DNA of 58,059 nt from Solirubrobacterales bacterium (lineage in GTDB: Bacteria; Actinomycetota; Thermoleophilia; Solirubrobacterales; 70-9), in the NCBI GenBank assembly GCA_020438445.1, contig JAGQUO010000002.1:1-58059 (forward strand), in the 5' to 3' direction. A program made the position numbers and the translations under genes. The number at the start of each line of letters is the position of its first letter. The stretch's first letter is position 1. The notes beneath the pieces are model-generated. The model ran no database searches and was not told the DNA's origin. It was given only the letters and a program-made list of their open reading frames with translations. Below are positions 1 to 58,059 of this stretch, piece after piece.

Positions 1-173
1 GCCCTCTGGGCGCGCTTCAGGTCGGTCCTCGTTCCGCCCGGGGCGGCGACGACCACCCGGTGGCCCCGGGCCCGGAGCTCGGCGGCGGCGCCCGCCACGT
101 AGGCGTTCACCTCGTGGTGCCCCTCCCACGAGTACGGGGACACCAGGGCGATGGTCAGGCCGTCGCGGGGCAC
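1..173 (-). CDS. GT4-type glycosyltransferase, N-terminal fragment (runs off the left edge)
   Basis: Only the first 57 or so residues are present, read leftward from a GTG at 173. They begin with a beta strand (LTIALVSPYSWEG), continue with a helix ending in a LRARGHRV segment, then a second strand VVVAAPGG. This is the usual opening of a GT-B, GT4-family glycosyltransferase, the group that includes PimA-type mannosyltransferases. The donor and acceptor cannot be judged from this piece. It differs from the WFNRGQ-type GT4 paralogs further right. A TATCCT box lies 6 bases upstream of the GTG, so the message is probably leaderless. An inositol-lipid operon lies 1.8 kb away, so a PimA-like role is possible but unproven. 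Confidence 0.7.
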   Translation of the reverse strand, partial: MPRDGLTIALVSPYSWEGHHEVNAYVAGAAAELRARGHRVVVAAPGGTRTDLKRAQR

Positions 174-179
174 CGCTGC

Positions 180-185
180 AGGATA
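180..185 (-). promoter_or_regulatory. -10 box of a probable leaderless promoter
   Basis: On the minus strand TATCCT is followed by 6 bases and then the GTG start at 173, so transcription should begin at or next to the start codon. No clear -35 box was seen. Confidence 0.4.
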
Positions 186-271
186 GATGCGCGGCGGCGG
201 CCGCGAGCGGCCCCGGCGGCCCACCTGCAGCGTTAGGATCGCGCCGCTGGGGTCAATCGAGAGGAGCGAGC

Positions 272-1897
272 GTGAGCGACTTCGACTATGTGATCGTCGG
301 TGCCGGATCGGCGGGGTGCGTTCTCGCCAACCGACTCAGCGACGCCGGCGCGGAGGTGCTCCTGATCGAGGCCGGCGGCAGGGACCGCTCGCCGAAGATC
401 AAGATCCCCGCCGCATTCGCCCAGCAGTTCCGCACCAAGCTCGACTGGGACCTCGCCACGGGCCCCGAGCCGGGTTGCGATGGCCGCATGCTGTACGTGC
501 CGCGCGGCAAGTCCCTCGGGGGGTCGAGCTCGATGAACGCGATGCTCTACGTCCGCGGGCACCGCTCCGACTACGACGGCTGGAGGGACGACGCCGGCTG
601 CGCGGGGTGGGGCTGGGACGACGTGCTGCCCTACTTCGTCCGATCCGAGCACCACGAGGCCGGAGCGAGCGCGGCCCACGGCTACGGCGGGCTGCTCAAC
701 GTCGCGCCGTCCCGGAGCCCGCGGCCGCTCACCGCGATCATCACGGACGCGGTCAGAAACCGCGGCTACGCGGTCGACCCCGACTACAACGACGGCGATC
801 CGCACGGCGTTGCCGCGGTCGAGGTGACGCAACGGAACGGCCGCCGCTGGAGCACCGCCGACGCGTTCCTGCGCCCGGCCATGGGCCGCCCGAACCTGAC
901 CGTGCTGACGGGGGCGACGGCGGTCGGCCTCGAGATCGAGGGCGAGCGGGTCCGCGGAGTGCGGCTCAGCGGCAGGACGCCGATGGCGGTCGCCCGCGCG
1001 CGCCGCGAGGTGATCCTCGCCGCCGGCGCGATCGGGTCGCCGCAACTGCTGATGGTCTCCGGGGTCGGAGACCCGGACAAGCTCGCGGCCGCCGGCGTCC
1101 GGTGCCACCTGCCGCTGCCCGCCGTGGGCACCAATCTCCAGGACCATCCCTACGTCGTCGGGATCTGGGACTCGGCGGTCGGCGGCTCACTGGCGGACGC
1201 CGAGAAGCCGGGCGCGCTTCTCGACTTCCTCCTTCGCCGCAGCGGCCCGCTGACCTCGACCGTCGCCGAGGCGTTCCTGTTCACCCGCTCTCCCGCGGCC
1301 GGCGGGGCCGACGGCCCACCCGACATCCAGTTCCACCTCGCCCCCGCCTACTTCGCCGACAACGGATTCGAGGAGTACGACGGGCACGCGCTCACGATCG
1401 GCCCCGTCCTTGTCGCGCCGCGGGCCCGCGGCGAGGTGACGATCGGCTCCGGGGACGTGGCTGCCAAGCCCGCGATCGTCGGCAACCACCTGACCGACCC
1501 GGCCGACGTCGAGGCGCTCGTGTGGGGCATGAAGCTCGCGCGCGACATCGTCGGCACCGCCCCGCTCGCGGCCGCGGCCGGCCGCGAGATCTACCCGGGG
1601 CCCGAGGTCGCGACCGACGAGGAGCTGGCAGCCGACGCACGTCGCCGCGTGGAGCTCCTCTACCACCCCGTGGGCACCTGCAGGATGGGCGCCGGAGAGG
1701 ACGCCGTGGTCGATCCCGAGCTGCGGGTCCGGGGACTCGAGGGGGTGCGGGTCGCGGACGCGTCGGTGATGCCCACGATCACCCGCGGGAACACGAACGC
1801 GCCGACGATCATGATCGCCGAGAAGGCGGCCGACCTGATCCTCGACCGGCCGCCACTCGAGCAGGCGACGGCGCCCCAGGCCACAGCCGCGGCCTGA
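272..1897 (+). CDS. GMC-family FAD oxidoreductase (choline dehydrogenase-like)
   Basis: This is a full-length GMC oxidoreductase of 541 residues that uses FAD to oxidise an alcohol. The FAD-binding motif GAGSAGCVLANRL is at residues 10-22. The second GMC signature (PRGKSLGGSSSMNAMLYVRG) is near residue 80. The C-terminal catalytic region has YHPVGTCRMG around 464 and the conserved RGNTNAPT stretch around 506. Length and motif order match choline dehydrogenase-like enzymes, but that branch covers many alcohols, so the substrate is unknown. The GTG start at 272 is supported by a GAGGAG ribosome-binding site about 6 bases upstream; a TAGGAT box near 232 could be its -10. It stands alone and converges on ino1. 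Confidence 0.9.
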   Translation: MSDFDYVIVGAGSAGCVLANRLSDAGAEVLLIEAGGRDRSPKIKIPAAFAQQFRTKLDWDLATGPEPGCDGRMLYVPRGKSLGGSSSMNAMLYVRGHRSDYDGWRDDAGCAGWGWDDVLPYFVRSEHHEAGASAAHGYGGLLNVAPSRSPRPLTAIITDAVRNRGYAVDPDYNDGDPHGVAAVEVTQRNGRRWSTADAFLRPAMGRPNLTVLTGATAVGLEIEGERVRGVRLSGRTPMAVARARREVILAAGAIGSPQLLMVSGVGDPDKLAAAGVRCHLPLPAVGTNLQDHPYVVGIWDSAVGGSLADAEKPGALLDFLLRRSGPLTSTVAEAFLFTRSPAAGGADGPPDIQFHLAPAYFADNGFEEYDGHALTIGPVLVAPRARGEVTIGSGDVAAKPAIVGNHLTDPADVEALVWGMKLARDIVGTAPLAAAAGREIYPGPEVATDEELAADARRRVELLYHPVGTCRMGAGEDAVVDPELRVRGLEGVRVADASVMPTITRGNTNAPTIMIAEKAADLILDRPPLEQATAPQATAAA

Positions 1898-1970
1898 GCG
1901 GGCCCCGACGCGCGCCGCGCCCGCCCGAGAACGAGCGAGCCCGCCGCCGCGGGCGCGACGACGGGCCGGT

Positions 1971-1990
1971 GCACCTCCGGGGTGAGGTGC
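1971..1990. terminator. Hairpin between converging genes
   Basis: GCACCTC and GAGGTGC form a perfect 7-bp stem around a 6-base loop. It lies between the ends of the GMC oxidoreductase (+) and ino1 (-) and could stop both transcripts. There is no U tract, which is common in actinobacterial terminators. Confidence 0.5.
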
Positions 1991-1997
1991 GGGAGCG

Positions 1998-3188
1998 CTA
2001 GCCCCGGTTGTGGGCGGCGGCCGACGCGCCCGCGTCGGCCTCGTCCTTCGCCCTCGCGGCCGCGGCGTTGCGGGCGTTCGCGGCGATGAACTCCTCGGTG
2101 AGCTCGCGGGCGTCCGCGTCCGGTCGCTGGGTGTGCGGCGACTTCATCAGGTAGCTGGACGGCCCGTCGAGCTGGCCCGAGATGCCGTTGTTGAGTGCCA
2201 GCTTGATGATCCGGACCGCATCGATGACGACGCCGGCCGAGTTCGGGGAGTCCCAGACCTCGAGCTTGAGCTCGACGTTCAGCGGAACGTCGCCGAAGCT
2301 CTTGCCCTCGAGGCGGATGTGCGCCCACTTGCGGTCGGTGAGCCACGGGACGTAGTCGGACGGCCCGACGTGGACGTCCCTCTCCTCGAGCTCCGTGCCC
2401 ATGATCGACGTCACGGCGTTTGTCTTCGAGATCTTCTTCGAGTCGAGCCGCTCGCGCTCGAGCATGTTGAAGAAGTCCATGTTGCCGCCGACGTTGAGCT
2501 GGCTGGTGTGCTGCATCTCGACGCCGCGCTCGTGGAAGAGGCGGGCGAGCTGACGGTGCACGATCGTGGCGCCGACCTGCGACTTGATGTCGTCGCCGAT
2601 GATCGGCAGCCCGGCGGCCTCGAAGCGCTTGTCCCAGTAGTCCTCGCGGGCGATGAACACGGGCAGGCAGTTGACGAAGCCGACGCCGGCCTTCAGGGCC
2701 TGCTCGACGTACCACTTCGTCGCCTGCTCGGAGCCGACCGGCAGGTAGCAGACGAGGACGTCCGTCTTCGTCTCCTTGAGGATCTTGACGATGTCGGCGG
2801 TCTCGCCCGGCGCCTTGGTGATCTTCTGCTTCAGGTACTTGCCGAGGCCGTCGTGGGTCATGCCGCGCTGCACCGTCACGCCGAGCTTCGGGACGTCGGC
2901 GAACTTGATCGTGTCGTTCTGGCCGGACCAGATCGCCTCGCCGAGGTCCTTGCCGACCTTCTCGATGTCGATGTCGAAGGCGGCCGTGAACTCGATGTCG
3001 CGGACGTGGTAGCCGCCGAGATCGACGTGCATCAGGCCCGGGACCTGCTCCGCCGGGTCGGCGTCCTTGTAGTACTGGACGCCCTGGATGAACGAGTTGG
3101 CGCAGTTGCCGACGCCGACGATCGCGACGCGGACCTTGCCCTCGTCGCCGCGACCGTTGCCGGTGTGCGCTCCGTTGGTGGTGCTCAT
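1998..3188 (-). CDS. ino1: myo-Inositol-1-phosphate synthase
   Basis: Converts glucose-6-phosphate to myo-inositol-1-phosphate with bound NAD, the first step toward inositol lipids. At 396 residues it matches the short prokaryotic form. The NAD-binding loop VGVGNCANS is near residues 24-32. Conserved family segments are visible in order: [24 protein letters not shown], and the C-terminal [13 protein letters not shown]. The ATG at 3188 gives the expected short disordered leader. An AGGAGG ribosome-binding site (3202-3207 on the plus strand) is 13 bases upstream, an unusually wide spacing. It is the last gene of a leftward group with the CDP-alcohol phosphatidyltransferase and the PAP2 gene, but a 183-base gap precedes it, so it may have its own promoter. 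No other gene is seen in that gap. Confidence 0.95.
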
Positions 3189-3371
3189 GGGTAAGCGAAA
3201 GCCTCCTGGGTCTTGGTAACTGGCCGGATCTCGTAGATCGCAGTCACCGCTCCGGCGCGGATCGGTTCCGGGCCTTGGGAGCGGACGTACGCAGCTCCGG
3301 GGGTCTGCAAAACACCATACCCGGGGTTCGGTTACACGACCAGCCGGATTGCCGACTCCGGCGTGGTCGAT

Positions 3372-4022
3372 TCAGGCGCCGGTATCGGCCGCGACGAGCT
3401 GCTTGCGGACGTGCCAGACGCGCTGGAGCACGGTGAACGCCGTGAGCGCGAGCATCGCCCAGATCGCCGCCGGCAGCAGGTCGAAGCCGTCGATGAGCTC
3501 CCCGTCGGCGAACATCAGCCCCGCGGAGAGGATCACGACCCGGACCGGGCGCGTGGCGATGCCGACCTTGCACTCGACTCCCAGCGCCTCCGCGCGGGCG
3601 CGGGTGTAGGAGACCATCAGCGACCCGAGGACGACGAGCAGGCAGGCGGCGGCCAGCGCCTCCTCTCCGTCGGAGGCGAACTGCCAGCAGACCGCGGCGA
3701 GGACGATGCCCTCCTCGATCCGGTCGAGCGTCGAATCCAGGAAGGCTCCGAACTGGGTTCCCTTGCCCGACATCCGCGAATAGCGTCCGTCGAGAGTGTC
3801 CATGACCGAGCCGATGATGAAGGCGAAGGCACCGAGCACGAACAGGCCCTCGAGGATCAGCACCGCCGCCGCGAGGTTCAGCACCAACCCGGTCATCGAG
3901 ATCGCGTTCGGCGTCAGCCGCGATTCGATCAGGCGGTTCCGGGCGATGTCCCTGAACTCGCCGAGGGGGCGCTCGGGGCGGTTGCGCTCACCGCCCCCTC
4001 CGCGCTGCTGCGGTTCGGCCAT
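3372..4022 (-). CDS. CDP-alcohol phosphatidyltransferase, probably phosphatidylinositol-phosphate synthase
   Basis: This is a 216-residue membrane enzyme that transfers a phosphatidyl group from a CDP-lipid to an alcohol. The complete family signature is present: D75, D78, G79, R83, G92, D96 and D100, with Ser82 replacing the usual Ala. Several membrane helices surround it (for example residues 43-72 and 107-135). Because ino1 lies downstream on the same strand, the likely acceptor is inositol-1-phosphate. That would give phosphatidylinositol phosphate, as in the actinobacterial PgsA1-type route. It is 18 bases downstream of the PAP2 gene, so the two are probably co-transcribed. Phosphatidylglycerol-phosphate synthase is the main alternative and is less favoured by context. 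Confidence 0.85.
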   Translation of the reverse strand: MAEPQQRGGGGERNRPERPLGEFRDIARNRLIESRLTPNAISMTGLVLNLAAAVLILEGLFVLGAFAFIIGSVMDTLDGRYSRMSGKGTQFGAFLDSTLDRIEEGIVLAAVCWQFASDGEEALAAACLLVVLGSLMVSYTRARAEALGVECKVGIATRPVRVVILSAGLMFADGELIDGFDLLPAAIWAMLALTAFTVLQRVWHVRKQLVAADTGA

Positions 4023-4040
4023 CGCGGGAAACCTACCTGC

Positions 4041-4817
4041 CTACGCGGTGGCTTCCTCGGGCACCGGCCTGAACGCCCACTGGGTGGGGCGGACCGGTGC
4101 GAGGACGCGGCTTGCGACCAACGCCGAGCCGCCGGCGACGAGGAGGCCGGCCGCGGCGTCGAACCAGTAGTGGTTGCCGGTCACCACGATCACCCAGAAG
4201 ACGAGCAGCGGATAGAGCGCCCAGAGCGCCCTTCCGAGCGGGTTGCGGACCAGCATCACCGCCGTCCCGGCGATCATCGAGGAGAAGCCGATGTGCATGC
4301 TCGGCACCGCCGCGTACTTGTTCACGAGCAGGCTGACGGCGTTGCTGTCCTGGTTGACCGACGTGAAGGTCGCGATCGTGTCGGTGAACCCCTCGGCCGT
4401 GAGCATCCGCGGCGGGGCCGTCGGGAACAGCATGTACCCGATCAGGGCGATTCCCATCGCCACCATGAACATGTTCCGGACGAAGTAGAAGTTGTCGTTC
4501 CGGAACAGGTAGAGCCAGGCGAGGAAGACGACGCTGATCGTGAAGTGCGAGTTCACGTACATCCAGTTGGCGAAGTCGATCAACCAGGTGTGGCTGAGCA
4601 GCGACTGCTGGAACCCGGGCTCGAAGAACGTACCGAGCGACTTCTCGAGATCGACGATCCGCTCGGCGTTGGCGAAGGCGAGGTCGCTGCGCCCGCCGAC
4701 CGCGCCGCGCACCAGCTGATAGCCCTGGTAGGCGAGGAAGAAGAGTGCGAGCTGCAGCAGGAGATCGGACCATCCCCGCGGCAGCCGACGTCCGATGGCG
4801 GCTAGCGGTCCGGGCAC
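4041..4817 (-). CDS. PAP2-family membrane phosphatase/transferase (Aur1-like)
   Basis: This is a 258-residue integral membrane protein of the PAP2 superfamily, Aur1-like branch. Conserved catalytic pieces are FPTAPPR (131-137), VPSMH with His175, and TGNHYWFD with His216 and Asp220. At least five hydrophobic segments are apparent. Family members remove phosphate from lipids or transfer inositol phosphate. It is the first gene of the operon with the inositol-lipid synthase and ino1, so dephosphorylation of phosphatidylinositol phosphate to phosphatidylinositol is an attractive role; this is inference. An alternative is an inositol-phosphate transferase. The start is GTG at 4817, with a TACAAT box only 7 bases upstream, which implies a leaderless message. 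Confidence 0.85.
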   Translation of the reverse strand: MPGPLAAIGRRLPRGWSDLLLQLALFFLAYQGYQLVRGAVGGRSDLAFANAERIVDLEKSLGTFFEPGFQQSLLSHTWLIDFANWMYVNSHFTISVVFLAWLYLFRNDNFYFVRNMFMVAMGIALIGYMLFPTAPPRMLTAEGFTDTIATFTSVNQDSNAVSLLVNKYAAVPSMHIGFSSMIAGTAVMLVRNPLGRALWALYPLLVFWVIVVTGNHYWFDAAAGLLVAGGSALVASRVLAPVRPTQWAFRPVPEEATA

Positions 4818-4824
4818 TCGCCCG

Positions 4825-4830
4825 ATTGTA
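4825..4830 (-). promoter_or_regulatory. -10 box of the inositol-lipid operon
   Basis: Read on the minus strand, TACAAT is followed by 7 bases and the GTG at 4817. It is one base off TATAAT and stands out in GC-rich DNA. No convincing -35 box was seen. Confidence 0.5.
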
Positions 4831-4854
4831 AACGGACCGTTAAGGACGACCGGA

Positions 4855-5688
4855 TCACGACCGGGCGTCGGCCAGGAAACGGGCGACCCGGTCGATCACC
4901 TCCGGGCGATCGATCCAGGGCCAGTGGCCCGCACGCTCGACGAGCTCGAACCGGGCGGCGGGCAGCGCCGCGGCGAAGGAGCGCCCGTCGGCCGGCGAGA
5001 TGTAGGGGTCGTCCTCGCCCCACAGCACCAGGGCGGGACAGCGGATCTCGCCGAGGCGCTCGCCCGCGGCCTCGAGCACGTCCGGGTCCGCGGAGCGGTA
5101 GAGGGCGAGGATCGCTCGGCTCATTCCCTCGTCCCAGTGCTCGAGGACCATGTCGACCAGCTCCGGCGGCATCGGCCGTCGCCCGGGGCGCGCGAGGCGC
5201 AGCAGCTGCGCGGTCAAGAATCGCGAGCGCGCCCGGCTGAACGCCTCGCCCAGGCCGCGGCGCCGCCAGACGCGCGCGACCCAGTGCCAGCGGTAGGTGG
5301 AGGTCAGCGGCACCGCGTCGATGACGACGAGGCTGCGGACCGCCTCCGGTCGCGCCTGCGCTCCCACCAGACCGACGGTTCCCCAATCGTGGACGACGAG
5401 CTCGTAGCCGTCCGGCGCGAGCTCCGCGAACGCCCGCGCGAGGAACCGCCCGTATGAGCCGACTGTGCAGTCGAACCGCCCCGGGTCGGGATGCTCGGAG
5501 CGCCCGAAACCGGGGAGGTCGACGGCGATGGCCGGCCCCGAGGTGGCGACGAGGAATGGCAGCCAGTCGTCGGAGTTGGTCGGGTTGCCGTGGATCCAGA
5601 TCGTCGGCACGCCCTCGCCGCGGCGGCGGCGGCAGAACACGCGGATGCCGTCGATCTCGACGAACTGCTCCTCGATCGGCGCCGCCAT
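4855..5688 (-). CDS. Alpha/beta hydrolase, haloalkane dehalogenase-type
   Basis: This 277-residue hydrolase carries the layout of haloalkane dehalogenases. The motif HGNPTNS (33-39) supplies the oxyanion loop with Asn35. HDWGTVG has the nucleophile Asp101 followed by Trp102. GEDDPYI (224-230) offers the acid, and GHW the catalytic His255. The Asn and Trp pair matches the two halide-binding residues of LinB-type enzymes, so a carbon-halogen hydrolase is possible. Epoxide and fluoroacetate hydrolases share much of this pattern, so the substrate is open. The ATG at 5688 is chosen because family similarity starts there; an in-frame extension to 5844 would run into the divergent pfkB gene. Its -10 overlaps that of pfkB. 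Confidence 0.85.
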   Translation of the reverse strand: MAAPIEEQFVEIDGIRVFCRRRRGEGVPTIWIHGNPTNSDDWLPFLVATSGPAIAVDLPGFGRSEHPDPGRFDCTVGSYGRFLARAFAELAPDGYELVVHDWGTVGLVGAQARPEAVRSLVVIDAVPLTSTYRWHWVARVWRRRGLGEAFSRARSRFLTAQLLRLARPGRRPMPPELVDMVLEHWDEGMSRAILALYRSADPDVLEAAGERLGEIRCPALVLWGEDDPYISPADGRSFAAALPAARFELVERAGHWPWIDRPEVIDRVARFLADARS

Positions 5689-5695
5689 GCCCCAG

Positions 5696-5705
5696 AACCT
5701 ATCCT
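5696..5705. promoter_or_regulatory. Overlapping back-to-back -10 boxes for divergent leaderless genes
   Basis: The sequence AACCTATCCT holds TAGGTT on the minus strand (7 bases before the hydrolase ATG) and TATCCT on the plus strand (8 bases before the kinase ATG). The two boxes share the bases TA at 5700-5701. The whole intergenic gap is only 25 bases, so the -35 regions would lie inside the opposite genes. Confidence 0.5.
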
Positions 5706-5713
5706 CGGGCCCG

Positions 5714-6637
5714 ATGAGCGCGCCCGCCGAGAAGCCGCTGATCTGCCTCGGCGAGGCTCTCGTCGACCTGATCTGTCCCGACCCGATCGCCGACCGCGCC
5801 GAGGCCGGGCGGTTCGAGGTCCACTGCGGAGGCGCACTCGCCAACGTCGCCGTTGCGGCCCGCAGAGCGGGAGCGCCCGCGGCGCTCGCGAGCGCCTGCG
5901 GCGACGACGATCGCGGCAGGCTGATCAGGTCGCGGCTCGAGGCCGAGGGGGTCGACCTCAGCTTCTACGGCATCCTCCGCGGTGCTCCGACCGCGTTCGC
6001 GTTCGCCTACCTCGATCCCTCGCTCGAGCCGACCTTCGAGATCCACGGGGCGGGGATCGAGGCCGCGATCGCATCGCTCGCGGGCCGTGGGCCCGAGATC
6101 GCGGCGGCGGGAGCGGCCGTGGTCTTCGGCTCGAACACCCTCGTCGAGGAGGGCAGCCTCGCCGTCACCGCCGAGATCTGCGACCACGCCCGCCGGGCGG
6201 GGATGCCGCTTCTGTTCGATCCCAACCTGCGACCCGGGCGATGGCCGGACCTCGACGCGGCCCGGCGGCGCTGCCTGCCGTACGCACGCGAGGCGACCGT
6301 CCTCAAGTGCAACCTCGCGGAGGCGCGATGGCTGCTCGGCGACGATGACCTCGGCGCCGCCGATGCCGCCGTGCGCCTGCATGACCTCGGGGCGGAGCTG
6401 GCCGTCGTCACCGCGGGCACCTCACCGGCGGTCGTCCGCGGTGCCTGCGATGCGGAGGCGGCGCCGCCGCGGGTCGAGCTCGTCAGCCCGCTCGGCGCGG
6501 GCGACGCGTTCATGGGGACGCTGGCCGCGGGCCTTCACCGGGCGGGCTTCGATCTCGCCCGCGCCGCGGACGCCCTCGAGGCCGCGGTGGAGCAGGGGGC
6601 CCTCGCGTGCAGGCACCTGGGAGCGTTCCGGTCGTGA
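5714..6637 (+). CDS. PfkB-family sugar kinase (fructokinase/ribokinase-like)
   Basis: Phosphorylates a sugar or nucleoside with ATP. At 307 residues it has the ribokinase-fold landmarks: an N-terminal strand ICLGEALVDL, the glycine-rich HCGGALANVAVAARRAG segment near residue 40, and the C-terminal anion-hole and catalytic-base motif SPLGAGDAFMG. The VDLI opening and general pattern are closest to fructokinases, but the substrate cannot be fixed. The ATG at 5714 is preferred over upstream starts because those overlap the divergent hydrolase and a -10 box sits just upstream. It shares a GTGA overlap with the downstream endonuclease III gene, which suggests translational coupling of two otherwise unrelated functions. 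Confidence 0.88.
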   Translation: MSAPAEKPLICLGEALVDLICPDPIADRAEAGRFEVHCGGALANVAVAARRAGAPAALASACGDDDRGRLIRSRLEAEGVDLSFYGILRGAPTAFAFAYLDPSLEPTFEIHGAGIEAAIASLAGRGPEIAAAGAAVVFGSNTLVEEGSLAVTAEICDHARRAGMPLLFDPNLRPGRWPDLDAARRRCLPYAREATVLKCNLAEARWLLGDDDLGAADAAVRLHDLGAELAVVTAGTSPAVVRGACDAEAAPPRVELVSPLGAGDAFMGTLAAGLHRAGFDLARAADALEAAVEQGALACRHLGAFRS

Positions 6638-7440
6638 GCGGCGGCGGCGAGCGCGGCTACGCGAGGCGGGAGGGGGGTGCGGGGCCCGGGGGGAGCGGCA
6701 TCGACCTCGATCGGCGGCCGCGGTTCCCGGTCCCCAAGGGGTGGAAGCGGCCGTCGCGCCGGCGCGTCCGCGCGATCCGCGACCGCCTGCGCGAGCTCTA
6801 CGGCTCCCGCCGGAACGACCCCCACGGCGACCCCGTCCACGAGCTCGTGCTGACGATCCTCTCCCAGAACACGAACGACAACAACCGCGACGTCGCCTAC
6901 CGCCGCCTCCGCGACCGGCTCGGGAGCTGGGACGCGATCCGCGACGCGCCGACCGATGAGGTGATCGAGGCGATCCGTCCCGGCGGCCTGGCCAACATCA
7001 AGGGCCCCAGGATCCAGCAGGTGCTGCACGAGCTCGGCCCCGAAGCGGACCTCGAGTGGCTGCGTGAGGCACCGCGCAAGGAGGCCGTGGATTATCTGAC
7101 CTCCCTCCCGGGGGTCGGGCGCAAGACCGCGGCCTGCGTGATGATCTTCGCCCTCGATCGCCCCGAGGTCCCGGTCGACACGCACGTCCACCGGGTCGGG
7201 GGCAGGCTCGGCCTGTTCCCGCCGGGGATCTCGCTCGAGGGGGCCCACGACGAGATGCTCGCGATCACCGACCGCGAGGACGCTTACGAGCTCCACATGA
7301 ACCTGATCGAGCACGGGCGACGGATCTGCAGGCCGCGCCCGCGATGCGGCGAGTGCGCTCTCGCCCGGATGTGCGTCGCCAGGCGAGCCGGGCTGGTGAG
7401 CCCCGTCGGCGGGGCATCTGGCCGGGTCCCCAGTGGGTAG
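6634..7440 (+). CDS. nth: Endonuclease III-type DNA glycosylase/AP lyase
   Basis: A base-excision repair enzyme of the HhH-GPD family, 268 residues from the GTG at 6634. The helix-hairpin-helix LPGVGRKTAACV carries the catalytic Lys164, and VPVDTHVHRV carries Asp182. Four cysteines near the C-terminus (CRPRPRCGECALARMC) should hold a 4Fe-4S cluster, but the first spacing is C-x5-C rather than the usual C-x6-C. The first 25 or so residues are glycine- and arginine-rich and probably disordered. The GTG overlaps the pfkB stop codon by 4 bases. MutY is less likely because the motif order and length fit Nth. Confidence 0.88.
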   Translation: MSGGGERGYARREGGAGPGGSGIDLDRRPRFPVPKGWKRPSRRRVRAIRDRLRELYGSRRNDPHGDPVHELVLTILSQNTNDNNRDVAYRRLRDRLGSWDAIRDAPTDEVIEAIRPGGLANIKGPRIQQVLHELGPEADLEWLREAPRKEAVDYLTSLPGVGRKTAACVMIFALDRPEVPVDTHVHRVGGRLGLFPPGISLEGAHDEMLAITDREDAYELHMNLIEHGRRICRPRPRCGECALARMCVARRAGLVSPVGGASGRVPSG

Positions 7441-7485
7441 TATCCGCGCCCGGAAGCGACGTCCCGCCTCCCCTCCGAGCACTGA

Positions 7486-7881
7486 ATGAACAAGCGCGCC
7501 TTCATCTACTTCGGCCTCGTCGCCCTGCTGCTGGTGATCGTCATCCCGCTCTGGGCGTTCAACAAGGACGGCTCCGAGTCATCCTCGCCCGAGAAGGTCG
7601 CAGCCTCCGACGAGGCGGCGCGCCAGCTCTTCGTCACCAACTGCGGCACCTGCCACACGCTGGACCGGGCCGGCACCCACGGCGTCGTCGGGCCGAACCT
7701 CGACGACCGCCTCGCGGCGGCCGGCCCCGCCACCGACCAGGCCGCCGTCGACGCGACTCAGCAGCGGGTCATGACCGCGATCCAGCAGGGCGTCGGCAAC
7801 GGCGCGATGCCCGCCGGCATCCTCGAGGGCTCGAACGCCCAGACGGTCGCCAACTTCGTGGCCCGGGTGGCCGGCCAGTAG
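7486..7881 (+). CDS. Membrane-anchored c-type cytochrome
   Basis: This 131-residue protein has one N-terminal membrane helix (about residues 6-25, FIYFGLVALLLVIVIPLWAF) with no obvious cleavage site, then a single cytochrome c domain outside the membrane. The haem site is CGTCH (53-57). Met108 in GNGAMPAG is the probable sixth ligand. Size and pattern fit a class I, cytochrome c6/c553-like electron carrier. It starts 45 bases after nth and is followed by hairpins, so it may be a single unit. Its redox partner cannot be inferred from the neighbours, although an SQR-like flavoprotein is encoded at 16.6 kb. Confidence 0.88.
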   Translation: MNKRAFIYFGLVALLLVIVIPLWAFNKDGSESSSPEKVAASDEAARQLFVTNCGTCHTLDRAGTHGVVGPNLDDRLAAAGPATDQAAVDATQQRVMTAIQQGVGNGAMPAGILEGSNAQTVANFVARVAGQ

Positions 7882-7886
7882 GCCGG
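7871..7886 (+). terminator. Hairpin containing the cytochrome stop codon
   Basis: CCGGCC and GGCCGG form a perfect 6-bp stem around AGTA, so the TAG stop codon lies at the loop and stem edge. It is a compact candidate terminator without a U tract. The 222-base region from 7882 to 8103 holds no convincing gene. Confidence 0.35.
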
Positions 7887-8063
7887 GCCCTTCGGCGCGC
7901 AGAGGTCGCGACGGCGCCCGGTTCGAGGCTGCCGTTCTCCCCCGCCGGAAAGCCCTCGATGGCGGGAATCGACGATCGGTTCGACGCTTCTTGCCACCGG
8001 GGCCATATCGGATGCAGAAACCGACCACGTCGTGGTCGAGATCGGCTTCCGAGTCGAGGCCGG

Positions 8064-8095
8064 GGACGGGGCGGACCGCACGGCCCGCCCCGTCC
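8064..8095 (-). terminator. Strong hairpin after the EEP nuclease gene
   Basis: GGACGGGGCGG (8064-8074) pairs perfectly with CCGCCCCGTCC (8085-8095), an 11-bp GC-rich stem with a 10-base loop. It begins 8 bases past the stop codon of the leftward gene. No U tract is present. Confidence 0.6.
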
Positions 8096-8103
8096 TGCGC
8101 CCT

Positions 8104-9267
8104 CTACTTCTTGAGCCGCAGCTTGCTGACGAGCCCGCCGTGGTCGGATGCGACCACGCCACCGGGACCGGTGACGGTCGGGTCGTCCCCGGTCACGTAG
8201 GCGTCCAGCTGCTTCAGCTTCGGCTTCGACATGACGTGATCGACCGTGTGATCGAAGCGGTAGTCACCGATCACCGACTCGAAGACGTCGGCGTAGCAGC
8301 AGGTCTGCCGCGTGCCGAGGTTGAACAGGCCGGCGTCGTCGACGAGCGCGTTGTAGGCGCCCTCGTCGCCCGGCGTGGTGTAACCCGGGCCGATCTTGTC
8401 CTTCGGCCCGCCGGAGTTGATGTCGCCGACGAAGACGACCTGGTCCTTGGTCTTGAGCGGTCCGCCCTTGGCGAACAGCTCGCGGGCCTGCGCCTCGCGG
8501 ATGGCCGGATCGCCGAACGCCTCGAGGTGGGTGTTGACGAAGCGGAACTTGGCGCTCCTGGTCTTCTTGCCGCCCTTGATCTTGGCCTCGACGGACTCCC
8601 AGCCGCGATCGACGGGGACGACGATCCCGCCGACCTCCGGCTCGTAGCGGGTCTCGAAGTTGCCGCTCTTCGGCTTGGACGTCTTCACCTTGCCGTCCTT
8701 GCGGACGAGGATCGCGTCCTGCATGGTCAGGCTGCCGTCCATGTCCGCCCCGAGCGGGCCGGTGGCGTCGTTGCCGTCGGTGTTGGCCGGCAGCTCGGCG
8801 CTGAACTCCGTCTGCAGCGACGCGACCTTGTACTTGGCGCCCCTGTCCTTGAGCTCGTCCTGCAGCAACTTCAGGAAGTCGTAGCGGACGTTCGTCGCCG
8901 GGGTTCCGACGCCGAGCGGCGGCGCGCCGAGGTCGGAGGGAGTCTGGTCCTTCCAGATCGCCGCCTCCTGGATGCCGAGCAGGTCCGGCTTCGCCTTCGC
9001 GATCTCCTTCGCGAGCAGCTTGGCGCGCGCCGGGAAGTCCGTGGCATCGACCGAGTTGAGGATCTCGCCGGCCGCATCGAACGCCGACGGCAGATCGGGG
9101 GCGCTGATCGCGGGCCCGAGGTCGGCGCCGAGGTAGAGGTTGCGGGTCATCACGGTGACCTTCGGGTCCTTCTTCTTGCCCTTCTTCGCGGCCGTGCCCG
9201 TGGCCGGTGCGAGCAGCGCGACGGCGGCGAGGCCGAGCAGCGCGACGGTGAGAACGCGGGAGCGCAT
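8104..9267 (-). CDS. Secreted endonuclease/exonuclease/phosphatase (EEP) family protein
   Basis: This 387-residue exported hydrolase has a signal peptide at residues 1-27 (MRSRVLTVALLGLAAVALLA, then an AxA-type end). The EEP fold is indicated by TRNLYLGADLG near residue 40, the metal-binding Glu in LLGIQEAA, NTHLEAFG, the catalytic GDINS, and the C-terminal SDHGG. These place it with DNase I, exonuclease III and sphingomyelinase-type phosphodiesterases. Because it acts outside the cell, extracellular nuclease or phospholipase activity is plausible, but the substrate is unknown. The protein is rich in lysine after the signal. The start is ATG at 9267. It is a single gene with its own terminator and diverges from dnaK. 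Confidence 0.85.
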   Translation of the reverse strand: MRSRVLTVALLGLAAVALLAPATGTAAKKGKKKDPKVTVMTRNLYLGADLGPAISAPDLPSAFDAAGEILNSVDATDFPARAKLLAKEIAKAKPDLLGIQEAAIWKDQTPSDLGAPPLGVGTPATNVRYDFLKLLQDELKDRGAKYKVASLQTEFSAELPANTDGNDATGPLGADMDGSLTMQDAILVRKDGKVKTSKPKSGNFETRYEPEVGGIVVPVDRGWESVEAKIKGGKKTRSAKFRFVNTHLEAFGDPAIREAQARELFAKGGPLKTKDQVVFVGDINSGGPKDKIGPGYTTPGDEGAYNALVDDAGLFNLGTRQTCCYADVFESVIGDYRFDHTVDHVMSKPKLKQLDAYVTGDDPTVTGPGGVVASDHGGLVSKLRLKK

Positions 9268-9369
9268 CTGAATCTTCTCCTTGGTGGGTTGCGTGCGCCG
9301 GCTCCTGCACCGGCGCTTCGGCTTTCACAACACTAACCGCCTTCGAAGGATGCGCTCGCGGGTAGCCGC

Positions 9370-9398
9370 TTGGAACCCTGCGCCATATCTGCTAGTTT
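9370..9398 (+). promoter_or_regulatory. Probable dnaK promoter
   Basis: TTGGAA (9370-9375) and TAGTTT (9393-9398) are separated by exactly 17 bases, a good housekeeping-type promoter. It predicts a leader of about 50 bases before the dnaK ATG, which has an AAAGGAAA ribosome-binding site. Confidence 0.55.
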
Positions 9399-9411
9399 GG
9401 CACTTAGATTT
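9385..9411. promoter_or_regulatory. Candidate HspR operator at dnaK
   Basis: ATATCT, 15 bases, then AGATTT: an imperfect inverted repeat covering the -10 box. The same two hexamers with identical spacing occur upstream of clpB. HspR, encoded in the dnaK operon, normally binds HAIR sites (CTTGAGT-N7-ACTCAAG). No such site was found here, so this may be a lineage-specific version. Assignment to HspR is inference. Confidence 0.4.
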
Positions 9412-9457
9412 TCACCAAGCACACACATCAATGAGCTTCACGAAAGGAAACTGACCC

Positions 9458-11353
9458 ATGGGCAAGACCATCGGTATCGACCTCGGCACGACGAACTCGT
9501 GCTTCGCGGTCATGGAGGGCGGCGAGCCGACCGTCCTCGAGAACAGCGAGGGCGGTCGCACGACTCCCTCGGTCGTCGCGTTCACCGACAGCGACGAGCG
9601 CCTCGTCGGCACCGTCGCCAAGCGGCAGGCCGTCGTCAACCCGGAGCGGACGATCTTCTCGATCAAGCGCTTCATGGGGCGCAAGGAGGCCGAGGTGAAG
9701 GAGGAGGAGACGATGGTCCCCTACTCCGTCTCCGCCGGCCCCAACGGCGACGTCCGGATCGACATCGGCGACAAGCAGTTCCCGCCGCCCGAGATCTCGG
9801 CGATGATCCTGCAGAAGATCAAGGCCGACGCCGAGGCGAAGCTCGGCGAGACGGTCGATTCGGCCGTGATCACGGTCCCGGCCTACTTCAACGACGATCA
9901 GCGCCAGGCGACCAAGGACGCCGGCAAGATCGCCGGCCTCGACGTCAAGCGGATCATCAACGAGCCGACCGCTGCGTCGCTCGCCTACGGCCTCGACAAG
10001 GAGGCCAGCGACCAGACGATCCTGGTCTTCGACCTCGGCGGCGGCACGTTCGACGTGTCCGTGCTCGAGATCGGCGACGGCGTCTTCGAGGTGAAGTCCA
10101 CGGCCGGTGACAACCACCTCGGTGGCGACAACTGGGACAAGGCGATCGTCGACTGGCTGGTCGCCGAGTTCAAGAAGGACCAGGGTGTCGACCTCTCGGC
10201 CGACAAGAACTCGCTGCAGCGCCTCTACGAGAGCGCGGAGAAGGCGAAGATCGAGCTCTCCTCCACCCAGGAGACGCAGATCAACATCCCGTTCATCACG
10301 GCGGTCGAGGGGCAGCCGAAGCACCTCGACATGAAGCTGACCCGGTCGAAGCTGAACGAGCTGACCGGCGATCTGCTCGAGCGCGTCGTGGCTCCCGTCA
10401 AGCAGGCGCTCGCCGACGCCGGCTCCGACATCGACCACGTCGTGATGGTCGGTGGGATGACCCGGATGCCGTCCGTGCAGGAGAAGGTCAAGGAGCTGAC
10501 CGGGAAGGACCCGCACAAGGGCGTCAACCCGGACGAGGTCGTCGCCGTCGGCGCCGCGATCCAGGCCGGCGTGCTGGCCGGCGACGTCAAGGACGTGCTG
10601 CTGCTCGACGTGACGCCGCTGACCCTCGGCATCGAGACCAAGGGCGGCGTGATGACGAAGCTCATCGAGCGCAACACGACGATCCCGTCGAAGCGCTCGG
10701 AGACGTTCTCCACCGCCGACGACAACCAGACCCAGGTCGAGGTGCACGTGCTCCAGGGCGAGCGCGAGATGGCCTCCGGCAACAAGTCGCTCGGCAAGTT
10801 CCAGCTCACCGGGATCCCGCCGGCGCCGCGGGGCATGCCGCAGATCGAGGTCACGTTCGACATCGACGCCAACGGCATCCTCAACGTGTCGGCGAAGGAC
10901 CTCGGCACCGGCAAGGAGCAGACGATCGAGATCAAGGGCGGTTCGGGGCTCTCCGACGAGGAGGTCCAGCAGATGGTCTCCGACGCCGAGTCCCACGCCG
11001 ACGAGGACCGCCGGGCGAAGGAGCTGGCCGAGGCCCGCAACGTCGCCGAGCAGGCCGTCTACCAGGGCGACAAGCAGCTCGCCGACCTGGGCGAGCAGAT
11101 CGACGAGTCGGCGAAGGCCGACGTGACCACGGCGCTCGACGATCTCCGCTCGGTGCTCGAATCGACGGACGTCGACGACATCAAGGCGAAGACCGCCGCG
11201 CTCGAGGCCGCGTTCCACAAGGTCTCCGAGCAGGTCTACGCGAACGCGCAGGCCCAGCAGGGCAGCGCAGGCGGCGACGCCGGCGGCGGCGGCAACGGCG
11301 GCGATCCCGAGGAGGAGATCGTCGACGCCGAGGTCGTCGAGGACGAGTCCTAG
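9458..11353 (+). CDS. dnaK: Hsp70 chaperone DnaK
   Basis: ATP-dependent chaperone of 631 residues that binds exposed hydrophobic peptides and works with DnaJ and GrpE. The nucleotide-binding domain opens with [11 protein letters not shown] and includes [13 protein letters not shown] and [12 protein letters not shown]. The linker [19 protein letters not shown] leads into the substrate-binding domain, and a helical lid precedes a glycine-rich tail. The protein ends in the acidic tail [14 protein letters not shown], and almost the same motif appears in the GrpE N-terminus. It is the first gene of dnaK-grpE-dnaJ-hspR. A promoter and a candidate repressor site lie upstream, which fits autoregulation by HspR. 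Confidence 0.98.
11322..11343 (+). repeat. 22-base direct repeat, copy 1 (end of dnaK)
   Basis: An exact 22-base match to 11462-11483 in grpE, encoding the acidic DAEVVE motif at the DnaK C-terminus. Confidence 0.8.
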
Positions 11354-11379
11354 GCCCCGGCTCCGAGGCGAGGAACACC

Positions 11380-13657
<2,278 letters not shown>

Positions 13658-13666
13658 GCCGGCGCC

Positions 13667-14140
13667 TCAGTACCTGGCGAAGCCCTTGAGCTCGACGGTT
13701 CCGTTCTGGCCGTCGAGGGTGTTGTGGTCGTGGGCCTTCAGGTTCCTCGCCTTGATCCCCTTGTAGGCGCCCTTGCCGCCGGTGATGTCGGCGGTGCCGT
13801 TGAAGTCGATCTCGCCGCCGGCGATGACGAACGCCATCTCGAATGTCCCGAGGGCGGTGCCGCGCCCGTCGCGGATGCGGAACGTCCCCGTGGCCGTCGC
13901 CGTCGGGATGTCGAAGTGGACGACGAGCTTGATCTTGCCGCCGTTGAACGGCTTGCCGCTGGTAGTGCCGCGGTCGACGACGTCGCCGTGGGCGTTGGTG
14001 CCGGTCGTCGCCGTGACCGCGGCGACGTCGATGCGATGACGCTCCCGCTCGGGCTTGGCGGCGGCGGCCGCGGGGAACGCCGGCAGGAGGGCAGCGGCCG
14101 CGAGCGCGGCCAGAACGCGGATTCCGGAGGCACGAGTCAC
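13667..14140 (-). CDS. Secreted protein of unknown function, beta-barrel-like
   Basis: A 157-residue exported protein with a signal peptide at about residues 1-28 (ALAAAALLPAFPAAAAA). The mature part alternates short polar and hydrophobic segments (KIKLVVHFDI, GTFRIRDGRG, GTFEMAFVIAGGEIDFNG) and includes GKGAYKGIKARN. This resembles small calycin or allene-oxide-cyclase-like barrels seen in secreted actinobacterial proteins, but the match is only by pattern. No catalytic residues are evident. It converges on hspR across the operon terminator. Function not known. Confidence 0.75.
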   Translation of the reverse strand: MTRASGIRVLAALAAAALLPAFPAAAAAKPERERHRIDVAAVTATTGTNAHGDVVDRGTTSGKPFNGGKIKLVVHFDIPTATATGTFRIRDGRGTALGTFEMAFVIAGGEIDFNGTADITGGKGAYKGIKARNLKAHDHNTLDGQNGTVELKGFARY

Positions 14141-14198
14141 GGCCGGGAACGTACAGGGAACGGCGCCCGCCGGTCGCAGTCCCGCGCGGAGAGCCGTC

Positions 14199-15122
14199 TC
14201 AGCGGCCGCGCAGGACCCGCCCGGTGATGCCCTCGATCGTCTCGATGCCGTAGGCCATCGACGGCTGAGCGTCGGTCAGGACCGCGATCGCCCGGCGTTC
14301 GCCGCCGCGCCTCAGCTCGGCGGCCTGATTGACGACGAAGCCGCCGGGGTCGGGGCGCCAGCCGCCCTTGAAGCGCACGCTCCAGCCGCGCTCACCGGCG
14401 ACCTCCGGGATGCCCCATGCCTGCTCGGAGACGATCGAGCCCAGGAGCCCGAGGCCGAACTTCTCGTAGCGCTCGGGGAACACGCGGCCGAGCCGGCCGA
14501 ACATCGCCGCCATGTCGGCGGCGCTGATCGCGCTGGCGCCCCAGACGTCGGAGGCGCGGAAGTCCCTCATGCCGGCGCGATGGGCGATCGCCTCGACCCC
14601 CTCGGGGCCGACGCGGGCGAAGACCGCGGAGGCGGCGTCGTTGTCGGAGACCGTGATCATGCGCCGCAGCTCGGCCGCGGCGTCCGGATCGAGCCGTCCC
14701 CCGGCATCCGCCACCCGCTGCAGCTCGGCCGCGAGGATCAGCGCCTTGACGGCGCTTGCGGATTGGAAGAGCTCGTGCTCGTTGCGGCCGTGGATCTCCT
14801 CACCGGGGCCGGCGACGGCGAAGGCCACGTGGCCGTCGCGGCCCTCCGCGTACTCGCCGGCACGCGCGACCCGCTCACGCCGCCGCACTGCGGCGCGATG
14901 GCGGCGTCGCGGACTCGCCCGCGGCCGCTCACGGGCCGGCGCCGCTGCAGCCGGCCCGGTTGCAGCCGCTGCGGCCGGCCCTCGGGACGGGGGTCCCGTG
15001 GCCGCAGCCGGCTCGGACGGGGATCCGGTCGAGAGCGCGGCCACGGCGGCGACGGCGATGACCGCGATCACCGCCGCCAGGAGGCCGATCAACGCACGAT
15101 TGCCGATCAGGTAGCTTCGCAC
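14199..15122 (-). CDS. Membrane-anchored class A beta-lactamase-like serine hydrolase
   Basis: From the GTG at 15122 this is 307 residues: one N-terminal membrane helix (about 5-33), an Ala/Pro linker of about 50 residues, then an extracellular domain with penicillin-recognising motifs. SAVK (123-126) is the SxxK site, VSDND contains SDN (159-161), and FKGG replaces KTG. The class A Glu in an ExxLN loop is not seen, so true beta-lactamase activity is doubtful; a cell-wall or peptide hydrolase is more likely. The ORF could extend to 15179, but that overlaps a plus-strand gene starting at 15125. The chosen start has GGAG 10 bases upstream. Confidence 0.8.
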   Translation of the reverse strand: MRSYLIGNRALIGLLAAVIAVIAVAAVAALSTGSPSEPAAATGPPSRGPAAAAATGPAAAAPARERPRASPRRRHRAAVRRRERVARAGEYAEGRDGHVAFAVAGPGEEIHGRNEHELFQSASAVKALILAAELQRVADAGGRLDPDAAAELRRMITVSDNDAASAVFARVGPEGVEAIAHRAGMRDFRASDVWGASAISAADMAAMFGRLGRVFPERYEKFGLGLLGSIVSEQAWGIPEVAGERGWSVRFKGGWRPDPGGFVVNQAAELRRGGERRAIAVLTDAQPSMAYGIETIEGITGRVLRGR

Positions 15123-15124
15123 CG

Positions 15125-15550
15125 ATGAGCTTCTCCGAGAGCGCCGGCGCGGATCGCGACCACCCCGACGACCTGGCACGGCTCGGAGCGATCGCGATAG
15201 CGCTCGGGCGGATCGCGATCGGCGTCGGTGCGGCCGGTCTGACGCGGCCCGCGCTGCGCGCTCTCGGGTTCACCGATCCGGACGGAGCGACGGTCGCGCT
15301 GGCTCGCCTCGCCGGCGGCCGCGATATCGCGCTCGGCCTCCACGGGCTCGCCGTCCGCGACGACCCTCCCGAGTTGCGCAGGTCGGTGTTGCTGGGCGCG
15401 GCGGTCGATGCCGGCGACGCTGCCGCTTTCGCGGTGGCCCTGATCCGCGGCGACGGGATCGATCGGACGGCGGCGATGAACATCCCGATCGCGGGCTCGG
15501 CCGTGATCGCCGGGGCGTGGGTGGCGTCGCGGCTGAGCCGCCCCGGCTAG
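15125..15550 (+). CDS. Small membrane protein (DUF4267-like)
   Basis: This 141-residue protein has about four hydrophobic segments (LGAIAIALGRIAIGVGAAGL, VALARLAGGRDIALGLHGLA, AAAFAVALI, IPIAGSAVIAGAWVA). The pattern, with RxxxG turns and a GGRD motif, is like the small integral membrane proteins grouped as DUF4267. Function is unknown. A TAGCTT box lies 7 bases before the ATG, which suggests a leaderless message. Its start codon is only 2 bases from that of the divergent serine hydrolase, and its TAG stop shares CTAG with the stop of the converging mscS. Confidence 0.7.
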   Translation: MSFSESAGADRDHPDDLARLGAIAIALGRIAIGVGAAGLTRPALRALGFTDPDGATVALARLAGGRDIALGLHGLAVRDDPPELRRSVLLGAAVDAGDAAAFAVALIRGDGIDRTAAMNIPIAGSAVIAGAWVASRLSRPG

Positions 15551-16539
15551 CGCCTCTCGCCGCCGCTGGTCTCCTGCTCGGCGGTCGGCGTCGGCAGGTC
15601 GTAGGCGTCGGGCTTGCCGTCGAGATCGCTGTCGCGGACGGCCTCGAGGACGTCGCTGGCGAGCTTCGCCCCGTCGGCCGGGTTGAGCGGGACGGCGAGG
15701 ATCGTCACGGTGACCTCGTCCCCGTGCAGCTCCTCGAGCCGAACCTGCGGCTTGTTGCGGAGCGGGATCGTCACCGCCTTCTCGATCATCCGTTGGAGCC
15801 GGTGCGGGGTGACGTCGGCGCTGAACCGCGCCTTCAGCTCGACCCGCTCGGGCTCCGAGATCGGGATCACCGCGAGCATCATGATCACGTTGTTGGGGAT
15901 CATCGTGCGGTCCCCGCCGCTGACCAGGGTCGTGTAGAAGAGCCCCATCTCGCTGACGATCCCCTCGACCTCACCCGCCATCGATCCGCCCTTGAGCTTG
16001 ACCCGCTGACCGACGACGAAGGGCCGCGTGGTCAGCAGCACCATGCCGGCGAACACGTGGGCGAGGGTCTGCTGGGCGGCGAGGCCGAGCACGACCGCTG
16101 TGAAGGCGCCGCCGACCGCGAGCGTCTCCGGCTTGACGCCGGCGACCCGGAGGGCGGCGATGACGACGACCACGATCGTGCCGAGCCTGATCAGGAATCC
16201 GACCGTGCCTGCCGTCCCGGGCTCCAGCCGCCGGAAGAGAGCGGGCTGGAAGCTCTGGGCGAGCGTCCGCGCCAGGAGCCAGCCGAGCAGGGCGATCAGC
16301 GCCGCCGTGATGTAGCGAAGCTCCTTGCCGGCGTCGGGAAGGAGCGTCTGCCGGTTCGCGAAGACGATGATGACGCCGACGATCAGGACCAGCAGGACGA
16401 TCGCCTCGCGGCGGGCCTTGCGGGCGTCGCCGCGGCTGATCTGCGAACCGAGCCCGACCTCGCGCCAGACCTCGGTCCGGGACTCGAACATCCCACCGGT
16501 GCGGGACCGGTCGCGGAACGGTCGCTGGAGCCGCTTCAT
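15547..16539 (-). CDS. Small-conductance mechanosensitive channel (MscS family)
   Basis: A 330-residue MscS-type channel that opens under membrane tension to relieve osmotic shock. Hydrophobic helices occupy roughly residues 44-62, 74-95 and 112-133. The pore-lining helix follows (AVGGAFTAVVLGLAAQQTLA), rich in Gly and Ala as in MscS TM3. The beta domain (FVVGQRVKLKGG, GEVEGIVSEMGLFYTTL, IPNNVIM) and the C-terminal alpha/beta domain complete the fold. The ATG at 16539 is preferred to the longer frame because an ACAAT-like box lies just upstream. It ends in a CTAG shared with the converging gene. Confidence 0.9.
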   Translation of the reverse strand: MKRLQRPFRDRSRTGGMFESRTEVWREVGLGSQISRGDARKARREAIVLLVLIVGVIIVFANRQTLLPDAGKELRYITAALIALLGWLLARTLAQSFQPALFRRLEPGTAGTVGFLIRLGTIVVVVIAALRVAGVKPETLAVGGAFTAVVLGLAAQQTLAHVFAGMVLLTTRPFVVGQRVKLKGGSMAGEVEGIVSEMGLFYTTLVSGGDRTMIPNNVIMMLAVIPISEPERVELKARFSADVTPHRLQRMIEKAVTIPLRNKPQVRLEELHGDEVTVTILAVPLNPADGAKLASDVLEAVRDSDLDGKPDAYDLPTPTAEQETSGGERR

Positions 16540-16565
16540 GCGGCCATTGTTGCGTCCCTCCGGGG

Positions 16566-16599
16566 GCGCCCGCATCCCGCCCCGAGCCCGGGCGGGCGC
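16566..16599 (-). terminator. Hairpin between the SQR-like gene and mscS
   Basis: GCGCCCGC (16566-16573) and GCGGGCGC (16592-16599) form an 8-bp stem with an 18-base, partly self-pairing loop. It lies just after the stop codon of the leftward flavoprotein gene. Confidence 0.5.
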
Positions 16600-16612
16600 G
16601 GTCCTGCGGCGG

Positions 16613-17875
16613 TCAGTCGGCGAGCATCGACGACATCGCCTTGATCCCGACGTCCATCGCCTGCCACGCCTTGCCGGCGTGGAACGGCTCGCCGGCGTGG
16701 AACCGCATCGGCACCGAGAAGCCGAGCATCTTCTTGCCGATCCGCCAGACCGGGGAGGTGCCGACCTTGTAGTCGCCGTCGGCGTCCGCCCGGACCCGGA
16801 CGGGCCGGTCGGGGTCGCCCGTCAGCTCGACCGGGACCTGGGCAAAGGTCGCCTTGTCGAACATCTCCATGATGCACATGCTCACCGAGTCGAAGGGCTT
16901 GTCGAACTCGGCTCCCCGGAGCTCGGCGTCGATGTGGTTGGCGACCGCGTCGGCCTGGAGGAACGCGAGGAACGCCTGCTTGATCGGGAAGTCGCCGGCG
17001 TCGCCCGGAACGTAGACGTCGTCGCGGCCGGTCGCCAGGCGGGTCTCGAGATCCGTCGCGACGAAGCCGCGGTCGTCGGATTCGAGCCCCGGATAGCGGT
17101 TGGCGGCGACATAGGGCGGGAACGCGATCAGATGGTCGAAGCGCCGGCTGCTGCCGTCGGCGTAGCGAACCTCGTCCGCGGTCACCTCGGTCGCGACCTC
17201 CTCGAGGTGTCCCTCGATGCCGCGATCGGCGAACTCGGCGGTCACGAGATCGTCCAGCCGCGGCCCGAAGGCCTGGATGAAGCCGTGCTCGAACGTCGAC
17301 CAGGTGATATCGACGTGGTCGCGGGCATCGTTCTTGCGCAGCCAGGTCTCGAGCATGAAGACGATCTCGTACAGCGGTCCCGAGCACTTGTTGTTCGGCG
17401 GCACGAGGAAGAGGACGCTCTGCCTCTCGCCCGCCTTCGACCGGTCGCGGATCTCCTCGAAATGGCGTCGCACGCCCAGCATCGAATCCGTCGTCCAGAT
17501 CGTCGCGCCGTGCTCCTCGAGCCCCGGGATCTCGGCGGCGTTGGTGTCCGCGCCCGTCGCGATCACGAGCTTGTCGTAGGAGAAGCGCTCGCCGTCGTCG
17601 AGGCTGACCAGCCGGTTGTCGGGATCGACCTCGGTCACGCTGCCGCGCTCGAACTCGATGTTGCGGCGATGCAGCGGCTTGTTGAGATCGACGAGCAGCG
17701 ACTCGGGGTCGGCGCCGAACGGCACGTAGATGCTGTTCGGGCGGAACAGGAACTGGTCGCGGTCGGAGACGAGGCGGATGTCGACGTCGTCGTGGTGACG
17801 CATTCGCAGCAGGAACGCCGTCTCCAGCGCGGCGAATCCGCCGCCGAGTACCAGGACCTTCTGCTTTGCCGCCAT
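16613..17875 (-). CDS. FAD-dependent oxidoreductase, sulfide:quinone oxidoreductase/NDH-2-like
   Basis: A 420-residue flavoprotein of the two-dinucleotide-binding-domain family. The FAD motif VLGGGFAALETA is at residues 9-20, followed by RPNSIYVPFG. ATGAD lies in the second strand. YVPGDAG, the motif touching the flavin ribityl chain, is near residue 295. A cysteine in NNKCSGPLYE and one in SMCIMEM sit where sulfide:quinone oxidoreductases have redox cysteines, so quinone reduction with sulfide or another donor is possible; type II NADH dehydrogenase is the alternative. The ATG at 17875 has a GGAGGAG site 8 bases upstream. It diverges from the WS/DGAT gene. Confidence 0.85.
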   Translation of the reverse strand: MAAKQKVLVLGGGFAALETAFLLRMRHHDDVDIRLVSDRDQFLFRPNSIYVPFGADPESLLVDLNKPLHRRNIEFERGSVTEVDPDNRLVSLDDGERFSYDKLVIATGADTNAAEIPGLEEHGATIWTTDSMLGVRRHFEEIRDRSKAGERQSVLFLVPPNNKCSGPLYEIVFMLETWLRKNDARDHVDITWSTFEHGFIQAFGPRLDDLVTAEFADRGIEGHLEEVATEVTADEVRYADGSSRRFDHLIAFPPYVAANRYPGLESDDRGFVATDLETRLATGRDDVYVPGDAGDFPIKQAFLAFLQADAVANHIDAELRGAEFDKPFDSVSMCIMEMFDKATFAQVPVELTGDPDRPVRVRADADGDYKVGTSPVWRIGKKMLGFSVPMRFHAGEPFHAGKAWQAMDVGIKAMSSMLAD

Positions 17876-17943
17876 CGCCGTTCTCCTCCGGTCTTCGTTG
17901 CGCTCGGTCGCACCGATGGTCCACCCGGCGCGGCACCGCCACA

Positions 17944-17983
17944 TCGGTGAAAACCACCGAGAGCGGTCCGGTGCGGCAACCGG
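17944..17983. promoter_or_regulatory. Two adjacent palindromes in a divergent control region
   Basis: TCGGTG-N5-CACCGA (17944-17960) and CCGGT-N6-ACCGG (17968-17983) lie in the 153-base gap between the SQR-like gene and the acyltransferase. A TACCCT box at 18007-18012 could be the -10 of the rightward gene. These are candidate operators; no regulator is identified. Confidence 0.35.
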
Positions 17984-18028
17984 ATGACCGGGCGCCGTCC
18001 CGCTCCTACCCTGACTGCATGGAGAGCG

Positions 18029-19465
18029 ATGGCTGATCAGCTGACCGCGCTGGACGCGACCTTCCTCGAGCTCGAGGAGGCCGATCTCTCGGCCCACATG
18101 CACATCGGGGCCGTGATGATCTTCGAGTCGAGCGATGCACCCACGCCGGCGGAGGTCGCCGCCGACCTCGAGGAGCGGCTCGACGCCCTGCCCCGCTATC
18201 GCAAGCGCCTCTCCGCCCAGCGGACCGGCGGGCTCAGCTGGCCGAACTGGGAGGATCCGCCGGCCTTCGACCTCCGCTCGCACGTCCGCCGCGCCGGGCT
18301 GCCGGCGCCGGGTGGGCGGGAAGAGCTCCGCCGCTGGGCGAGCGAGTACTTCGGCGAGCGCCTCGACCGCTCGCGACCGCTCTGGGAGCTCGTCGTCGTC
18401 GAGGGTCTCGAGGGAGGCCGCTGGGCCCTGGTGAGCAAGACCCACCACTGCATGGTCGATGGCGTCGGCTCGGTCGACGCGAGCACCACCCTCTTCGACA
18501 CCGAGCCGCACCGGCGTCATCCGGAGGCAGCGGAGCCGGTATCGCCGATCCCGCCGCCGCAGTTGCCCGAGGAGGGACGTTCGCCGCTCGAGACGGTCAC
18601 CGGCGGGATCGCGGGCGTCGCGCGACTTCCGATCGCGGCCGGGCGAGCGGGCATCGGCGCGGTCGGCGCCGGGCTCGGCATGGTCCGTCATCCCGGCCGC
18701 GGAATCGATGCGCTGAAGCGCTCGCGGGCGCTGGCGGAGCTGATCGTCAAGGACGAGATCAACGCCGCGCCGCACACGAGCATCAACGTCCCGATCGGCG
18801 CCCACCGGGAGATCGCCGTCGTGACGGTCCCGATCGACGATCTCAAGGGGATCAAGAACTCGCTCGGGGGCAAGCTCAACGACGTCGTCCTCAGCGCCTC
18901 CGCCGGAGGCCTGCGGGAGCTCATGCTGAGCCGCGGCGAGACGCCGCCCGAATCCGGGCTGCGGGCGATGGTCCCCGTCAACGTCCGCAGCGACAGCGAA
19001 CACCTCGCGCTCGGCAACAAGATCAGCTCCCTGTTCGTCGAGCTGCCCGTGGCCGAGGCTGACCCACTGCGGCGCTACCAGCTCCAGACGGCGGCCAGCC
19101 GGCGCCACAAGCGCACCGGCCAGGCGACGGGATCGGCGGCGATGATCGACTTCAGCTCGCACGCGCCGCCGGTCGTCCACAGCCTGCTGGCCCGCTCCAT
19201 GTACGCGACGCGCCTCTTCAACCTGACGATCACGAACGTGCCGGGACCGCCGAGCGAGCTCTACGCCTTCGGCGCCCGCGTCGACGAGGTCTGGCCCCTC
19301 GTGCCCCTCGCCGCCGAGCACGCGATCGGGATCGCGATCCTCAGCTACGCCGGCAAGGTCTGCATCTGCCTCAACGTCGACCCCGACGCCGTGCCCGATC
19401 TCGAGGTCCTCCGCTCCGGCATCGAGGACGCGATCGGCGAGCTCAAGGATCTGGCAGCGGTGTAG
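18029..19465 (+). CDS. Wax ester synthase/diacylglycerol acyltransferase (WS/DGAT)
   Basis: Transfers a fatty acyl group from acyl-CoA to an alcohol or diacylglycerol to make storage wax ester or triacylglycerol. The 478-residue protein has the catalytic motif HHCMVDG (139-145, the HHxxxDG signature), an N-terminal LTALDATFLELE typical of the family, and the conserved C-terminal NVPGPP and LNDVVLSASAGGL segments. Length is normal. The start at 18029 is supported by GGAGA 4 bases upstream and by family similarity beginning at MADQLTALD. It is a single gene with a strong terminator. Confidence 0.93.
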   Translation: MADQLTALDATFLELEEADLSAHMHIGAVMIFESSDAPTPAEVAADLEERLDALPRYRKRLSAQRTGGLSWPNWEDPPAFDLRSHVRRAGLPAPGGREELRRWASEYFGERLDRSRPLWELVVVEGLEGGRWALVSKTHHCMVDGVGSVDASTTLFDTEPHRRHPEAAEPVSPIPPPQLPEEGRSPLETVTGGIAGVARLPIAAGRAGIGAVGAGLGMVRHPGRGIDALKRSRALAELIVKDEINAAPHTSINVPIGAHREIAVVTVPIDDLKGIKNSLGGKLNDVVLSASAGGLRELMLSRGETPPESGLRAMVPVNVRSDSEHLALGNKISSLFVELPVAEADPLRRYQLQTAASRRHKRTGQATGSAAMIDFSSHAPPVVHSLLARSMYATRLFNLTITNVPGPPSELYAFGARVDEVWPLVPLAAEHAIGIAILSYAGKVCICLNVDPDAVPDLEVLRSGIEDAIGELKDLAAV

Positions 19466-19466
19466 G

Positions 19467-19502
19467 CGCCGGGCGGTTCGGCTCGCGCCGAGCCGCCCGG
19501 CG
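19467..19502 (+). terminator. Strong terminator after the WS/DGAT gene
   Basis: CGCCGGGCGG (19467-19476) pairs with CCGCCCGGCG (19493-19502). A small inner CGGC/GCCG stem lies within the 16-base loop. It begins one base after the stop codon. Confidence 0.65.
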
Positions 19503-19570
19503 GGGCGAACACGATCAGGGCTGGGGAGGATGAACGCGCGCAGCCCGGCCGGCGACTGTCCGGGTCCAGC

Positions 19571-19608
19571 GATCGGGATTTTGCCGGAATATGGGCAATA
19601 TCCCGATC
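19571..19608. promoter_or_regulatory. Long interrupted palindrome upstream of clpB
   Basis: GATCGGGAT and ATCCCGATC form 9-bp arms; after one mismatch TTGCC pairs with GGCAA around an 8-base loop. The right-arm word GGCAATATC recurs at 19630-19638, next to the clpB -35 region. Since a separate terminator already follows the upstream gene, this is more likely an operator for clpB, although a second terminator cannot be excluded. Confidence 0.4.
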
Positions 19609-19633
19609 AGTGGCGCCCCGGGGATTAGCGGCA

Positions 19634-19660
19634 ATATCTAAGTCTCTTTCCATCAGATTT
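19634..19660. promoter_or_regulatory. Candidate HspR operator at clpB
   Basis: ATATCT-N15-AGATTT, with the same hexamers and spacing as at dnaK (9385-9411). It ends 1 base before the clpB -35 box. clpB is a known HspR target in Streptomyces, which supports the idea. Confidence 0.4.
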
Positions 19661-19661
19661 C

Positions 19662-19690
19662 TTGACTCTGCGCCAACAACCGCGTAGACT
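19662..19690 (+). promoter_or_regulatory. clpB promoter (leaderless)
   Basis: TTGACT (19662-19667), a 17-base spacer and TAGACT (19685-19690) make a near-consensus promoter. Only GGCCCC separates the -10 box from the ATG at 19697, so the message should start at the initiation codon. Confidence 0.75.
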
Positions 19691-19696
19691 GGCCCC

Positions 19697-22278
<2,582 letters not shown>

Positions 22279-22285
<7 letters not shown>

Positions 22286-22307
22286 ACGGGCCCGTCCGGC
22301 TCAGGCC
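22279..22307. terminator. Bidirectional hairpin spanning both stop codons
   Basis: GGCCTGA (22279-22285) and TCAGGCC (22301-22307) pair perfectly and contain the stop codons of clpB and of the converging gene. Between them lies the 10-base palindrome ACGGGCCCGT. It probably ends both transcripts. Confidence 0.5.
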
Positions 22308-22915
22308 TCGCCGCCCTCGACGACGATCCGGCGAAGCGGCCGGTCGAGGCGGCGCTCGAGCTCGGCGATCGGGCGCTCGAACTCGCGGGCGCGGGCGACC
22401 ACCACGACCTCGGTCGCCGCGTAGGACCGCAGGACGTCCTCCGCCGCCTGGACGACGTCGCCGTCCCCGACCCTGCCCTCGGCTTCGACGCCGGCGGCCG
22501 CCATCGTCGCCATCGAGACGGTCAGGACGCGCTGGCTCTCGTAGCGGGCGGACTCGAGGTCGTCGGTCCAGCGGTCGATCGCCCGGCTCCGGGCCGGAGC
22601 GAGCAGGAGCAGGCCCCGGTCCCCGGCCTCGGGACGGCTCGGATCGCCGATCGCGGCGAGCACGCCCGCGGTTCGCGGGTCCTCGATCGGCGCGAGGACG
22701 ATCACGAGCACGCCGCCGGGCACCCCGGCGCCCGGCGTGGCCACCTCGAAGGCGCCGTCGTCGCGGTCGGCGACCGCGACCGCGATGATCGCGGCCAGGG
22801 TGAGCCCGGCGACGAGGACGGCCGCCTCGGTGCCGAAGAGGATGAAGGCGGCGAACATCGGCACGATCGAGAGCGCCGGGACCAGCGGGCGCCAGCGTGG
22901 CGGGATCCGGCTCAA
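22301..22915 (-). CDS. Membrane protein with a universal-stress-like cytoplasmic domain
   Basis: A 204-residue protein with two hydrophobic helices near the N-terminus (about residues 9-24 and 27-46), then a soluble alpha/beta part (VLVIVLAPIED, GLLLLAPARS, a helix, EGRVGDGDVVQAAED, EVVVVARAREFERP). The pattern resembles a UspA-type domain, but the glycine-rich ATP loop is not clear. It starts at a TTG overlapping the stop of the upstream reductase gene (TTGA), so the two are translationally coupled. Role unknown; an association with the neighbouring membrane-lipid reductase is only suggested by context. Confidence 0.6.
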   Translation of the reverse strand: MSRIPPRWRPLVPALSIVPMFAAFILFGTEAAVLVAGLTLAAIIAVAVADRDDGAFEVATPGAGVPGGVLVIVLAPIEDPRTAGVLAAIGDPSRPEAGDRGLLLLAPARSRAIDRWTDDLESARYESQRVLTVSMATMAAAGVEAEGRVGDGDVVQAAEDVLRSYAATEVVVVARAREFERPIAELERRLDRPLRRIVVEGGEA

Positions 22916-24018
22916 GCGCGCTCGATGCCGGCGGCGGCGACGCCGCGCTCGAACTCGGCGAGACCATATGCCGACGCCGGCCCGAGCGCGCCCGCGCCGT
23001 CGACCCCTGCGGCGGCGGCGCGGACGGCGGCCCAGGCGAGGAACCGGGCCGTGAACGTGTAGCCGTCGACGCCGGCGAGCCGGACCTCGGAGAGGGCCTC
23101 GCCGTCGCCTCCGAGGACCCTCGCGACGATGTAGGAGCCGCCGGTGGCGCGCTCCGCCTCGCTCGGCCCGCCGGTCGAGCCCTTCACGAAGCGGCCGGTG
23201 AGCCCGGCGAGCCCACGCTTGAGCGGTCCGATCCGGCCGATCGCCGCCAGGCCGAACGAGCCGACCTGCATCGGGCGCGAGAGTGAGCCGAACCAGCCGA
23301 GGTAGACCTCGACGTCGGTCAGCCCCGGACTCAGCGGCGGCAGCGTGAAGTGCTCGGAGGAGCCCACCGAGACGGCCTGGCGGCTCCGTCCGCCGACGTC
23401 GAAGCTCTTGACGTGGCGCCCGGGGATCTCGCCGACGACACGGCCGCCGCGGAAGGCGAACCCCTCCTCGAGCATGACCCCGGCGGTGGACGCGCGGGTG
23501 CCACCGCTCATCCCGCCCATGCCGCCGCCCGTGAGGAAGTACCCGATCTCGACCCGTCGCGCTGCCGCGCCCGCCTCGTCGAGGGCGAGGGCTCCAGCCA
23601 GGTTCCCCGGCGCCCAGTCGTAGCCGAGGGCGGTCAGAAGCGGCACGCCGGCTGCCTCGGCGCGCGGGCCCCACTCGTCGAACACGCGGCGGATGAACGG
23701 GGGCTCCCCGGTCGAGTCCATGTAGGCGGCGGAACCTGCATCGATCGCGGCATCGACGGCCGGGGCACCCCAGCGCGCAAAGGGCCCGACCGTGCTGATC
23801 AGGACCTCGCCGCCGGCGAGCAGGGCGCGCACGGAATCCGGGTCTGCGACGTCGGCCACCCGCGTCTCGAACCTGCCGCCGAGCTCCTCGGCGAGCACCT
23901 CGAGCGCGGTCCCGTTCCGGCCCGCGAGCACCGGCTCGGCTCCCGCTTCGCGGAGGGCGGCAGCGGTCAGACGACCGGTGTAGCCGGTGGCACCGAAGAG
24001 GACGATCCGCGATGGCAC
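22912..24018 (-). CDS. Saccharopine dehydrogenase-like/trans-acting enoyl reductase family protein
   Basis: This 368-residue protein opens with a Rossmann motif (IVLFGATGYTGRLTA, residues 5-19) for NAD(P)H, followed by LAGRNGTALE and ISTVGPFARWG. These features match the saccharopine-dehydrogenase-like group that includes the mycobacterial trans-acting enoyl reductase of phthiocerol lipid synthesis. Lysine-pathway activity is unlikely. The likely role is reduction of an unsaturated lipid or polyketide intermediate, but no lipid synthase is adjacent. The start is GTG at 24018, with TATCGT 7 bases upstream, so leaderless. Its stop overlaps the next gene. Confidence 0.82.
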   Translation of the reverse strand: MPSRIVLFGATGYTGRLTAAALREAGAEPVLAGRNGTALEVLAEELGGRFETRVADVADPDSVRALLAGGEVLISTVGPFARWGAPAVDAAIDAGSAAYMDSTGEPPFIRRVFDEWGPRAEAAGVPLLTALGYDWAPGNLAGALALDEAGAAARRVEIGYFLTGGGMGGMSGGTRASTAGVMLEEGFAFRGGRVVGEIPGRHVKSFDVGGRSRQAVSVGSSEHFTLPPLSPGLTDVEVYLGWFGSLSRPMQVGSFGLAAIGRIGPLKRGLAGLTGRFVKGSTGGPSEAERATGGSYIVARVLGGDGEALSEVRLAGVDGYTFTARFLAWAAVRAAAAGVDGAGALGPASAYGLAEFERGVAAAGIERA

Positions 24019-24073
24019 CTTCCCGACGATAGCCGCCGGACGGTGGCATCGCAGCGCGCGTGCCCGGCGGCCG

Positions 24074-24820
24074 TCACTTCAGCATCCGCGCGACGGCGAC
24101 GGTCGCCCTCGCATGGCGGCGGACCTCGCCGCCGTGGAGGCGCCCGCCCGGCAGCTCGACGACGAAGGCGACCGTGCCGAACCGGTGCCGCTGCCACGAG
24201 ATCGCGCTGCCGGGGGCGTAGACGTCGCACTCCCGGCTCGGCTTCAGGCGGGAGACCCGGGCGTAGCGGCGGGCGTAGCGGCTCGAGGAATCGCAGGGGA
24301 CGAGCGTCTCCCCCCACGGCTGGTGGTACCAGACGGCGAGATCGAAGCGGACCCGCTTCGTCAGCCGCTTGACCGCCCGCGACTCGGGCTCGGAGAACGG
24401 GTGCGGACCCGAGTTGTAGCCGCCGCTCAGCGTCGGGTCGAAGCCGTGCGAGAAGTTCCGGTTGAGGTCGACGCCGTGAGCGTTGCGGCGCTCGCCGGCG
24501 GCGACGCCGTCCGGGTTGACGGTCGTGATCGTCCAGAAGTCGGCGCCGCGGATCCGCTCCCCGTACCGTCCCCGGAGCCGACGGACGACTCGGTGGCCCT
24601 GGGTCTCGTCACCGTGGATCGAGCCGACGACCAGGACCTTGAGCGGAGCCCTCGGGTCGCCGACCCTGCGGACTTCGATCGGCCGGCCCCGGACCGACTC
24701 GCCGATGACGCTGTGAGGCCGCGAACGGGGATGATCCGGTCCTGCCCCGGCCACCGCGGCGACGGAGACGAGGAGGACGGCGGCGAGCGCGAGCGCCGCC
24801 GGGAACCGGCGGATCGTCAT
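24074..24820 (-). CDS. Secreted M14-family zinc carboxypeptidase (murein peptide amidase-like)
   Basis: A 248-residue exported metallopeptidase. The signal peptide covers about residues 1-26 (FPAALALAAVLLVSVAAVAG). Zinc ligands are His and Glu in SIHGDE and a later His in WYHQPWG; the catalytic Glu lies in FVVELPGG. NPDGVAAGERRNAHGVDLNRNF is the usual M14 substrate-pocket region. The compact size fits MpaA-like amidases that trim cell-wall peptides. The ATG shares one base with the stop of the upstream secreted protein (TGATG), so the two are probably made together. Confidence 0.85.
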   Translation of the reverse strand: MTIRRFPAALALAAVLLVSVAAVAGAGPDHPRSRPHSVIGESVRGRPIEVRRVGDPRAPLKVLVVGSIHGDETQGHRVVRRLRGRYGERIRGADFWTITTVNPDGVAAGERRNAHGVDLNRNFSHGFDPTLSGGYNSGPHPFSEPESRAVKRLTKRVRFDLAVWYHQPWGETLVPCDSSSRYARRYARVSRLKPSRECDVYAPGSAISWQRHRFGTVAFVVELPGGRLHGGEVRRHARATVAVARMLK

Positions 24821-25800
24821 CACTGGAACAGCAGGAAGTCGACCTCGGGCTCGAGACCGAGGACCGATCGCGGCCCCATCACCTTCGTGTCGAGCGTGTA
24901 GAAGATCGAGAAGCCGTTGAAGAGCGCCCGCCGGCTCAGCGCCCGGTAGCCGGCCTTCTTCGCCGCCGGGCTGCCGATGCCGTCGAAGTTCAGGGTCACG
25001 TCCACGTCGCGGCGCTGGACGATGTCCCGGGGCCTGCGAACCGAGCCGCTGTGGAACTGGTGGATGACGAGCGCCTTCGGCGGAAGGTCGTTGCGGTCGA
25101 TGGTGCGCTGCAGTCGCCGCGAGACCCGGTTGATCTCCTTCGCCTTGATCTTCCCCATCGTCCGCCCGGGAACGCCGCGGGGGCCGACGGCCCACTCCGG
25201 GTCGATCGAGACGTCGACGTCGGGCTCGTCGATCCACTGCTCCAGCGCCTCGATCTCGTCGCTCACCCTGGCCCGGCCCGGCTGGATGTCGAGCACGAGC
25301 CGGCCGCCGATCGAACGCGCCTCGCGCAGGTAGGTGCGGATCAGCCGGTTCGGCTGACGGGTCCGGTACTCGCCGTCGGGTCCCGGCGTCGAGTTCGCGA
25401 CGACCGCGATCAGGTCGAAGCCGGGGATCACCCGGCGATCTCCGGCCCGCGCGTACGGCCGTGCCTGCTTGACCGCCTTGCGGGCGGCCGCGCCCGGGCC
25501 GAGCCTGCCCAGGATCGTGCTCCCGAGCTGAGGTGCCCCGTACATCGTCAGAAGCCGCTTGCGCGGAAAGAGCTCTCCGCCCGCGGCGCCCCCGGCGACG
25601 GGCCCGGTGCCGACGCCGCCGCTGCGCGCCGCTGCCGGGCCGTCGAGGGTGCCCGCCCGGAGGAGGTCGCGCGTCGCGCGCTCGAAGGCGGCGGCCGACG
25701 GCGGGCCGGGCCGGGCCGACGCCACGGCGGTCGCTGGCAGGAGCAGGCCGACCACGAGCAGCGCGGCCACGAGCAGCATCCTTTTCCGCGAGATCGGCAT
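24820..25800 (-). CDS. Secreted protein of unknown function, probable beta/alpha barrel
   Basis: This 326-residue protein has a signal peptide (about residues 1-29) and a linker rich in Ala and Gly. The body carries segments of a secreted actinobacterial family remembered by pattern: LLTMYGAPQLG, VIPGFDLIAVVA, LVLDIQPGRA, DVSIDPEWAV, PKALVIHQFHSG and NFDGIG. The regular strand-helix alternation and acidic residues at strand ends (DIQPG, DPEW, DG) suggest a glycosidase-like barrel, but no enzyme activity is established. It is translationally coupled to the M14 peptidase, so a shared cell-wall role is plausible. Confidence 0.72.
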   Translation of the reverse strand: MPISRKRMLLVAALLVVGLLLPATAVASARPGPPSAAAFERATRDLLRAGTLDGPAAARSGGVGTGPVAGGAAGGELFPRKRLLTMYGAPQLGSTILGRLGPGAAARKAVKQARPYARAGDRRVIPGFDLIAVVANSTPGPDGEYRTRQPNRLIRTYLREARSIGGRLVLDIQPGRARVSDEIEALEQWIDEPDVDVSIDPEWAVGPRGVPGRTMGKIKAKEINRVSRRLQRTIDRNDLPPKALVIHQFHSGSVRRPRDIVQRRDVDVTLNFDGIGSPAAKKAGYRALSRRALFNGFSIFYTLDTKVMGPRSVLGLEPEVDFLLFQ

Positions 25801-25877
25801 AGGTGCGCCTTCGTTCCCCAGGTTCGCATCCCTGCCGCCCGGCCGAGCCGGTTGCGGTCGTGCAACTGTTCGCGGCG

Positions 25878-27047
25878 ATGCGGATCGGGATCGTCGCCTA
25901 CTGGTTCAACCGCGGCCAGGCCGTCGTCGCGCGGCAGATCCGCGCGACCCTCGACGGGCTCGGACACGAGACCTTCGTGCTCGCCCGCCCGACGCGCAAG
26001 ACCAACATCAGGCCCGGCTGGGTCGACACCGAGGGGATCTGGGCGCAGGAGCGGGTCACGGCCGCGAGCGACTACCTGATCCCGGCCGACGAGTACCTCG
26101 CCTGGGCGGACGAGGTCGAGCCCGGCCTCGTCCTCTTCGACCAGAACTACCAGTTCGACGAGATCGCGCGTCTGCGGGACTCCGGCGTACGGACGATCGG
26201 CCGCTTCGTCTGGGAGCACTTCGCGGCCGAGCACGTGGAGCCGGCGGTCCGCGCGTTCGATCGCGTCTATTCGCTGACCGCCTGCGAGCAGGAGCGCTAC
26301 CGCGAGCTCGGCATCGAGACGCCGAGGGTCCGCTGGGGCTGCTTTCCCGACCTCGTGGCGATGGCGGAGGAGCGGGAGAGGGCCGGGGCCGGCGGAGCCG
26401 CCCACGAAGCGGAGGACTCCGCCGGAGGCGACTGGGGCGAGGCCGGGAACGTCACCCTCCTCTTCCCCGGCGGCTTTATGTCCAAGCGCAAGCCGCTGGC
26501 GGAGACGATCACCGCGTTCCGGGCGACCCGGGACGAACGCCTCCGCCTCGTGCTGAAGGCCCAGGTCGAGCGGCAGCGCAAGCAGGTCGGGCGGATGATC
26601 CGCGGCGGGTCACGGGTCGGCCGGCGGGACCGGCGGATCGATGTGATCACCGCGGACCTGCCGACGGACGAGTACCTGCGGATGTTCGCCGCCGCCGACG
26701 CCTGCCTGGCTCCGAGCCGCTGGGAGGGCCTCGGGTTGCATCTGTTCGAGGCGACCGCGCTCGGCCTGCCCGTGGTGACCAACGACAATCCGCCGATGAA
26801 CGAGGTCGTTCTCGACGGCGTCAACGGCCTGCTCGTCCCGGGCATCCCCGACGGGCACGCTCCCCGGTCGGGCATCCCGGCCTTCGCCCCCGACGTCGCC
26901 GCGCTGACGGCGGCGATCGAGCGGATCGCCGACGACGGAGTCAGGGCCGAGCTGGCCGCGGGCGCGCGGCGGCGGCGGGAGGAGCTGAGCTGGGAGCGGA
27001 CGGCCGCCGACCTGCGCTCGCTGATCGACGCGGGGGCGGACGGTTGA
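25878..27047 (+). CDS. GT4-family glycosyltransferase, WFNRGQ type (paralog 1)
   Basis: A 389-residue GT-B enzyme. The N-terminus MRIGIVAYWFNRGQAVV is shared with four paralogs at 38-49 kb. Other shared motifs are FDQNYQFDE (88-96), RTIGRFVWEHF and YSLTACEQERY. The C-domain has the GT4 catalytic Ex7E pair Glu283/Glu291 in RWEGLGLHLFEA and NDNPPMNEV. Sugar and acceptor are unknown; no signal or membrane segment is seen, so it acts in the cytoplasm. It has an extra linker (about 163-189) relative to most paralogs, partly encoded by a short repeat. The ATG at 25878 matches the paralog starts. It leads a run of overlapping genes. Confidence 0.88.
   Translation: MRIGIVAYWFNRGQAVVARQIRATLDGLGHETFVLARPTRKTNIRPGWVDTEGIWAQERVTAASDYLIPADEYLAWADEVEPGLVLFDQNYQFDEIARLRDSGVRTIGRFVWEHFAAEHVEPAVRAFDRVYSLTACEQERYRELGIETPRVRWGCFPDLVAMAEERERAGAGGAAHEAEDSAGGDWGEAGNVTLLFPGGFMSKRKPLAETITAFRATRDERLRLVLKAQVERQRKQVGRMIRGGSRVGRRDRRIDVITADLPTDEYLRMFAAADACLAPSRWEGLGLHLFEATALGLPVVTNDNPPMNEVVLDGVNGLLVPGIPDGHAPRSGIPAFAPDVAALTAAIERIADDGVRAELAAGARRRREELSWERTAADLRSLIDAGADG
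26405..26427 (+). repeat. Short repeat word in the glycosyltransferase linker
   Basis: CGAAGCGGAGGAC (26405-26417) also occurs at 48205-48217. The stretch 26408-26427 matches 41371-41390 at 18 of 20 bases. Both linker copies encode AEDS(A/T)G at the same protein position. Confidence 0.4.
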
Positions 27048-27505
27048 GGGAGCGGGTCCTCCGCCGCGAGCAGATCCTCGACGCCGGGGTCGAGCAGGCG
27101 TTCGAGTTCTTCTCGCGGGCGGAGAACCTGGAGGCGATCACACCGCCCCTGCTGCGGTTCCGGATCACCGGCGAGACCCCGGCCGAGATCCGCAAGGGAA
27201 CGTTGATCCGGTACCGGCTGCGCCTGCACGGCGTCCCGGTCAGCTGGCTCACCCGGATCGAGGAGTGGGACCCGCCGCACGGGTTCGTCGACCGCCAGAT
27301 CCACGGGCCGTATGCGCTCTGGCACCACACCCACACGTTCGAGCCGCTCGGCGACGAGCGGACGAGGATGGTGGACCTCGTCCGCTACGGTCATCGCCTC
27401 GGGCCGCTCGGCACGCTCGCCGAGCACCTGCTGGTCAACCGCGACCTGACGCGGATCTTCGACTACCGGCGGGACTCGATCCCGCCGCTTCTGGAGGCTG
27501 TCTGA
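27044..27505 (+). CDS. SRPBCC (START-like) family protein
   Basis: This 153-residue protein has the pattern of ligand-binding SRPBCC folds: [20 protein letters not shown] at the start, beta strands [21 protein letters not shown], then [15 protein letters not shown] and a C-terminal helix ending in [10 protein letters not shown]. Members bind or process hydrophobic ligands, or act as cell-division or lipid-related accessory proteins. The start is TTG at 27044, overlapping the stop of the glycosyltransferase (TTGA), and its own stop overlaps the methyltransferase start, so the three are coupled. Function not established. Confidence 0.75.
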
Positions 27506-28146
27506 TGGGAATCGCACGCAGTGCCTACGACGCCACCTGGGGCCGGCTGTTCGCCTCGATGTACGACCGCGCGCTTGCGGGCAGCGAGGACGCCGGCATG
27601 CGCGATCGCCGCCGCGACCTCGTCGCCGCCGCGAGCGGGCGGACGATCGAGCTCGGGGCCGGAACCGGGCTCAACTTCGAGCACTATCCCGGTGCAGTCG
27701 AGGAGCTGCTGCTGACCGAGCCGTTCCCGCCGATGGCGAACCGCCTGCGCGAGCGCACTGGAGGGGCGGCCACGGTGATCGAGGCGCCGGCCGAGAGCCT
27801 GCCGATTCCCGACGCGTCCGCCGACACGGTGGTGGCGACGCTCGTCCTCTGCACGGTCGATGACCTGCCCGCGACGCTGGCGGAGGTCGCGAGGGTCCTC
27901 AAGCCGGGGGGCAGGCTGCTGTTCGCCGAGCACGTGCGCTCCGACGATCCATCGCTCGCCCGCTGGCAGGACCGGCTCGAGCGGCCGTGGAAGTTCGTCG
28001 CGCACGGCTGCCGCTGCAACCGCGACACGCTCGCGGCGATCGAAGCCTCTCCCCTCGAGATCGAGGCCGTCGAGCGCGGGCGGATCCCGAAGGCGGCGGC
28101 GATCGTCGAGCCGCTCGTCGTCGGCAGCGCGGTTCGCCCCCTCTGA
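27505..28146 (+). CDS. Class I SAM-dependent methyltransferase
   Basis: A 213-residue methyltransferase. Motif I is [13 protein letters not shown] (about 49-61), followed by an acidic residue after strand 2 (LLTEPFP), [18 protein letters not shown], and [13 protein letters not shown]. The layout is that of METTL7/UbiE-like small-molecule or lipid methyltransferases. The ATG shares a base with the stop of the SRPBCC gene (TGATG). The substrate is unknown; with a glycosyltransferase and a hydrophobic-ligand protein upstream, a lipid-linked product is possible. Confidence 0.82.
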
Positions 28147-28242
28147 GCCGGGCCCGCCGGGGGGTCGGCTTGCAGCGGAACCGCGGACGTGAGAGAAATG
28201 CCGCGAGGGATCCCACCGACCGCTACCGACGAGGAGAGGAAC

Positions 28243-28524
28243 ATGGCTCACTTCATCCTGCTGACCAAGCTGACCAGCGACGGCGTCAAGACGATCAAGA
28301 ACAACCCCGACCGGATCGCCGAGGTCAACCACGAGATGGAGCAGATCGGGCTCAAGGTCCACCACCAGTGGGCGACGCTCGGTCGCTACGACTTCGTCAG
28401 CGTCGTCGAGGCGGACACGGCGGAGGCGATGGCGAAGGCATCGATCGAGCTCGGTTCGCGCGGAACCACCGTGAACGAGACCCTCGCCGCGATCCCGAGC
28501 GAGGACTTCGCCGGATCCCTGTGA
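28243..28524 (+). CDS. GYD-domain protein
   Basis: A 93-residue single-domain protein with the GYD family landmark [13 protein letters not shown] and the opening [14 protein letters not shown]. The fold is ferredoxin-like and functions are poorly known. The ATG at 28243 has a GAGGAGAGG ribosome-binding site; an upstream in-frame ATG at 28189 is less likely because homology starts at MAHF. It precedes purD by 28 bases, a common kind of neighbourhood for this family. Confidence 0.8.
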
Positions 28525-28552
28525 GCGGTACCACGGAGGAAGGGACGCGGGG

Positions 28553-29821
28553 ATGAGGGTCCTCGTCGTCGGCGGGGGCGGCCGGGAGCACGCGATCGTC
28601 CGCGCGCTCGCCCGCTCGGGCCATGCCCCCGAGCTCTTCTGCACGCCCGGCAACGCCGGCATCGCCGCCGACGCCGGGATCGTCGCGGCGGACGACGGGG
28701 TCGTCCCAGCCGCGCGGCGGCTCGGCGCCGACCTGGTGGTGGTGGGGCCCGAGGTCCCGCTGGTGGCCGGCCTCGTCGACGAGCTCGAGGAGGCGGGGAT
28801 CGCGGCCTTCGGCCCGAGCGCCGCGGCCGCCCGGCTCGAGGGCTCGAAGCTCTACGCGAAGGAGGCGATGCGGGAGGCGGGCGTGCCCACGGCCGGCCAC
28901 GAGCTCGCCGCGTCGCGCGAGCAGGCGCTCGCTCATCTCTCGGGCTGTTCGTACCCCGTCGTCCTCAAGGCCGACGGGCTGGCGGCGGGCAAGGGCGTGA
29001 TCATCGCCGCCGATCGCGACGAGGCGAGCGCCGCCGTCGAGGCGTTCTTCACCGAGCAGCGGTTCGGCGCCACCCAGGTCCTGATCGAGGAGTTCCTCGA
29101 GGGCGAGGAGCTCTCGATGCTCGCGGTCTGCGACGGCACCAACGTCGTGCCGCTGGCGCCCGCCCAGGACTACAAGCGGATCTTCGACGGCGACCGTGGG
29201 CCCAACACGGGCGGGATGGGCAGCTACTCGCCGGTTGCGGGGGTCGACGCGGCGATGGTCGCGCGGACCGTGGCCGAGGTCCACGAGCCGATCGTCGGCC
29301 TGATGGCCGAGCGCGGGACCCCGTTCCGCGGCGTCCTCTACGCGGGGCTCATGCTGACCGCCGCCGGGCCGAAGGTGCTGGAGTTCAACTGCCGCTTCGG
29401 CGACCCCGAGACGCAGGCGGTGCTGCCGCGGCTGCGCTCCGACCTCCTCGACCTCTGCCTCGCCTCGCGCGAGCCCGGCGGCCTCGCCGGGGTCGAGACC
29501 GAGTTCACCCCCGACTGGGCGGTGACCCTCGTCCTCGCCTCGCGGGGCTACCCGGAGAGCTCGTCGAAGGGCGACGTGATCGAGGGGGTCGAGGCCGCCG
29601 CCGCAACCGGCGCGGAGATCACCCACGCGGGCACCGCGCACGAGGACGGCAAGCTCGTCACGGCGGGCGGCAGGGTCCTCAACGTGACCGCGCTGGGACC
29701 GGACGCGGCGGCTGCGCGGGAGCGCGCATACGATGCCGCTGAGCTGATCACCTTCGGCGGCAGGCAGATCCGGACGGACATCGCCGCACGAGCCGTCGAG
29801 AGAACAACCCAGGAGGCCTGA
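28553..29821 (+). CDS. purD: Phosphoribosylamine-glycine ligase
   Basis: Second step of purine synthesis: joins glycine to phosphoribosylamine with ATP. At 422 residues it shows the standard layout: [14 protein letters not shown] at the N-terminus, an ATP-grasp domain with [17 protein letters not shown], the signature [14 protein letters not shown] near residue 285, and a C-terminal domain. It starts purD-purE-purB. Its stop and the purE start share one base (TGATG). Confidence 0.96.
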
Positions 29822-30327
29822 TGACCGAAGCCGAATCCCCCACGCCGGCAACCGGAACCGACGTCCCGACCGAGGCGCCGCCGGAGGCGATGCCCGACGT
29901 CGAGTCCGCGTTCGAAGAGATCGAGGTCGACTCGCCGCTGGTCGGGATCATCATGGGCTCGGCCAACGACAAGCCGAAGATGCAGCCGGCCGGGAAGGCG
30001 CTCGAGGAGGCCGGCATCCGCTACGAGGTGCGCGTGATGAGCGCTCACCGGACGCCCGACCTCGTCGTCGAGTACTGCAAGGCGGCGCAGATGCGCGGCC
30101 TCAAGGCGATCATCGCCGGCGCCGGCATGAGCGCGGCGCTGCCCGGCGTCGCCGCCGCCCACACGAGCCTGCCGGTCATCGGCGTCCCGATCTCCGGCAA
30201 GAACCTCGGCGGCATGGATGCGCTGCTCGCGATCGCGCAGATGCCTCCGGGCGTCCCGGTGGCGTGCATGGCGGTTGATGGAGCGAAGAACGCCGGCCTC
30301 TACGCGGCCCGGATAATCGGGCTTTGA
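29821..30327 (+). CDS. purE: N5-carboxyaminoimidazole ribonucleotide mutase
   Basis: Catalyses carboxyl migration on aminoimidazole ribonucleotide. The PurE core starts at about residue 40 (LVGIIMGSANDKPKM) and includes SAHRTPD, IIAGAGMSAALPGV and SGKNLGGMDALL. An extra acidic, proline-rich N-terminal tail of about 38 residues precedes it. Total length is 168. It has the class I motifs, which normally need PurK, but purK is not in this window. Its stop overlaps the TTG start of purB. Confidence 0.94.
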   Translation: MTEAESPTPATGTDVPTEAPPEAMPDVESAFEEIEVDSPLVGIIMGSANDKPKMQPAGKALEEAGIRYEVRVMSAHRTPDLVVEYCKAAQMRGLKAIIAGAGMSAALPGVAAAHTSLPVIGVPISGKNLGGMDALLAIAQMPPGVPVACMAVDGAKNAGLYAARIIGL

Positions 30328-31622
30328 TTCCTCGCTACACCCGCGAGGAGATCGGCGCCGTCTGGACGCAACGGCGCAAGATGGAGGGGTGGCTGGAGGT
30401 CGAGCTCGCGGTCACCGAGGCGCTCGCCGATGCCGGGATCGTCCCCGCCGCCGACGCCCTCGCCTGTCGCGAGCGTGCCGCCTTCACGGTCGAGGAGGTG
30501 GAGGAGCGGGAGCGGACGACGAACCACGACGTGGCGGCGTTCGTCGACGTCGTATCGGGATCGATCGGGCCCGAGGGCAGATGGATCCACTACGGGCTGA
30601 CGTCGAGCGACGTCCTCGACACCGCGCTGGCGATCCAGATCGCCGCCGCCGGCGAGATCGTCGTCGCGGGAGCGAAGCGCTACCGGGACGCGCTCGTCGG
30701 GCGGGCGCTCGAGCATCGTGAGACGGTCTGCGTCGGCCGCACCCACGGCATCCACGCCGAGCCGACGAGCTTCGGGCTGCGCCTCGCGGGCTTCGCGTTC
30801 GAGGCCGACCGCAACGCCGCCCGCCTCGAGCGGGCCTTCGCGGGCGCCCGGTTCGGAAAGCTCTCGGGGGCGGTCGGCACGTACGCGTCGCTGCCCCCCG
30901 ACGTCGAGGCGGCGGTGATGGACCGGCTCGGGATCGGCGTCGAGGACGCCTCGACGCAGATCATCCCCCGGGACCGCCACGCGGATCTCCTCTCGGCGAT
31001 CGCGCTGGCCGCCGCCGGCCTCGAGCGCTTCGCGACCGAGGTCCGGAACCTGCAGCGGACGGAGGTCCGCGAGGTCGAGGAGCCGTTCGGGAAGGGTCAG
31101 AAGGGCTCCTCCGCGATGCCGCACAAGCGCAATCCGATCACCACCGAGCGGATCACCGGCCTCGCCCGCGTCCTCCGCGGCTACGCGCAGGCGGGGCTGG
31201 AGAACGTCGCGCTCTGGCACGAGCGGGACATCTCCCACTCCGGCGCCGAGCGGGTGATCCTGCCCGACGCAACGATCGGCCTCGACTACATGCAGCACCT
31301 GGCGACGAGGGTCGCGAGCGACATGACGGTCCACGCCGAGCGGATGCGCGAGAACCTGGAGCTGACCCACGGCGCCATCTACAGCCAGCGGGCGCTGACC
31401 GCGCTCATCGATGCCGGCCTGGTCCGCGACGACGCCTACCGCCTCGTGCAGGAGAACGCGCAGCGCGCCTGGGACACGCGGACGCCGTTCCGCGACCTGC
31501 TGGCCGAGGCGCTCAGCGGGAGCGACATCGAGATCGACCTCGATTCCGTGTTCGACCCCGGCGCGTACCTGACGCACACCGGCGAGGTCTTCGGCCGGCT
31601 CGAGGCGCTGCGCGGGAGCTAG
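30324..31622 (+). CDS. purB: Adenylosuccinate lyase
   Basis: Acts twice in purine synthesis, on SAICAR and on adenylosuccinate, releasing fumarate each time. It has 432 residues; the fumarase/aspartase-superfamily signature KGSSAMPHKRNPI is near residue 260, with TSSDVLDTA and GRTHGIHAEP upstream. The start is TTG at 30324 within TTGA, overlapping the purE stop, and the protein opens IPRYTREEIGAVW as expected. It ends 7 bases from a converging deacetylase gene. Confidence 0.95.
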   Translation: MIPRYTREEIGAVWTQRRKMEGWLEVELAVTEALADAGIVPAADALACRERAAFTVEEVEERERTTNHDVAAFVDVVSGSIGPEGRWIHYGLTSSDVLDTALAIQIAAAGEIVVAGAKRYRDALVGRALEHRETVCVGRTHGIHAEPTSFGLRLAGFAFEADRNAARLERAFAGARFGKLSGAVGTYASLPPDVEAAVMDRLGIGVEDASTQIIPRDRHADLLSAIALAAAGLERFATEVRNLQRTEVREVEEPFGKGQKGSSAMPHKRNPITTERITGLARVLRGYAQAGLENVALWHERDISHSGAERVILPDATIGLDYMQHLATRVASDMTVHAERMRENLELTHGAIYSQRALTALIDAGLVRDDAYRLVQENAQRAWDTRTPFRDLLAEALSGSDIEIDLDSVFDPGAYLTHTGEVFGRLEALRGS

Positions 31623-31629
31623 GCGCCGC

Positions 31630-32898
31630 TCACGGCCCGGGGCGCGGAACCGGGCGCTCGGGCCTGTGGGCCGGCGGCGTCCACACCCGCTGACGGCCGT
31701 GGACCTCCTCGAGCGTGTACCGACCGCCGAGGAGCTGGGTCATCGTCTTCAGCTCGTAGCCGCGCGACTCGTAGCTCTCGATGATCGCGGGTAGCGCGCT
31801 CACGGTCTGGCTGCGGTTGCCGCCCCCGTCGTGCATGAGGACGATCGACCCGCGGCCGCCCGAGCGAGCCACGTGGAGGATCGAGCTGCTGCCGGGAGTG
31901 GTCCAGTCGCGGGTGTCGACGTCCCAGACGACGCTGACCATCCCGAGCGCCGACGCGGCGGATGCGGTCGCCGCGGGCAGATATCCGCCCGGTGGCCTGA
32001 ACGTGCAGGGGCGAAATCCGGTCGCATGCTCGATGACGTCGCTCGTGCGCCGGAGGTCGGCCTTGCCCGGCCCCATCGCGTGATGCCAGGAGTGATTTCC
32101 GATCTCGTTGCCGTGGGCGAGGATCTTCCGGTCGAGGGCCGCATAGGCCGGGACCTGCTCGCCGATCTGGAAGAACGTCGCGTGGACGTCGTGGTGATCG
32201 AGGATCCGCAGGATGTCGTCGGTGTAGGGGCTCGGGCCGTCGTCGAAGGTGAGCGCCACCCACCTGTGGGTGATCGGGCCCCGGTGGACGGTGCCGTGTC
32301 CGACTCCCCTGCAGCCGGTCCGGCGAAGCGGATGGACGCGGGTCTTCACCGCTCCCCTCGCCGGGGCGCGGTCGACGCAGACCGCCGGCCCGCGCCGGTG
32401 CCCGGGGACGCACGCGGGCCCGTACCAGCTGCTCGACGCCGAGTACCCGAGCCGTCCCGGCTCGATGCCGAGTCGCGCCAGGCCGAGCCGAAGGACCACT
32501 CCCCGCTTCGAGCGCTCGATCCGCGCCCGGATCGAGCCCTTGCCGCGGATCGCCCGCTTGCCGACGACCGAGACGCCGACGTCGATGCGGCCGTGGTGGG
32601 CGTGCCCCGCGGGACAGTAGAGACGCCGTCCGATCGAGTGGGCGGCCAGGTTGAGGCACAGGTAGCGCTCGGCCTTCCGCTTCTCGAATGCCGGGTGAAG
32701 CCGGAGCTCGGCGGTCCGCGGAAGCGGGCTGCTGACTGCGATCCGGGCCACCAGCGAGGCGTCGTCCTGTCCGACCTTGACCGCGACGAGATCGAGGGGG
32801 CCGGGGCTGTCGGGGGGATCATGAGCCGTCGCGGCGCCTGCCGCCGCGGGCAGCGCGAGAGCGGCGAGCGCGACCGTGGCGAGCGCGGTCCGCCTCAC
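31630..32898 (-). CDS. Secreted polysaccharide deacetylase (NodB/CE4 domain)
   Basis: This 422-residue exported protein has a short signal peptide (about 1-22), an N-terminal domain of about 175 residues of unknown fold, and a C-terminal NodB domain. Catalytic landmarks are LTFDDGPSPYTDD (two Asp), GNHSWHH (metal histidines), FRPPGGY, and LMHDGGG. CE4 enzymes remove acetyl groups from chitin-like glycans or peptidoglycan. The GTG start at 32898 overlaps the stop of the secreted barrel/peptidoglycan-binding gene (GTGA), so both are likely made together for wall remodelling. The N-terminal domain may bind wall polymers. Confidence 0.88.
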   Translation of the reverse strand: MRRTALATVALAALALPAAAGAATAHDPPDSPGPLDLVAVKVGQDDASLVARIAVSSPLPRTAELRLHPAFEKRKAERYLCLNLAAHSIGRRLYCPAGHAHHGRIDVGVSVVGKRAIRGKGSIRARIERSKRGVVLRLGLARLGIEPGRLGYSASSSWYGPACVPGHRRGPAVCVDRAPARGAVKTRVHPLRRTGCRGVGHGTVHRGPITHRWVALTFDDGPSPYTDDILRILDHHDVHATFFQIGEQVPAYAALDRKILAHGNEIGNHSWHHAMGPGKADLRRTSDVIEHATGFRPCTFRPPGGYLPAATASAASALGMVSVVWDVDTRDWTTPGSSSILHVARSGGRGSIVLMHDGGGNRSQTVSALPAIIESYESRGYELKTMTQLLGGRYTLEEVHGRQRVWTPPAHRPERPVPRPGP

Positions 32899-34079
32899 CC
32901 GAGGCGCCTCCGCGGGGGTGGGATCTCGTCGGCGAGCGGAGCGAGGCGGGCCGAAGCGGGGGTGCGATGCCGCCGGAGCGCCCGCGGGTCGCCCCGCCGG
33001 CTCCAGGCGATGCGCTCCGGCTCGGCGGCGAGCAGGAGCGTCCAGGTCCCGCCGTCGATGTCGCCGCTCGCCTCGACTCCCGCACGCCGCTGCAACGCCT
33101 TGACTGCGCGCTGGGTGCGTCGGTTGAAGCGGCCGTTGACGGGCGCGTCGAGCCCGGCGCCGCGGAGGTGCTCCTGGGCCCAGAGGACGCGATCGCCGCG
33201 GGCGCCGCGGGCGAGCGCGGCGTACTCCCGGCGGGGGCGTGGGCCGGGAACGCCACCCCGCAGCCGGCCGCTGAGCCGCGGCCACATCTTCCTCCCCGTC
33301 TCCTGCCAGGACCACCAGCTCACCCCGCTCGATCCGTACGCCGCTGCGAGCCGGCGGAAGTCGAGCACCTGCCCCTTCGGCGGATCCATCCACGTCTGCC
33401 CGACCGGGAACAGGCGGCGGTCGTAGGGGCGGTTGAACGCGTACGTATGCCGGAACGCTGCCGCCACCGGGTCCCCGATCGCATACCAGTACAGCTGCGG
33501 CAGGTTCGCCTGGGCGCCGCCGGGGCCGAGGAAGACCGAGTAGGGGAACGCCGGGTGGTAGTCGACGTAGGGGAAGCTGCTGAGGCCGAGCGGGTAGTCG
33601 TCGCCGACCCGGCGGCGGAGACTGCGGACATAGGCGTCGGCTGCGGCGTAGCGGCCCTCGTAGTCGCTCTCGGCGTCGATGATCAGGCAGTCGGCGCCGT
33701 CGGCTGCGGCGCCGGCGCCGACCTTGGCCTCCCGGCCGGGATCCCTGCCGTAGACGAACTGCCAGCCGCAGACCCGCAGGCCGCGAGCGTGGGCGGCGCG
33801 CACCAGGTGCCGGTCGAACTGGCTCCAGTAGTCGCCGCCGTCGCCGCTCTTGACGTAGATCGCGTCGAGGCCGCGGCGGTCGGCCTTGCGCGCCAGCTTC
33901 TCGGCGCTCCCCCCGGAAGCGCTGACGTACCAGACCCACATCGCATCGCCGCGGAACGGCGACGCAGCGTCGGCGCCGGCGGGGGCGAGGCCCACGGCGG
34001 CGATCACGGCACAGGCGCAGGCGAGGACGAGTGCGCGACTCGATCTTCCCCTGCCGGGGCTCTTCCGCTGGACCGACAC
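32895..34079 (-). CDS. Secreted glycosidase-like protein with C-terminal peptidoglycan-binding domain
   Basis: This 394-residue exported protein has a signal peptide (about 1-38) and a TIM-barrel-like region (AMWVWYVSASGG, GLDAIYVKSGDGGDYW, GLRVCGWQFVYG, CLIIDAESDYEG, PQLYWYAIG). A peptidoglycan-binding module follows (about 290-350, GDRVLWAQEHLRGAGLDAPV and NRRTQRAVKALQRR). The acidic IDAESD motif could be catalytic, but activity is not established. Together with the coupled deacetylase this points to a cell-wall or surface-glycan task. It starts at a GTG. Confidence 0.8.
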   Translation of the reverse strand: MSVQRKSPGRGRSSRALVLACACAVIAAVGLAPAGADAASPFRGDAMWVWYVSASGGSAEKLARKADRRGLDAIYVKSGDGGDYWSQFDRHLVRAAHARGLRVCGWQFVYGRDPGREAKVGAGAAADGADCLIIDAESDYEGRYAAADAYVRSLRRRVGDDYPLGLSSFPYVDYHPAFPYSVFLGPGGAQANLPQLYWYAIGDPVAAAFRHTYAFNRPYDRRLFPVGQTWMDPPKGQVLDFRRLAAAYGSSGVSWWSWQETGRKMWPRLSGRLRGGVPGPRPRREYAALARGARGDRVLWAQEHLRGAGLDAPVNGRFNRRTQRAVKALQRRAGVEASGDIDGGTWTLLLAAEPERIAWSRRGDPRALRRHRTPASARLAPLADEIPPPRRRLG

Positions 34080-34155
34080 CGGCGATCAGGATAGAACCGG
34101 TGGCCGGGAGCGAAGCCGGTTCCGGCCGTTCTCGGCGCCGGTGCGCCTCTCCCGC

Positions 34156-34809
34156 TCAGCCCAGCGAAGCCGTCCGGGGAGCTTCGGCGAACGAGGCGAG
34201 CACCTGGTGGCCGCCGACCGGCACCGGCGGCCCGTGGGCCAGCAGCAGCACGTCGAACTCGAGCCCGAGCAGCCCGCGCAGCGACGAGAGGATCCCGGCC
34301 TTCGTCCGCCCGGGGTCGTCCATGAGCGAGTCGGGGACGAAGCCGAGACCCTGCTCGTCGGCGACCACCGCATCGGCGAACGCCAGGGCACCGGCACCGA
34401 TGGCGATGTGAAGCGCGCCGTCGTCGGGAGCGATGGCACCGACCACGTGTGCGGTGACGCCGTCGGCCAGCTCCTCGCCCCAGCCGTAGCCGATCACCGT
34501 CGGCTCGTCGGGGCCCTCGAACTCGTGCAGCCCCGGGCGGGGGCAGCGCAGCGCCGCGCCGAAGGCCTCGACGATCTCCTCGGAGCCCCGGAGGTGGTGG
34601 CGATTCGTGAGCAGCACCTGCTCGACGCCGCCCGCATCCTCCAGCGCCGGGACGAGCCCGTCGATCCCGATCGGGTCGACGGCGATCCGCTGCTCGGTCA
34701 GGAAGTGGGAGTGGACGATCGCCCCGTGGTTCGGGTGAGGGCCGCTCCAGTGCAGGATCCCCGGCACGACCTCCGACAGCGAGTCGTCGGTTTCGCTCCA
34801 TCCGCTCAT
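34156..34809 (-). CDS. Metallo-beta-lactamase-like protein lacking the zinc motif
   Basis: A 217-residue protein with the strand order of MBL-fold hydrolases: GILHWSGPHPNHGAIVHSHF, RIAVDPIGIDGLVPAL, VEQVLLTNRHHLRGSEEI, a middle strand with AFADAVVA, and VLLLAHGPPVPVGG near the end. The usual HxHxDH is replaced by NRHHLRG, so normal two-metal chemistry is doubtful. ATG at 34809 is chosen because a TAGGCA box sits 6 bases upstream; a GTG at 34815 is possible. It diverges from purC across 54 bases. Confidence 0.7.
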   Translation of the reverse strand: MSGWSETDDSLSEVVPGILHWSGPHPNHGAIVHSHFLTEQRIAVDPIGIDGLVPALEDAGGVEQVLLTNRHHLRGSEEIVEAFGAALRCPRPGLHEFEGPDEPTVIGYGWGEELADGVTAHVVGAIAPDDGALHIAIGAGALAFADAVVADEQGLGFVPDSLMDDPGRTKAGILSSLRGLLGLEFDVLLLAHGPPVPVGGHQVLASFAEAPRTASLG

Positions 34810-34815
34810 GTCCAC

Positions 34816-34857
34816 TGCCTACCCGGTCGCAGTGGGGTCACACATCGCTGGTAGCCT
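34816..34857. promoter_or_regulatory. Divergent leaderless promoters (MBL-like gene and purC)
   Basis: On the minus strand TAGGCA (34821 to 34816) lies 6 bases before an ATG. On the plus strand TAGCCT (34852-34857), preceded by an extended TGG, lies 6 bases before the purC ATG. Neither has a strong -35 box. Confidence 0.5.
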
Positions 34858-34863
34858 CGCGTC

Positions 34864-35718
34864 ATGGCGAGCACTCTGAGCGAGCTCGAGCTTCATTCGA
34901 GCGGCAAGGTACGGGAGATCTACGAGGACGGCGACGAGCTGGTCATGGTCGCCTCCGACCGGATCTCGGCTTTCGACGTCGTCCTGCCGGAGCCGATACC
35001 GGACAAGGGCCGGGTGCTGACGCAGATGTCGATCTTCTGGTTCGAGACCACGGGCCAGATCGTCCCCAACCACCTGATCAGCGAGGACGTGCCCGACGAG
35101 GTCGCCGGCCGCGCGATCAGGGTCAGGAAGCTCGAGATGTACCCGGTCGAATGCGTCGTGCGGGGCTATCTCTCGGGTTCCGGTTGGAAGGAGTACAAGG
35201 AGTCGCGATCGGTCTGCGGGATCGAGCTTCCGGACGGCCTGCAGGAGTCCGACCAGCTGCCGGAGCCGATCTTCACCCCCGCCACGAAGGCCGAGATCGG
35301 CGAGCACGACGAGAACATCGACTTCGATCGCGCCTGCGAGATCGTCGGCTCACGGCCGCTGATGGAGGAGCTCCGCAGGGTGTCGATCGAGCTCTACGAG
35401 CACGCCCGGATGCACGCTCTCGAGCGCGGGATCATCCTCGCCGACACGAAGTTCGAGTTCGGCTCGGCGCCCGGTGCCGAGGTCGTGCTCGGCGACGAGG
35501 TGCTGACTCCGGACTCGTCCCGCTTCTGGCCGGCCGACGACTACGAGCCCGGTCGCGGACAGGCCTCCTTCGACAAGCAGTTCGTCCGCGACTACCTGAA
35601 CGAGCAGGGCTGGGACCACTCGCCCCCGGCGCCGCCGCTGCCGCCGGAGGTCATCGCCGCCACGACCGCGAAGTACCGCGAGGCCTACGAGCGCATCACC
35701 GGCCGCTCGCTCGACTGA
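34864..35718 (+). CDS. purC: SAICAR synthetase
   Basis: Joins aspartate to CAIR with ATP. At 284 residues it belongs to the longer PurC form. Landmarks: SGKVREIYEDGDELVMVASD at the start, VVRGYLSGSGWKEYK, ILADTKFEFG and DSSRFWPADDYEPG near residue 220. The ATG directly follows a TAGCCT box, so the message should be leaderless. purC is 3.2 kb from purB, with wall-related genes between. A cupin gene follows after 4 bases. Confidence 0.96.
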   Translation: MASTLSELELHSSGKVREIYEDGDELVMVASDRISAFDVVLPEPIPDKGRVLTQMSIFWFETTGQIVPNHLISEDVPDEVAGRAIRVRKLEMYPVECVVRGYLSGSGWKEYKESRSVCGIELPDGLQESDQLPEPIFTPATKAEIGEHDENIDFDRACEIVGSRPLMEELRRVSIELYEHARMHALERGIILADTKFEFGSAPGAEVVLGDEVLTPDSSRFWPADDYEPGRGQASFDKQFVRDYLNEQGWDHSPPAPPLPPEVIAATTAKYREAYERITGRSLD

Positions 35719-35722
35719 GGCC

Positions 35723-36142
35723 GTGGAGGAGGGCTTCGCCCGCACGCGGCTCGACCCGGGGACGGGCGAGAGGTTCGTGCCGCTGCGCCGGCAGCTCGGA
35801 GTCAGTTCGTTCGGCCTCAACCAGATCGTTCTGCAACCCCGCCAGCGGGGGCGGATCCACCGTCACGAGCGGCAGGAGGAGGTCTACCTGGTGCTCTCGG
35901 GAACCCTCACCGTCGTGATCGACGGAGAGGAGCACGAGCTCGCCGAGGAGGAGGCGATCCGGGTGGCGCCGGCGCTCCGGCGTCAGCTCGTGAACGCCGG
36001 CGCGGAGCCGGTCGTCCTGCTCGCGCTCGGCGGCGAAGGAGAGCACCGGGGCCGGGACGGCGAGGCGTTCACCGCCTGGGGCCAGCAGACCGGCGCGCCG
36101 CCGCAGGAGACGCCGCTCCCCGAGGACCTGCCGGCGGACTGA
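35723..36142 (+). CDS. Cupin-domain protein
   Basis: A 139-residue protein with a single cupin barrel. Motif 1 is GRIHRHERQEEVYLVLSG (His, His and Glu as possible metal ligands). Motif 2 is less complete (AEEEAIRVAPALRRQLVNAG), with no clear second histidine. The C-terminal 35 residues are polar and probably flexible. The GTG at 35723 is 4 bases after purC and GGAG overlaps the start region, so it is probably co-transcribed. Small sugar-binding or sensing roles are common in the family; the ligand here is unknown. Confidence 0.8.
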   Translation: MEEGFARTRLDPGTGERFVPLRRQLGVSSFGLNQIVLQPRQRGRIHRHERQEEVYLVLSGTLTVVIDGEEHELAEEEAIRVAPALRRQLVNAGAEPVVLLALGGEGEHRGRDGEAFTAWGQQTGAPPQETPLPEDLPAD

Positions 36143-36174
36143 GGCCGCGCCCGTCCCGTACCCTGCCCGGCGCG

Positions 36175-37155
36175 ATGGCGCAGGCGATCCTCATGCAGGG
36201 AATGCGGCGGTCGGGGACGACGATCCTCTACGACGCGCTGCTCGAGGATCCCGAGCTGCACTGCTTCTACGAGCCGCTGCGCGAGGACACCGAGACGCCG
36301 GGAGGCGGGAGCGGCGCCCGCGAGACCGATCCGTTCGCCGAGACTCGCCGGCTCCGGCTCGAATACCGCGATCGCGAGTGGCCGGGCCTCGACATCGCCG
36401 AGTTCAACCTCGGCGGCCCGGGCAATCCCGAAGCCGAGATCGGGCCCGAGCTTCCCGAGCACTGCGCCGGATTCCTGCGGACCCTCCTGTCGCGCGACGA
36501 GCAGGTGATGATCAAGGAGACCCGCTTCTACGACAAGCTGGCCGCGATCCGCGGGATCGCTCCCGGGGAGACGGTCCTGATCCACGTCGTCCGCGACCCG
36601 CGCGCCGTCGCCGCCTCGATGATGATGGGCAAGAACCGCAGCCGCGCCTACGGGTCCGCGGACGAGTTCTTCGCCGAGCGCGAGAAGCGCAAGCTGTGGT
36701 CGAGCCGCCAGCTCTCGCGGATCCTCCTGCAGCGGCCCGAGTACAGCCGGGTTAGGCGGCCCGCCAACTTCGAGCGGATCCTGCTCGTCTGGAAGCACAC
36801 GTTCGAGAGCACCTGGCGCGACGGGCGGGAGCTCTTCGGAGATCGCTACGTCCTGCTCCGAAACGAGGAGCTCCGTGCCGACCCCGTCGCGGCGATCGCC
36901 CGCGTCTACGAGGCGGCCGGGCGGCCGACCCCGCCGGAGGTGGCGCAGTGGGCCCGCGGCAAGGTCAAGGATCCCGAGGTCCCGTTCGCGGCCACCGACC
37001 CGCGCTGGAGCGAGGCGTTCGCGAAGCTCGGCATGGCGCCGGCGCTGCGGGAGGCGGGCTACCCGCAGCTCGCCGAGTCCGCGGGAGACCCCCCGGCCCG
37101 CGGCATCGGCAGGCTGCTCGGGCGCGGGCGCTCTTCCCGCAACCCGGTCGTCTAA
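36175..37155 (+). CDS. Sulfotransferase family protein (distant member)
   Basis: A 326-residue PAPS-dependent sulfotransferase-like protein. The 5'-phosphosulfate loop is QGMRRSGTTILYDAL (8-22) and the 3'-phosphate motif is HVVRDPRAVAAS. It lacks the PETHF motif of the cassette sulfotransferases and is therefore a separate branch. The central segment is long and charged, and the C-terminus ends in a Gly/Arg-rich tail. A TACCCT box lies 10 bases upstream. It sits between the cupin and purS and its stop codon overlaps the purS -10 box. Acceptor unknown. Confidence 0.8.
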   Translation: MAQAILMQGMRRSGTTILYDALLEDPELHCFYEPLREDTETPGGGSGARETDPFAETRRLRLEYRDREWPGLDIAEFNLGGPGNPEAEIGPELPEHCAGFLRTLLSRDEQVMIKETRFYDKLAAIRGIAPGETVLIHVVRDPRAVAASMMMGKNRSRAYGSADEFFAEREKRKLWSSRQLSRILLQRPEYSRVRRPANFERILLVWKHTFESTWRDGRELFGDRYVLLRNEELRADPVAAIARVYEAAGRPTPPEVAQWARGKVKDPEVPFAATDPRWSEAFAKLGMAPALREAGYPQLAESAGDPPARGIGRLLGRGRSSRNPVV

Positions 37156-37165
37156 CTTTGGCCCC

Positions 37166-37390
37166 GTGATCGCCAGGGTCCTGATCAAGCCCAAGGACGG
37201 AATCCTCGACCCGCAGGGCAAGGCGGTCGAGCGGGCGCTCCCGACCCTCGGGGTCGAGCGGGTGAGCGACGTCCGCGTCGGCCGGATGGTCGAGCTGCGC
37301 TACGAGGACCGCGAGGAGCTCGAGGGCCTCTGCGAGAAGTTGCTCGTCAACCCCCTGATCGAGGACTACGAGATCGAGGAGCTCGGTTGA
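37166..37390 (+). CDS. purS: FGAM synthase subunit PurS
   Basis: Small 74-residue subunit that bridges PurQ and PurL in formylglycinamidine-ribonucleotide synthase. The sequence ARVLIKPKDGILDPQGKAVE, LGVERVSDVRVGR and the acidic C-terminus are typical. It starts at GTG 37166, 7 bases after a TAACTT box, so a leaderless start is likely. The TTG of purQ overlaps its stop (TTGA). Confidence 0.93.
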   Translation: MIARVLIKPKDGILDPQGKAVERALPTLGVERVSDVRVGRMVELRYEDREELEGLCEKLLVNPLIEDYEIEELG

Positions 37391-38055
37391 GGTTCGGGGT
37401 CCTGCGGTTCCCCGGGTCCTGCGACGAGGTCGACGCGCTGACGGCGTGCGAGCGGGTCGCCGACGCGCGCATCATCTGGCACGGCGACACCGACCTCGCC
37501 GGGGTCGACGCGGTCGTCGTCCCCGGCGGCTTCTCCTACGGCGACTACCTTCGGGTCGGCTCGATCGCGCGCTTCGCGCCGGCGATGGAGCGGGTGCTCG
37601 AGTTCGCTGCCGCGGGCGGGCCTGTCCTCGGGATCTGCAACGGCTTCCAGGTCCTCTGCGAGGCGGGCCTGCTGCCCGGCGCGCTGCTCCCCAACGTCGG
37701 CCTCCGCTTCCTCTGCAGGCAGGTCGGGATCGAGGTGGCCGACGCCGAGACCGAGTGGACGCGGGCCTGCGACCGCGGCGACGTCCTCTCGATCCCGGTC
37801 AAGCACACGACCGGGCGCTGGTTCGCACCTCCCGACCTGCTCGACGCGGTCGAATCGAACGGGCAGGTCGTCTTCCGCTACGCCGAGGGGGAGAACCCCA
37901 ACGGATCCCTCAACGACGTCGCCGGCGTCCGCAACGAGCGCGGCAACGTGGTCGGGCTGATGCCCCATCCCGAGCATGCGGTCGATCCGCTGACCGGCTC
38001 CGCCGACGGCCTGCGGCTGTTCGAGTCGGCGGTCCGCTCGCTCGCGATCGCCTGA
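37387..38055 (+). CDS. purQ: FGAM synthase glutaminase subunit PurQ
   Basis: Releases ammonia from glutamine for PurL. The 222-residue class I amidotransferase has the nucleophile Cys in VLGICNGFQVL, VPGGFSYGDYLR upstream, and the His-Glu pair in LMPHPEHAVD. It starts at TTG 37387, overlapping the purS stop by 4 bases. Its partner purL is 13 kb away, beyond the glycosyltransferase and sulfotransferase cassette, which is an unusual break. Confidence 0.96.
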   Translation: MRFGVLRFPGSCDEVDALTACERVADARIIWHGDTDLAGVDAVVVPGGFSYGDYLRVGSIARFAPAMERVLEFAAAGGPVLGICNGFQVLCEAGLLPGALLPNVGLRFLCRQVGIEVADAETEWTRACDRGDVLSIPVKHTTGRWFAPPDLLDAVESNGQVVFRYAEGENPNGSLNDVAGVRNERGNVVGLMPHPEHAVDPLTGSADGLRLFESAVRSLAIA

Positions 38056-38093
38056 CCGCGGGCGAGCGCGCGCAGCTGCCATCCTCCCCGCCC

Positions 38094-39161
38094 ATGCGAG
38101 TCGGGATCTGCGCCTTCTGGTTCAACCGCGGGCAGGGCGTCGTCGCCCGCCAGCTGCGCTCCGCGCTCGACGAGCTCGGGCACGAGACCTACGTGCTCGG
38201 CCGGCCGACCAAGGAGAGCTTCCCGATGCCCCAGGAGGCGCGGGAGGACGACGTCTGGGCGCAGTCGGGAGTCACCCCCGCATCCGATTTCTTCATCCCC
38301 GTCGGCGAGCTGGTCGGCTGGGCGCGGGAGACGGGGATCGAGGCCTGCTTCTTCGACCAGAACTACGAGTTCGACGCGATCGCGGCGCTGCAGGCTTCCG
38401 GCGTCCGGACGATCGGCCGCTTCGTCTGGGAGCGGTTCAGCGACGAGCACGTCGAGCCCGCCAAGGGCTCCTACGACCTGATCTACGCCCTCACCCGGGC
38501 CGAGCAGGAGCGCTATGCCGGGATGGGGATCGAGACGCCGTACGTCCATTACGGCATCCACCCCGAGTACTTCGAGGTGTCACCCGATCGCGACCACGAG
38601 GGCGTCAGCTTCCACTACCACGCCGGCCTGCTCGGGAAGCGGAAGCCGTTCAAGGAGGTCATCAACGCCTTCTCGGCGACCCGCGAGCCCGAGCTCCGGC
38701 TGATCGTCAAGGCGCAGATCGAACGGCGGATGAAGTTCCTCGAGCGGGCGGTCAAGCGGGACCCGCGGGTCGAGCTCGTCCTCGAGGACCTCCCGACGGA
38801 CGTGCACCTGCAGATGTTCGCCGACGCCGACGTCTGCATGGCGCCGGCCCGCTGGGAGGGTCTCGGCCTGCACCTGTACGAGGCGATCGCCTTCGGCCAG
38901 CCGATCGTCTGCAACGACGACCCGCCGATGAACGAGCTCGTCGCCGACGGCGTCAACGGCATCCTCGTCCCCTCGCACGAGGACGGCTTCGCCAACTCCG
39001 GCATCCCCGCGAAGACCGTCGACGTCGATGCCCTGACCGATGCGATCTCCCGCCTCGCCGATCCGGAGCTCCGCGCCGAGCTCTCCGCCGGGGCGCTGAG
39101 GATGCGCGAGGAGCGGAGCTGGGACCGGACGATCGAGGACTTCGCGAACCTGCTCGGCTGA
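38094..39161 (+). CDS. GT4-family glycosyltransferase, WFNRGQ type (paralog 2)
   Basis: A 355-residue paralog opening the cassette. It shares MRVGICAFWFNRGQGVV, FFDQNYEFD (87-95), RTIGRFVWERF and the Ex7E pair Glu255/Glu263 in RWEGLGLHLYEA with the other copies. NDDPPMNELVADGVNGILVP is the donor-site tail motif. The inter-domain linker is short, unlike paralogs 1 and 3. The C-terminus ends at a Trp-containing helix (ERSWDRTIEDFANLL), also shared. The ATG at 38094 matches the paralog starts and lies 38 bases after purQ. Donor and acceptor are unknown. Confidence 0.88.
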   Translation: MRVGICAFWFNRGQGVVARQLRSALDELGHETYVLGRPTKESFPMPQEAREDDVWAQSGVTPASDFFIPVGELVGWARETGIEACFFDQNYEFDAIAALQASGVRTIGRFVWERFSDEHVEPAKGSYDLIYALTRAEQERYAGMGIETPYVHYGIHPEYFEVSPDRDHEGVSFHYHAGLLGKRKPFKEVINAFSATREPELRLIVKAQIERRMKFLERAVKRDPRVELVLEDLPTDVHLQMFADADVCMAPARWEGLGLHLYEAIAFGQPIVCNDDPPMNELVADGVNGILVPSHEDGFANSGIPAKTVDVDALTDAISRLADPELRAELSAGALRMREERSWDRTIEDFANLLG

Positions 39162-39220
39162 CGGAGCAGCGGGCCGCCACCGGAGCAGCCCGCCCGGCGC
39201 CACTCGCCTACGCTTCCCAC

Positions 39221-40150
39221 ATGGCTCTCTTCTCGAGGAAGTCCAGGGAACCCGCGCGGCCTCCGGTGCCGTTCATCGTCGGCGTCGGCCGCTCCGGGAC
39301 GACGATGCTGCGGCTGATGCTGGACGCGCATCCGGACCTCGCGATCCCGCCCGAGACCCATTTCGTCCCCGAGCTGATCGACGCGATCGAGGCCGGGGCT
39401 ACGCCCGAGCAGGCCGTCGAGACGATGACCGCGGTCCGCCAGTGGGGAGATCTCGACACCGACCCGGCCGACGTCGTCGCCCGCTGGAAGCAGCTCGACG
39501 AGTTCGCACCCGGGCCGGCGCTCCGCTCCTTCTACGAGATGTACGCCGAGCGGCAGGGCAAGCCCCGGTACGGCGAGAAGACGCCCGCCTACGTCAAGAA
39601 CATGATCAAGATCGAGGCCGCGATGCCGGAGGCGCGGTTCATCCACGTGATCCGTGACGGGCGCGACGTCGCCCTGTCGCGTTGGAAGCGGACGCTCGGG
39701 GACAAGGACCCCGCGCCCGCCGGCCAGGTCGCCGAGACCTGGCAGCGGCGGATCCGGCGCGCCCAGCGCCACGGCCGCAAGGTCTCCCACTACCTCGAGC
39801 TCCGCTACGAGGACCTGGTCACCGACACCGAGCCGAACCTGCACCGGATCGCCGATTTCCTCGAGCTGCCCTGGGATCCGGTGATGCTGCGTTACTACGA
39901 GCACGCGGCCGAGCGGATGGCGGAGATGGCACGCGACCTGCCGGCGACCGACGGCAAGCCCACCCGGCCCGGTGAGGAGCGGATGCAGGCACACGCGATG
40001 ACTCAGAAGCCGCCGGATCCGAGCGCGATGTACCGGTGGAAGGAGAAGATGTCGCCCGAGGACGTCGCCGCCTTCGACGCCGCCGCGGGCGAGCTGCTCT
40101 CAGACCTCGGCTACGAGGTCGGGACCGGGACCGCGGCGACCGGCGCGTGA
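39221..40150 (+). CDS. Sulfotransferase, PETHF type (copy 1)
   Basis: A 309-residue PAPS-dependent sulfotransferase. The 5'-phosphosulfate loop is [18 protein letters not shown] (21-38), then the family-typical PPETHFVPELI, the GKPRYGEKTP segment, and the 3'-phosphate motif [12 protein letters not shown]. The C-terminus ends in LLSDLGYEV, a tail seen in most copies here. The protein is soluble, so sulfate would be added in the cytoplasm, before export of the product. It shares a GTGA overlap with the O-methyltransferase gene, linking sulfation and methylation. The acceptor is probably the sugar product of the adjacent glycosyltransferases (inference). Confidence 0.88.
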   Translation: MALFSRKSREPARPPVPFIVGVGRSGTTMLRLMLDAHPDLAIPPETHFVPELIDAIEAGATPEQAVETMTAVRQWGDLDTDPADVVARWKQLDEFAPGPALRSFYEMYAERQGKPRYGEKTPAYVKNMIKIEAAMPEARFIHVIRDGRDVALSRWKRTLGDKDPAPAGQVAETWQRRIRRAQRHGRKVSHYLELRYEDLVTDTEPNLHRIADFLELPWDPVMLRYYEHAAERMAEMARDLPATDGKPTRPGEERMQAHAMTQKPPDPSAMYRWKEKMSPEDVAAFDAAAGELLSDLGYEVGTGTAATGA

Positions 40151-40812
40151 GCGATCCGAAGTTCATAGCGCTGACGCCGGAGCTGCACGAGTACGTCGTC
40201 CGCCACGGCGCCCGCGAGGATGGGGCGCTGGCAGCCGTGCGCGAGAGCACGGCGGCGCTGGGCGACGTGGCGGTGATGCAGATCTCACCCGACCAGGGCG
40301 CGCTCATGACCATGCTCGCGCGGCTCTCGGGGGCATCCCGCGCGATCGAGCTCGGCACCTTCACCGGGTACTCGGCGATCTGCATCGCCCGGGGGCTCGC
40401 CGACGGCGGGCTGCTCACGGCCTGCGAGCTCGACCCCGAGCGGGCGGAGACCGCCCGGGCGAACTTCGAGGCGGCGGACGTCGCCGACCGGATCGACGTC
40501 GTCGTCGGGCCGGCCGCCGAGACGCTCGCCGGGCTGACCGAGACCGGGCCCGGGACGTTTGACCTCGCCTTCATCGATGCCGACAAGACCGGCTACCCCG
40601 GCTACTACGAGGCATGCCTGACGCTGCTGCGGCCGGGCGGGCTGATCGTCCTCGACAACGTGCTTCGCGACGGCACCGTGCTCGACCCGCCCGCCGACGA
40701 CGAGGGCGGCCGTGCGATCGCGGCGCTGAACGAGTCGATCGCGGAGGACGATCGGGTCGACGTCGCGATGCTCGGGATCGCCGACGGGATCACGCTCGCC
40801 CGCAAGCGCTGA
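40147..40812 (+). CDS. Class I O-methyltransferase (caffeoyl-CoA OMT-like)
   Basis: A 221-residue SAM-dependent O-methyltransferase. Landmarks: MQISPDQGALM, AIELGTFTGYSAICIARGL (SAM-binding), LTACELDPE, LAFIDADKTGYPGYYE (metal-binding Asp region) and GLIVLDNVLRDG. These are typical of the Mg-dependent OMT family. Bacterial members methylate many small phenols and sugars, so the substrate here is open. The GTG start overlaps the sulfotransferase stop, and the glycosyltransferase start follows after 1 base, making a tight three-gene unit. Confidence 0.88.
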   Translation: MSDPKFIALTPELHEYVVRHGAREDGALAAVRESTAALGDVAVMQISPDQGALMTMLARLSGASRAIELGTFTGYSAICIARGLADGGLLTACELDPERAETARANFEAADVADRIDVVVGPAAETLAGLTETGPGTFDLAFIDADKTGYPGYYEACLTLLRPGGLIVLDNVLRDGTVLDPPADDEGGRAIAALNESIAEDDRVDVAMLGIADGITLARKR

Positions 40813-40813
40813 G

Positions 40814-41953
40814 ATGCGGATCGGGATCGTCAGCAAGTGGTCTGCGAGCGGCCAGGCCGTCGTCTCCCGCCAGATCCGCTCCGCGCTCGACGAGCTCGGT
40901 CACGAGACGTCCGTGCTCGCCCGGCCCGGGTCGGGGCCGCGCGCACGGCAGGCGTCCGAGGGCGAGCGCGACCCCGTCTGGGATCAGCCCGGCGTGACCG
41001 CTGCCTCGGCGCACGACGTCCCCCTGGCCGAGTACGAGGACTGGGCCCGCGCCAACTCGCTCGAGGCGATCCTCTTCGACGAGAACTACCAGTGGGACGA
41101 GGTCGCCGCCCTGCGCGGAGCCGGCATCCGCACGATCGGCCGCTTCGTCTGGGAGTACTTCGCCGCCGAGCACCTGGATCCGGCGCGCGAGGCCTACGAC
41201 ACGATCTACTCGCTGACCCGCTGCGAGCGCGACCGCTACGCGGAGATGGGCCTCGAGACCCCCTACGTCCAGTGGGGCATCCACCCGGAGTTGATCGCCG
41301 CCGTTCCCGATCGTGGAACGCATATGGCGGGCGGGCCGCAGGCCCGGAGCACACATGCGCAGGTATACCCAGCGGAGGATTCCACCGGAGTCATCTCCTT
41401 CTACTTCCCCGGCTCCTTTCTCGGGCGCCGCAAGCCCATCCGCAAGGTCATCAAGGGATTCGGCAGGGCCGAGGGCGAGCACCTACGGCTGTTGATCAAC
41501 GCGCAGGTGCCGCGGAACGACGCGGCCCTGCGTGAGGCCGCCGCGGCCGATCCGCGGATCGAGCTGATGCTCGAGGACGAGCCCGAAGCAGAGCACCGTG
41601 CCCGCTTCGCCGCCTGCGACGTCTGCCTCGCCCCGTCGCGATGGGAGGGCCTGGGTCTGCCGCTGTTCGAGGCGACCGCCTTCGGGATCCCGATCATCAC
41701 CAACGACAAGCCGCCGATGTCGGAGATGGTCCTCGACGGGCGCAGCGGGATCCTCGTGCCCTCGATCCAGAACGGCACCGCGCGCTCCGGGATCCCCGCC
41801 TGGGACCCCGACGTGCCGGCCCTCGCCGCCGCGATCGAGCGGCTCGGCGACGGCGCCGAGCTCGAGCGGATGCGGGCGGGGGTCGCCGAGCTCGCCGCCG
41901 AGCGATCGTGGTCGCGGACCGTGAGCGACCTCGGCGCCCTGATCGGGACCTGA
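40814..41953 (+). CDS. GT4-family glycosyltransferase, WFNRGQ type (paralog 3, variant)
   Basis: A 379-residue paralog. The N-terminal motif is altered to IVSKWSASGQAVVSR, replacing FNRG with SASG. FDENYQWDE replaces FDQNYQFDE. It keeps RTIGRFVWEYF and the catalytic Ex7E pair in RWEGLGLPLFEA. Its inter-domain linker carries about 20 extra residues (from GTHMAGGPQ to YPAEDSTG), encoded by a palindromic repeat region. The changes near the glycine-rich loop suggest a different donor or acceptor from the other copies. It starts 1 base after the O-methyltransferase stop. Confidence 0.86.
   Translation: MRIGIVSKWSASGQAVVSRQIRSALDELGHETSVLARPGSGPRARQASEGERDPVWDQPGVTAASAHDVPLAEYEDWARANSLEAILFDENYQWDEVAALRGAGIRTIGRFVWEYFAAEHLDPAREAYDTIYSLTRCERDRYAEMGLETPYVQWGIHPELIAAVPDRGTHMAGGPQARSTHAQVYPAEDSTGVISFYFPGSFLGRRKPIRKVIKGFGRAEGEHLRLLINAQVPRNDAALREAAAADPRIELMLEDEPEAEHRARFAACDVCLAPSRWEGLGLPLFEATAFGIPIITNDKPPMSEMVLDGRSGILVPSIQNGTARSGIPAWDPDVPALAAAIERLGDGAELERMRAGVAELAAERSWSRTVSDLGALIGT
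41319..41390 (+). repeat. Palindromic repeat region inside glycosyltransferase 3
   Basis: CGCATATG (41319-41326) and CACATGCG (41352-41359) form nearly matching inverted arms. Between them lies GGGCC-gca-GGCCC, and after them the word AGCGGAGGATTCC (41371-41383) resembles the element at 26.4 kb. Similar CGCATATG/CATATGCG arms lie at the start of glycosyltransferase 5 (48189-48224). Confidence 0.45.
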
Positions 41954-41989
41954 CCGCGGCCCGCAGGGCGGCTACCCTCCGCGCTCGCG

Positions 41990-42682
41990 ATGAGCGACAG
42001 CGACAACATCAGCGAGCCCGCCGGCGAGGAGCCCGCGGCGGCCGGCAAGGCGAGCCGATGGGAGCAGTTCCGGCTGCCGGTCGAGCTCTCCGGCCGTTCC
42101 TTCCTCGACGTCGGCTGCTGGGAGGGCGCCCACTGCGCCGACGCGGCCCGCCGCGGAGCCGAGCCCGTCGTCGGCATCGACATCTGCACCGGCGAGGACC
42201 TCCGCGCGAACGTCGACCGCTACGGCTTCGAGTTCCTGCAGATGGACGTCTTCGGCGAGCTCTGGCACGGGCTCGGCAGCTTCGACGTGGTCCTCTGCTC
42301 CGGCCTGATCTACAGCGTCCCGAGCCCGATGGCACTGCTGTTCCGCCTCGCGAAGGTGACCGGGGAGCTGCTCGTGATCGAGTCGGCGTCGACGACGAAG
42401 GGCGGCGAGGAGCCGATCATGCTCTTCCGCGGCGAGGAGGACGGCAACCCGTCGAACTGGTGGATCCCCAACGTCGCCTGCCTCGAGCAGATGCTCCACG
42501 TCGCCGGGTTCGCCGGCGTCTCGACCGTCTGGGAGGAGCCCCGCGAGGAGCACTGGACCCGCGTCTGCCTCCACGCCGTGCCTCGTGACGGGGTCGACCG
42601 TGAGCGGCTGCTCCCGCGCAAGCCACGGCTGATGAGCGTCCGCGGCGGCGATCGCGGCCGCGGCCGCCGCGAAACGGGCTGA
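41990..42682 (+). CDS. Class I SAM-dependent methyltransferase (CmoB-like fold)
   Basis: A 230-residue methyltransferase. After a polar N-terminus of about 25 residues come FLDVGCWEGAHCADAARRGA (SAM loop), VVGIDICTG, FEFLQMDVFGELW and FDVVLCSGLIYSVPSPMALL. A segment with NPSNWWIPNVACLEQML follows. This pattern is seen in methyltransferases near surface-glycan genes and in the CmoB family. The C-terminus is Arg/Gly-rich. It lies between two glycosyltransferases (36 bases after one, 13 before the next), so it probably methylates an intermediate of the same pathway. Confidence 0.8.
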   Translation: MSDSDNISEPAGEEPAAAGKASRWEQFRLPVELSGRSFLDVGCWEGAHCADAARRGAEPVVGIDICTGEDLRANVDRYGFEFLQMDVFGELWHGLGSFDVVLCSGLIYSVPSPMALLFRLAKVTGELLVIESASTTKGGEEPIMLFRGEEDGNPSNWWIPNVACLEQMLHVAGFAGVSTVWEEPREEHWTRVCLHAVPRDGVDRERLLPRKPRLMSVRGGDRGRGRRETG

Positions 42683-42695
42683 ACCGGGGCGGACG

Positions 42696-43772
42696 GTGAA
42701 CGTCGGCATCGTCAGCAAGTGGTTCAACCGCGGCCAGCCGGTCGTCGGCCGCCACCTCCGCTCCGCCGTCGACGAGCTCGGCCATCGCAGCTTCGTCCTC
42801 GCCAAGCCGCGCCGGGAGAAGGGGCCGATGGCGGGCGCGCTCGAGCGGACCGGCGTCTGGGACCAGCCCGGCGTCACCGCGGCCTCGAGCTTCGAGACGC
42901 CGCTCGAGGAGTACGAGGCCTGGGTGGAGGCCAACTCGCTCGACGTCATCCTCTGCGACCAGAACTACCAGTTCGAGGAGCTCGCGGAGCTCCGTCGCTC
43001 CGGCGTCCGCACGATCGGCCGGTTCGTCTGGGAGCACTTCACCCGCGAGCACGTCGAGCCGGCCCTCGCCGCCTACGACGTCGTCTACTCGGTCACCCGG
43101 TGCGAGCGGGAGCGCTACGCCGGCTGGGGCCTTCGGACTCCGCGGGTGCCCTGGGGCATCCATCCCGAGCTGCTCGCGGTGCCGGCTCACCACAGCACCG
43201 ACGGCCTCGTCCGCTTCGTCTTCCCCGGCGGCTTCCTCGGCCACCGCAAGCCCGCCGAGCCGGTCGTCGAGGCATTCGCCGCGGCCCGCGGCGAGCACCT
43301 GCGCCTGCTCGTCAAGGCACAGGTCGAGCGCTCTCGCCTCGAGGCGCTGACGCCGATGATCGAGGCGGACCCGCGGATCGAGCTGCGCCTCGCCGACGAG
43401 CCCTGGCACGAGCACCTCGCCGCGATCGCCGCCAACGACGTATCGATCTCACCGTCCCGCTGGGAGGGCCTGGGGCTGCCGCTGTACGAGGCGGTCGCCT
43501 TCGGGATGCCGACGATCGCCAACGACGACCCGCCGATGAACGAGGTCGTGGTCGACGACGTCAACGGCGTCCTCGTCCCCTCCCACCCCGACGGGACCGC
43601 GCGGTCCGGGATCCCGGCCCGCCGCCCGGACATCGGCGCGATGACGGCCGCGATCGAGCACGTGGCCGATCCGACGGTGCTGGAGCGCCTGCGGCGCGGC
43701 GCCGAGGCCTCCCGCGCCGACCACCGCTGGGAGTCGACGGTCGCCGCGCTCGGCGAGCTGATCGTCACCTAG
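42696..43772 (+). CDS. GT4-family glycosyltransferase, WFNRGQ type (paralog 4)
   Basis: A 358-residue paralog with VGIVSKWFNRGQPVVGRHLR at the start, CDQNYQFEEL, RTIGRFVWEHF and the Ex7E motif in RWEGLGLPLYEA. NDDPPMNEVVVDDVNGVLVP is near the C-terminus. The linker is short. It starts at GTG 42696, 13 bases after the methyltransferase. Its stop overlaps the stop of the converging pseudogene in the sequence CTAG. Donor and acceptor unknown. Confidence 0.87.
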   Translation: MNVGIVSKWFNRGQPVVGRHLRSAVDELGHRSFVLAKPRREKGPMAGALERTGVWDQPGVTAASSFETPLEEYEAWVEANSLDVILCDQNYQFEELAELRRSGVRTIGRFVWEHFTREHVEPALAAYDVVYSVTRCERERYAGWGLRTPRVPWGIHPELLAVPAHHSTDGLVRFVFPGGFLGHRKPAEPVVEAFAAARGEHLRLLVKAQVERSRLEALTPMIEADPRIELRLADEPWHEHLAAIAANDVSISPSRWEGLGLPLYEAVAFGMPTIANDDPPMNEVVVDDVNGVLVPSHPDGTARSGIPARRPDIGAMTAAIEHVADPTVLERLRRGAEASRADHRWESTVAALGELIVT

Positions 43773-43925
43773 GAATCGTGAATCCGCCTGAGCTCCTCGA
43801 GATCGATCTCGTCCCGATCGCGGCCGCCGGCTGACTTCATCGCGACCAGGTCCTCGTAGGAGCAGATCAGGAGCTCGAGGTCGCCGAGGCTCGCGCCGAC
43901 GGCAGCCGCTGGGAGATCCGGTGGC
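43769..43925 (-). pseudogene. Remnant of a nucleotidyltransferase (AbiEii/DUF6036-like) gene
   Basis: Only about 45 C-terminal residues remain recognisable: SLGDLELLICSYEDLVAMKS, then AGGRDRDEIDLEELRRIHDS. This pattern (a YEDL...MK...GR..D..DLEEL tail) ends the nucleotidyltransferase partner of some toxin-antitoxin-like pairs. The catalytic N-terminal part is missing and the upstream DNA reads as the end of another small gene, so a deletion is likely. It lies on the opposite strand to the cassette. Confidence 0.5.
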
Positions 43926-44105
43926 TCACCGGGCAGCCCGGCGGACGCCGGCTCGCAGCTCGGCAGCGAGGCCGCTGAGCTCCAGGGCCGCCTCGATCCG
44001 CTCCGACATCGTCGTCTCACGGAATCGGCGCCGGCGCTCGGCCAGCGCGATCGCATCGAGCTCGCGCATCGCGGCGGCATCGGTCGGGTTCCTCTTCACG
44101 GCCAT
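43926..44105 (-). CDS. Small hypothetical protein, possible antitoxin-like partner
   Basis: This 59-residue ORF reads MAVKRNPTDAAAMRELDAIA, continues ALAERRRRFRETTMSERIEA and ends in a short helical tail. It is charged and helical, like the short partner that often precedes AbiEii/DUF6036-type nucleotidyltransferases. A TAACTT box lies 9 bases upstream. The partner gene downstream is truncated, and the end of this ORF may also have been altered by the same deletion. Function is not demonstrated. Confidence 0.5.
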   Translation of the reverse strand: MAVKRNPTDAAAMRELDAIALAERRRRFRETTMSERIEAALELSGLAAELRAGVRRAAR

Positions 44106-44160
44106 TGCAGCTTGAAGTTAGCCCGCCCGCGACTCGAATGCGTGCGCCGGAGAGTCGTCC

Positions 44161-44166
44161 TACAAT
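44161..44166 (+). promoter_or_regulatory. -10 box upstream of the sulfotransferase run
   Basis: TACAAT lies about 96 bases before the start of the first of four consecutive sulfotransferase genes. It would give a leader of about 85-90 bases. No strong -35 box was found. Confidence 0.4.
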
Positions 44167-44261
44167 GCGGCGTTCGCCCGGCGCCCCTGAGACGACGCGT
44201 CGCCGGGATCGTCCCGGAGTCCCGCCCGACGCCCGCGGACGGTGGGAACCCTCTGCAATCG

Positions 44262-45236
44262 ATGCCACTACCGAGCCCACAGAAAGCCTGGCGTCAGTCC
44301 AGGAGCCGCCGCGCCTCCGCGCGGGGAGCCGAGCGAACCCCGGCGCCGTTCGTCGTCGGCGTCAACCGGTCGGGGACGACCCTGCTGCGGATGATGCTCG
44401 ACGCGCATCCGCAGCTCACCGTTCCGCCAGAGACCCACTTCGTCCCGGAGCTGATCGAGGCCGCCGAGTCGAGGGACCCGACCCCCGAGTCGCTGCTGGC
44501 GACGATCACCAGGCAACGCGAGTGGGGTGACTTCGGGCTGTCCGAGGAGGAGCTCCTCGAGCGGTTCCGGGCGATCGAGCCGCTCAACGCCGGCGACGCC
44601 CTCCGCGCCTTCTACGGCGCCTACGCCGAGCGCGTCGGCAAGCCGCGCTGGGGCGAGAAGACCCCGATCTACGTCAAGAGCATGCGCAAGATCGAGCGGG
44701 CGCTGCCGGAGGCGCGGTTCGTCCACGTCATCCGCGATGGCCGTGACGTCGCGCTCTCGATCCGCGACCGCGCCGTCAAGGAGCACCCGATCGACCGGAT
44801 CGCCGAGCGCTGGGTGCGGCGGATCACCCGCGCCCGCGAGCAGGCGCAGCGGCTCGCCCACTACGAGGAGATCCGCTACGAGAACCTGATCCTCGACACC
44901 CGGCCGACCCTGGAGACGGTCTGCGAGTTCTTCGAGCTGCCCTGGGACGACGCGCTGCTCGACTACCACCGGCGATCGGCCGAGCGGCTCGAGGAGATGA
45001 AGCGCGAGCTGCCCGACGACGGCAAGCGGACGACGCTGAGCGTCGAGCGCCGGATGGCGACTCACGCGCGGACGACCGAGAAGCCGGACCCGAAGCGCGT
45101 CAGCCGCTGGCGCGAGAGCATGAACCGCTCCGACCGCGAGCTGTTCGAGTCGATCGCGGGCCCCCTCCTGGTCGAGCTCGGCTACCAGATCGGCGACGGG
45201 CCCGGAACCGAGCCGCGCGGTGACGAGGACAGTTGA
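44262..45236 (+). CDS. Sulfotransferase, PETHF type (copy 2)
   Basis: A 324-residue sulfotransferase. After a basic N-terminus comes [18 protein letters not shown] (PAPS loop), PPETHFVPELI, GKPRWGEKTP and [12 protein letters not shown]. The C-terminus ends in LLVELGYQI. The first 72 bases of the PAPS-loop region are identical to copy 3. The ATG at 44262 is chosen because it is the nearest start before the basic leader; the frame stays open to 44112. It starts a run of four coupled sulfotransferase genes. Confidence 0.85.
   Translation: MPLPSPQKAWRQSRSRRASARGAERTPAPFVVGVNRSGTTLLRMMLDAHPQLTVPPETHFVPELIEAAESRDPTPESLLATITRQREWGDFGLSEEELLERFRAIEPLNAGDALRAFYGAYAERVGKPRWGEKTPIYVKSMRKIERALPEARFVHVIRDGRDVALSIRDRAVKEHPIDRIAERWVRRITRAREQAQRLAHYEEIRYENLILDTRPTLETVCEFFELPWDDALLDYHRRSAERLEEMKRELPDDGKRTTLSVERRMATHARTTEKPDPKRVSRWRESMNRSDRELFESIAGPLLVELGYQIGDGPGTEPRGDEDS
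44339..44410 (+). repeat. 72-base identical tract, copy 1 (sulfotransferase 2)
   Basis: Identical to 45319-45390 over all 72 bases. It encodes the PAPS loop and the start of the next helix (from PFVVGVNRSGTTLL to MLDAHP). The flanks diverge at once. Confidence 0.85.
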
Positions 45237-46219
45237 TCGCCCGCCGACAGTCCAGCTGGCGGCATCCCGTCTTCACCCTCTCACGGCTGCTGAGCCGCCG
45301 CCGCGAGCAGCAACGGGACCCGGCGCCGTTCGTCGTCGGCGTCAACCGGTCGGGGACGACCCTGCTGCGGATGATGCTCGACGCGCATCCCGAGCTGACG
45401 ATCCCGCCGGAGACACACTTCATCCCCGAGGTCATCCGCCGCGCCAACCACGAGAACACCAGGCGGCGGCTGATCCGCTCGATCACCAAGCACCCGCGCT
45501 GGGGTGACTTCGGCCTCGACGAGGACGAGTTCCGGGCCCGCGCCAAGCGGGTCAAGCCGCTGACGGCGGCGGGCGCGATCCGCTGCTTCTACGAGCTCTA
45601 CGCGGAGAAGCAGGGCAAGCCGCGCTGGGGCGACAAGACGCCGCGGTACATGCGGGCGATGCCGCGGATCGCCCGTGCCCTCCCGGAGGCCCGCTTCATC
45701 CACCTGATCCGTGACGGCCGCGACGTCGCGCTCTCCCAGCGCGAGCGGGTGATCGGCGGGCAGGACGTTGCGATGGCCGCGATGGCCGAGCGCTGGCAGC
45801 GGCGGATCGTCGCCGCCCGCGAGGGCGCCGCCGAGATCCGGTCCGGCGCCTACCTCGAGATCCGCTACGAGGACCTCGTCACCGACACCGAGTCGACGCT
45901 GCGGACCGTCTGCGACTTCATCGGCATCCGCTTCGACGCGGGCATGCTCGACTACCACCGGCGGGCCGAGGAGCGGCTCGCGGAGATGAACCGGGACCTG
46001 GACAACTCCGACAGCGGCGTCGTCAGGACCGCCGACAACCGGCTCGCGGCGCACGCGCTGACGACCGAGCCGCCGACGACGAACCGCTGCGGGCGCTGGC
46101 GGAGCGAGATGACCGGCGATGAGGTCGCGGAGTTCGAGCGCGGCGCCGGCGCCCTGCTGTCCGAGCTCGGCTACGAGCTCGGGAGCGAGCGCGCCGCCGC
46201 ACCGGAGGGAGTCGAATGA
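45233..46219 (+). CDS. Sulfotransferase, PETHF type (copy 3)
   Basis: A 328-residue sulfotransferase with a basic N-terminus, [39 protein letters not shown] and [12 protein letters not shown]. The C-terminal tail is LLSELGYEL. It starts at TTG 45233 inside TTGA, overlapping the stop of copy 2, and ends in an ATGA overlap with copy 4. The acceptor loops after PETHF differ strongly from the other copies, which suggests a different acceptor position. Confidence 0.86.
   Translation: MIARRQSSWRHPVFTLSRLLSRRREQQRDPAPFVVGVNRSGTTLLRMMLDAHPELTIPPETHFIPEVIRRANHENTRRRLIRSITKHPRWGDFGLDEDEFRARAKRVKPLTAAGAIRCFYELYAEKQGKPRWGDKTPRYMRAMPRIARALPEARFIHLIRDGRDVALSQRERVIGGQDVAMAAMAERWQRRIVAAREGAAEIRSGAYLEIRYEDLVTDTESTLRTVCDFIGIRFDAGMLDYHRRAEERLAEMNRDLDNSDSGVVRTADNRLAAHALTTEPPTTNRCGRWRSEMTGDEVAEFERGAGALLSELGYELGSERAAAPEGVE
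45319..45390 (+). repeat. 72-base identical tract, copy 2 (sulfotransferase 3)
   Basis: Perfect match to 44339-44410, with 980 bases between equivalent positions. The rest of the two genes is much less similar. Confidence 0.85.
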
Positions 46220-47160
46220 GGCTGCCGCTGCGACGCAAGGGATCGACCGGGCCGCCGGTCCCGTTCATCGTCGGCGTGACGCGCTCCGGGACGACGCTGC
46301 TCCGGCTGATGCTGGACGCCCATCCCGACCTCGCGATCCCGCCCGAGACCCACTTCGTGCCGGCGCTGATCAAGGCGACCCGCAAGCGCGGCGTCACCTG
46401 CGAGGAGGCGCACGGGATCGTCACCGGGCACCGTCAGTGGGGCGATTTCAACCTCGACTCGGCCGCGCTGCTGGACCGCTACTGCGAGCTCGACCGGATC
46501 GACCCCGAGACGACCATCCGCGCGTTCTTCGAGCTCTACGCCGAGGGCCAGGGCAAGCCGCGGTGGGGAGACAAGACGCCGAACTACGTCAAGCGGATGA
46601 AGCAGATCGAGCGCTGGATTCCCGAGGCGAGGTTCGTGCACATGATCCGCGACGGCCGCGACGCCGCGCTCTCCCGGTTCAAGCGCCTGCTCAAGGACCC
46701 GCCGCCGATGGAGGTCGTGGCGGAGCGCTGGGTCCGCAAGATCGAGGGCGCGCGCGCCGACGGTGCCGGCCTCGACTACATCGAGGTCCAGTACGAGTCG
46801 CTGGTCCGCGACACCGAGACCGAGCTGCGCCGGGTCTCCGAGTTCCTCGAGCTCCCCTGGGACGACTCGATGCTCCACTACTACGAGCGCGCCGAGGAGA
46901 GGCTGGCCGAGATGCACCGCGACCTGCCGTCCGCCGAGGGCAAGCCGCTGCGGCCCGCCGATCACCGCAAGGAGGCCCACGTGCTGACCTCGAAGCCGCC
47001 GGACCCGAGCCGGCTCGCGCGCTGGAAGCACGACATGTCACCCGAGGACATCGCCGCCTTCGAGAGCGTCGCCGCGCCGCTCCTGCGCGAGCTCGACTAC
47101 GAGGTGATCAGCGACGGCGCGACCCCGGCTCCCGCGAGCGAGGGGGAGGCCGCGTCATGA
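46216..47160 (+). CDS. Sulfotransferase, PETHF type (copy 4)
   Basis: A 314-residue sulfotransferase: [18 protein letters not shown] near residue 20, PPETHFVPALI, GKPRWGDKTP, and HMIRDGRDAALS with Ala in place of Val. The C-terminal region has SPEDIAAF and LLRELDYEV. It starts at ATG 46216 within ATGA after copy 3 and ends in ATGA with copy 5. It most resembles copy 1 in the N-terminal third (PFIVGV and DLAIPPETHFVP). Confidence 0.87.
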   Translation: MRLPLRRKGSTGPPVPFIVGVTRSGTTLLRLMLDAHPDLAIPPETHFVPALIKATRKRGVTCEEAHGIVTGHRQWGDFNLDSAALLDRYCELDRIDPETTIRAFFELYAEGQGKPRWGDKTPNYVKRMKQIERWIPEARFVHMIRDGRDAALSRFKRLLKDPPPMEVVAERWVRKIEGARADGAGLDYIEVQYESLVRDTETELRRVSEFLELPWDDSMLHYYERAEERLAEMHRDLPSAEGKPLRPADHRKEAHVLTSKPPDPSRLARWKHDMSPEDIAAFESVAAPLLRELDYEVISDGATPAPASEGEAAS

Positions 47161-48086
47161 CGCCCTCGCCGCTGAGCCGGATCCGCCGCGACGGCGACGC
47201 CCTCGACGAGGCGCGCCCGCCGGCGCCGTTCGTGGTCGGGCTGACCCGCTCCGGCACGACGCTGCTGCGGATGATGCTCGACGCCCACCCGGAGCTGGCG
47301 GTCCCGCCCGAGACCCATTTCGTTCCCGACCTGATCAAGGCCGCGCGAGCCGAGCAGGGCGCCGACGCGATGCTCGAGGCGATGACCTCGAACCGGACCT
47401 GGAGCGACTTCGGGATCGGCGAGGAGGAGATGCGCGAGCGGCTGGCGGTGGTTCCCTCGGGCGACGCGGCCGGCGCCGTCCGGGCGTTCTTCGAGGCATA
47501 CGCGGAGAAGCAGGGCAAGCCGCGGTGGGGCGACAAGACGCCCGCCTACATGCTCTCGGTCCAGCGGATCGGCCGGACCCTGCCGGAATCGCGGTTCATC
47601 CACCTGATCCGCGACGGCCGCGATGTCGCGCTGTCGCAGACCGCGCGGGCACTGAACGAGCAGCCGCCACCCGCCGAGCAGGCGGCACGCTGGGTCAAGC
47701 GGATCCGGAAGTCGCGCGACCAGGCCGCGACGCTGAAGGGACCCCGCTACGTCGAGGCCCGCTACGAGGACCTCGTCCGCGACCCCGAGACGACGCTGCG
47801 GCGAATCTGCGAGTTCGTCGACCTGCCCTGGGAAGAGGAGATGCTGCGCTACCACGAGCGCGCCGCCGAGCGCCTGGCCGAGATGGCGGGGAGCCTGCGC
47901 GCCGAAGGCACCCATGCCGAGCAGGAGGCGGGATACCGGATCGCCAACCATGCGCCGACGACGAAGCCGCCCGATCCGGCGAAGCTCGACAAGTGGCGCC
48001 GCGAGATGAGCCCGGGCGACCTCGCCGCCTACGACGCGGTCGCGGGCGAGTTGCTGAGCGAGCTGGGTTATGAGGTGACGTCGTGA
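47157..48086 (+). CDS. Sulfotransferase, PETHF type (copy 5)
   Basis: A 309-residue sulfotransferase: [51 protein letters not shown] and a LLSELGYEV tail. It starts at ATG 47157, overlapping copy 4 by 4 bases, and is the last of the uninterrupted run. The next gene is a glycosyltransferase after 133 bases of untranslated DNA holding a palindromic repeat. Confidence 0.87.
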   Translation: MTPSPLSRIRRDGDALDEARPPAPFVVGLTRSGTTLLRMMLDAHPELAVPPETHFVPDLIKAARAEQGADAMLEAMTSNRTWSDFGIGEEEMRERLAVVPSGDAAGAVRAFFEAYAEKQGKPRWGDKTPAYMLSVQRIGRTLPESRFIHLIRDGRDVALSQTARALNEQPPPAEQAARWVKRIRKSRDQAATLKGPRYVEARYEDLVRDPETTLRRICEFVDLPWEEEMLRYHERAAERLAEMAGSLRAEGTHAEQEAGYRIANHAPTTKPPDPAKLDKWRREMSPGDLAAYDAVAGELLSELGYEVTS

Positions 48087-48188
48087 CCGCCCGCCGGCTC
48101 ATCGGCGGCGCACCGTCCCCGGCACCCCCGCAGGGCGGAGCCCGAGGAGGTGGCCGTGATCTCGGCGCCGCCGCGGTCCGACAGCGAG

Positions 48189-48224
48189 CGCATATGCCCG
48201 GACGCGAAGCGGAGGACATATGCG
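48189..48224 (+). repeat. Palindromic element carrying the RBS and start of glycosyltransferase 5
   Basis: CGCATATG (48189-48196) and CATATGCG (48217-48224) are perfect 8-base inverted arms. The 20-base middle ends in GGAGGA, a ribosome-binding site, and the ATG start codon at 48220 lies inside the right arm. The word CGAAGCGGAGGAC also occurs in glycosyltransferase 1. A folded arm could hide the start codon. Confidence 0.5.
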
Positions 48225-49329
48225 TATAGGTCTGGTCACCAAGTGGTTCAACCGCGGGCAGGCGTTCGTCTCCCGCTACATCCGCGACGCGCTCGATGCC
48301 CGCGGGCACGAGACCTTCATCCTCGCCCGGCCGACCCGCGACAAGGGGCCGATGGCCGCGCACGTCGACCGCAGCGGCGTCTGGGACCAGCCCGGGGTCA
48401 CCGAGGCCTCCGACTGGGAGGTCCCGTTCGAGGAGTACGAGCGGTGGATCGCCGACAACCGGATCGAGGCCGTCCACTGGGACAACTGCTACCAGCACGA
48501 GGAGATCGCCCGGATCCGCGAGTCGGGTGTGCTCACCGTCGGTCGCTTCGTCTGGGAGATGTTCTCGCCCGAGGACGCCGAGCCCGCCGCCCGCGCCTAC
48601 GACGTCCTCTACTCGCTGACCCGCTGCGAGCAGCGCCGCTACGCCGAGCTCGGGATCGAATCCCCCTACGTCCGGTGGGGACTGCATCCCGAGTTGCTGC
48701 AGGCTGCGGACGCCGCGAAGGCGGCGGGCCCGCATCCGCTCGCCGGCGATGACGAGACCGTGACCTTCTACTTCCCCGGGGCCCTGCTCGGGCCCCGAAA
48801 GCCGCACAAGGAGGTCGTCGAGGCGTTCTCGGCGGCTCGCGGCGACAACCTCCGGCTGATCTTCAAGGCCCAGCTCGAGCGGCGGATGAACTACCTCGAG
48901 AAGGCCGCGGCGGCGGATCCAAGGATCGAGCTCGTGATCGACGACATGCCGACCGACGAGCACCTGCGGCTGTTCGCCTCCTGCGACGTCTGCCTCGGCC
49001 CGAGCCGCTGGGAGGGCCTGGGGCTGTTCCTCTACGAGGCCATCGCCTTCGGGATGGCGCAGATCACCAACGACAGCCCGCCGATGAACGAGGTCGTCGT
49101 CGACGGGGTCAACGGGCTGCTGGTCGGGGATCGCCGGGACGGCGCCGCCTCCTCCGGGATTCCATCGATGAAGCCGGAGGTCGGCGATCTGACCGCGGCG
49201 ATCGAGCGCATCGCCGACCCCGGACTCCGAGCCGAGCTCGCGGCCGGTGCGCGGGCGAGCCGCGAGGAGTACGCCTGGGAGAAGACCGTCGACGGATACG
49301 CCGAGCTGTTCGCCGGGGTGAGGGCGTGA
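48220..49329 (+). CDS. GT4-family glycosyltransferase, WFNRGQ type (paralog 5)
   Basis: A 369-residue paralog: MRIGLVTKWFNRGQAFVSRY, WDNCYQHEEI in place of FDQNYQFDE, GRFVWEMF, and Ex7E in RWEGLGLFLYEA. NDSPPMNEVVVDGVNGLLVG is near the C-terminus. The changed central motif (DNCYQHEE) suggests a different acceptor. It is translationally coupled (GTGA) to the tandem sulfotransferase fusion, so this glycosyltransferase and sulfotransferase pair probably acts on one product. Confidence 0.87.
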   Translation: MRIGLVTKWFNRGQAFVSRYIRDALDARGHETFILARPTRDKGPMAAHVDRSGVWDQPGVTEASDWEVPFEEYERWIADNRIEAVHWDNCYQHEEIARIRESGVLTVGRFVWEMFSPEDAEPAARAYDVLYSLTRCEQRRYAELGIESPYVRWGLHPELLQAADAAKAAGPHPLAGDDETVTFYFPGALLGPRKPHKEVVEAFSAARGDNLRLIFKAQLERRMNYLEKAAAADPRIELVIDDMPTDEHLRLFASCDVCLGPSRWEGLGLFLYEAIAFGMAQITNDSPPMNEVVVDGVNGLLVGDRRDGAASSGIPSMKPEVGDLTAAIERIADPGLRAELAAGARASREEYAWEKTVDGYAELFAGVRA

Positions 49330-51173
49330 AGGCCCGGCGCGAGATCCTCCGCTCGATCCACGGATGGCGCACCCGTCGCTCGGCCGTCCGCCGCGGCGCG
49401 TCCGGTCCGCCGCCGGCGCCGTTCGTCGTCGGCGCGACCCGGTCGGGAACGACGCTGCTGCGCCTGATGCTCGACGCGCACCCGCAGATCGCGATCCCAT
49501 CCGAGACCCATTTCATCCCCGAGCTGGTCTCCGCCCGCGACAAGCACGGCGCCACGCGGGAGCAGATGCTCGAGCTCCTGGCCTCGCACCGCCGCTGGGG
49601 CGACTTCACGATCGAGCCGGCGGAGCTGGCCGAGCGCTGGGCGGCGATCGAGCCGCTGACCGGCGCCGACGCCGTGCGCGCGTTCTTCGCCCTCTACGCC
49701 GACAAGCACGGCAAGCACGGCGCCCGCTGGGGCGACAAGACGCCCGGATACGTCAAGTCGATGCGGGAGATCCAGGGCTACCTGCCCGAGGCGCGCTTCA
49801 TCCACCTGATCCGCGACGGCCGCGACGTCGCGCTCTCCGTCCTCAAGCAGACCTGGGGCCCGCAGTCGGTCGAAGCGGCGGCCGAGAAGTGGCGCAGCCG
49901 GGTCAACCGCGGGCGCTCGCAGGCTCCGTACCTCGGCTACTACCTGGAGGTCAAGTTCGAGGACCTGATCCTCCAGACCGAGCGCGAGCTGCGGCGGATC
50001 TGCGAGTTCATCGAGCTCGACTTCGACGAGGACATGCTCGGCTATCACCTGACGGCCGAGCAGCGCCTGCAGGAGAAGGCGCGGGCGCTGCCCCGGGCGC
50101 ACGGCGAGGCCCAGTCGGCCGAGAAGCGGCTGATGAGCCACGCCAAGACCTTCGAGCCTCCGAACCCGGACATGATCGGGACCTGGAGGGAGCGGATGAG
50201 CCCGGCCGACCGCGCCGCCTACGAGGCGCTCGCGGGCGACCTCCTCGACGAGCTCGGATACGAGGTCGACGGCGCTCGGGGTTCCGGCGAGGTCCACACT
50301 CCGCGGCGCGGACCGCGGCTCCCGCGCCCGCTCCGCCGGGCGGTCGCGGTCGCCAAGCACGCGACCGGCGTCAGCGACCCGGCCGAGCCGCGGACTCCGG
50401 CTCCGTTCCTGATCGGTGCCGCCCGCTCGGGGACCGACCTGCTCGGCGCGATGATGGGCGCCCACTCCGAGCTCGCGATGCTGCACGAGACCGGGTTCGT
50501 CCCGCGGCTCGCCGAGATGATCCGCTCCGAGCCGATGACCGTCGAGCGGGTGATCAGGGTGATGGCCGCCGCCGGACCGCTCGAGGCCCACGGCCTCAGC
50601 GAGGAGGAGATGCGGGCGCGGCTCGGAGCGCTCGAAGATCTCAAGGCCGCCGCCGTGCTCCGCTGCTTCTACGAGGCGGCCGCCGAGAGCGGCGGCGCCT
50701 CCCGGTGGGGCGACGACACCCCCTCCTACCTGAAGCGGATGCGCCGGATCCAACGGGCGCTGACCGAGGCGCGCTTCATCCACGTCGTCCGCGACGGGCG
50801 GGACACCCTCGCCGCCCGGCCGGCCGAGATCAACGCCGGCGCGGCGATCGCGACCGGGCAGCGCTGGAACAAGAAGGTCCGGTCGGTCCAGGTCCAGGCG
50901 CACCTGATGAACCACCTGCTGGAGGTCCGCTACGAGGACCTGATCGCGGACCCCGAGCGGGAGCTCCGGCGCGTCTGCGAGTTCATCGAGCTGCCGTTCG
51001 AGGCCGGGATGGCCTCGCCGCCGGACCGCTCCCGGATCGAGGCCGCGCTCGGCCCGGTCGGAAGCTGGCGCGAGCGGCTCGAGCCGGATCAGCTGGAGGC
51101 CTTCGAGGAGGTCGCGGGGCCGATGCTGGACGAGCTCGGCTACCGCGAGGGAGCGGCGAGCGCCGTCCGCTGA
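49326..51173 (+). CDS. Tandem sulfotransferase fusion with a degenerate second domain
   Basis: One 615-residue protein made of two complete sulfotransferase domains. Domain 1 (about 1-320) has [37 protein letters not shown] and [12 protein letters not shown]. Domain 2 (about 355-610) keeps the layout but changes key places: [18 protein letters not shown] has Asp for the second loop Thr, PPETHF becomes LHETGF, and [10 protein letters not shown] replaces RDGRDVALS. Domain 2 may bind PAPS poorly and serve as a scaffold or acceptor-binding unit. A linker of about 35 basic residues joins them. It starts at GTG, overlapping glycosyltransferase 5 by 4 bases, and closes the cassette. Confidence 0.85.
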
Positions 51174-51243
51174 GGCGCCGCGACGCCGGCCCCCACCGCC
51201 GTCGCTGACGCCCGTCTCCCACCGCTGGTTGAATGGCCGGGCG

Positions 51244-53436
51244 ATGGACGTCTCCGCAGCCAAGCACCGCGAGCTCGGCCTGACCGACGAGGAGTTCGGG
51301 CTGATCGTCGACGGCCTGGGCCGCGAGCCGAACGCCGTCGAGCTGGCGATGTTCTCGCTGCTCTGGTCCGAGCACTGCGCCTACAAGCACTCGAAGAAGC
51401 TGCTTCGCCGACTGCCCACCGAGGGGCCGCGGGTCGTGATGGGGCCGGGCGAGAATGCCGGTGCGGTCGACATCGGCGACGGCTGGTCGGTCGCCTTCAA
51501 GGTCGAGTCGCACAACCACCCGAGCGCGGTCGAGCCGTTCCAGGGCGCCGCGACCGGGGTCGGCGGGATCATGCGCGACATCTTCGCGCTCGGGGCGCGG
51601 CCGATCGCGGTCCTCGACTCGCTCCGCTTCGGCGAGCTCGACTCGCCGCGCTCCCGCTACCTGTTCGACCACGTCGTCGCCGGGATCGGCCATTACGGCA
51701 ACTCGATCGGGGTGCCGACGGTCGGCGGCGAGGTCCACTTCGAAGCTCCCTACGAGCAGAACTGCCTCGTCAACGCGATGTGCGTCGGTCTCGCCCGGAC
51801 CGACGAGATGGTCCGGGCCGCCGCCGCCGGCGTCGGCAACGTGATCGTGCTGATGGGGGCCACGACCGGGCGCGACGGGATCGGCGGCGCGTCGGTGCTG
51901 GCGTCGGCCGAGCTCGAGGAGGCCGGCGACAAGCGCCCGACCGTCCAGATCGGCGACCCGTTCGAGGAGAAGAAGGTCATGGAGTGCTGCCTCGAGCTGC
52001 TCGCCTCCGACCTGCTCGTCTCGCTCCAGGACCTCGGCGCCGCCGGGCTGACGTCCTCGGCCTGCGAGATGGCCTCGGCCGGCGGTGTCGGGATCGACGT
52101 CGACGTCGCGAAGGTGCCGCTCCGAAACCCCGACCTCGAGCCGTTCGAGGTGATGGTTTCGGAGTCGCAGGAGCGGATGCTCGCGGTCGTCGAGCCCGGC
52201 AAGGTCGACGACGTCCTCGCGATCTGCCGCAAGTGGGAGACCGGCGGTACGGCGATCGGGGAGGTCACCACGGGCGACCGGATCAGGATCTTCGACGGCG
52301 ACGAGGTCGTCGGCGACATGCCCGTCACCCTGCTCGTCGACGACTGCCCCCTCTACGACCTCGAGCCGGCCGAGCCGGAGGCGTGGATCTACGGCAACGG
52401 CGAGCCCCGGATCGCCGTCGGCTCCGATCCCTCCGACACGCTTCTGACCCTGCTCGCGACGCCGACGATCGCCAGCAAGCGCTGGGCGTTCGAGCAGTAC
52501 GACTCGATCGTCCAGTCGCGGACCGTGCGGCGGCCCGAGCAGGCCGACGCCGCCGTCCTGCAGATCCCGGACGCCGGCACCGCGATCGCGGTCTCGATCG
52601 ACGGCAGCGGCCGCCGGGTCGGCTGCGATCCCTATGCCGGCACGGTCGAAGCCGTGCTCGAGTGCGCCGCCAACCTGGCCTGCGTCGGCGCCGAGCCCCT
52701 CGGCCTCACCAACTGCCTCAACTTCGGCAACCCCGAGAAGCCGACGGTCGCCTGGCAGCTCGACCGCTCGACCCGGGGGCTCGCCGACGCCTGCGAGGAG
52801 CTCGGCGTGCCGGTCGTCGGCGGCAACGTCTCGCTCTACAACGAGACCGACCGGGGGCCGATCTATCCGACGCCGGTCGTCGGCATGGTCGGCGAGCTGC
52901 CCTCGGCGGAGGGCCTGCCGACGGGCGCGCTGAGAGCCGGCGACGCGATCGCCTTCGCCGGGGCCTTTCGCCCGTCACTCGCGGGCTCACAGCTCGCGAA
53001 GCTGCGCGGCGAGCTCGACCACGGCCTCGGCTCCTTCGAGCTCGGCGCCGTCATCGCGGCGATCGCCGAGGTTCGCGACGCCGTCCGGACCGGACGCCTG
53101 CGCACCGTCCACGACGTCAGCGACGGCGGGCTCGCCTGCGCCCTGGCCGAGTGCGCCATCGACGGCGACACCGGACTGCAGGTCGACGTCGGGAGCCTGG
53201 CCGGCGACGACCATGAGGCGTGGCTGTTCGGGGAGGGTCCGGGGGGCTTCGTCGTCGCCGGCGAGCCGACCGCGATCGCGACCCTCGTCGAGGCGGGCAC
53301 AGCCACCCTGATCGGGGTCGCATCGGGAGAGGCGATCGAGATCGCCGCCGGCCCGCAGACCGTCTCGGTCCCGGTCGCGGACGCCGCCGCGGCCTGGCGC
53401 TCGCTCGGCGAGCTGATGGAGGCGACGCCCGCCTGA
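51244..53436 (+). CDS. purL: FGAM synthase large subunit PurL (small-PurL type)
   Basis: ATP-dependent amidation of formylglycinamide ribonucleotide, with ammonia from PurQ and the bridge PurS. At 730 residues it is the short form that needs separate PurQ and PurS, which are encoded 13 kb upstream. Landmarks: [14 protein letters not shown] at about 40-53, [38 protein letters not shown], and [12 protein letters not shown]. The ATG at 51244 is chosen because homology begins there and TTGAAT lies 9 bases upstream. Confidence 0.96.
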
Positions 53437-53467
53437 CCGGCGCACCGGGGCCGGGTGGCGACGTTGC

Positions 53468-53532
53468 TAGTCTGCGGCTGCAGGTTGACTCCTGCGTTGT
53501 CCTGATCAGACGACGAACCTGGAAGGCCTTCC
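53468..53532 (+). promoter_or_regulatory. purF promoter and palindrome-rich leader
   Basis: A TAGTCT box (53468-53473) precedes a leader with a GCAGG-ttgact-CCTGC hairpin (53480-53495) and a perfect 12-base palindrome GGAAGGCCTTCC (53521-53532). The palindrome includes the GGAAGG ribosome-binding site, 5 bases before the TTG start. It could limit translation or bind a regulator; neither is shown. Confidence 0.35.
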
Positions 53533-53537
53533 CCCCT

Positions 53538-54974
53538 TTGACCGAGCGGCTCTTCGACGACCGCGACGGACCGCGCGATGAGTGCGGCGTCTTCGGCGTG
53601 TACGCGCCCGGCCACGACGTCGCGCGCCTGACCTACTTCGGGCTCTACGCGCTCCAGCACCGGGGTCAGGAATCCGCCGGCATCGCGACCTGCGAGGGCG
53701 GGATGATCATGACCCTCCGCGACCTCGGGCTCGTCTCGCAGGTCTTCGACGAGGAGAAGCTCCAGGGCCTGGCGGGGACGATGGCGATCGGCCACGTCCG
53801 CTACTCGACGACGGGCGGCGGCGCCTGGGAGAACACGCAGCCGGTCTGGCGGGACGACGGCCGCGAGGTCGCGCTCGCCCACAACGGCAACCTGACCAAC
53901 GCCGTCGAGCTCTACGCCGAGCTGCGGGACCGCGGGATCTCGTTCCGCGGGACCTCCGACTCGGAGATCATCGCCGCGCTGCTCTCCTCCTCTCCCGAGA
54001 AGCGGATCGAGGACGCGGTCGTCGAGACGATGCCGCGGCTCGAGGGCGCCTACTCGACGGTCGTGATGACGAAGAGCGGGATCTGCGCGTTCCGCGACCC
54101 CAGCGGGGTGCGGCCGCTCGCACTCGGCAAGCTCGGCGGTGACTTCCTCGTCGCCTCCGAGAGCTGCGCGTTCGACATCGTCGGCGCCGAGCTGCTGCGC
54201 GAGGTGAATCCGGGCGAGATGGTCTCGCTCAGCGAGCGCGGGCTCGAGGTGCGTCAGGCGGTGAAGCCGAAGCGGAAGTCGTTCTGCGTCTTCGAGCACA
54301 TCTACTTCTCCCGCCCCGACACGCGCCTCGAGGGCCGGGTGCTGCAGCAGGTTCGCGGGCGGATGGGCGAGATCCTCTGGCGCGAGGCGCCGGTCGACGC
54401 CGATCTCGTGATCTCGGTGCCGGACTCGGGCAATCCGGCGGCCTCCGGGTTCTCGCGGGCCTCGGGGCTGCCGAAGGACGACGGGCTGATCAAGAACCGC
54501 TACGTCGCCCGCACCTTCATCCAGCCGGGACAGGAGCTGCGTAAGCACGGCCTGCGGATGAAGTTCAACCCGCTGCCGGAGATCGTCGCCGGCAAGCGGC
54601 TGGTCGTCGTCGACGACTCGATCGTCCGCGGCAACACGACCCGGCAGATCGTCGGCATGCTCCGCGACGCCGGCGCACTCGAGGTGCACCTGCGGATCTC
54701 GGCGCCGCCGATCCGCTTCCCCTGTCACTACGGCGTCGACATGTCGAGCCGGGAGGAGATGGTCGCCCACGAGCGGACGATCGACGAGATCGCCGAGCAC
54801 GTCGGCGCGGACTCGCTCGCGTACCTGTCGCTCGACGGCGTCTACGAGGCGGTCGGGACTCCCGCCGAGGACCACTGCGACGCCTGCTTCACCGGTCGCT
54901 ACCCGCTCGGGGAGAACGCGAACGGCAAGTTCGCGCTCGAGCAGCTGACCACGGTCCCGGCCGGCACCCGCTGA
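53538..54974 (+). CDS. purF: Amidophosphoribosyltransferase
   Basis: First committed step of purine synthesis: PRPP plus glutamine gives phosphoribosylamine. From the TTG at 53538 it has 478 residues. A 15-residue propeptide precedes Cys16 (ECGVFGVYAPG), the catalytic nucleophile exposed by self-cleavage in this enzyme class. The glutaminase domain has ALQHRGQESAGIAT and GHVRYSTTGGG. The phosphoribosyltransferase domain has VVVDDSIVRGNTTRQIV. Cysteines in the C-terminal half (including DHCDACF) fit the Fe-S form. TTG is the only start close to the expected site. Confidence 0.94.
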   Translation: MTERLFDDRDGPRDECGVFGVYAPGHDVARLTYFGLYALQHRGQESAGIATCEGGMIMTLRDLGLVSQVFDEEKLQGLAGTMAIGHVRYSTTGGGAWENTQPVWRDDGREVALAHNGNLTNAVELYAELRDRGISFRGTSDSEIIAALLSSSPEKRIEDAVVETMPRLEGAYSTVVMTKSGICAFRDPSGVRPLALGKLGGDFLVASESCAFDIVGAELLREVNPGEMVSLSERGLEVRQAVKPKRKSFCVFEHIYFSRPDTRLEGRVLQQVRGRMGEILWREAPVDADLVISVPDSGNPAASGFSRASGLPKDDGLIKNRYVARTFIQPGQELRKHGLRMKFNPLPEIVAGKRLVVVDDSIVRGNTTRQIVGMLRDAGALEVHLRISAPPIRFPCHYGVDMSSREEMVAHERTIDEIAEHVGADSLAYLSLDGVYEAVGTPAEDHCDACFTGRYPLGENANGKFALEQLTTVPAGTR

Positions 54975-54975
54975 G

Positions 54976-55608
54976 TTGAGCGATCCCGAACGGCCGTTGC
55001 GGATCGCCGTCCTGGCCTCGGGCTCGGGCACGAACCTGCAGGCCATCCTCGACCGGCTCCACGGCCGCGGCAAGGTCGAGGTCGTCGGCGTCGGCTCCGA
55101 CAGGCCGGATGCGCGGGCGCTCGCGCGGGCGGCGGGGGCGGGCGTGCCGACGGCGGTCTTCCCCGTCTCGGAGTTCGCCGGTCGCGACGAGCGCGACGCG
55201 GCGATCGGGGATTGGCTCGAGTCGATCGCCTGCGAGCTCGTCGTCCTCGCCGGCTACATGCAGCTGCTCAGCGACGCCTTCGTCCGCCGCTTCGCGGGCC
55301 GGATCATCAACGTCCACCCGGCGCTGCTCCCGTCGTTCCCGGGCCTCGACGCGATCGGCCAGGCGTTCGCCCACGGCGTCCGGGTGACCGGGGTGACGGT
55401 CCACTTCGTCGACGAGGGGGTCGACACCGGTCCGATCCTCCTGCAGCGCCCGATCGAGCTCACATACACTCGCCCCGTGCACGAGGTGACCGAGGAGATC
55501 CACGCCGTCGAGCACGAAATCCTGCCGCGCGCGATCGAGCTGATCGCCGACGGCTCCGTCCGGATCGACCCCGACAACCCCAGACTCGTGAGGATCGAGG
55601 AGCGATGA
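54976..55608 (+). CDS. purN: Phosphoribosylglycinamide formyltransferase
   Basis: Transfers a formyl group from 10-formyltetrahydrofolate to GAR. It is 210 residues. Landmarks: IAVLASGSGTNLQAIL at the start, VVLAGYMQLLS, and the catalytic INVHPALLPSFPG followed by VTVHFVDEGVDTGP (Asp). It starts at TTG 54976, 1 base after the purF stop, and ends in an ATGA overlap with purH. Confidence 0.95.
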   Translation: MSDPERPLRIAVLASGSGTNLQAILDRLHGRGKVEVVGVGSDRPDARALARAAGAGVPTAVFPVSEFAGRDERDAAIGDWLESIACELVVLAGYMQLLSDAFVRRFAGRIINVHPALLPSFPGLDAIGQAFAHGVRVTGVTVHFVDEGVDTGPILLQRPIELTYTRPVHEVTEEIHAVEHEILPRAIELIADGSVRIDPDNPRLVRIEER

Positions 55609-57224
55609 GCAGCAAGCCGACGATCGCCGCCAACCCGGCCAACGAGGCCGAGCCGCAGCCGCTGCCCGTCCGGCGGGCGCTGATCTCGGTCTCCGACAAG
55701 AGCGGCGTCGTCGAGTTCGCCCAGGGGCTGCAGTCGCTCGGCGTGGAGATCGTCTCGACCGGCGGCACCGCCGCCGCCCTCGCCGAGGGGGGAATCGCCG
55801 TCCGCACGGTCGAGGAGCTGACCGGGGCCCCCGAGATCCTCGGCGGCAGGGTCAAGACGCTGCACCCGCGGCTGCACGGGGCGCTGCTGGCGGTCCGCGA
55901 CGATCCCGAGCACGCGGCGACCCTCGCGGACGAGGGCATCGAGGAGATCGACCTCGTCTGCACCAACCTCTATCCGTTCGAGCGGGCGATGGCGCGGCGC
56001 GAGGCGAGCGATGCCGAGGTGATCGAGAACATCGACATCGGCGGGCCGGCGATGATCCGCGCGGCCGCGAAGAACCACCGCTACGTCGCGGTCGTCGTCC
56101 GTCCCGAGAGCTACGACGCCGTGCTCGCCGAGCTCGAGGAGGGCGACGGGACGATCTCCGCCGCGACCCGGCACTGGCTCGCGAACGAGGCGTTCGCCGT
56201 CACGGCCCGCTACGACGCCGCGATCAGCGGCTGGTTCGGCGAGCGCTACGAGGACCTCCCGACGCACCGGACGATCTCGATGGAGAAGTTCCTCGACCTC
56301 TCCTACGGCGAGAACCCGCATCAGCGCGGCGCCCTCTACACGGAGGTCGGTGCGCGCTCGCACGTGCTCAGCCGGGTCTCGCAGGAGCACGGCAGGGATC
56401 TCTCGTTCAACAACGTGCTCGACCTCGACTCGGCGCGGAACCTGCTCGGCGACCTCGATGGACCTGCCTGCGTGATCGTCAAGCACAACAACCCGTGCGG
56501 AGCCGCCGAGGGCGAGACGGCGCTCGACGCCTACGAGAAGGCGCTGGCGTGCGATCCGGTCTCGGCGTACGGCGGCGTGATCGCGCTGAACCGGCCGATC
56601 GACGAGGAGCTGGCCGAGCGTCTGCACCAGAACTTCGTCGAGGTGCTGATCGCGCCCGGCTACGAGGGTGATGCGATGGCGATCCTCCAGCAGAAGCAGG
56701 CGATCAGGATCCTCGAGGACACCGAGCAGAGGACGCGGCGCGCCGACGCCGACATGAAGCGGGTCCGCGGCGGGATGCTCGTGCAGGAGCTCGACACGGT
56801 CACCGGCGACCGGGAGGGGATGAGCGTGAAGACGGGAGGCGAGCCGAGCGAGCTCGAGTGGCTCGACATCGCCTTCGCCTGGAAGGTCTGCAAGCACGTC
56901 CGCTCGAACGCGATCGTCCTCGTCAGGGACCGGCAGACGATCGGCATCGGCGCCGGGCAGATGAGCCGCGTCGACTCGGTCCGGCTGGCGATCGAGAAGT
57001 GCCGCGCCGCCTACGGCGAGGAGGCCGACGCGAGGCTGAACGGATGCGTGGTCGCCTCCGACGCCTTCTTCCCGTTCGCCGACGGTCCCCAGGCGGCGGT
57101 CGATGCGGGTGCGCGCACCGTCGTCCAGCCCGGCGGCTCGAAGCGGGACGACGAGGTGATCGCAGCCTGCGAGCAGGCGGGCGTGACGATGGTCTTCACC
57201 GGCCGCCGGCACTTCCGGCACTGA
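55605..57224 (+). CDS. purH: AICAR transformylase/IMP cyclohydrolase
   Basis: Carries out the last two steps to IMP. Residues about 20-215 form the IMP cyclohydrolase part ([44 protein letters not shown]). The remainder is the transformylase ([35 protein letters not shown]). At 539 residues it is a normal length with a short polar N-terminal extension. The ATG overlaps the purN stop. It ends the purine run in this window. Confidence 0.96.
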
Positions 57225-57232
57225 GGCGCGGG

Positions 57233-57493
57233 ATGACGGTTCCCGGCGGCACTGTCCACGAGTTGCCCGACGACCTGCTCGTCGGGCTGCGCGGCAGCGA
57301 CGCCGCCTTGGCGGCCTGGCTGGACATCACGCCGCTCGCCCGCAACGAGTTCATCTGCTGGGTCGAGGACGCGAAGCGGGACTCGACCCGGGAGCGGCGG
57401 ATCCGCAGGACCCGGGAGGAGCTCGAGGAGGGCATGCGCAGGCCCTGCTGCTGGCCCGGCTGCAGCCACCGGGAGCGCAACGGGAAGGCGTGA
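57233..57493 (+). CDS. YdeI/OmpD-associated family protein
   Basis: An 86-residue protein with the family pattern: [39 protein letters not shown] and [11 protein letters not shown] at the end. The compact RxxxI..WV core and the Cys-rich end are typical. Members are linked to bacteriocin or stress protection in other bacteria, but the mechanism is unclear. The ATG at 57233 is 8 bases after purH, with a GGCGCGGG stretch between. Confidence 0.8.
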
Positions 57494-58059
57494 GTGGCGG
57501 GCGGGCCGCCGGAGATCGAGGTGAGGGTGCCGCGGGTGTTCTGCGGCCCCGGCGGGTCCCACGGCAACCCGCTCGGCGTCGTCCTCGACGGTCCCTCGGT
57601 CCCGGCGGACGATCGCCAGGCGCTCGCACGGCATCTCGCCTATTCGGAGACGGTCTTCGTCGACGACGCCGCCCGCGGCAGGATCGCCATCTACACCCCC
57701 GAGGTCGAGCTCCCCTTCGCGGGCCATCCGAGCGTCGGGACCGCCTGGATCCTCCACCGCGAGGGGTACGAGATCGATGTCCTCCGGCCGCCTGCGGGCG
57801 ACGTACCGGTCCGTCGCGACGGCGAGACGACGTGGGTCGCCGCGAAGCCCGAGTGGTGCCCGGACTGGGAGTTCCGGCAGTTCGGCTCGCCCGCGGAGGT
57901 CGACGAGCTGCCGGTCGCCGCCGACGGATTCCGTTACTGCTGGGCCTGGATCGACGAGAACGCGGGCCTGGTCCGGGCCCGCAGCTTCGTCGCCGAGGTC
58001 GGAGTCGGCGAGGACGAGGCGACCGGCTCCGCCGCGCTGCCCCTCGCCGCTCGACTCGG
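57494..58059 (+). CDS. PhzF-family isomerase/epimerase (runs off the right edge)
   Basis: About 188 residues of an open frame starting at GTG 57494, immediately after the YdeI-like gene. PhzF landmarks are [11 protein letters not shown], the [16 protein letters not shown] segment, and [20 protein letters not shown] near the cut end. PhzF-type proteins have a two-lobed fold, and several act as isomerases, with the catalytic Glu in the SETVFV motif. The N-terminal lobe is complete; the C-terminal lobe is cut. The substrate is unknown. Confidence 0.82.

What the first reader, a model, noticed from the sequence alone, without database searches (positions are those of the whole stretch)
49326..51173. 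Tandem sulfotransferase fusion with a diverged second domain
A single 615-residue protein holds two sulfotransferase domains. The first is canonical. The second keeps the fold markers but has SGTD for SGTT, LHETGF for PPETHF and [10 protein letters not shown] for RDGRDVALS. This may be an inactive partner that shapes acceptor binding, or a domain with a new donor.
Basis: seen in the sequence. Interest (0 to 1): 0.6.

Follow-up and report, generated by a model that had tools for sequence, protein, structure and literature searches.

The report
Active sulfotransferase fused to dead twin
An uncultured actinobacterium and its near relatives make one protein holding a normal sulfate-transferring enzyme joined to a second copy that keeps the shape but has lost the parts needed to bind the sulfate donor, so the second half is most likely a built-in structural partner for the first and not a second enzyme.

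Summary
Window 49326-51173 (+) is one intact 615-aa ORF with two Sulfotransfer_3 domains. Domain 1 (D1) is canonical. Four genomes carry the fusion: all three of this genus and one of another genus (56% identical), so it is not an assembly error. D2 is not drifting: dN/dS is 0.19-0.26 within the genus, like D1. But constraint has shifted: donor motifs are relaxed (SGT becomes GGI in the other genus), while the helices that form the dimer interface in human tyrosylprotein sulfotransferase (TPST) are kept as well as the motifs. D2 still folds confidently as a sulfotransferase (pLDDT 93; best match TPST2, Z 19.8). A tree rejects D2 as a copy of D1; it is another paralogue, fused behind a gene that is still single-domain in a sister genus. 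Best reading: a fused pseudo-sulfotransferase acting as intramolecular partner of D1. The domain arrangement was not resolved (pTM 0.62) and no activity is measured.

The parts
49326..51173 (+). Fusion gene, 615 aa: active-type sulfotransferase D1 + linker + pseudo-sulfotransferase D2
   Evidence: ORF, Pfam, orthologues in G001, G002, G007
49416..50270 (+). D1 (residues 31-315), canonical TPST-like Sulfotransfer_3 domain with [24 protein letters not shown] and HxxTxxPP
   Evidence: Pfam; fold match to TPST1/2 Z 23.1
50271..50396 (+). Linker (residues 316-357), low confidence with one predicted helix (334-347); no ATG/GTG/TTG in frame here in this genome
50397..51143 (+). D2 (residues 358-606), degenerate sulfotransferase domain
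   Evidence: pLDDT 93 as a separate domain; fold match to TPST2 Z 19.8
50424..50438 (+). D2 PSB loop RSGTD (R367-D371): Thr43 equivalent is Asp (Glu in G007)
50487..50489 (+). D2 E388, equivalent of the catalytic-base Glu (kept in genus, Asp in G007)
   Evidence: role from TPST E99, PMC5562738
50505..50702 (+). D2 helices at the position of the TPST dimer helices a2-a4 (residues 394-459), conserved as strongly as the motifs
   Evidence: equivalence inferred from position between the Glu and WGDxTP
50715..50717 (+). D2 D464 where D1 and relatives have the catalytic Lys (K138; TPST2 K158)
   Evidence: PMC5562738
50814..50816 (+). D2 A497 where D1 and 114/116 relatives have the 3'-phosphate-binding Ser (S171)
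50040..50165 (+). D1 C-terminal segment (about residues 239-280) that has no counterpart in D2
   Evidence: alignment A4
48220..49329 (+). GT4 family glycosyltransferase, overlapping the fusion gene start by 4 bp
47157..48086 (+). Single-domain sulfotransferase paralogue
46216..47160 (+). Single-domain sulfotransferase paralogue
45233..46219 (+). Single-domain sulfotransferase paralogue
44112..45236 (+). Single-domain sulfotransferase paralogue (start codon probably later than listed)
39221..40150 (+). Single-domain sulfotransferase paralogue

Best explanation
The protein is a PAPS-dependent sulfotransferase with intact motifs (D1) permanently joined to a paralogue (D2) that is, by sequence, catalytically dead. 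Shown: D2 is predicted to keep the sulfotransferase fold but has lost donor- and catalysis-determining residues; it is under purifying selection, is found only fused, and descends from a different paralogue than D1. Inferred: D2 takes the place of the second subunit of the TPST-type homodimer, packing through the helices between the base Glu and WGDxTP, and thereby completes or stabilises D1's single active site, possibly supplying part of the acceptor groove. Also inferred, from the neighbourhood (GT4 glycosyltransferases, O-methyltransferase, five more sulfotransferases): the acceptor is a cell-surface glycan or glycolipid.
For: Loss of K138, S171 and T43 equivalents in all four D2s against 108/116, 114/116 and 105/116 retention elsewhere. 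TPST catalytic residues are R78, E99, K158 and S285, and the TPST dimer, formed by helices a2-a4, is reported to complete the active site (PMC5562738). dN/dS of D2 is 0.19-0.26 within the genus, D1 0.11-0.28, dS 0.30-0.42. Shifted constraint: identical sites across the four orthologues are 63/74 (motifs) and 24/68 (helices) in D1, 45/77 and 34/66 in D2; interaction z 3.8, p 1e-4. In five orthologue pairs between the same two genomes only D2 lacks the motif peak (first motif block 0.54 vs 0.83-1.00). D2 folds alone at pLDDT 93 with best match TPST2, Z 19.8, rmsd 4.0, 221 residues. D1's sister gene is single-domain at the same GT4-purL site in G005, so D2 looks like an added part. APS kinase is present, so the donor can be made. 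Precedent for a dead paralogue activating its partner: deoxyhypusine synthase (PMC3663545, abstract).
Against: The helix region's higher conservation in D2 than in D1 is only marginal on its own (p 0.08). R367, R489 and, within the genus, E388 are kept, so weak ligand binding by D2 is possible. Only four sequences, three of them close. Whether D1 or its single-domain sisters dimerise is unknown. No biochemistry exists.
Confidence: 0.6

Rival explanations
1. D2 is an acceptor-binding module: its emptied donor pocket and shortened C-terminal cap hold a second stretch of the glycan (or an already sulfated sugar) and position it for, or feed it to, D1.
For: Loss of the C-terminal segment may open the site; conserved R367, R489, W514 and the D2-specific AARP motif could bind an anionic sugar. 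Gene neighbours are glycosyltransferases.
Against: No pocket conservation was measured; the donor-motif regions are the relaxed part of D2.
Confidence: 0.2
2. D2 is a sensor: it still binds PAP, PAPS or another phosphorylated nucleotide without turnover and regulates D1.
For: Both phosphate-contacting Arg (R367, R489) and W514 are invariant in the four D2s.
Against: Ser->Ala at the 3'-phosphate site and an acidic residue in the 5'-phosphosulfate loop; loop further degraded to RGGIE in G007.
Confidence: 0.08
3. D2 is an active enzyme with a different donor or chemistry.
For: Fold intact; an acidic residue is consistently present at the Thr43 position (D, D, D, E).
Against: The catalytic Lys is not replaced by one consistent residue (D, D, E, S) and the base Glu is Asp in G007, which is not the pattern of a rebuilt active site.
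Confidence: 0.05
4. D2 is a decaying remnant of a tandem-array gene that happened to fuse and has no function.
For: Long stem (1.3 changes per site) and relaxed motifs.
Against: dN/dS 0.19-0.26, no stops or frameshifts in four genomes, retained over 12-47% D2 divergence, confident fold.
Confidence: 0.05
5. Assembly or sequencing artefact joining two genes.
For: The genome is a draft in 259 contigs.
Against: The same fusion with the same boundaries is in three other assemblies, one of them in 5 contigs.
Confidence: 0.02

Closest known systems
Human tyrosylprotein sulfotransferases TPST1/TPST2 (PDB 5wri, 3ap1, 3ap3)
   Same: Closest solved fold and sequence for both domains; D1 keeps equivalents of R78, E99 and K158; TPST works as a dimer that is reported to complete its active site (PMC5562738)
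   Different: TPST is a homodimer of active subunits with a tyrosine acceptor; here the two units are fused and one has lost its catalytic residues. About 25% identity, acceptor unknown
Single-domain Sulfotransfer_3 (PF13469) genes in the same tandem array, and D1's sisters in G005/G015/G006
   Same: Same family; D1's direct sister is a 336-aa single-domain protein between GT4 genes and purL in G005
   Different: No D2; catalytic motifs intact
Synechococcus olefin synthase and CurM sulfotransferase domains (4gox, 4gbm)
   Same: Same structural class (Z 17.8-22.6); sulfotransferase domains inside larger proteins
   Different: Part of polyketide megasynthases; single active domain
Dead-paralogue activators, e.g. 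trypanosomatid deoxyhypusine synthase (PMC3663545)
   Same: Active or impaired enzyme paired with a catalytically dead paralogue that is kept by selection
   Different: Separate genes and a different enzyme family; activation is measured there, inferred here

Membership tests
Sulfotransfer_3 (PF13469) | Profile match above the curated cut-off | tested here: met
   Both domains; D2 alone 109 bits against a cut-off of 27
Catalytically competent PAPS sulfotransferase (D1) | 5'-PSB Arg and Thr-Thr, base Glu/His, Lys, 3'-PB Arg and Ser | tested here: met
   R39, T42, T43, E60, K138, R163, S171 all present in D1 of four genomes
Catalytically competent PAPS sulfotransferase (D2) | Same residues | tested here: not met
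   T43->D/E, K138->D/E/S, S171->A in all four D2s; E60->D and S40->G in G007
Sulfotransferase fold (D2) | Predicted structure matches solved sulfotransferases | tested here: met
   3ap3 Z 19.8, rmsd 4.0, 221 aligned
Pseudoenzyme | Catalytic residues lost in a conserved fold that selection maintains | tested here: met
Pseudoenzyme | No catalytic activity | not testable with these tools
   Needs an assay of purified D2
Tyrosylprotein sulfotransferase | Sulfates protein tyrosine | not testable with these tools
   Acceptor unknown; gene neighbours suggest a glycan
TPST-type dimer | Two units pack through helices a2-a4 | tested here: inconclusive
   Conservation shift fits, but the full-length model has pTM 0.62

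The most novel reading that the evidence does not exclude
D2 is a repurposed sulfotransferase pocket that binds a new anionic ligand (a sulfated glycan end or a nucleotide) and gates or directs the attached active domain: an allosteric or processive sulfotransferase made by fusing a dead paralogue.
Probability: 0.2. Interest if true: 0.6.

Novelty: new variant of a known kind. Interest (0 to 1): 0.4.

Why it matters
Pseudoenzymes that serve as partners of active paralogues are known in many families, but the text searches made here in an open-access library turned up no sulfotransferase of this kind. That absence is weak evidence, since most subscription papers are not held. If D2 is a built-in dimer half, the fusion is a natural test of what the second subunit of a TPST-type dimer contributes, because one half can be mutated without touching the other's active site. 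It would also show how a tandem array of paralogues turns a spare copy into a fixed structural part.

Tried and rejected
Internal duplication of D1 as the origin of D2: rejected by AU test (p 0.004; with the sister single-domain genes p 0.008), with the caveat that D2's stem is long. Viral contigs: no relative of D2. Whole family (50 genomes) and a 399-genome sample of the class: no further D2; scores drop from 454 to 213 bits. The full-length AlphaFold run gave confident domains but no confident relative placement, so the interface idea stays inferred. NCBIfam gave no specific name (best NoeE, 38.9 bits against a cut-off of 500). Independent translation of D2 from an internal start: no ATG/GTG/TTG lies between D1 and the D2 motif in this genome and G001 (only CTG), though G002 and G007 have some; considered unlikely as a general rule. 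A first motif tally merged D1 and D2 by mistake and was replaced.

Full report
What is there. The ORF at 49326-51173 (+) encodes 615 residues with no stop, overlapping the preceding GT4 glycosyltransferase stop by 4 bp. Pfam finds Sulfotransfer_3 twice; D2 alone scores 109 bits against a cut-off of 27. The window is contig C193 of a draft genome in 259 contigs. The nearest named records are actinobacterial MAGs, one labelled Conexibacter sp., and several related ones Solirubrobacterales; the order is inferred from these labels.

Not an artefact. The same fusion is in G002 (90% identity), G001 (86%, assembly in 5 contigs) and G007 (56%, another genus). A census of all 50 genomes held for the family finds D2 in exactly these four: all three members of the genus plus G007. 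In a 399-genome class sample the next-best match falls from 454 to 213 bits and belongs to ordinary single-domain genes. In 79 class genomes scanned with PF13469 at E <= 1e-12, only the orthologues of this gene show two matches in one open frame.

What D2 has lost. I aligned 116 other sulfotransferase domains (single-domain genes and D1s) with the four D2s. D2 keeps the equivalents of R39, G41, R163, D164, D167 and W189. It changes T43 (105/116) to D, D, D, E; K138 (108/116) to D, D, E, S; S171 (114/116) to A in all four; also R46, D50 and P154. In G007 the decay goes further: RSGTD becomes RGGIE, the base Glu becomes Asp, WGDDTP becomes IGDSTG and RDGRD becomes RDPHD. D2 also lacks about 40 residues of the C-terminal segment that single-domain relatives have. 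By published work, TPST catalysis uses R78, E99, K158 and S285 (PMC5562738), and a basic residue in one donor motif, the Ser of the other and a Glu/His base are the three essential residues across sulfotransferases (PMC6637879). D2 fails the Ser and the Lys. Loss of activity is inferred from sequence, not measured.

Not drifting. Nei-Gojobori dN/dS for D2 within the genus is 0.194, 0.263 and 0.229; for D1 0.110, 0.252 and 0.279. Constraint has moved. Over the four orthologues, identical sites are 63/74 in D1's two motif blocks and 24/68 in the helices between them; in D2 45/77 and 34/66 (interaction z 3.8, p 1.2e-4; the helix contrast alone p 0.08). As an internal control, five orthologue pairs between the same two genomes were compared: four ordinary domains (D1 and three paralogues) have motif-block identity 0.83-1.00 against 0.42-0.71 in the helices, while D2 has 0.54 and 0.68 against 0.59. 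Block borders were set by hand from the motifs.

Structure. D2 alone is predicted at mean pLDDT 93.0, pTM 0.90; its best structural matches are TPST2/TPST1 (3ap3 Z 19.8, rmsd 4.0, 221 residues), and the sequence search also picks TPST1. In the full-length model (pLDDT 87, pTM 0.62), D1 matches TPST1 at Z 23.1. The linker is low-confidence and the relative placement of the domains is not established.

Origin. D1's sister group is a set of single-domain genes in G005, G015 and G006 (99/97 support). In G005 that gene lies between GT4 genes and purL, the same site, with one extra ORF before purL. D2 forms its own clade (100/100, stem 1.3) within the family's paralogues, and a D1+D2 clade is rejected (AU p 0.004). 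So a second paralogue was most likely joined behind D1 in the ancestor of the two genera. Loss from the other lineages cannot be excluded, and the long D2 stem leaves its exact sister unresolved.

Setting. The window also holds five single-domain sulfotransferases, three GT4 glycosyltransferases and an O-methyltransferase, with a SAICAR synthetase gene upstream and purL downstream (purL read from the translation). The genome encodes APS kinase. This fits sulfation of a surface glycan or glycolipid; the acceptor is not known.

Mechanism. TPST dimerises through helices a2-a4 and this is reported to complete the active site. The helices at the equivalent position in D2 (394-459) are as conserved as its former motifs. 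The simplest account is that D2 is a permanent, dead half-dimer for D1. Acceptor binding by D2 is the main rival. Retained Arg residues leave weak ligand binding open. A new donor is unlikely because the replacement residues are not consistent between genera.

Verdict. A real, conserved, lineage-restricted fused pseudo-sulfotransferase: a new variant of a known kind (pseudoenzyme partner). Moderately interesting, mechanism unproven.

Noticed in passing
39221-49329: Five single-domain sulfotransferases with three GT4 glycosyltransferases and an O-methyltransferase, several genes overlapping by 4 bp, lying between a SAICAR synthetase gene (34864-35718) and purL (51229 on): a candidate sulfated-glycan cluster among purine genes.
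   Followed up: partly
L069:2419-4410 (-): A different sulfotransferase-sulfotransferase fusion in an uncultured Solirubrobacteraceae: two divergent domains (RSGTS and GSGTR loops) with both donor motifs apparently present.
   Followed up: no
L077:5809-7764 (+): Another apparent double sulfotransferase ORF (RSGTT and RSGTS loops) followed by a C-terminal tail, in a Desulfobulbaceae MAG.
   Followed up: no
L041:5457-7037 (+): In G005 an ORF of up to 526 aa sits on the opposite strand between the single-domain D1 orthologue and purL, where the window has only a short gap.
   Followed up: no
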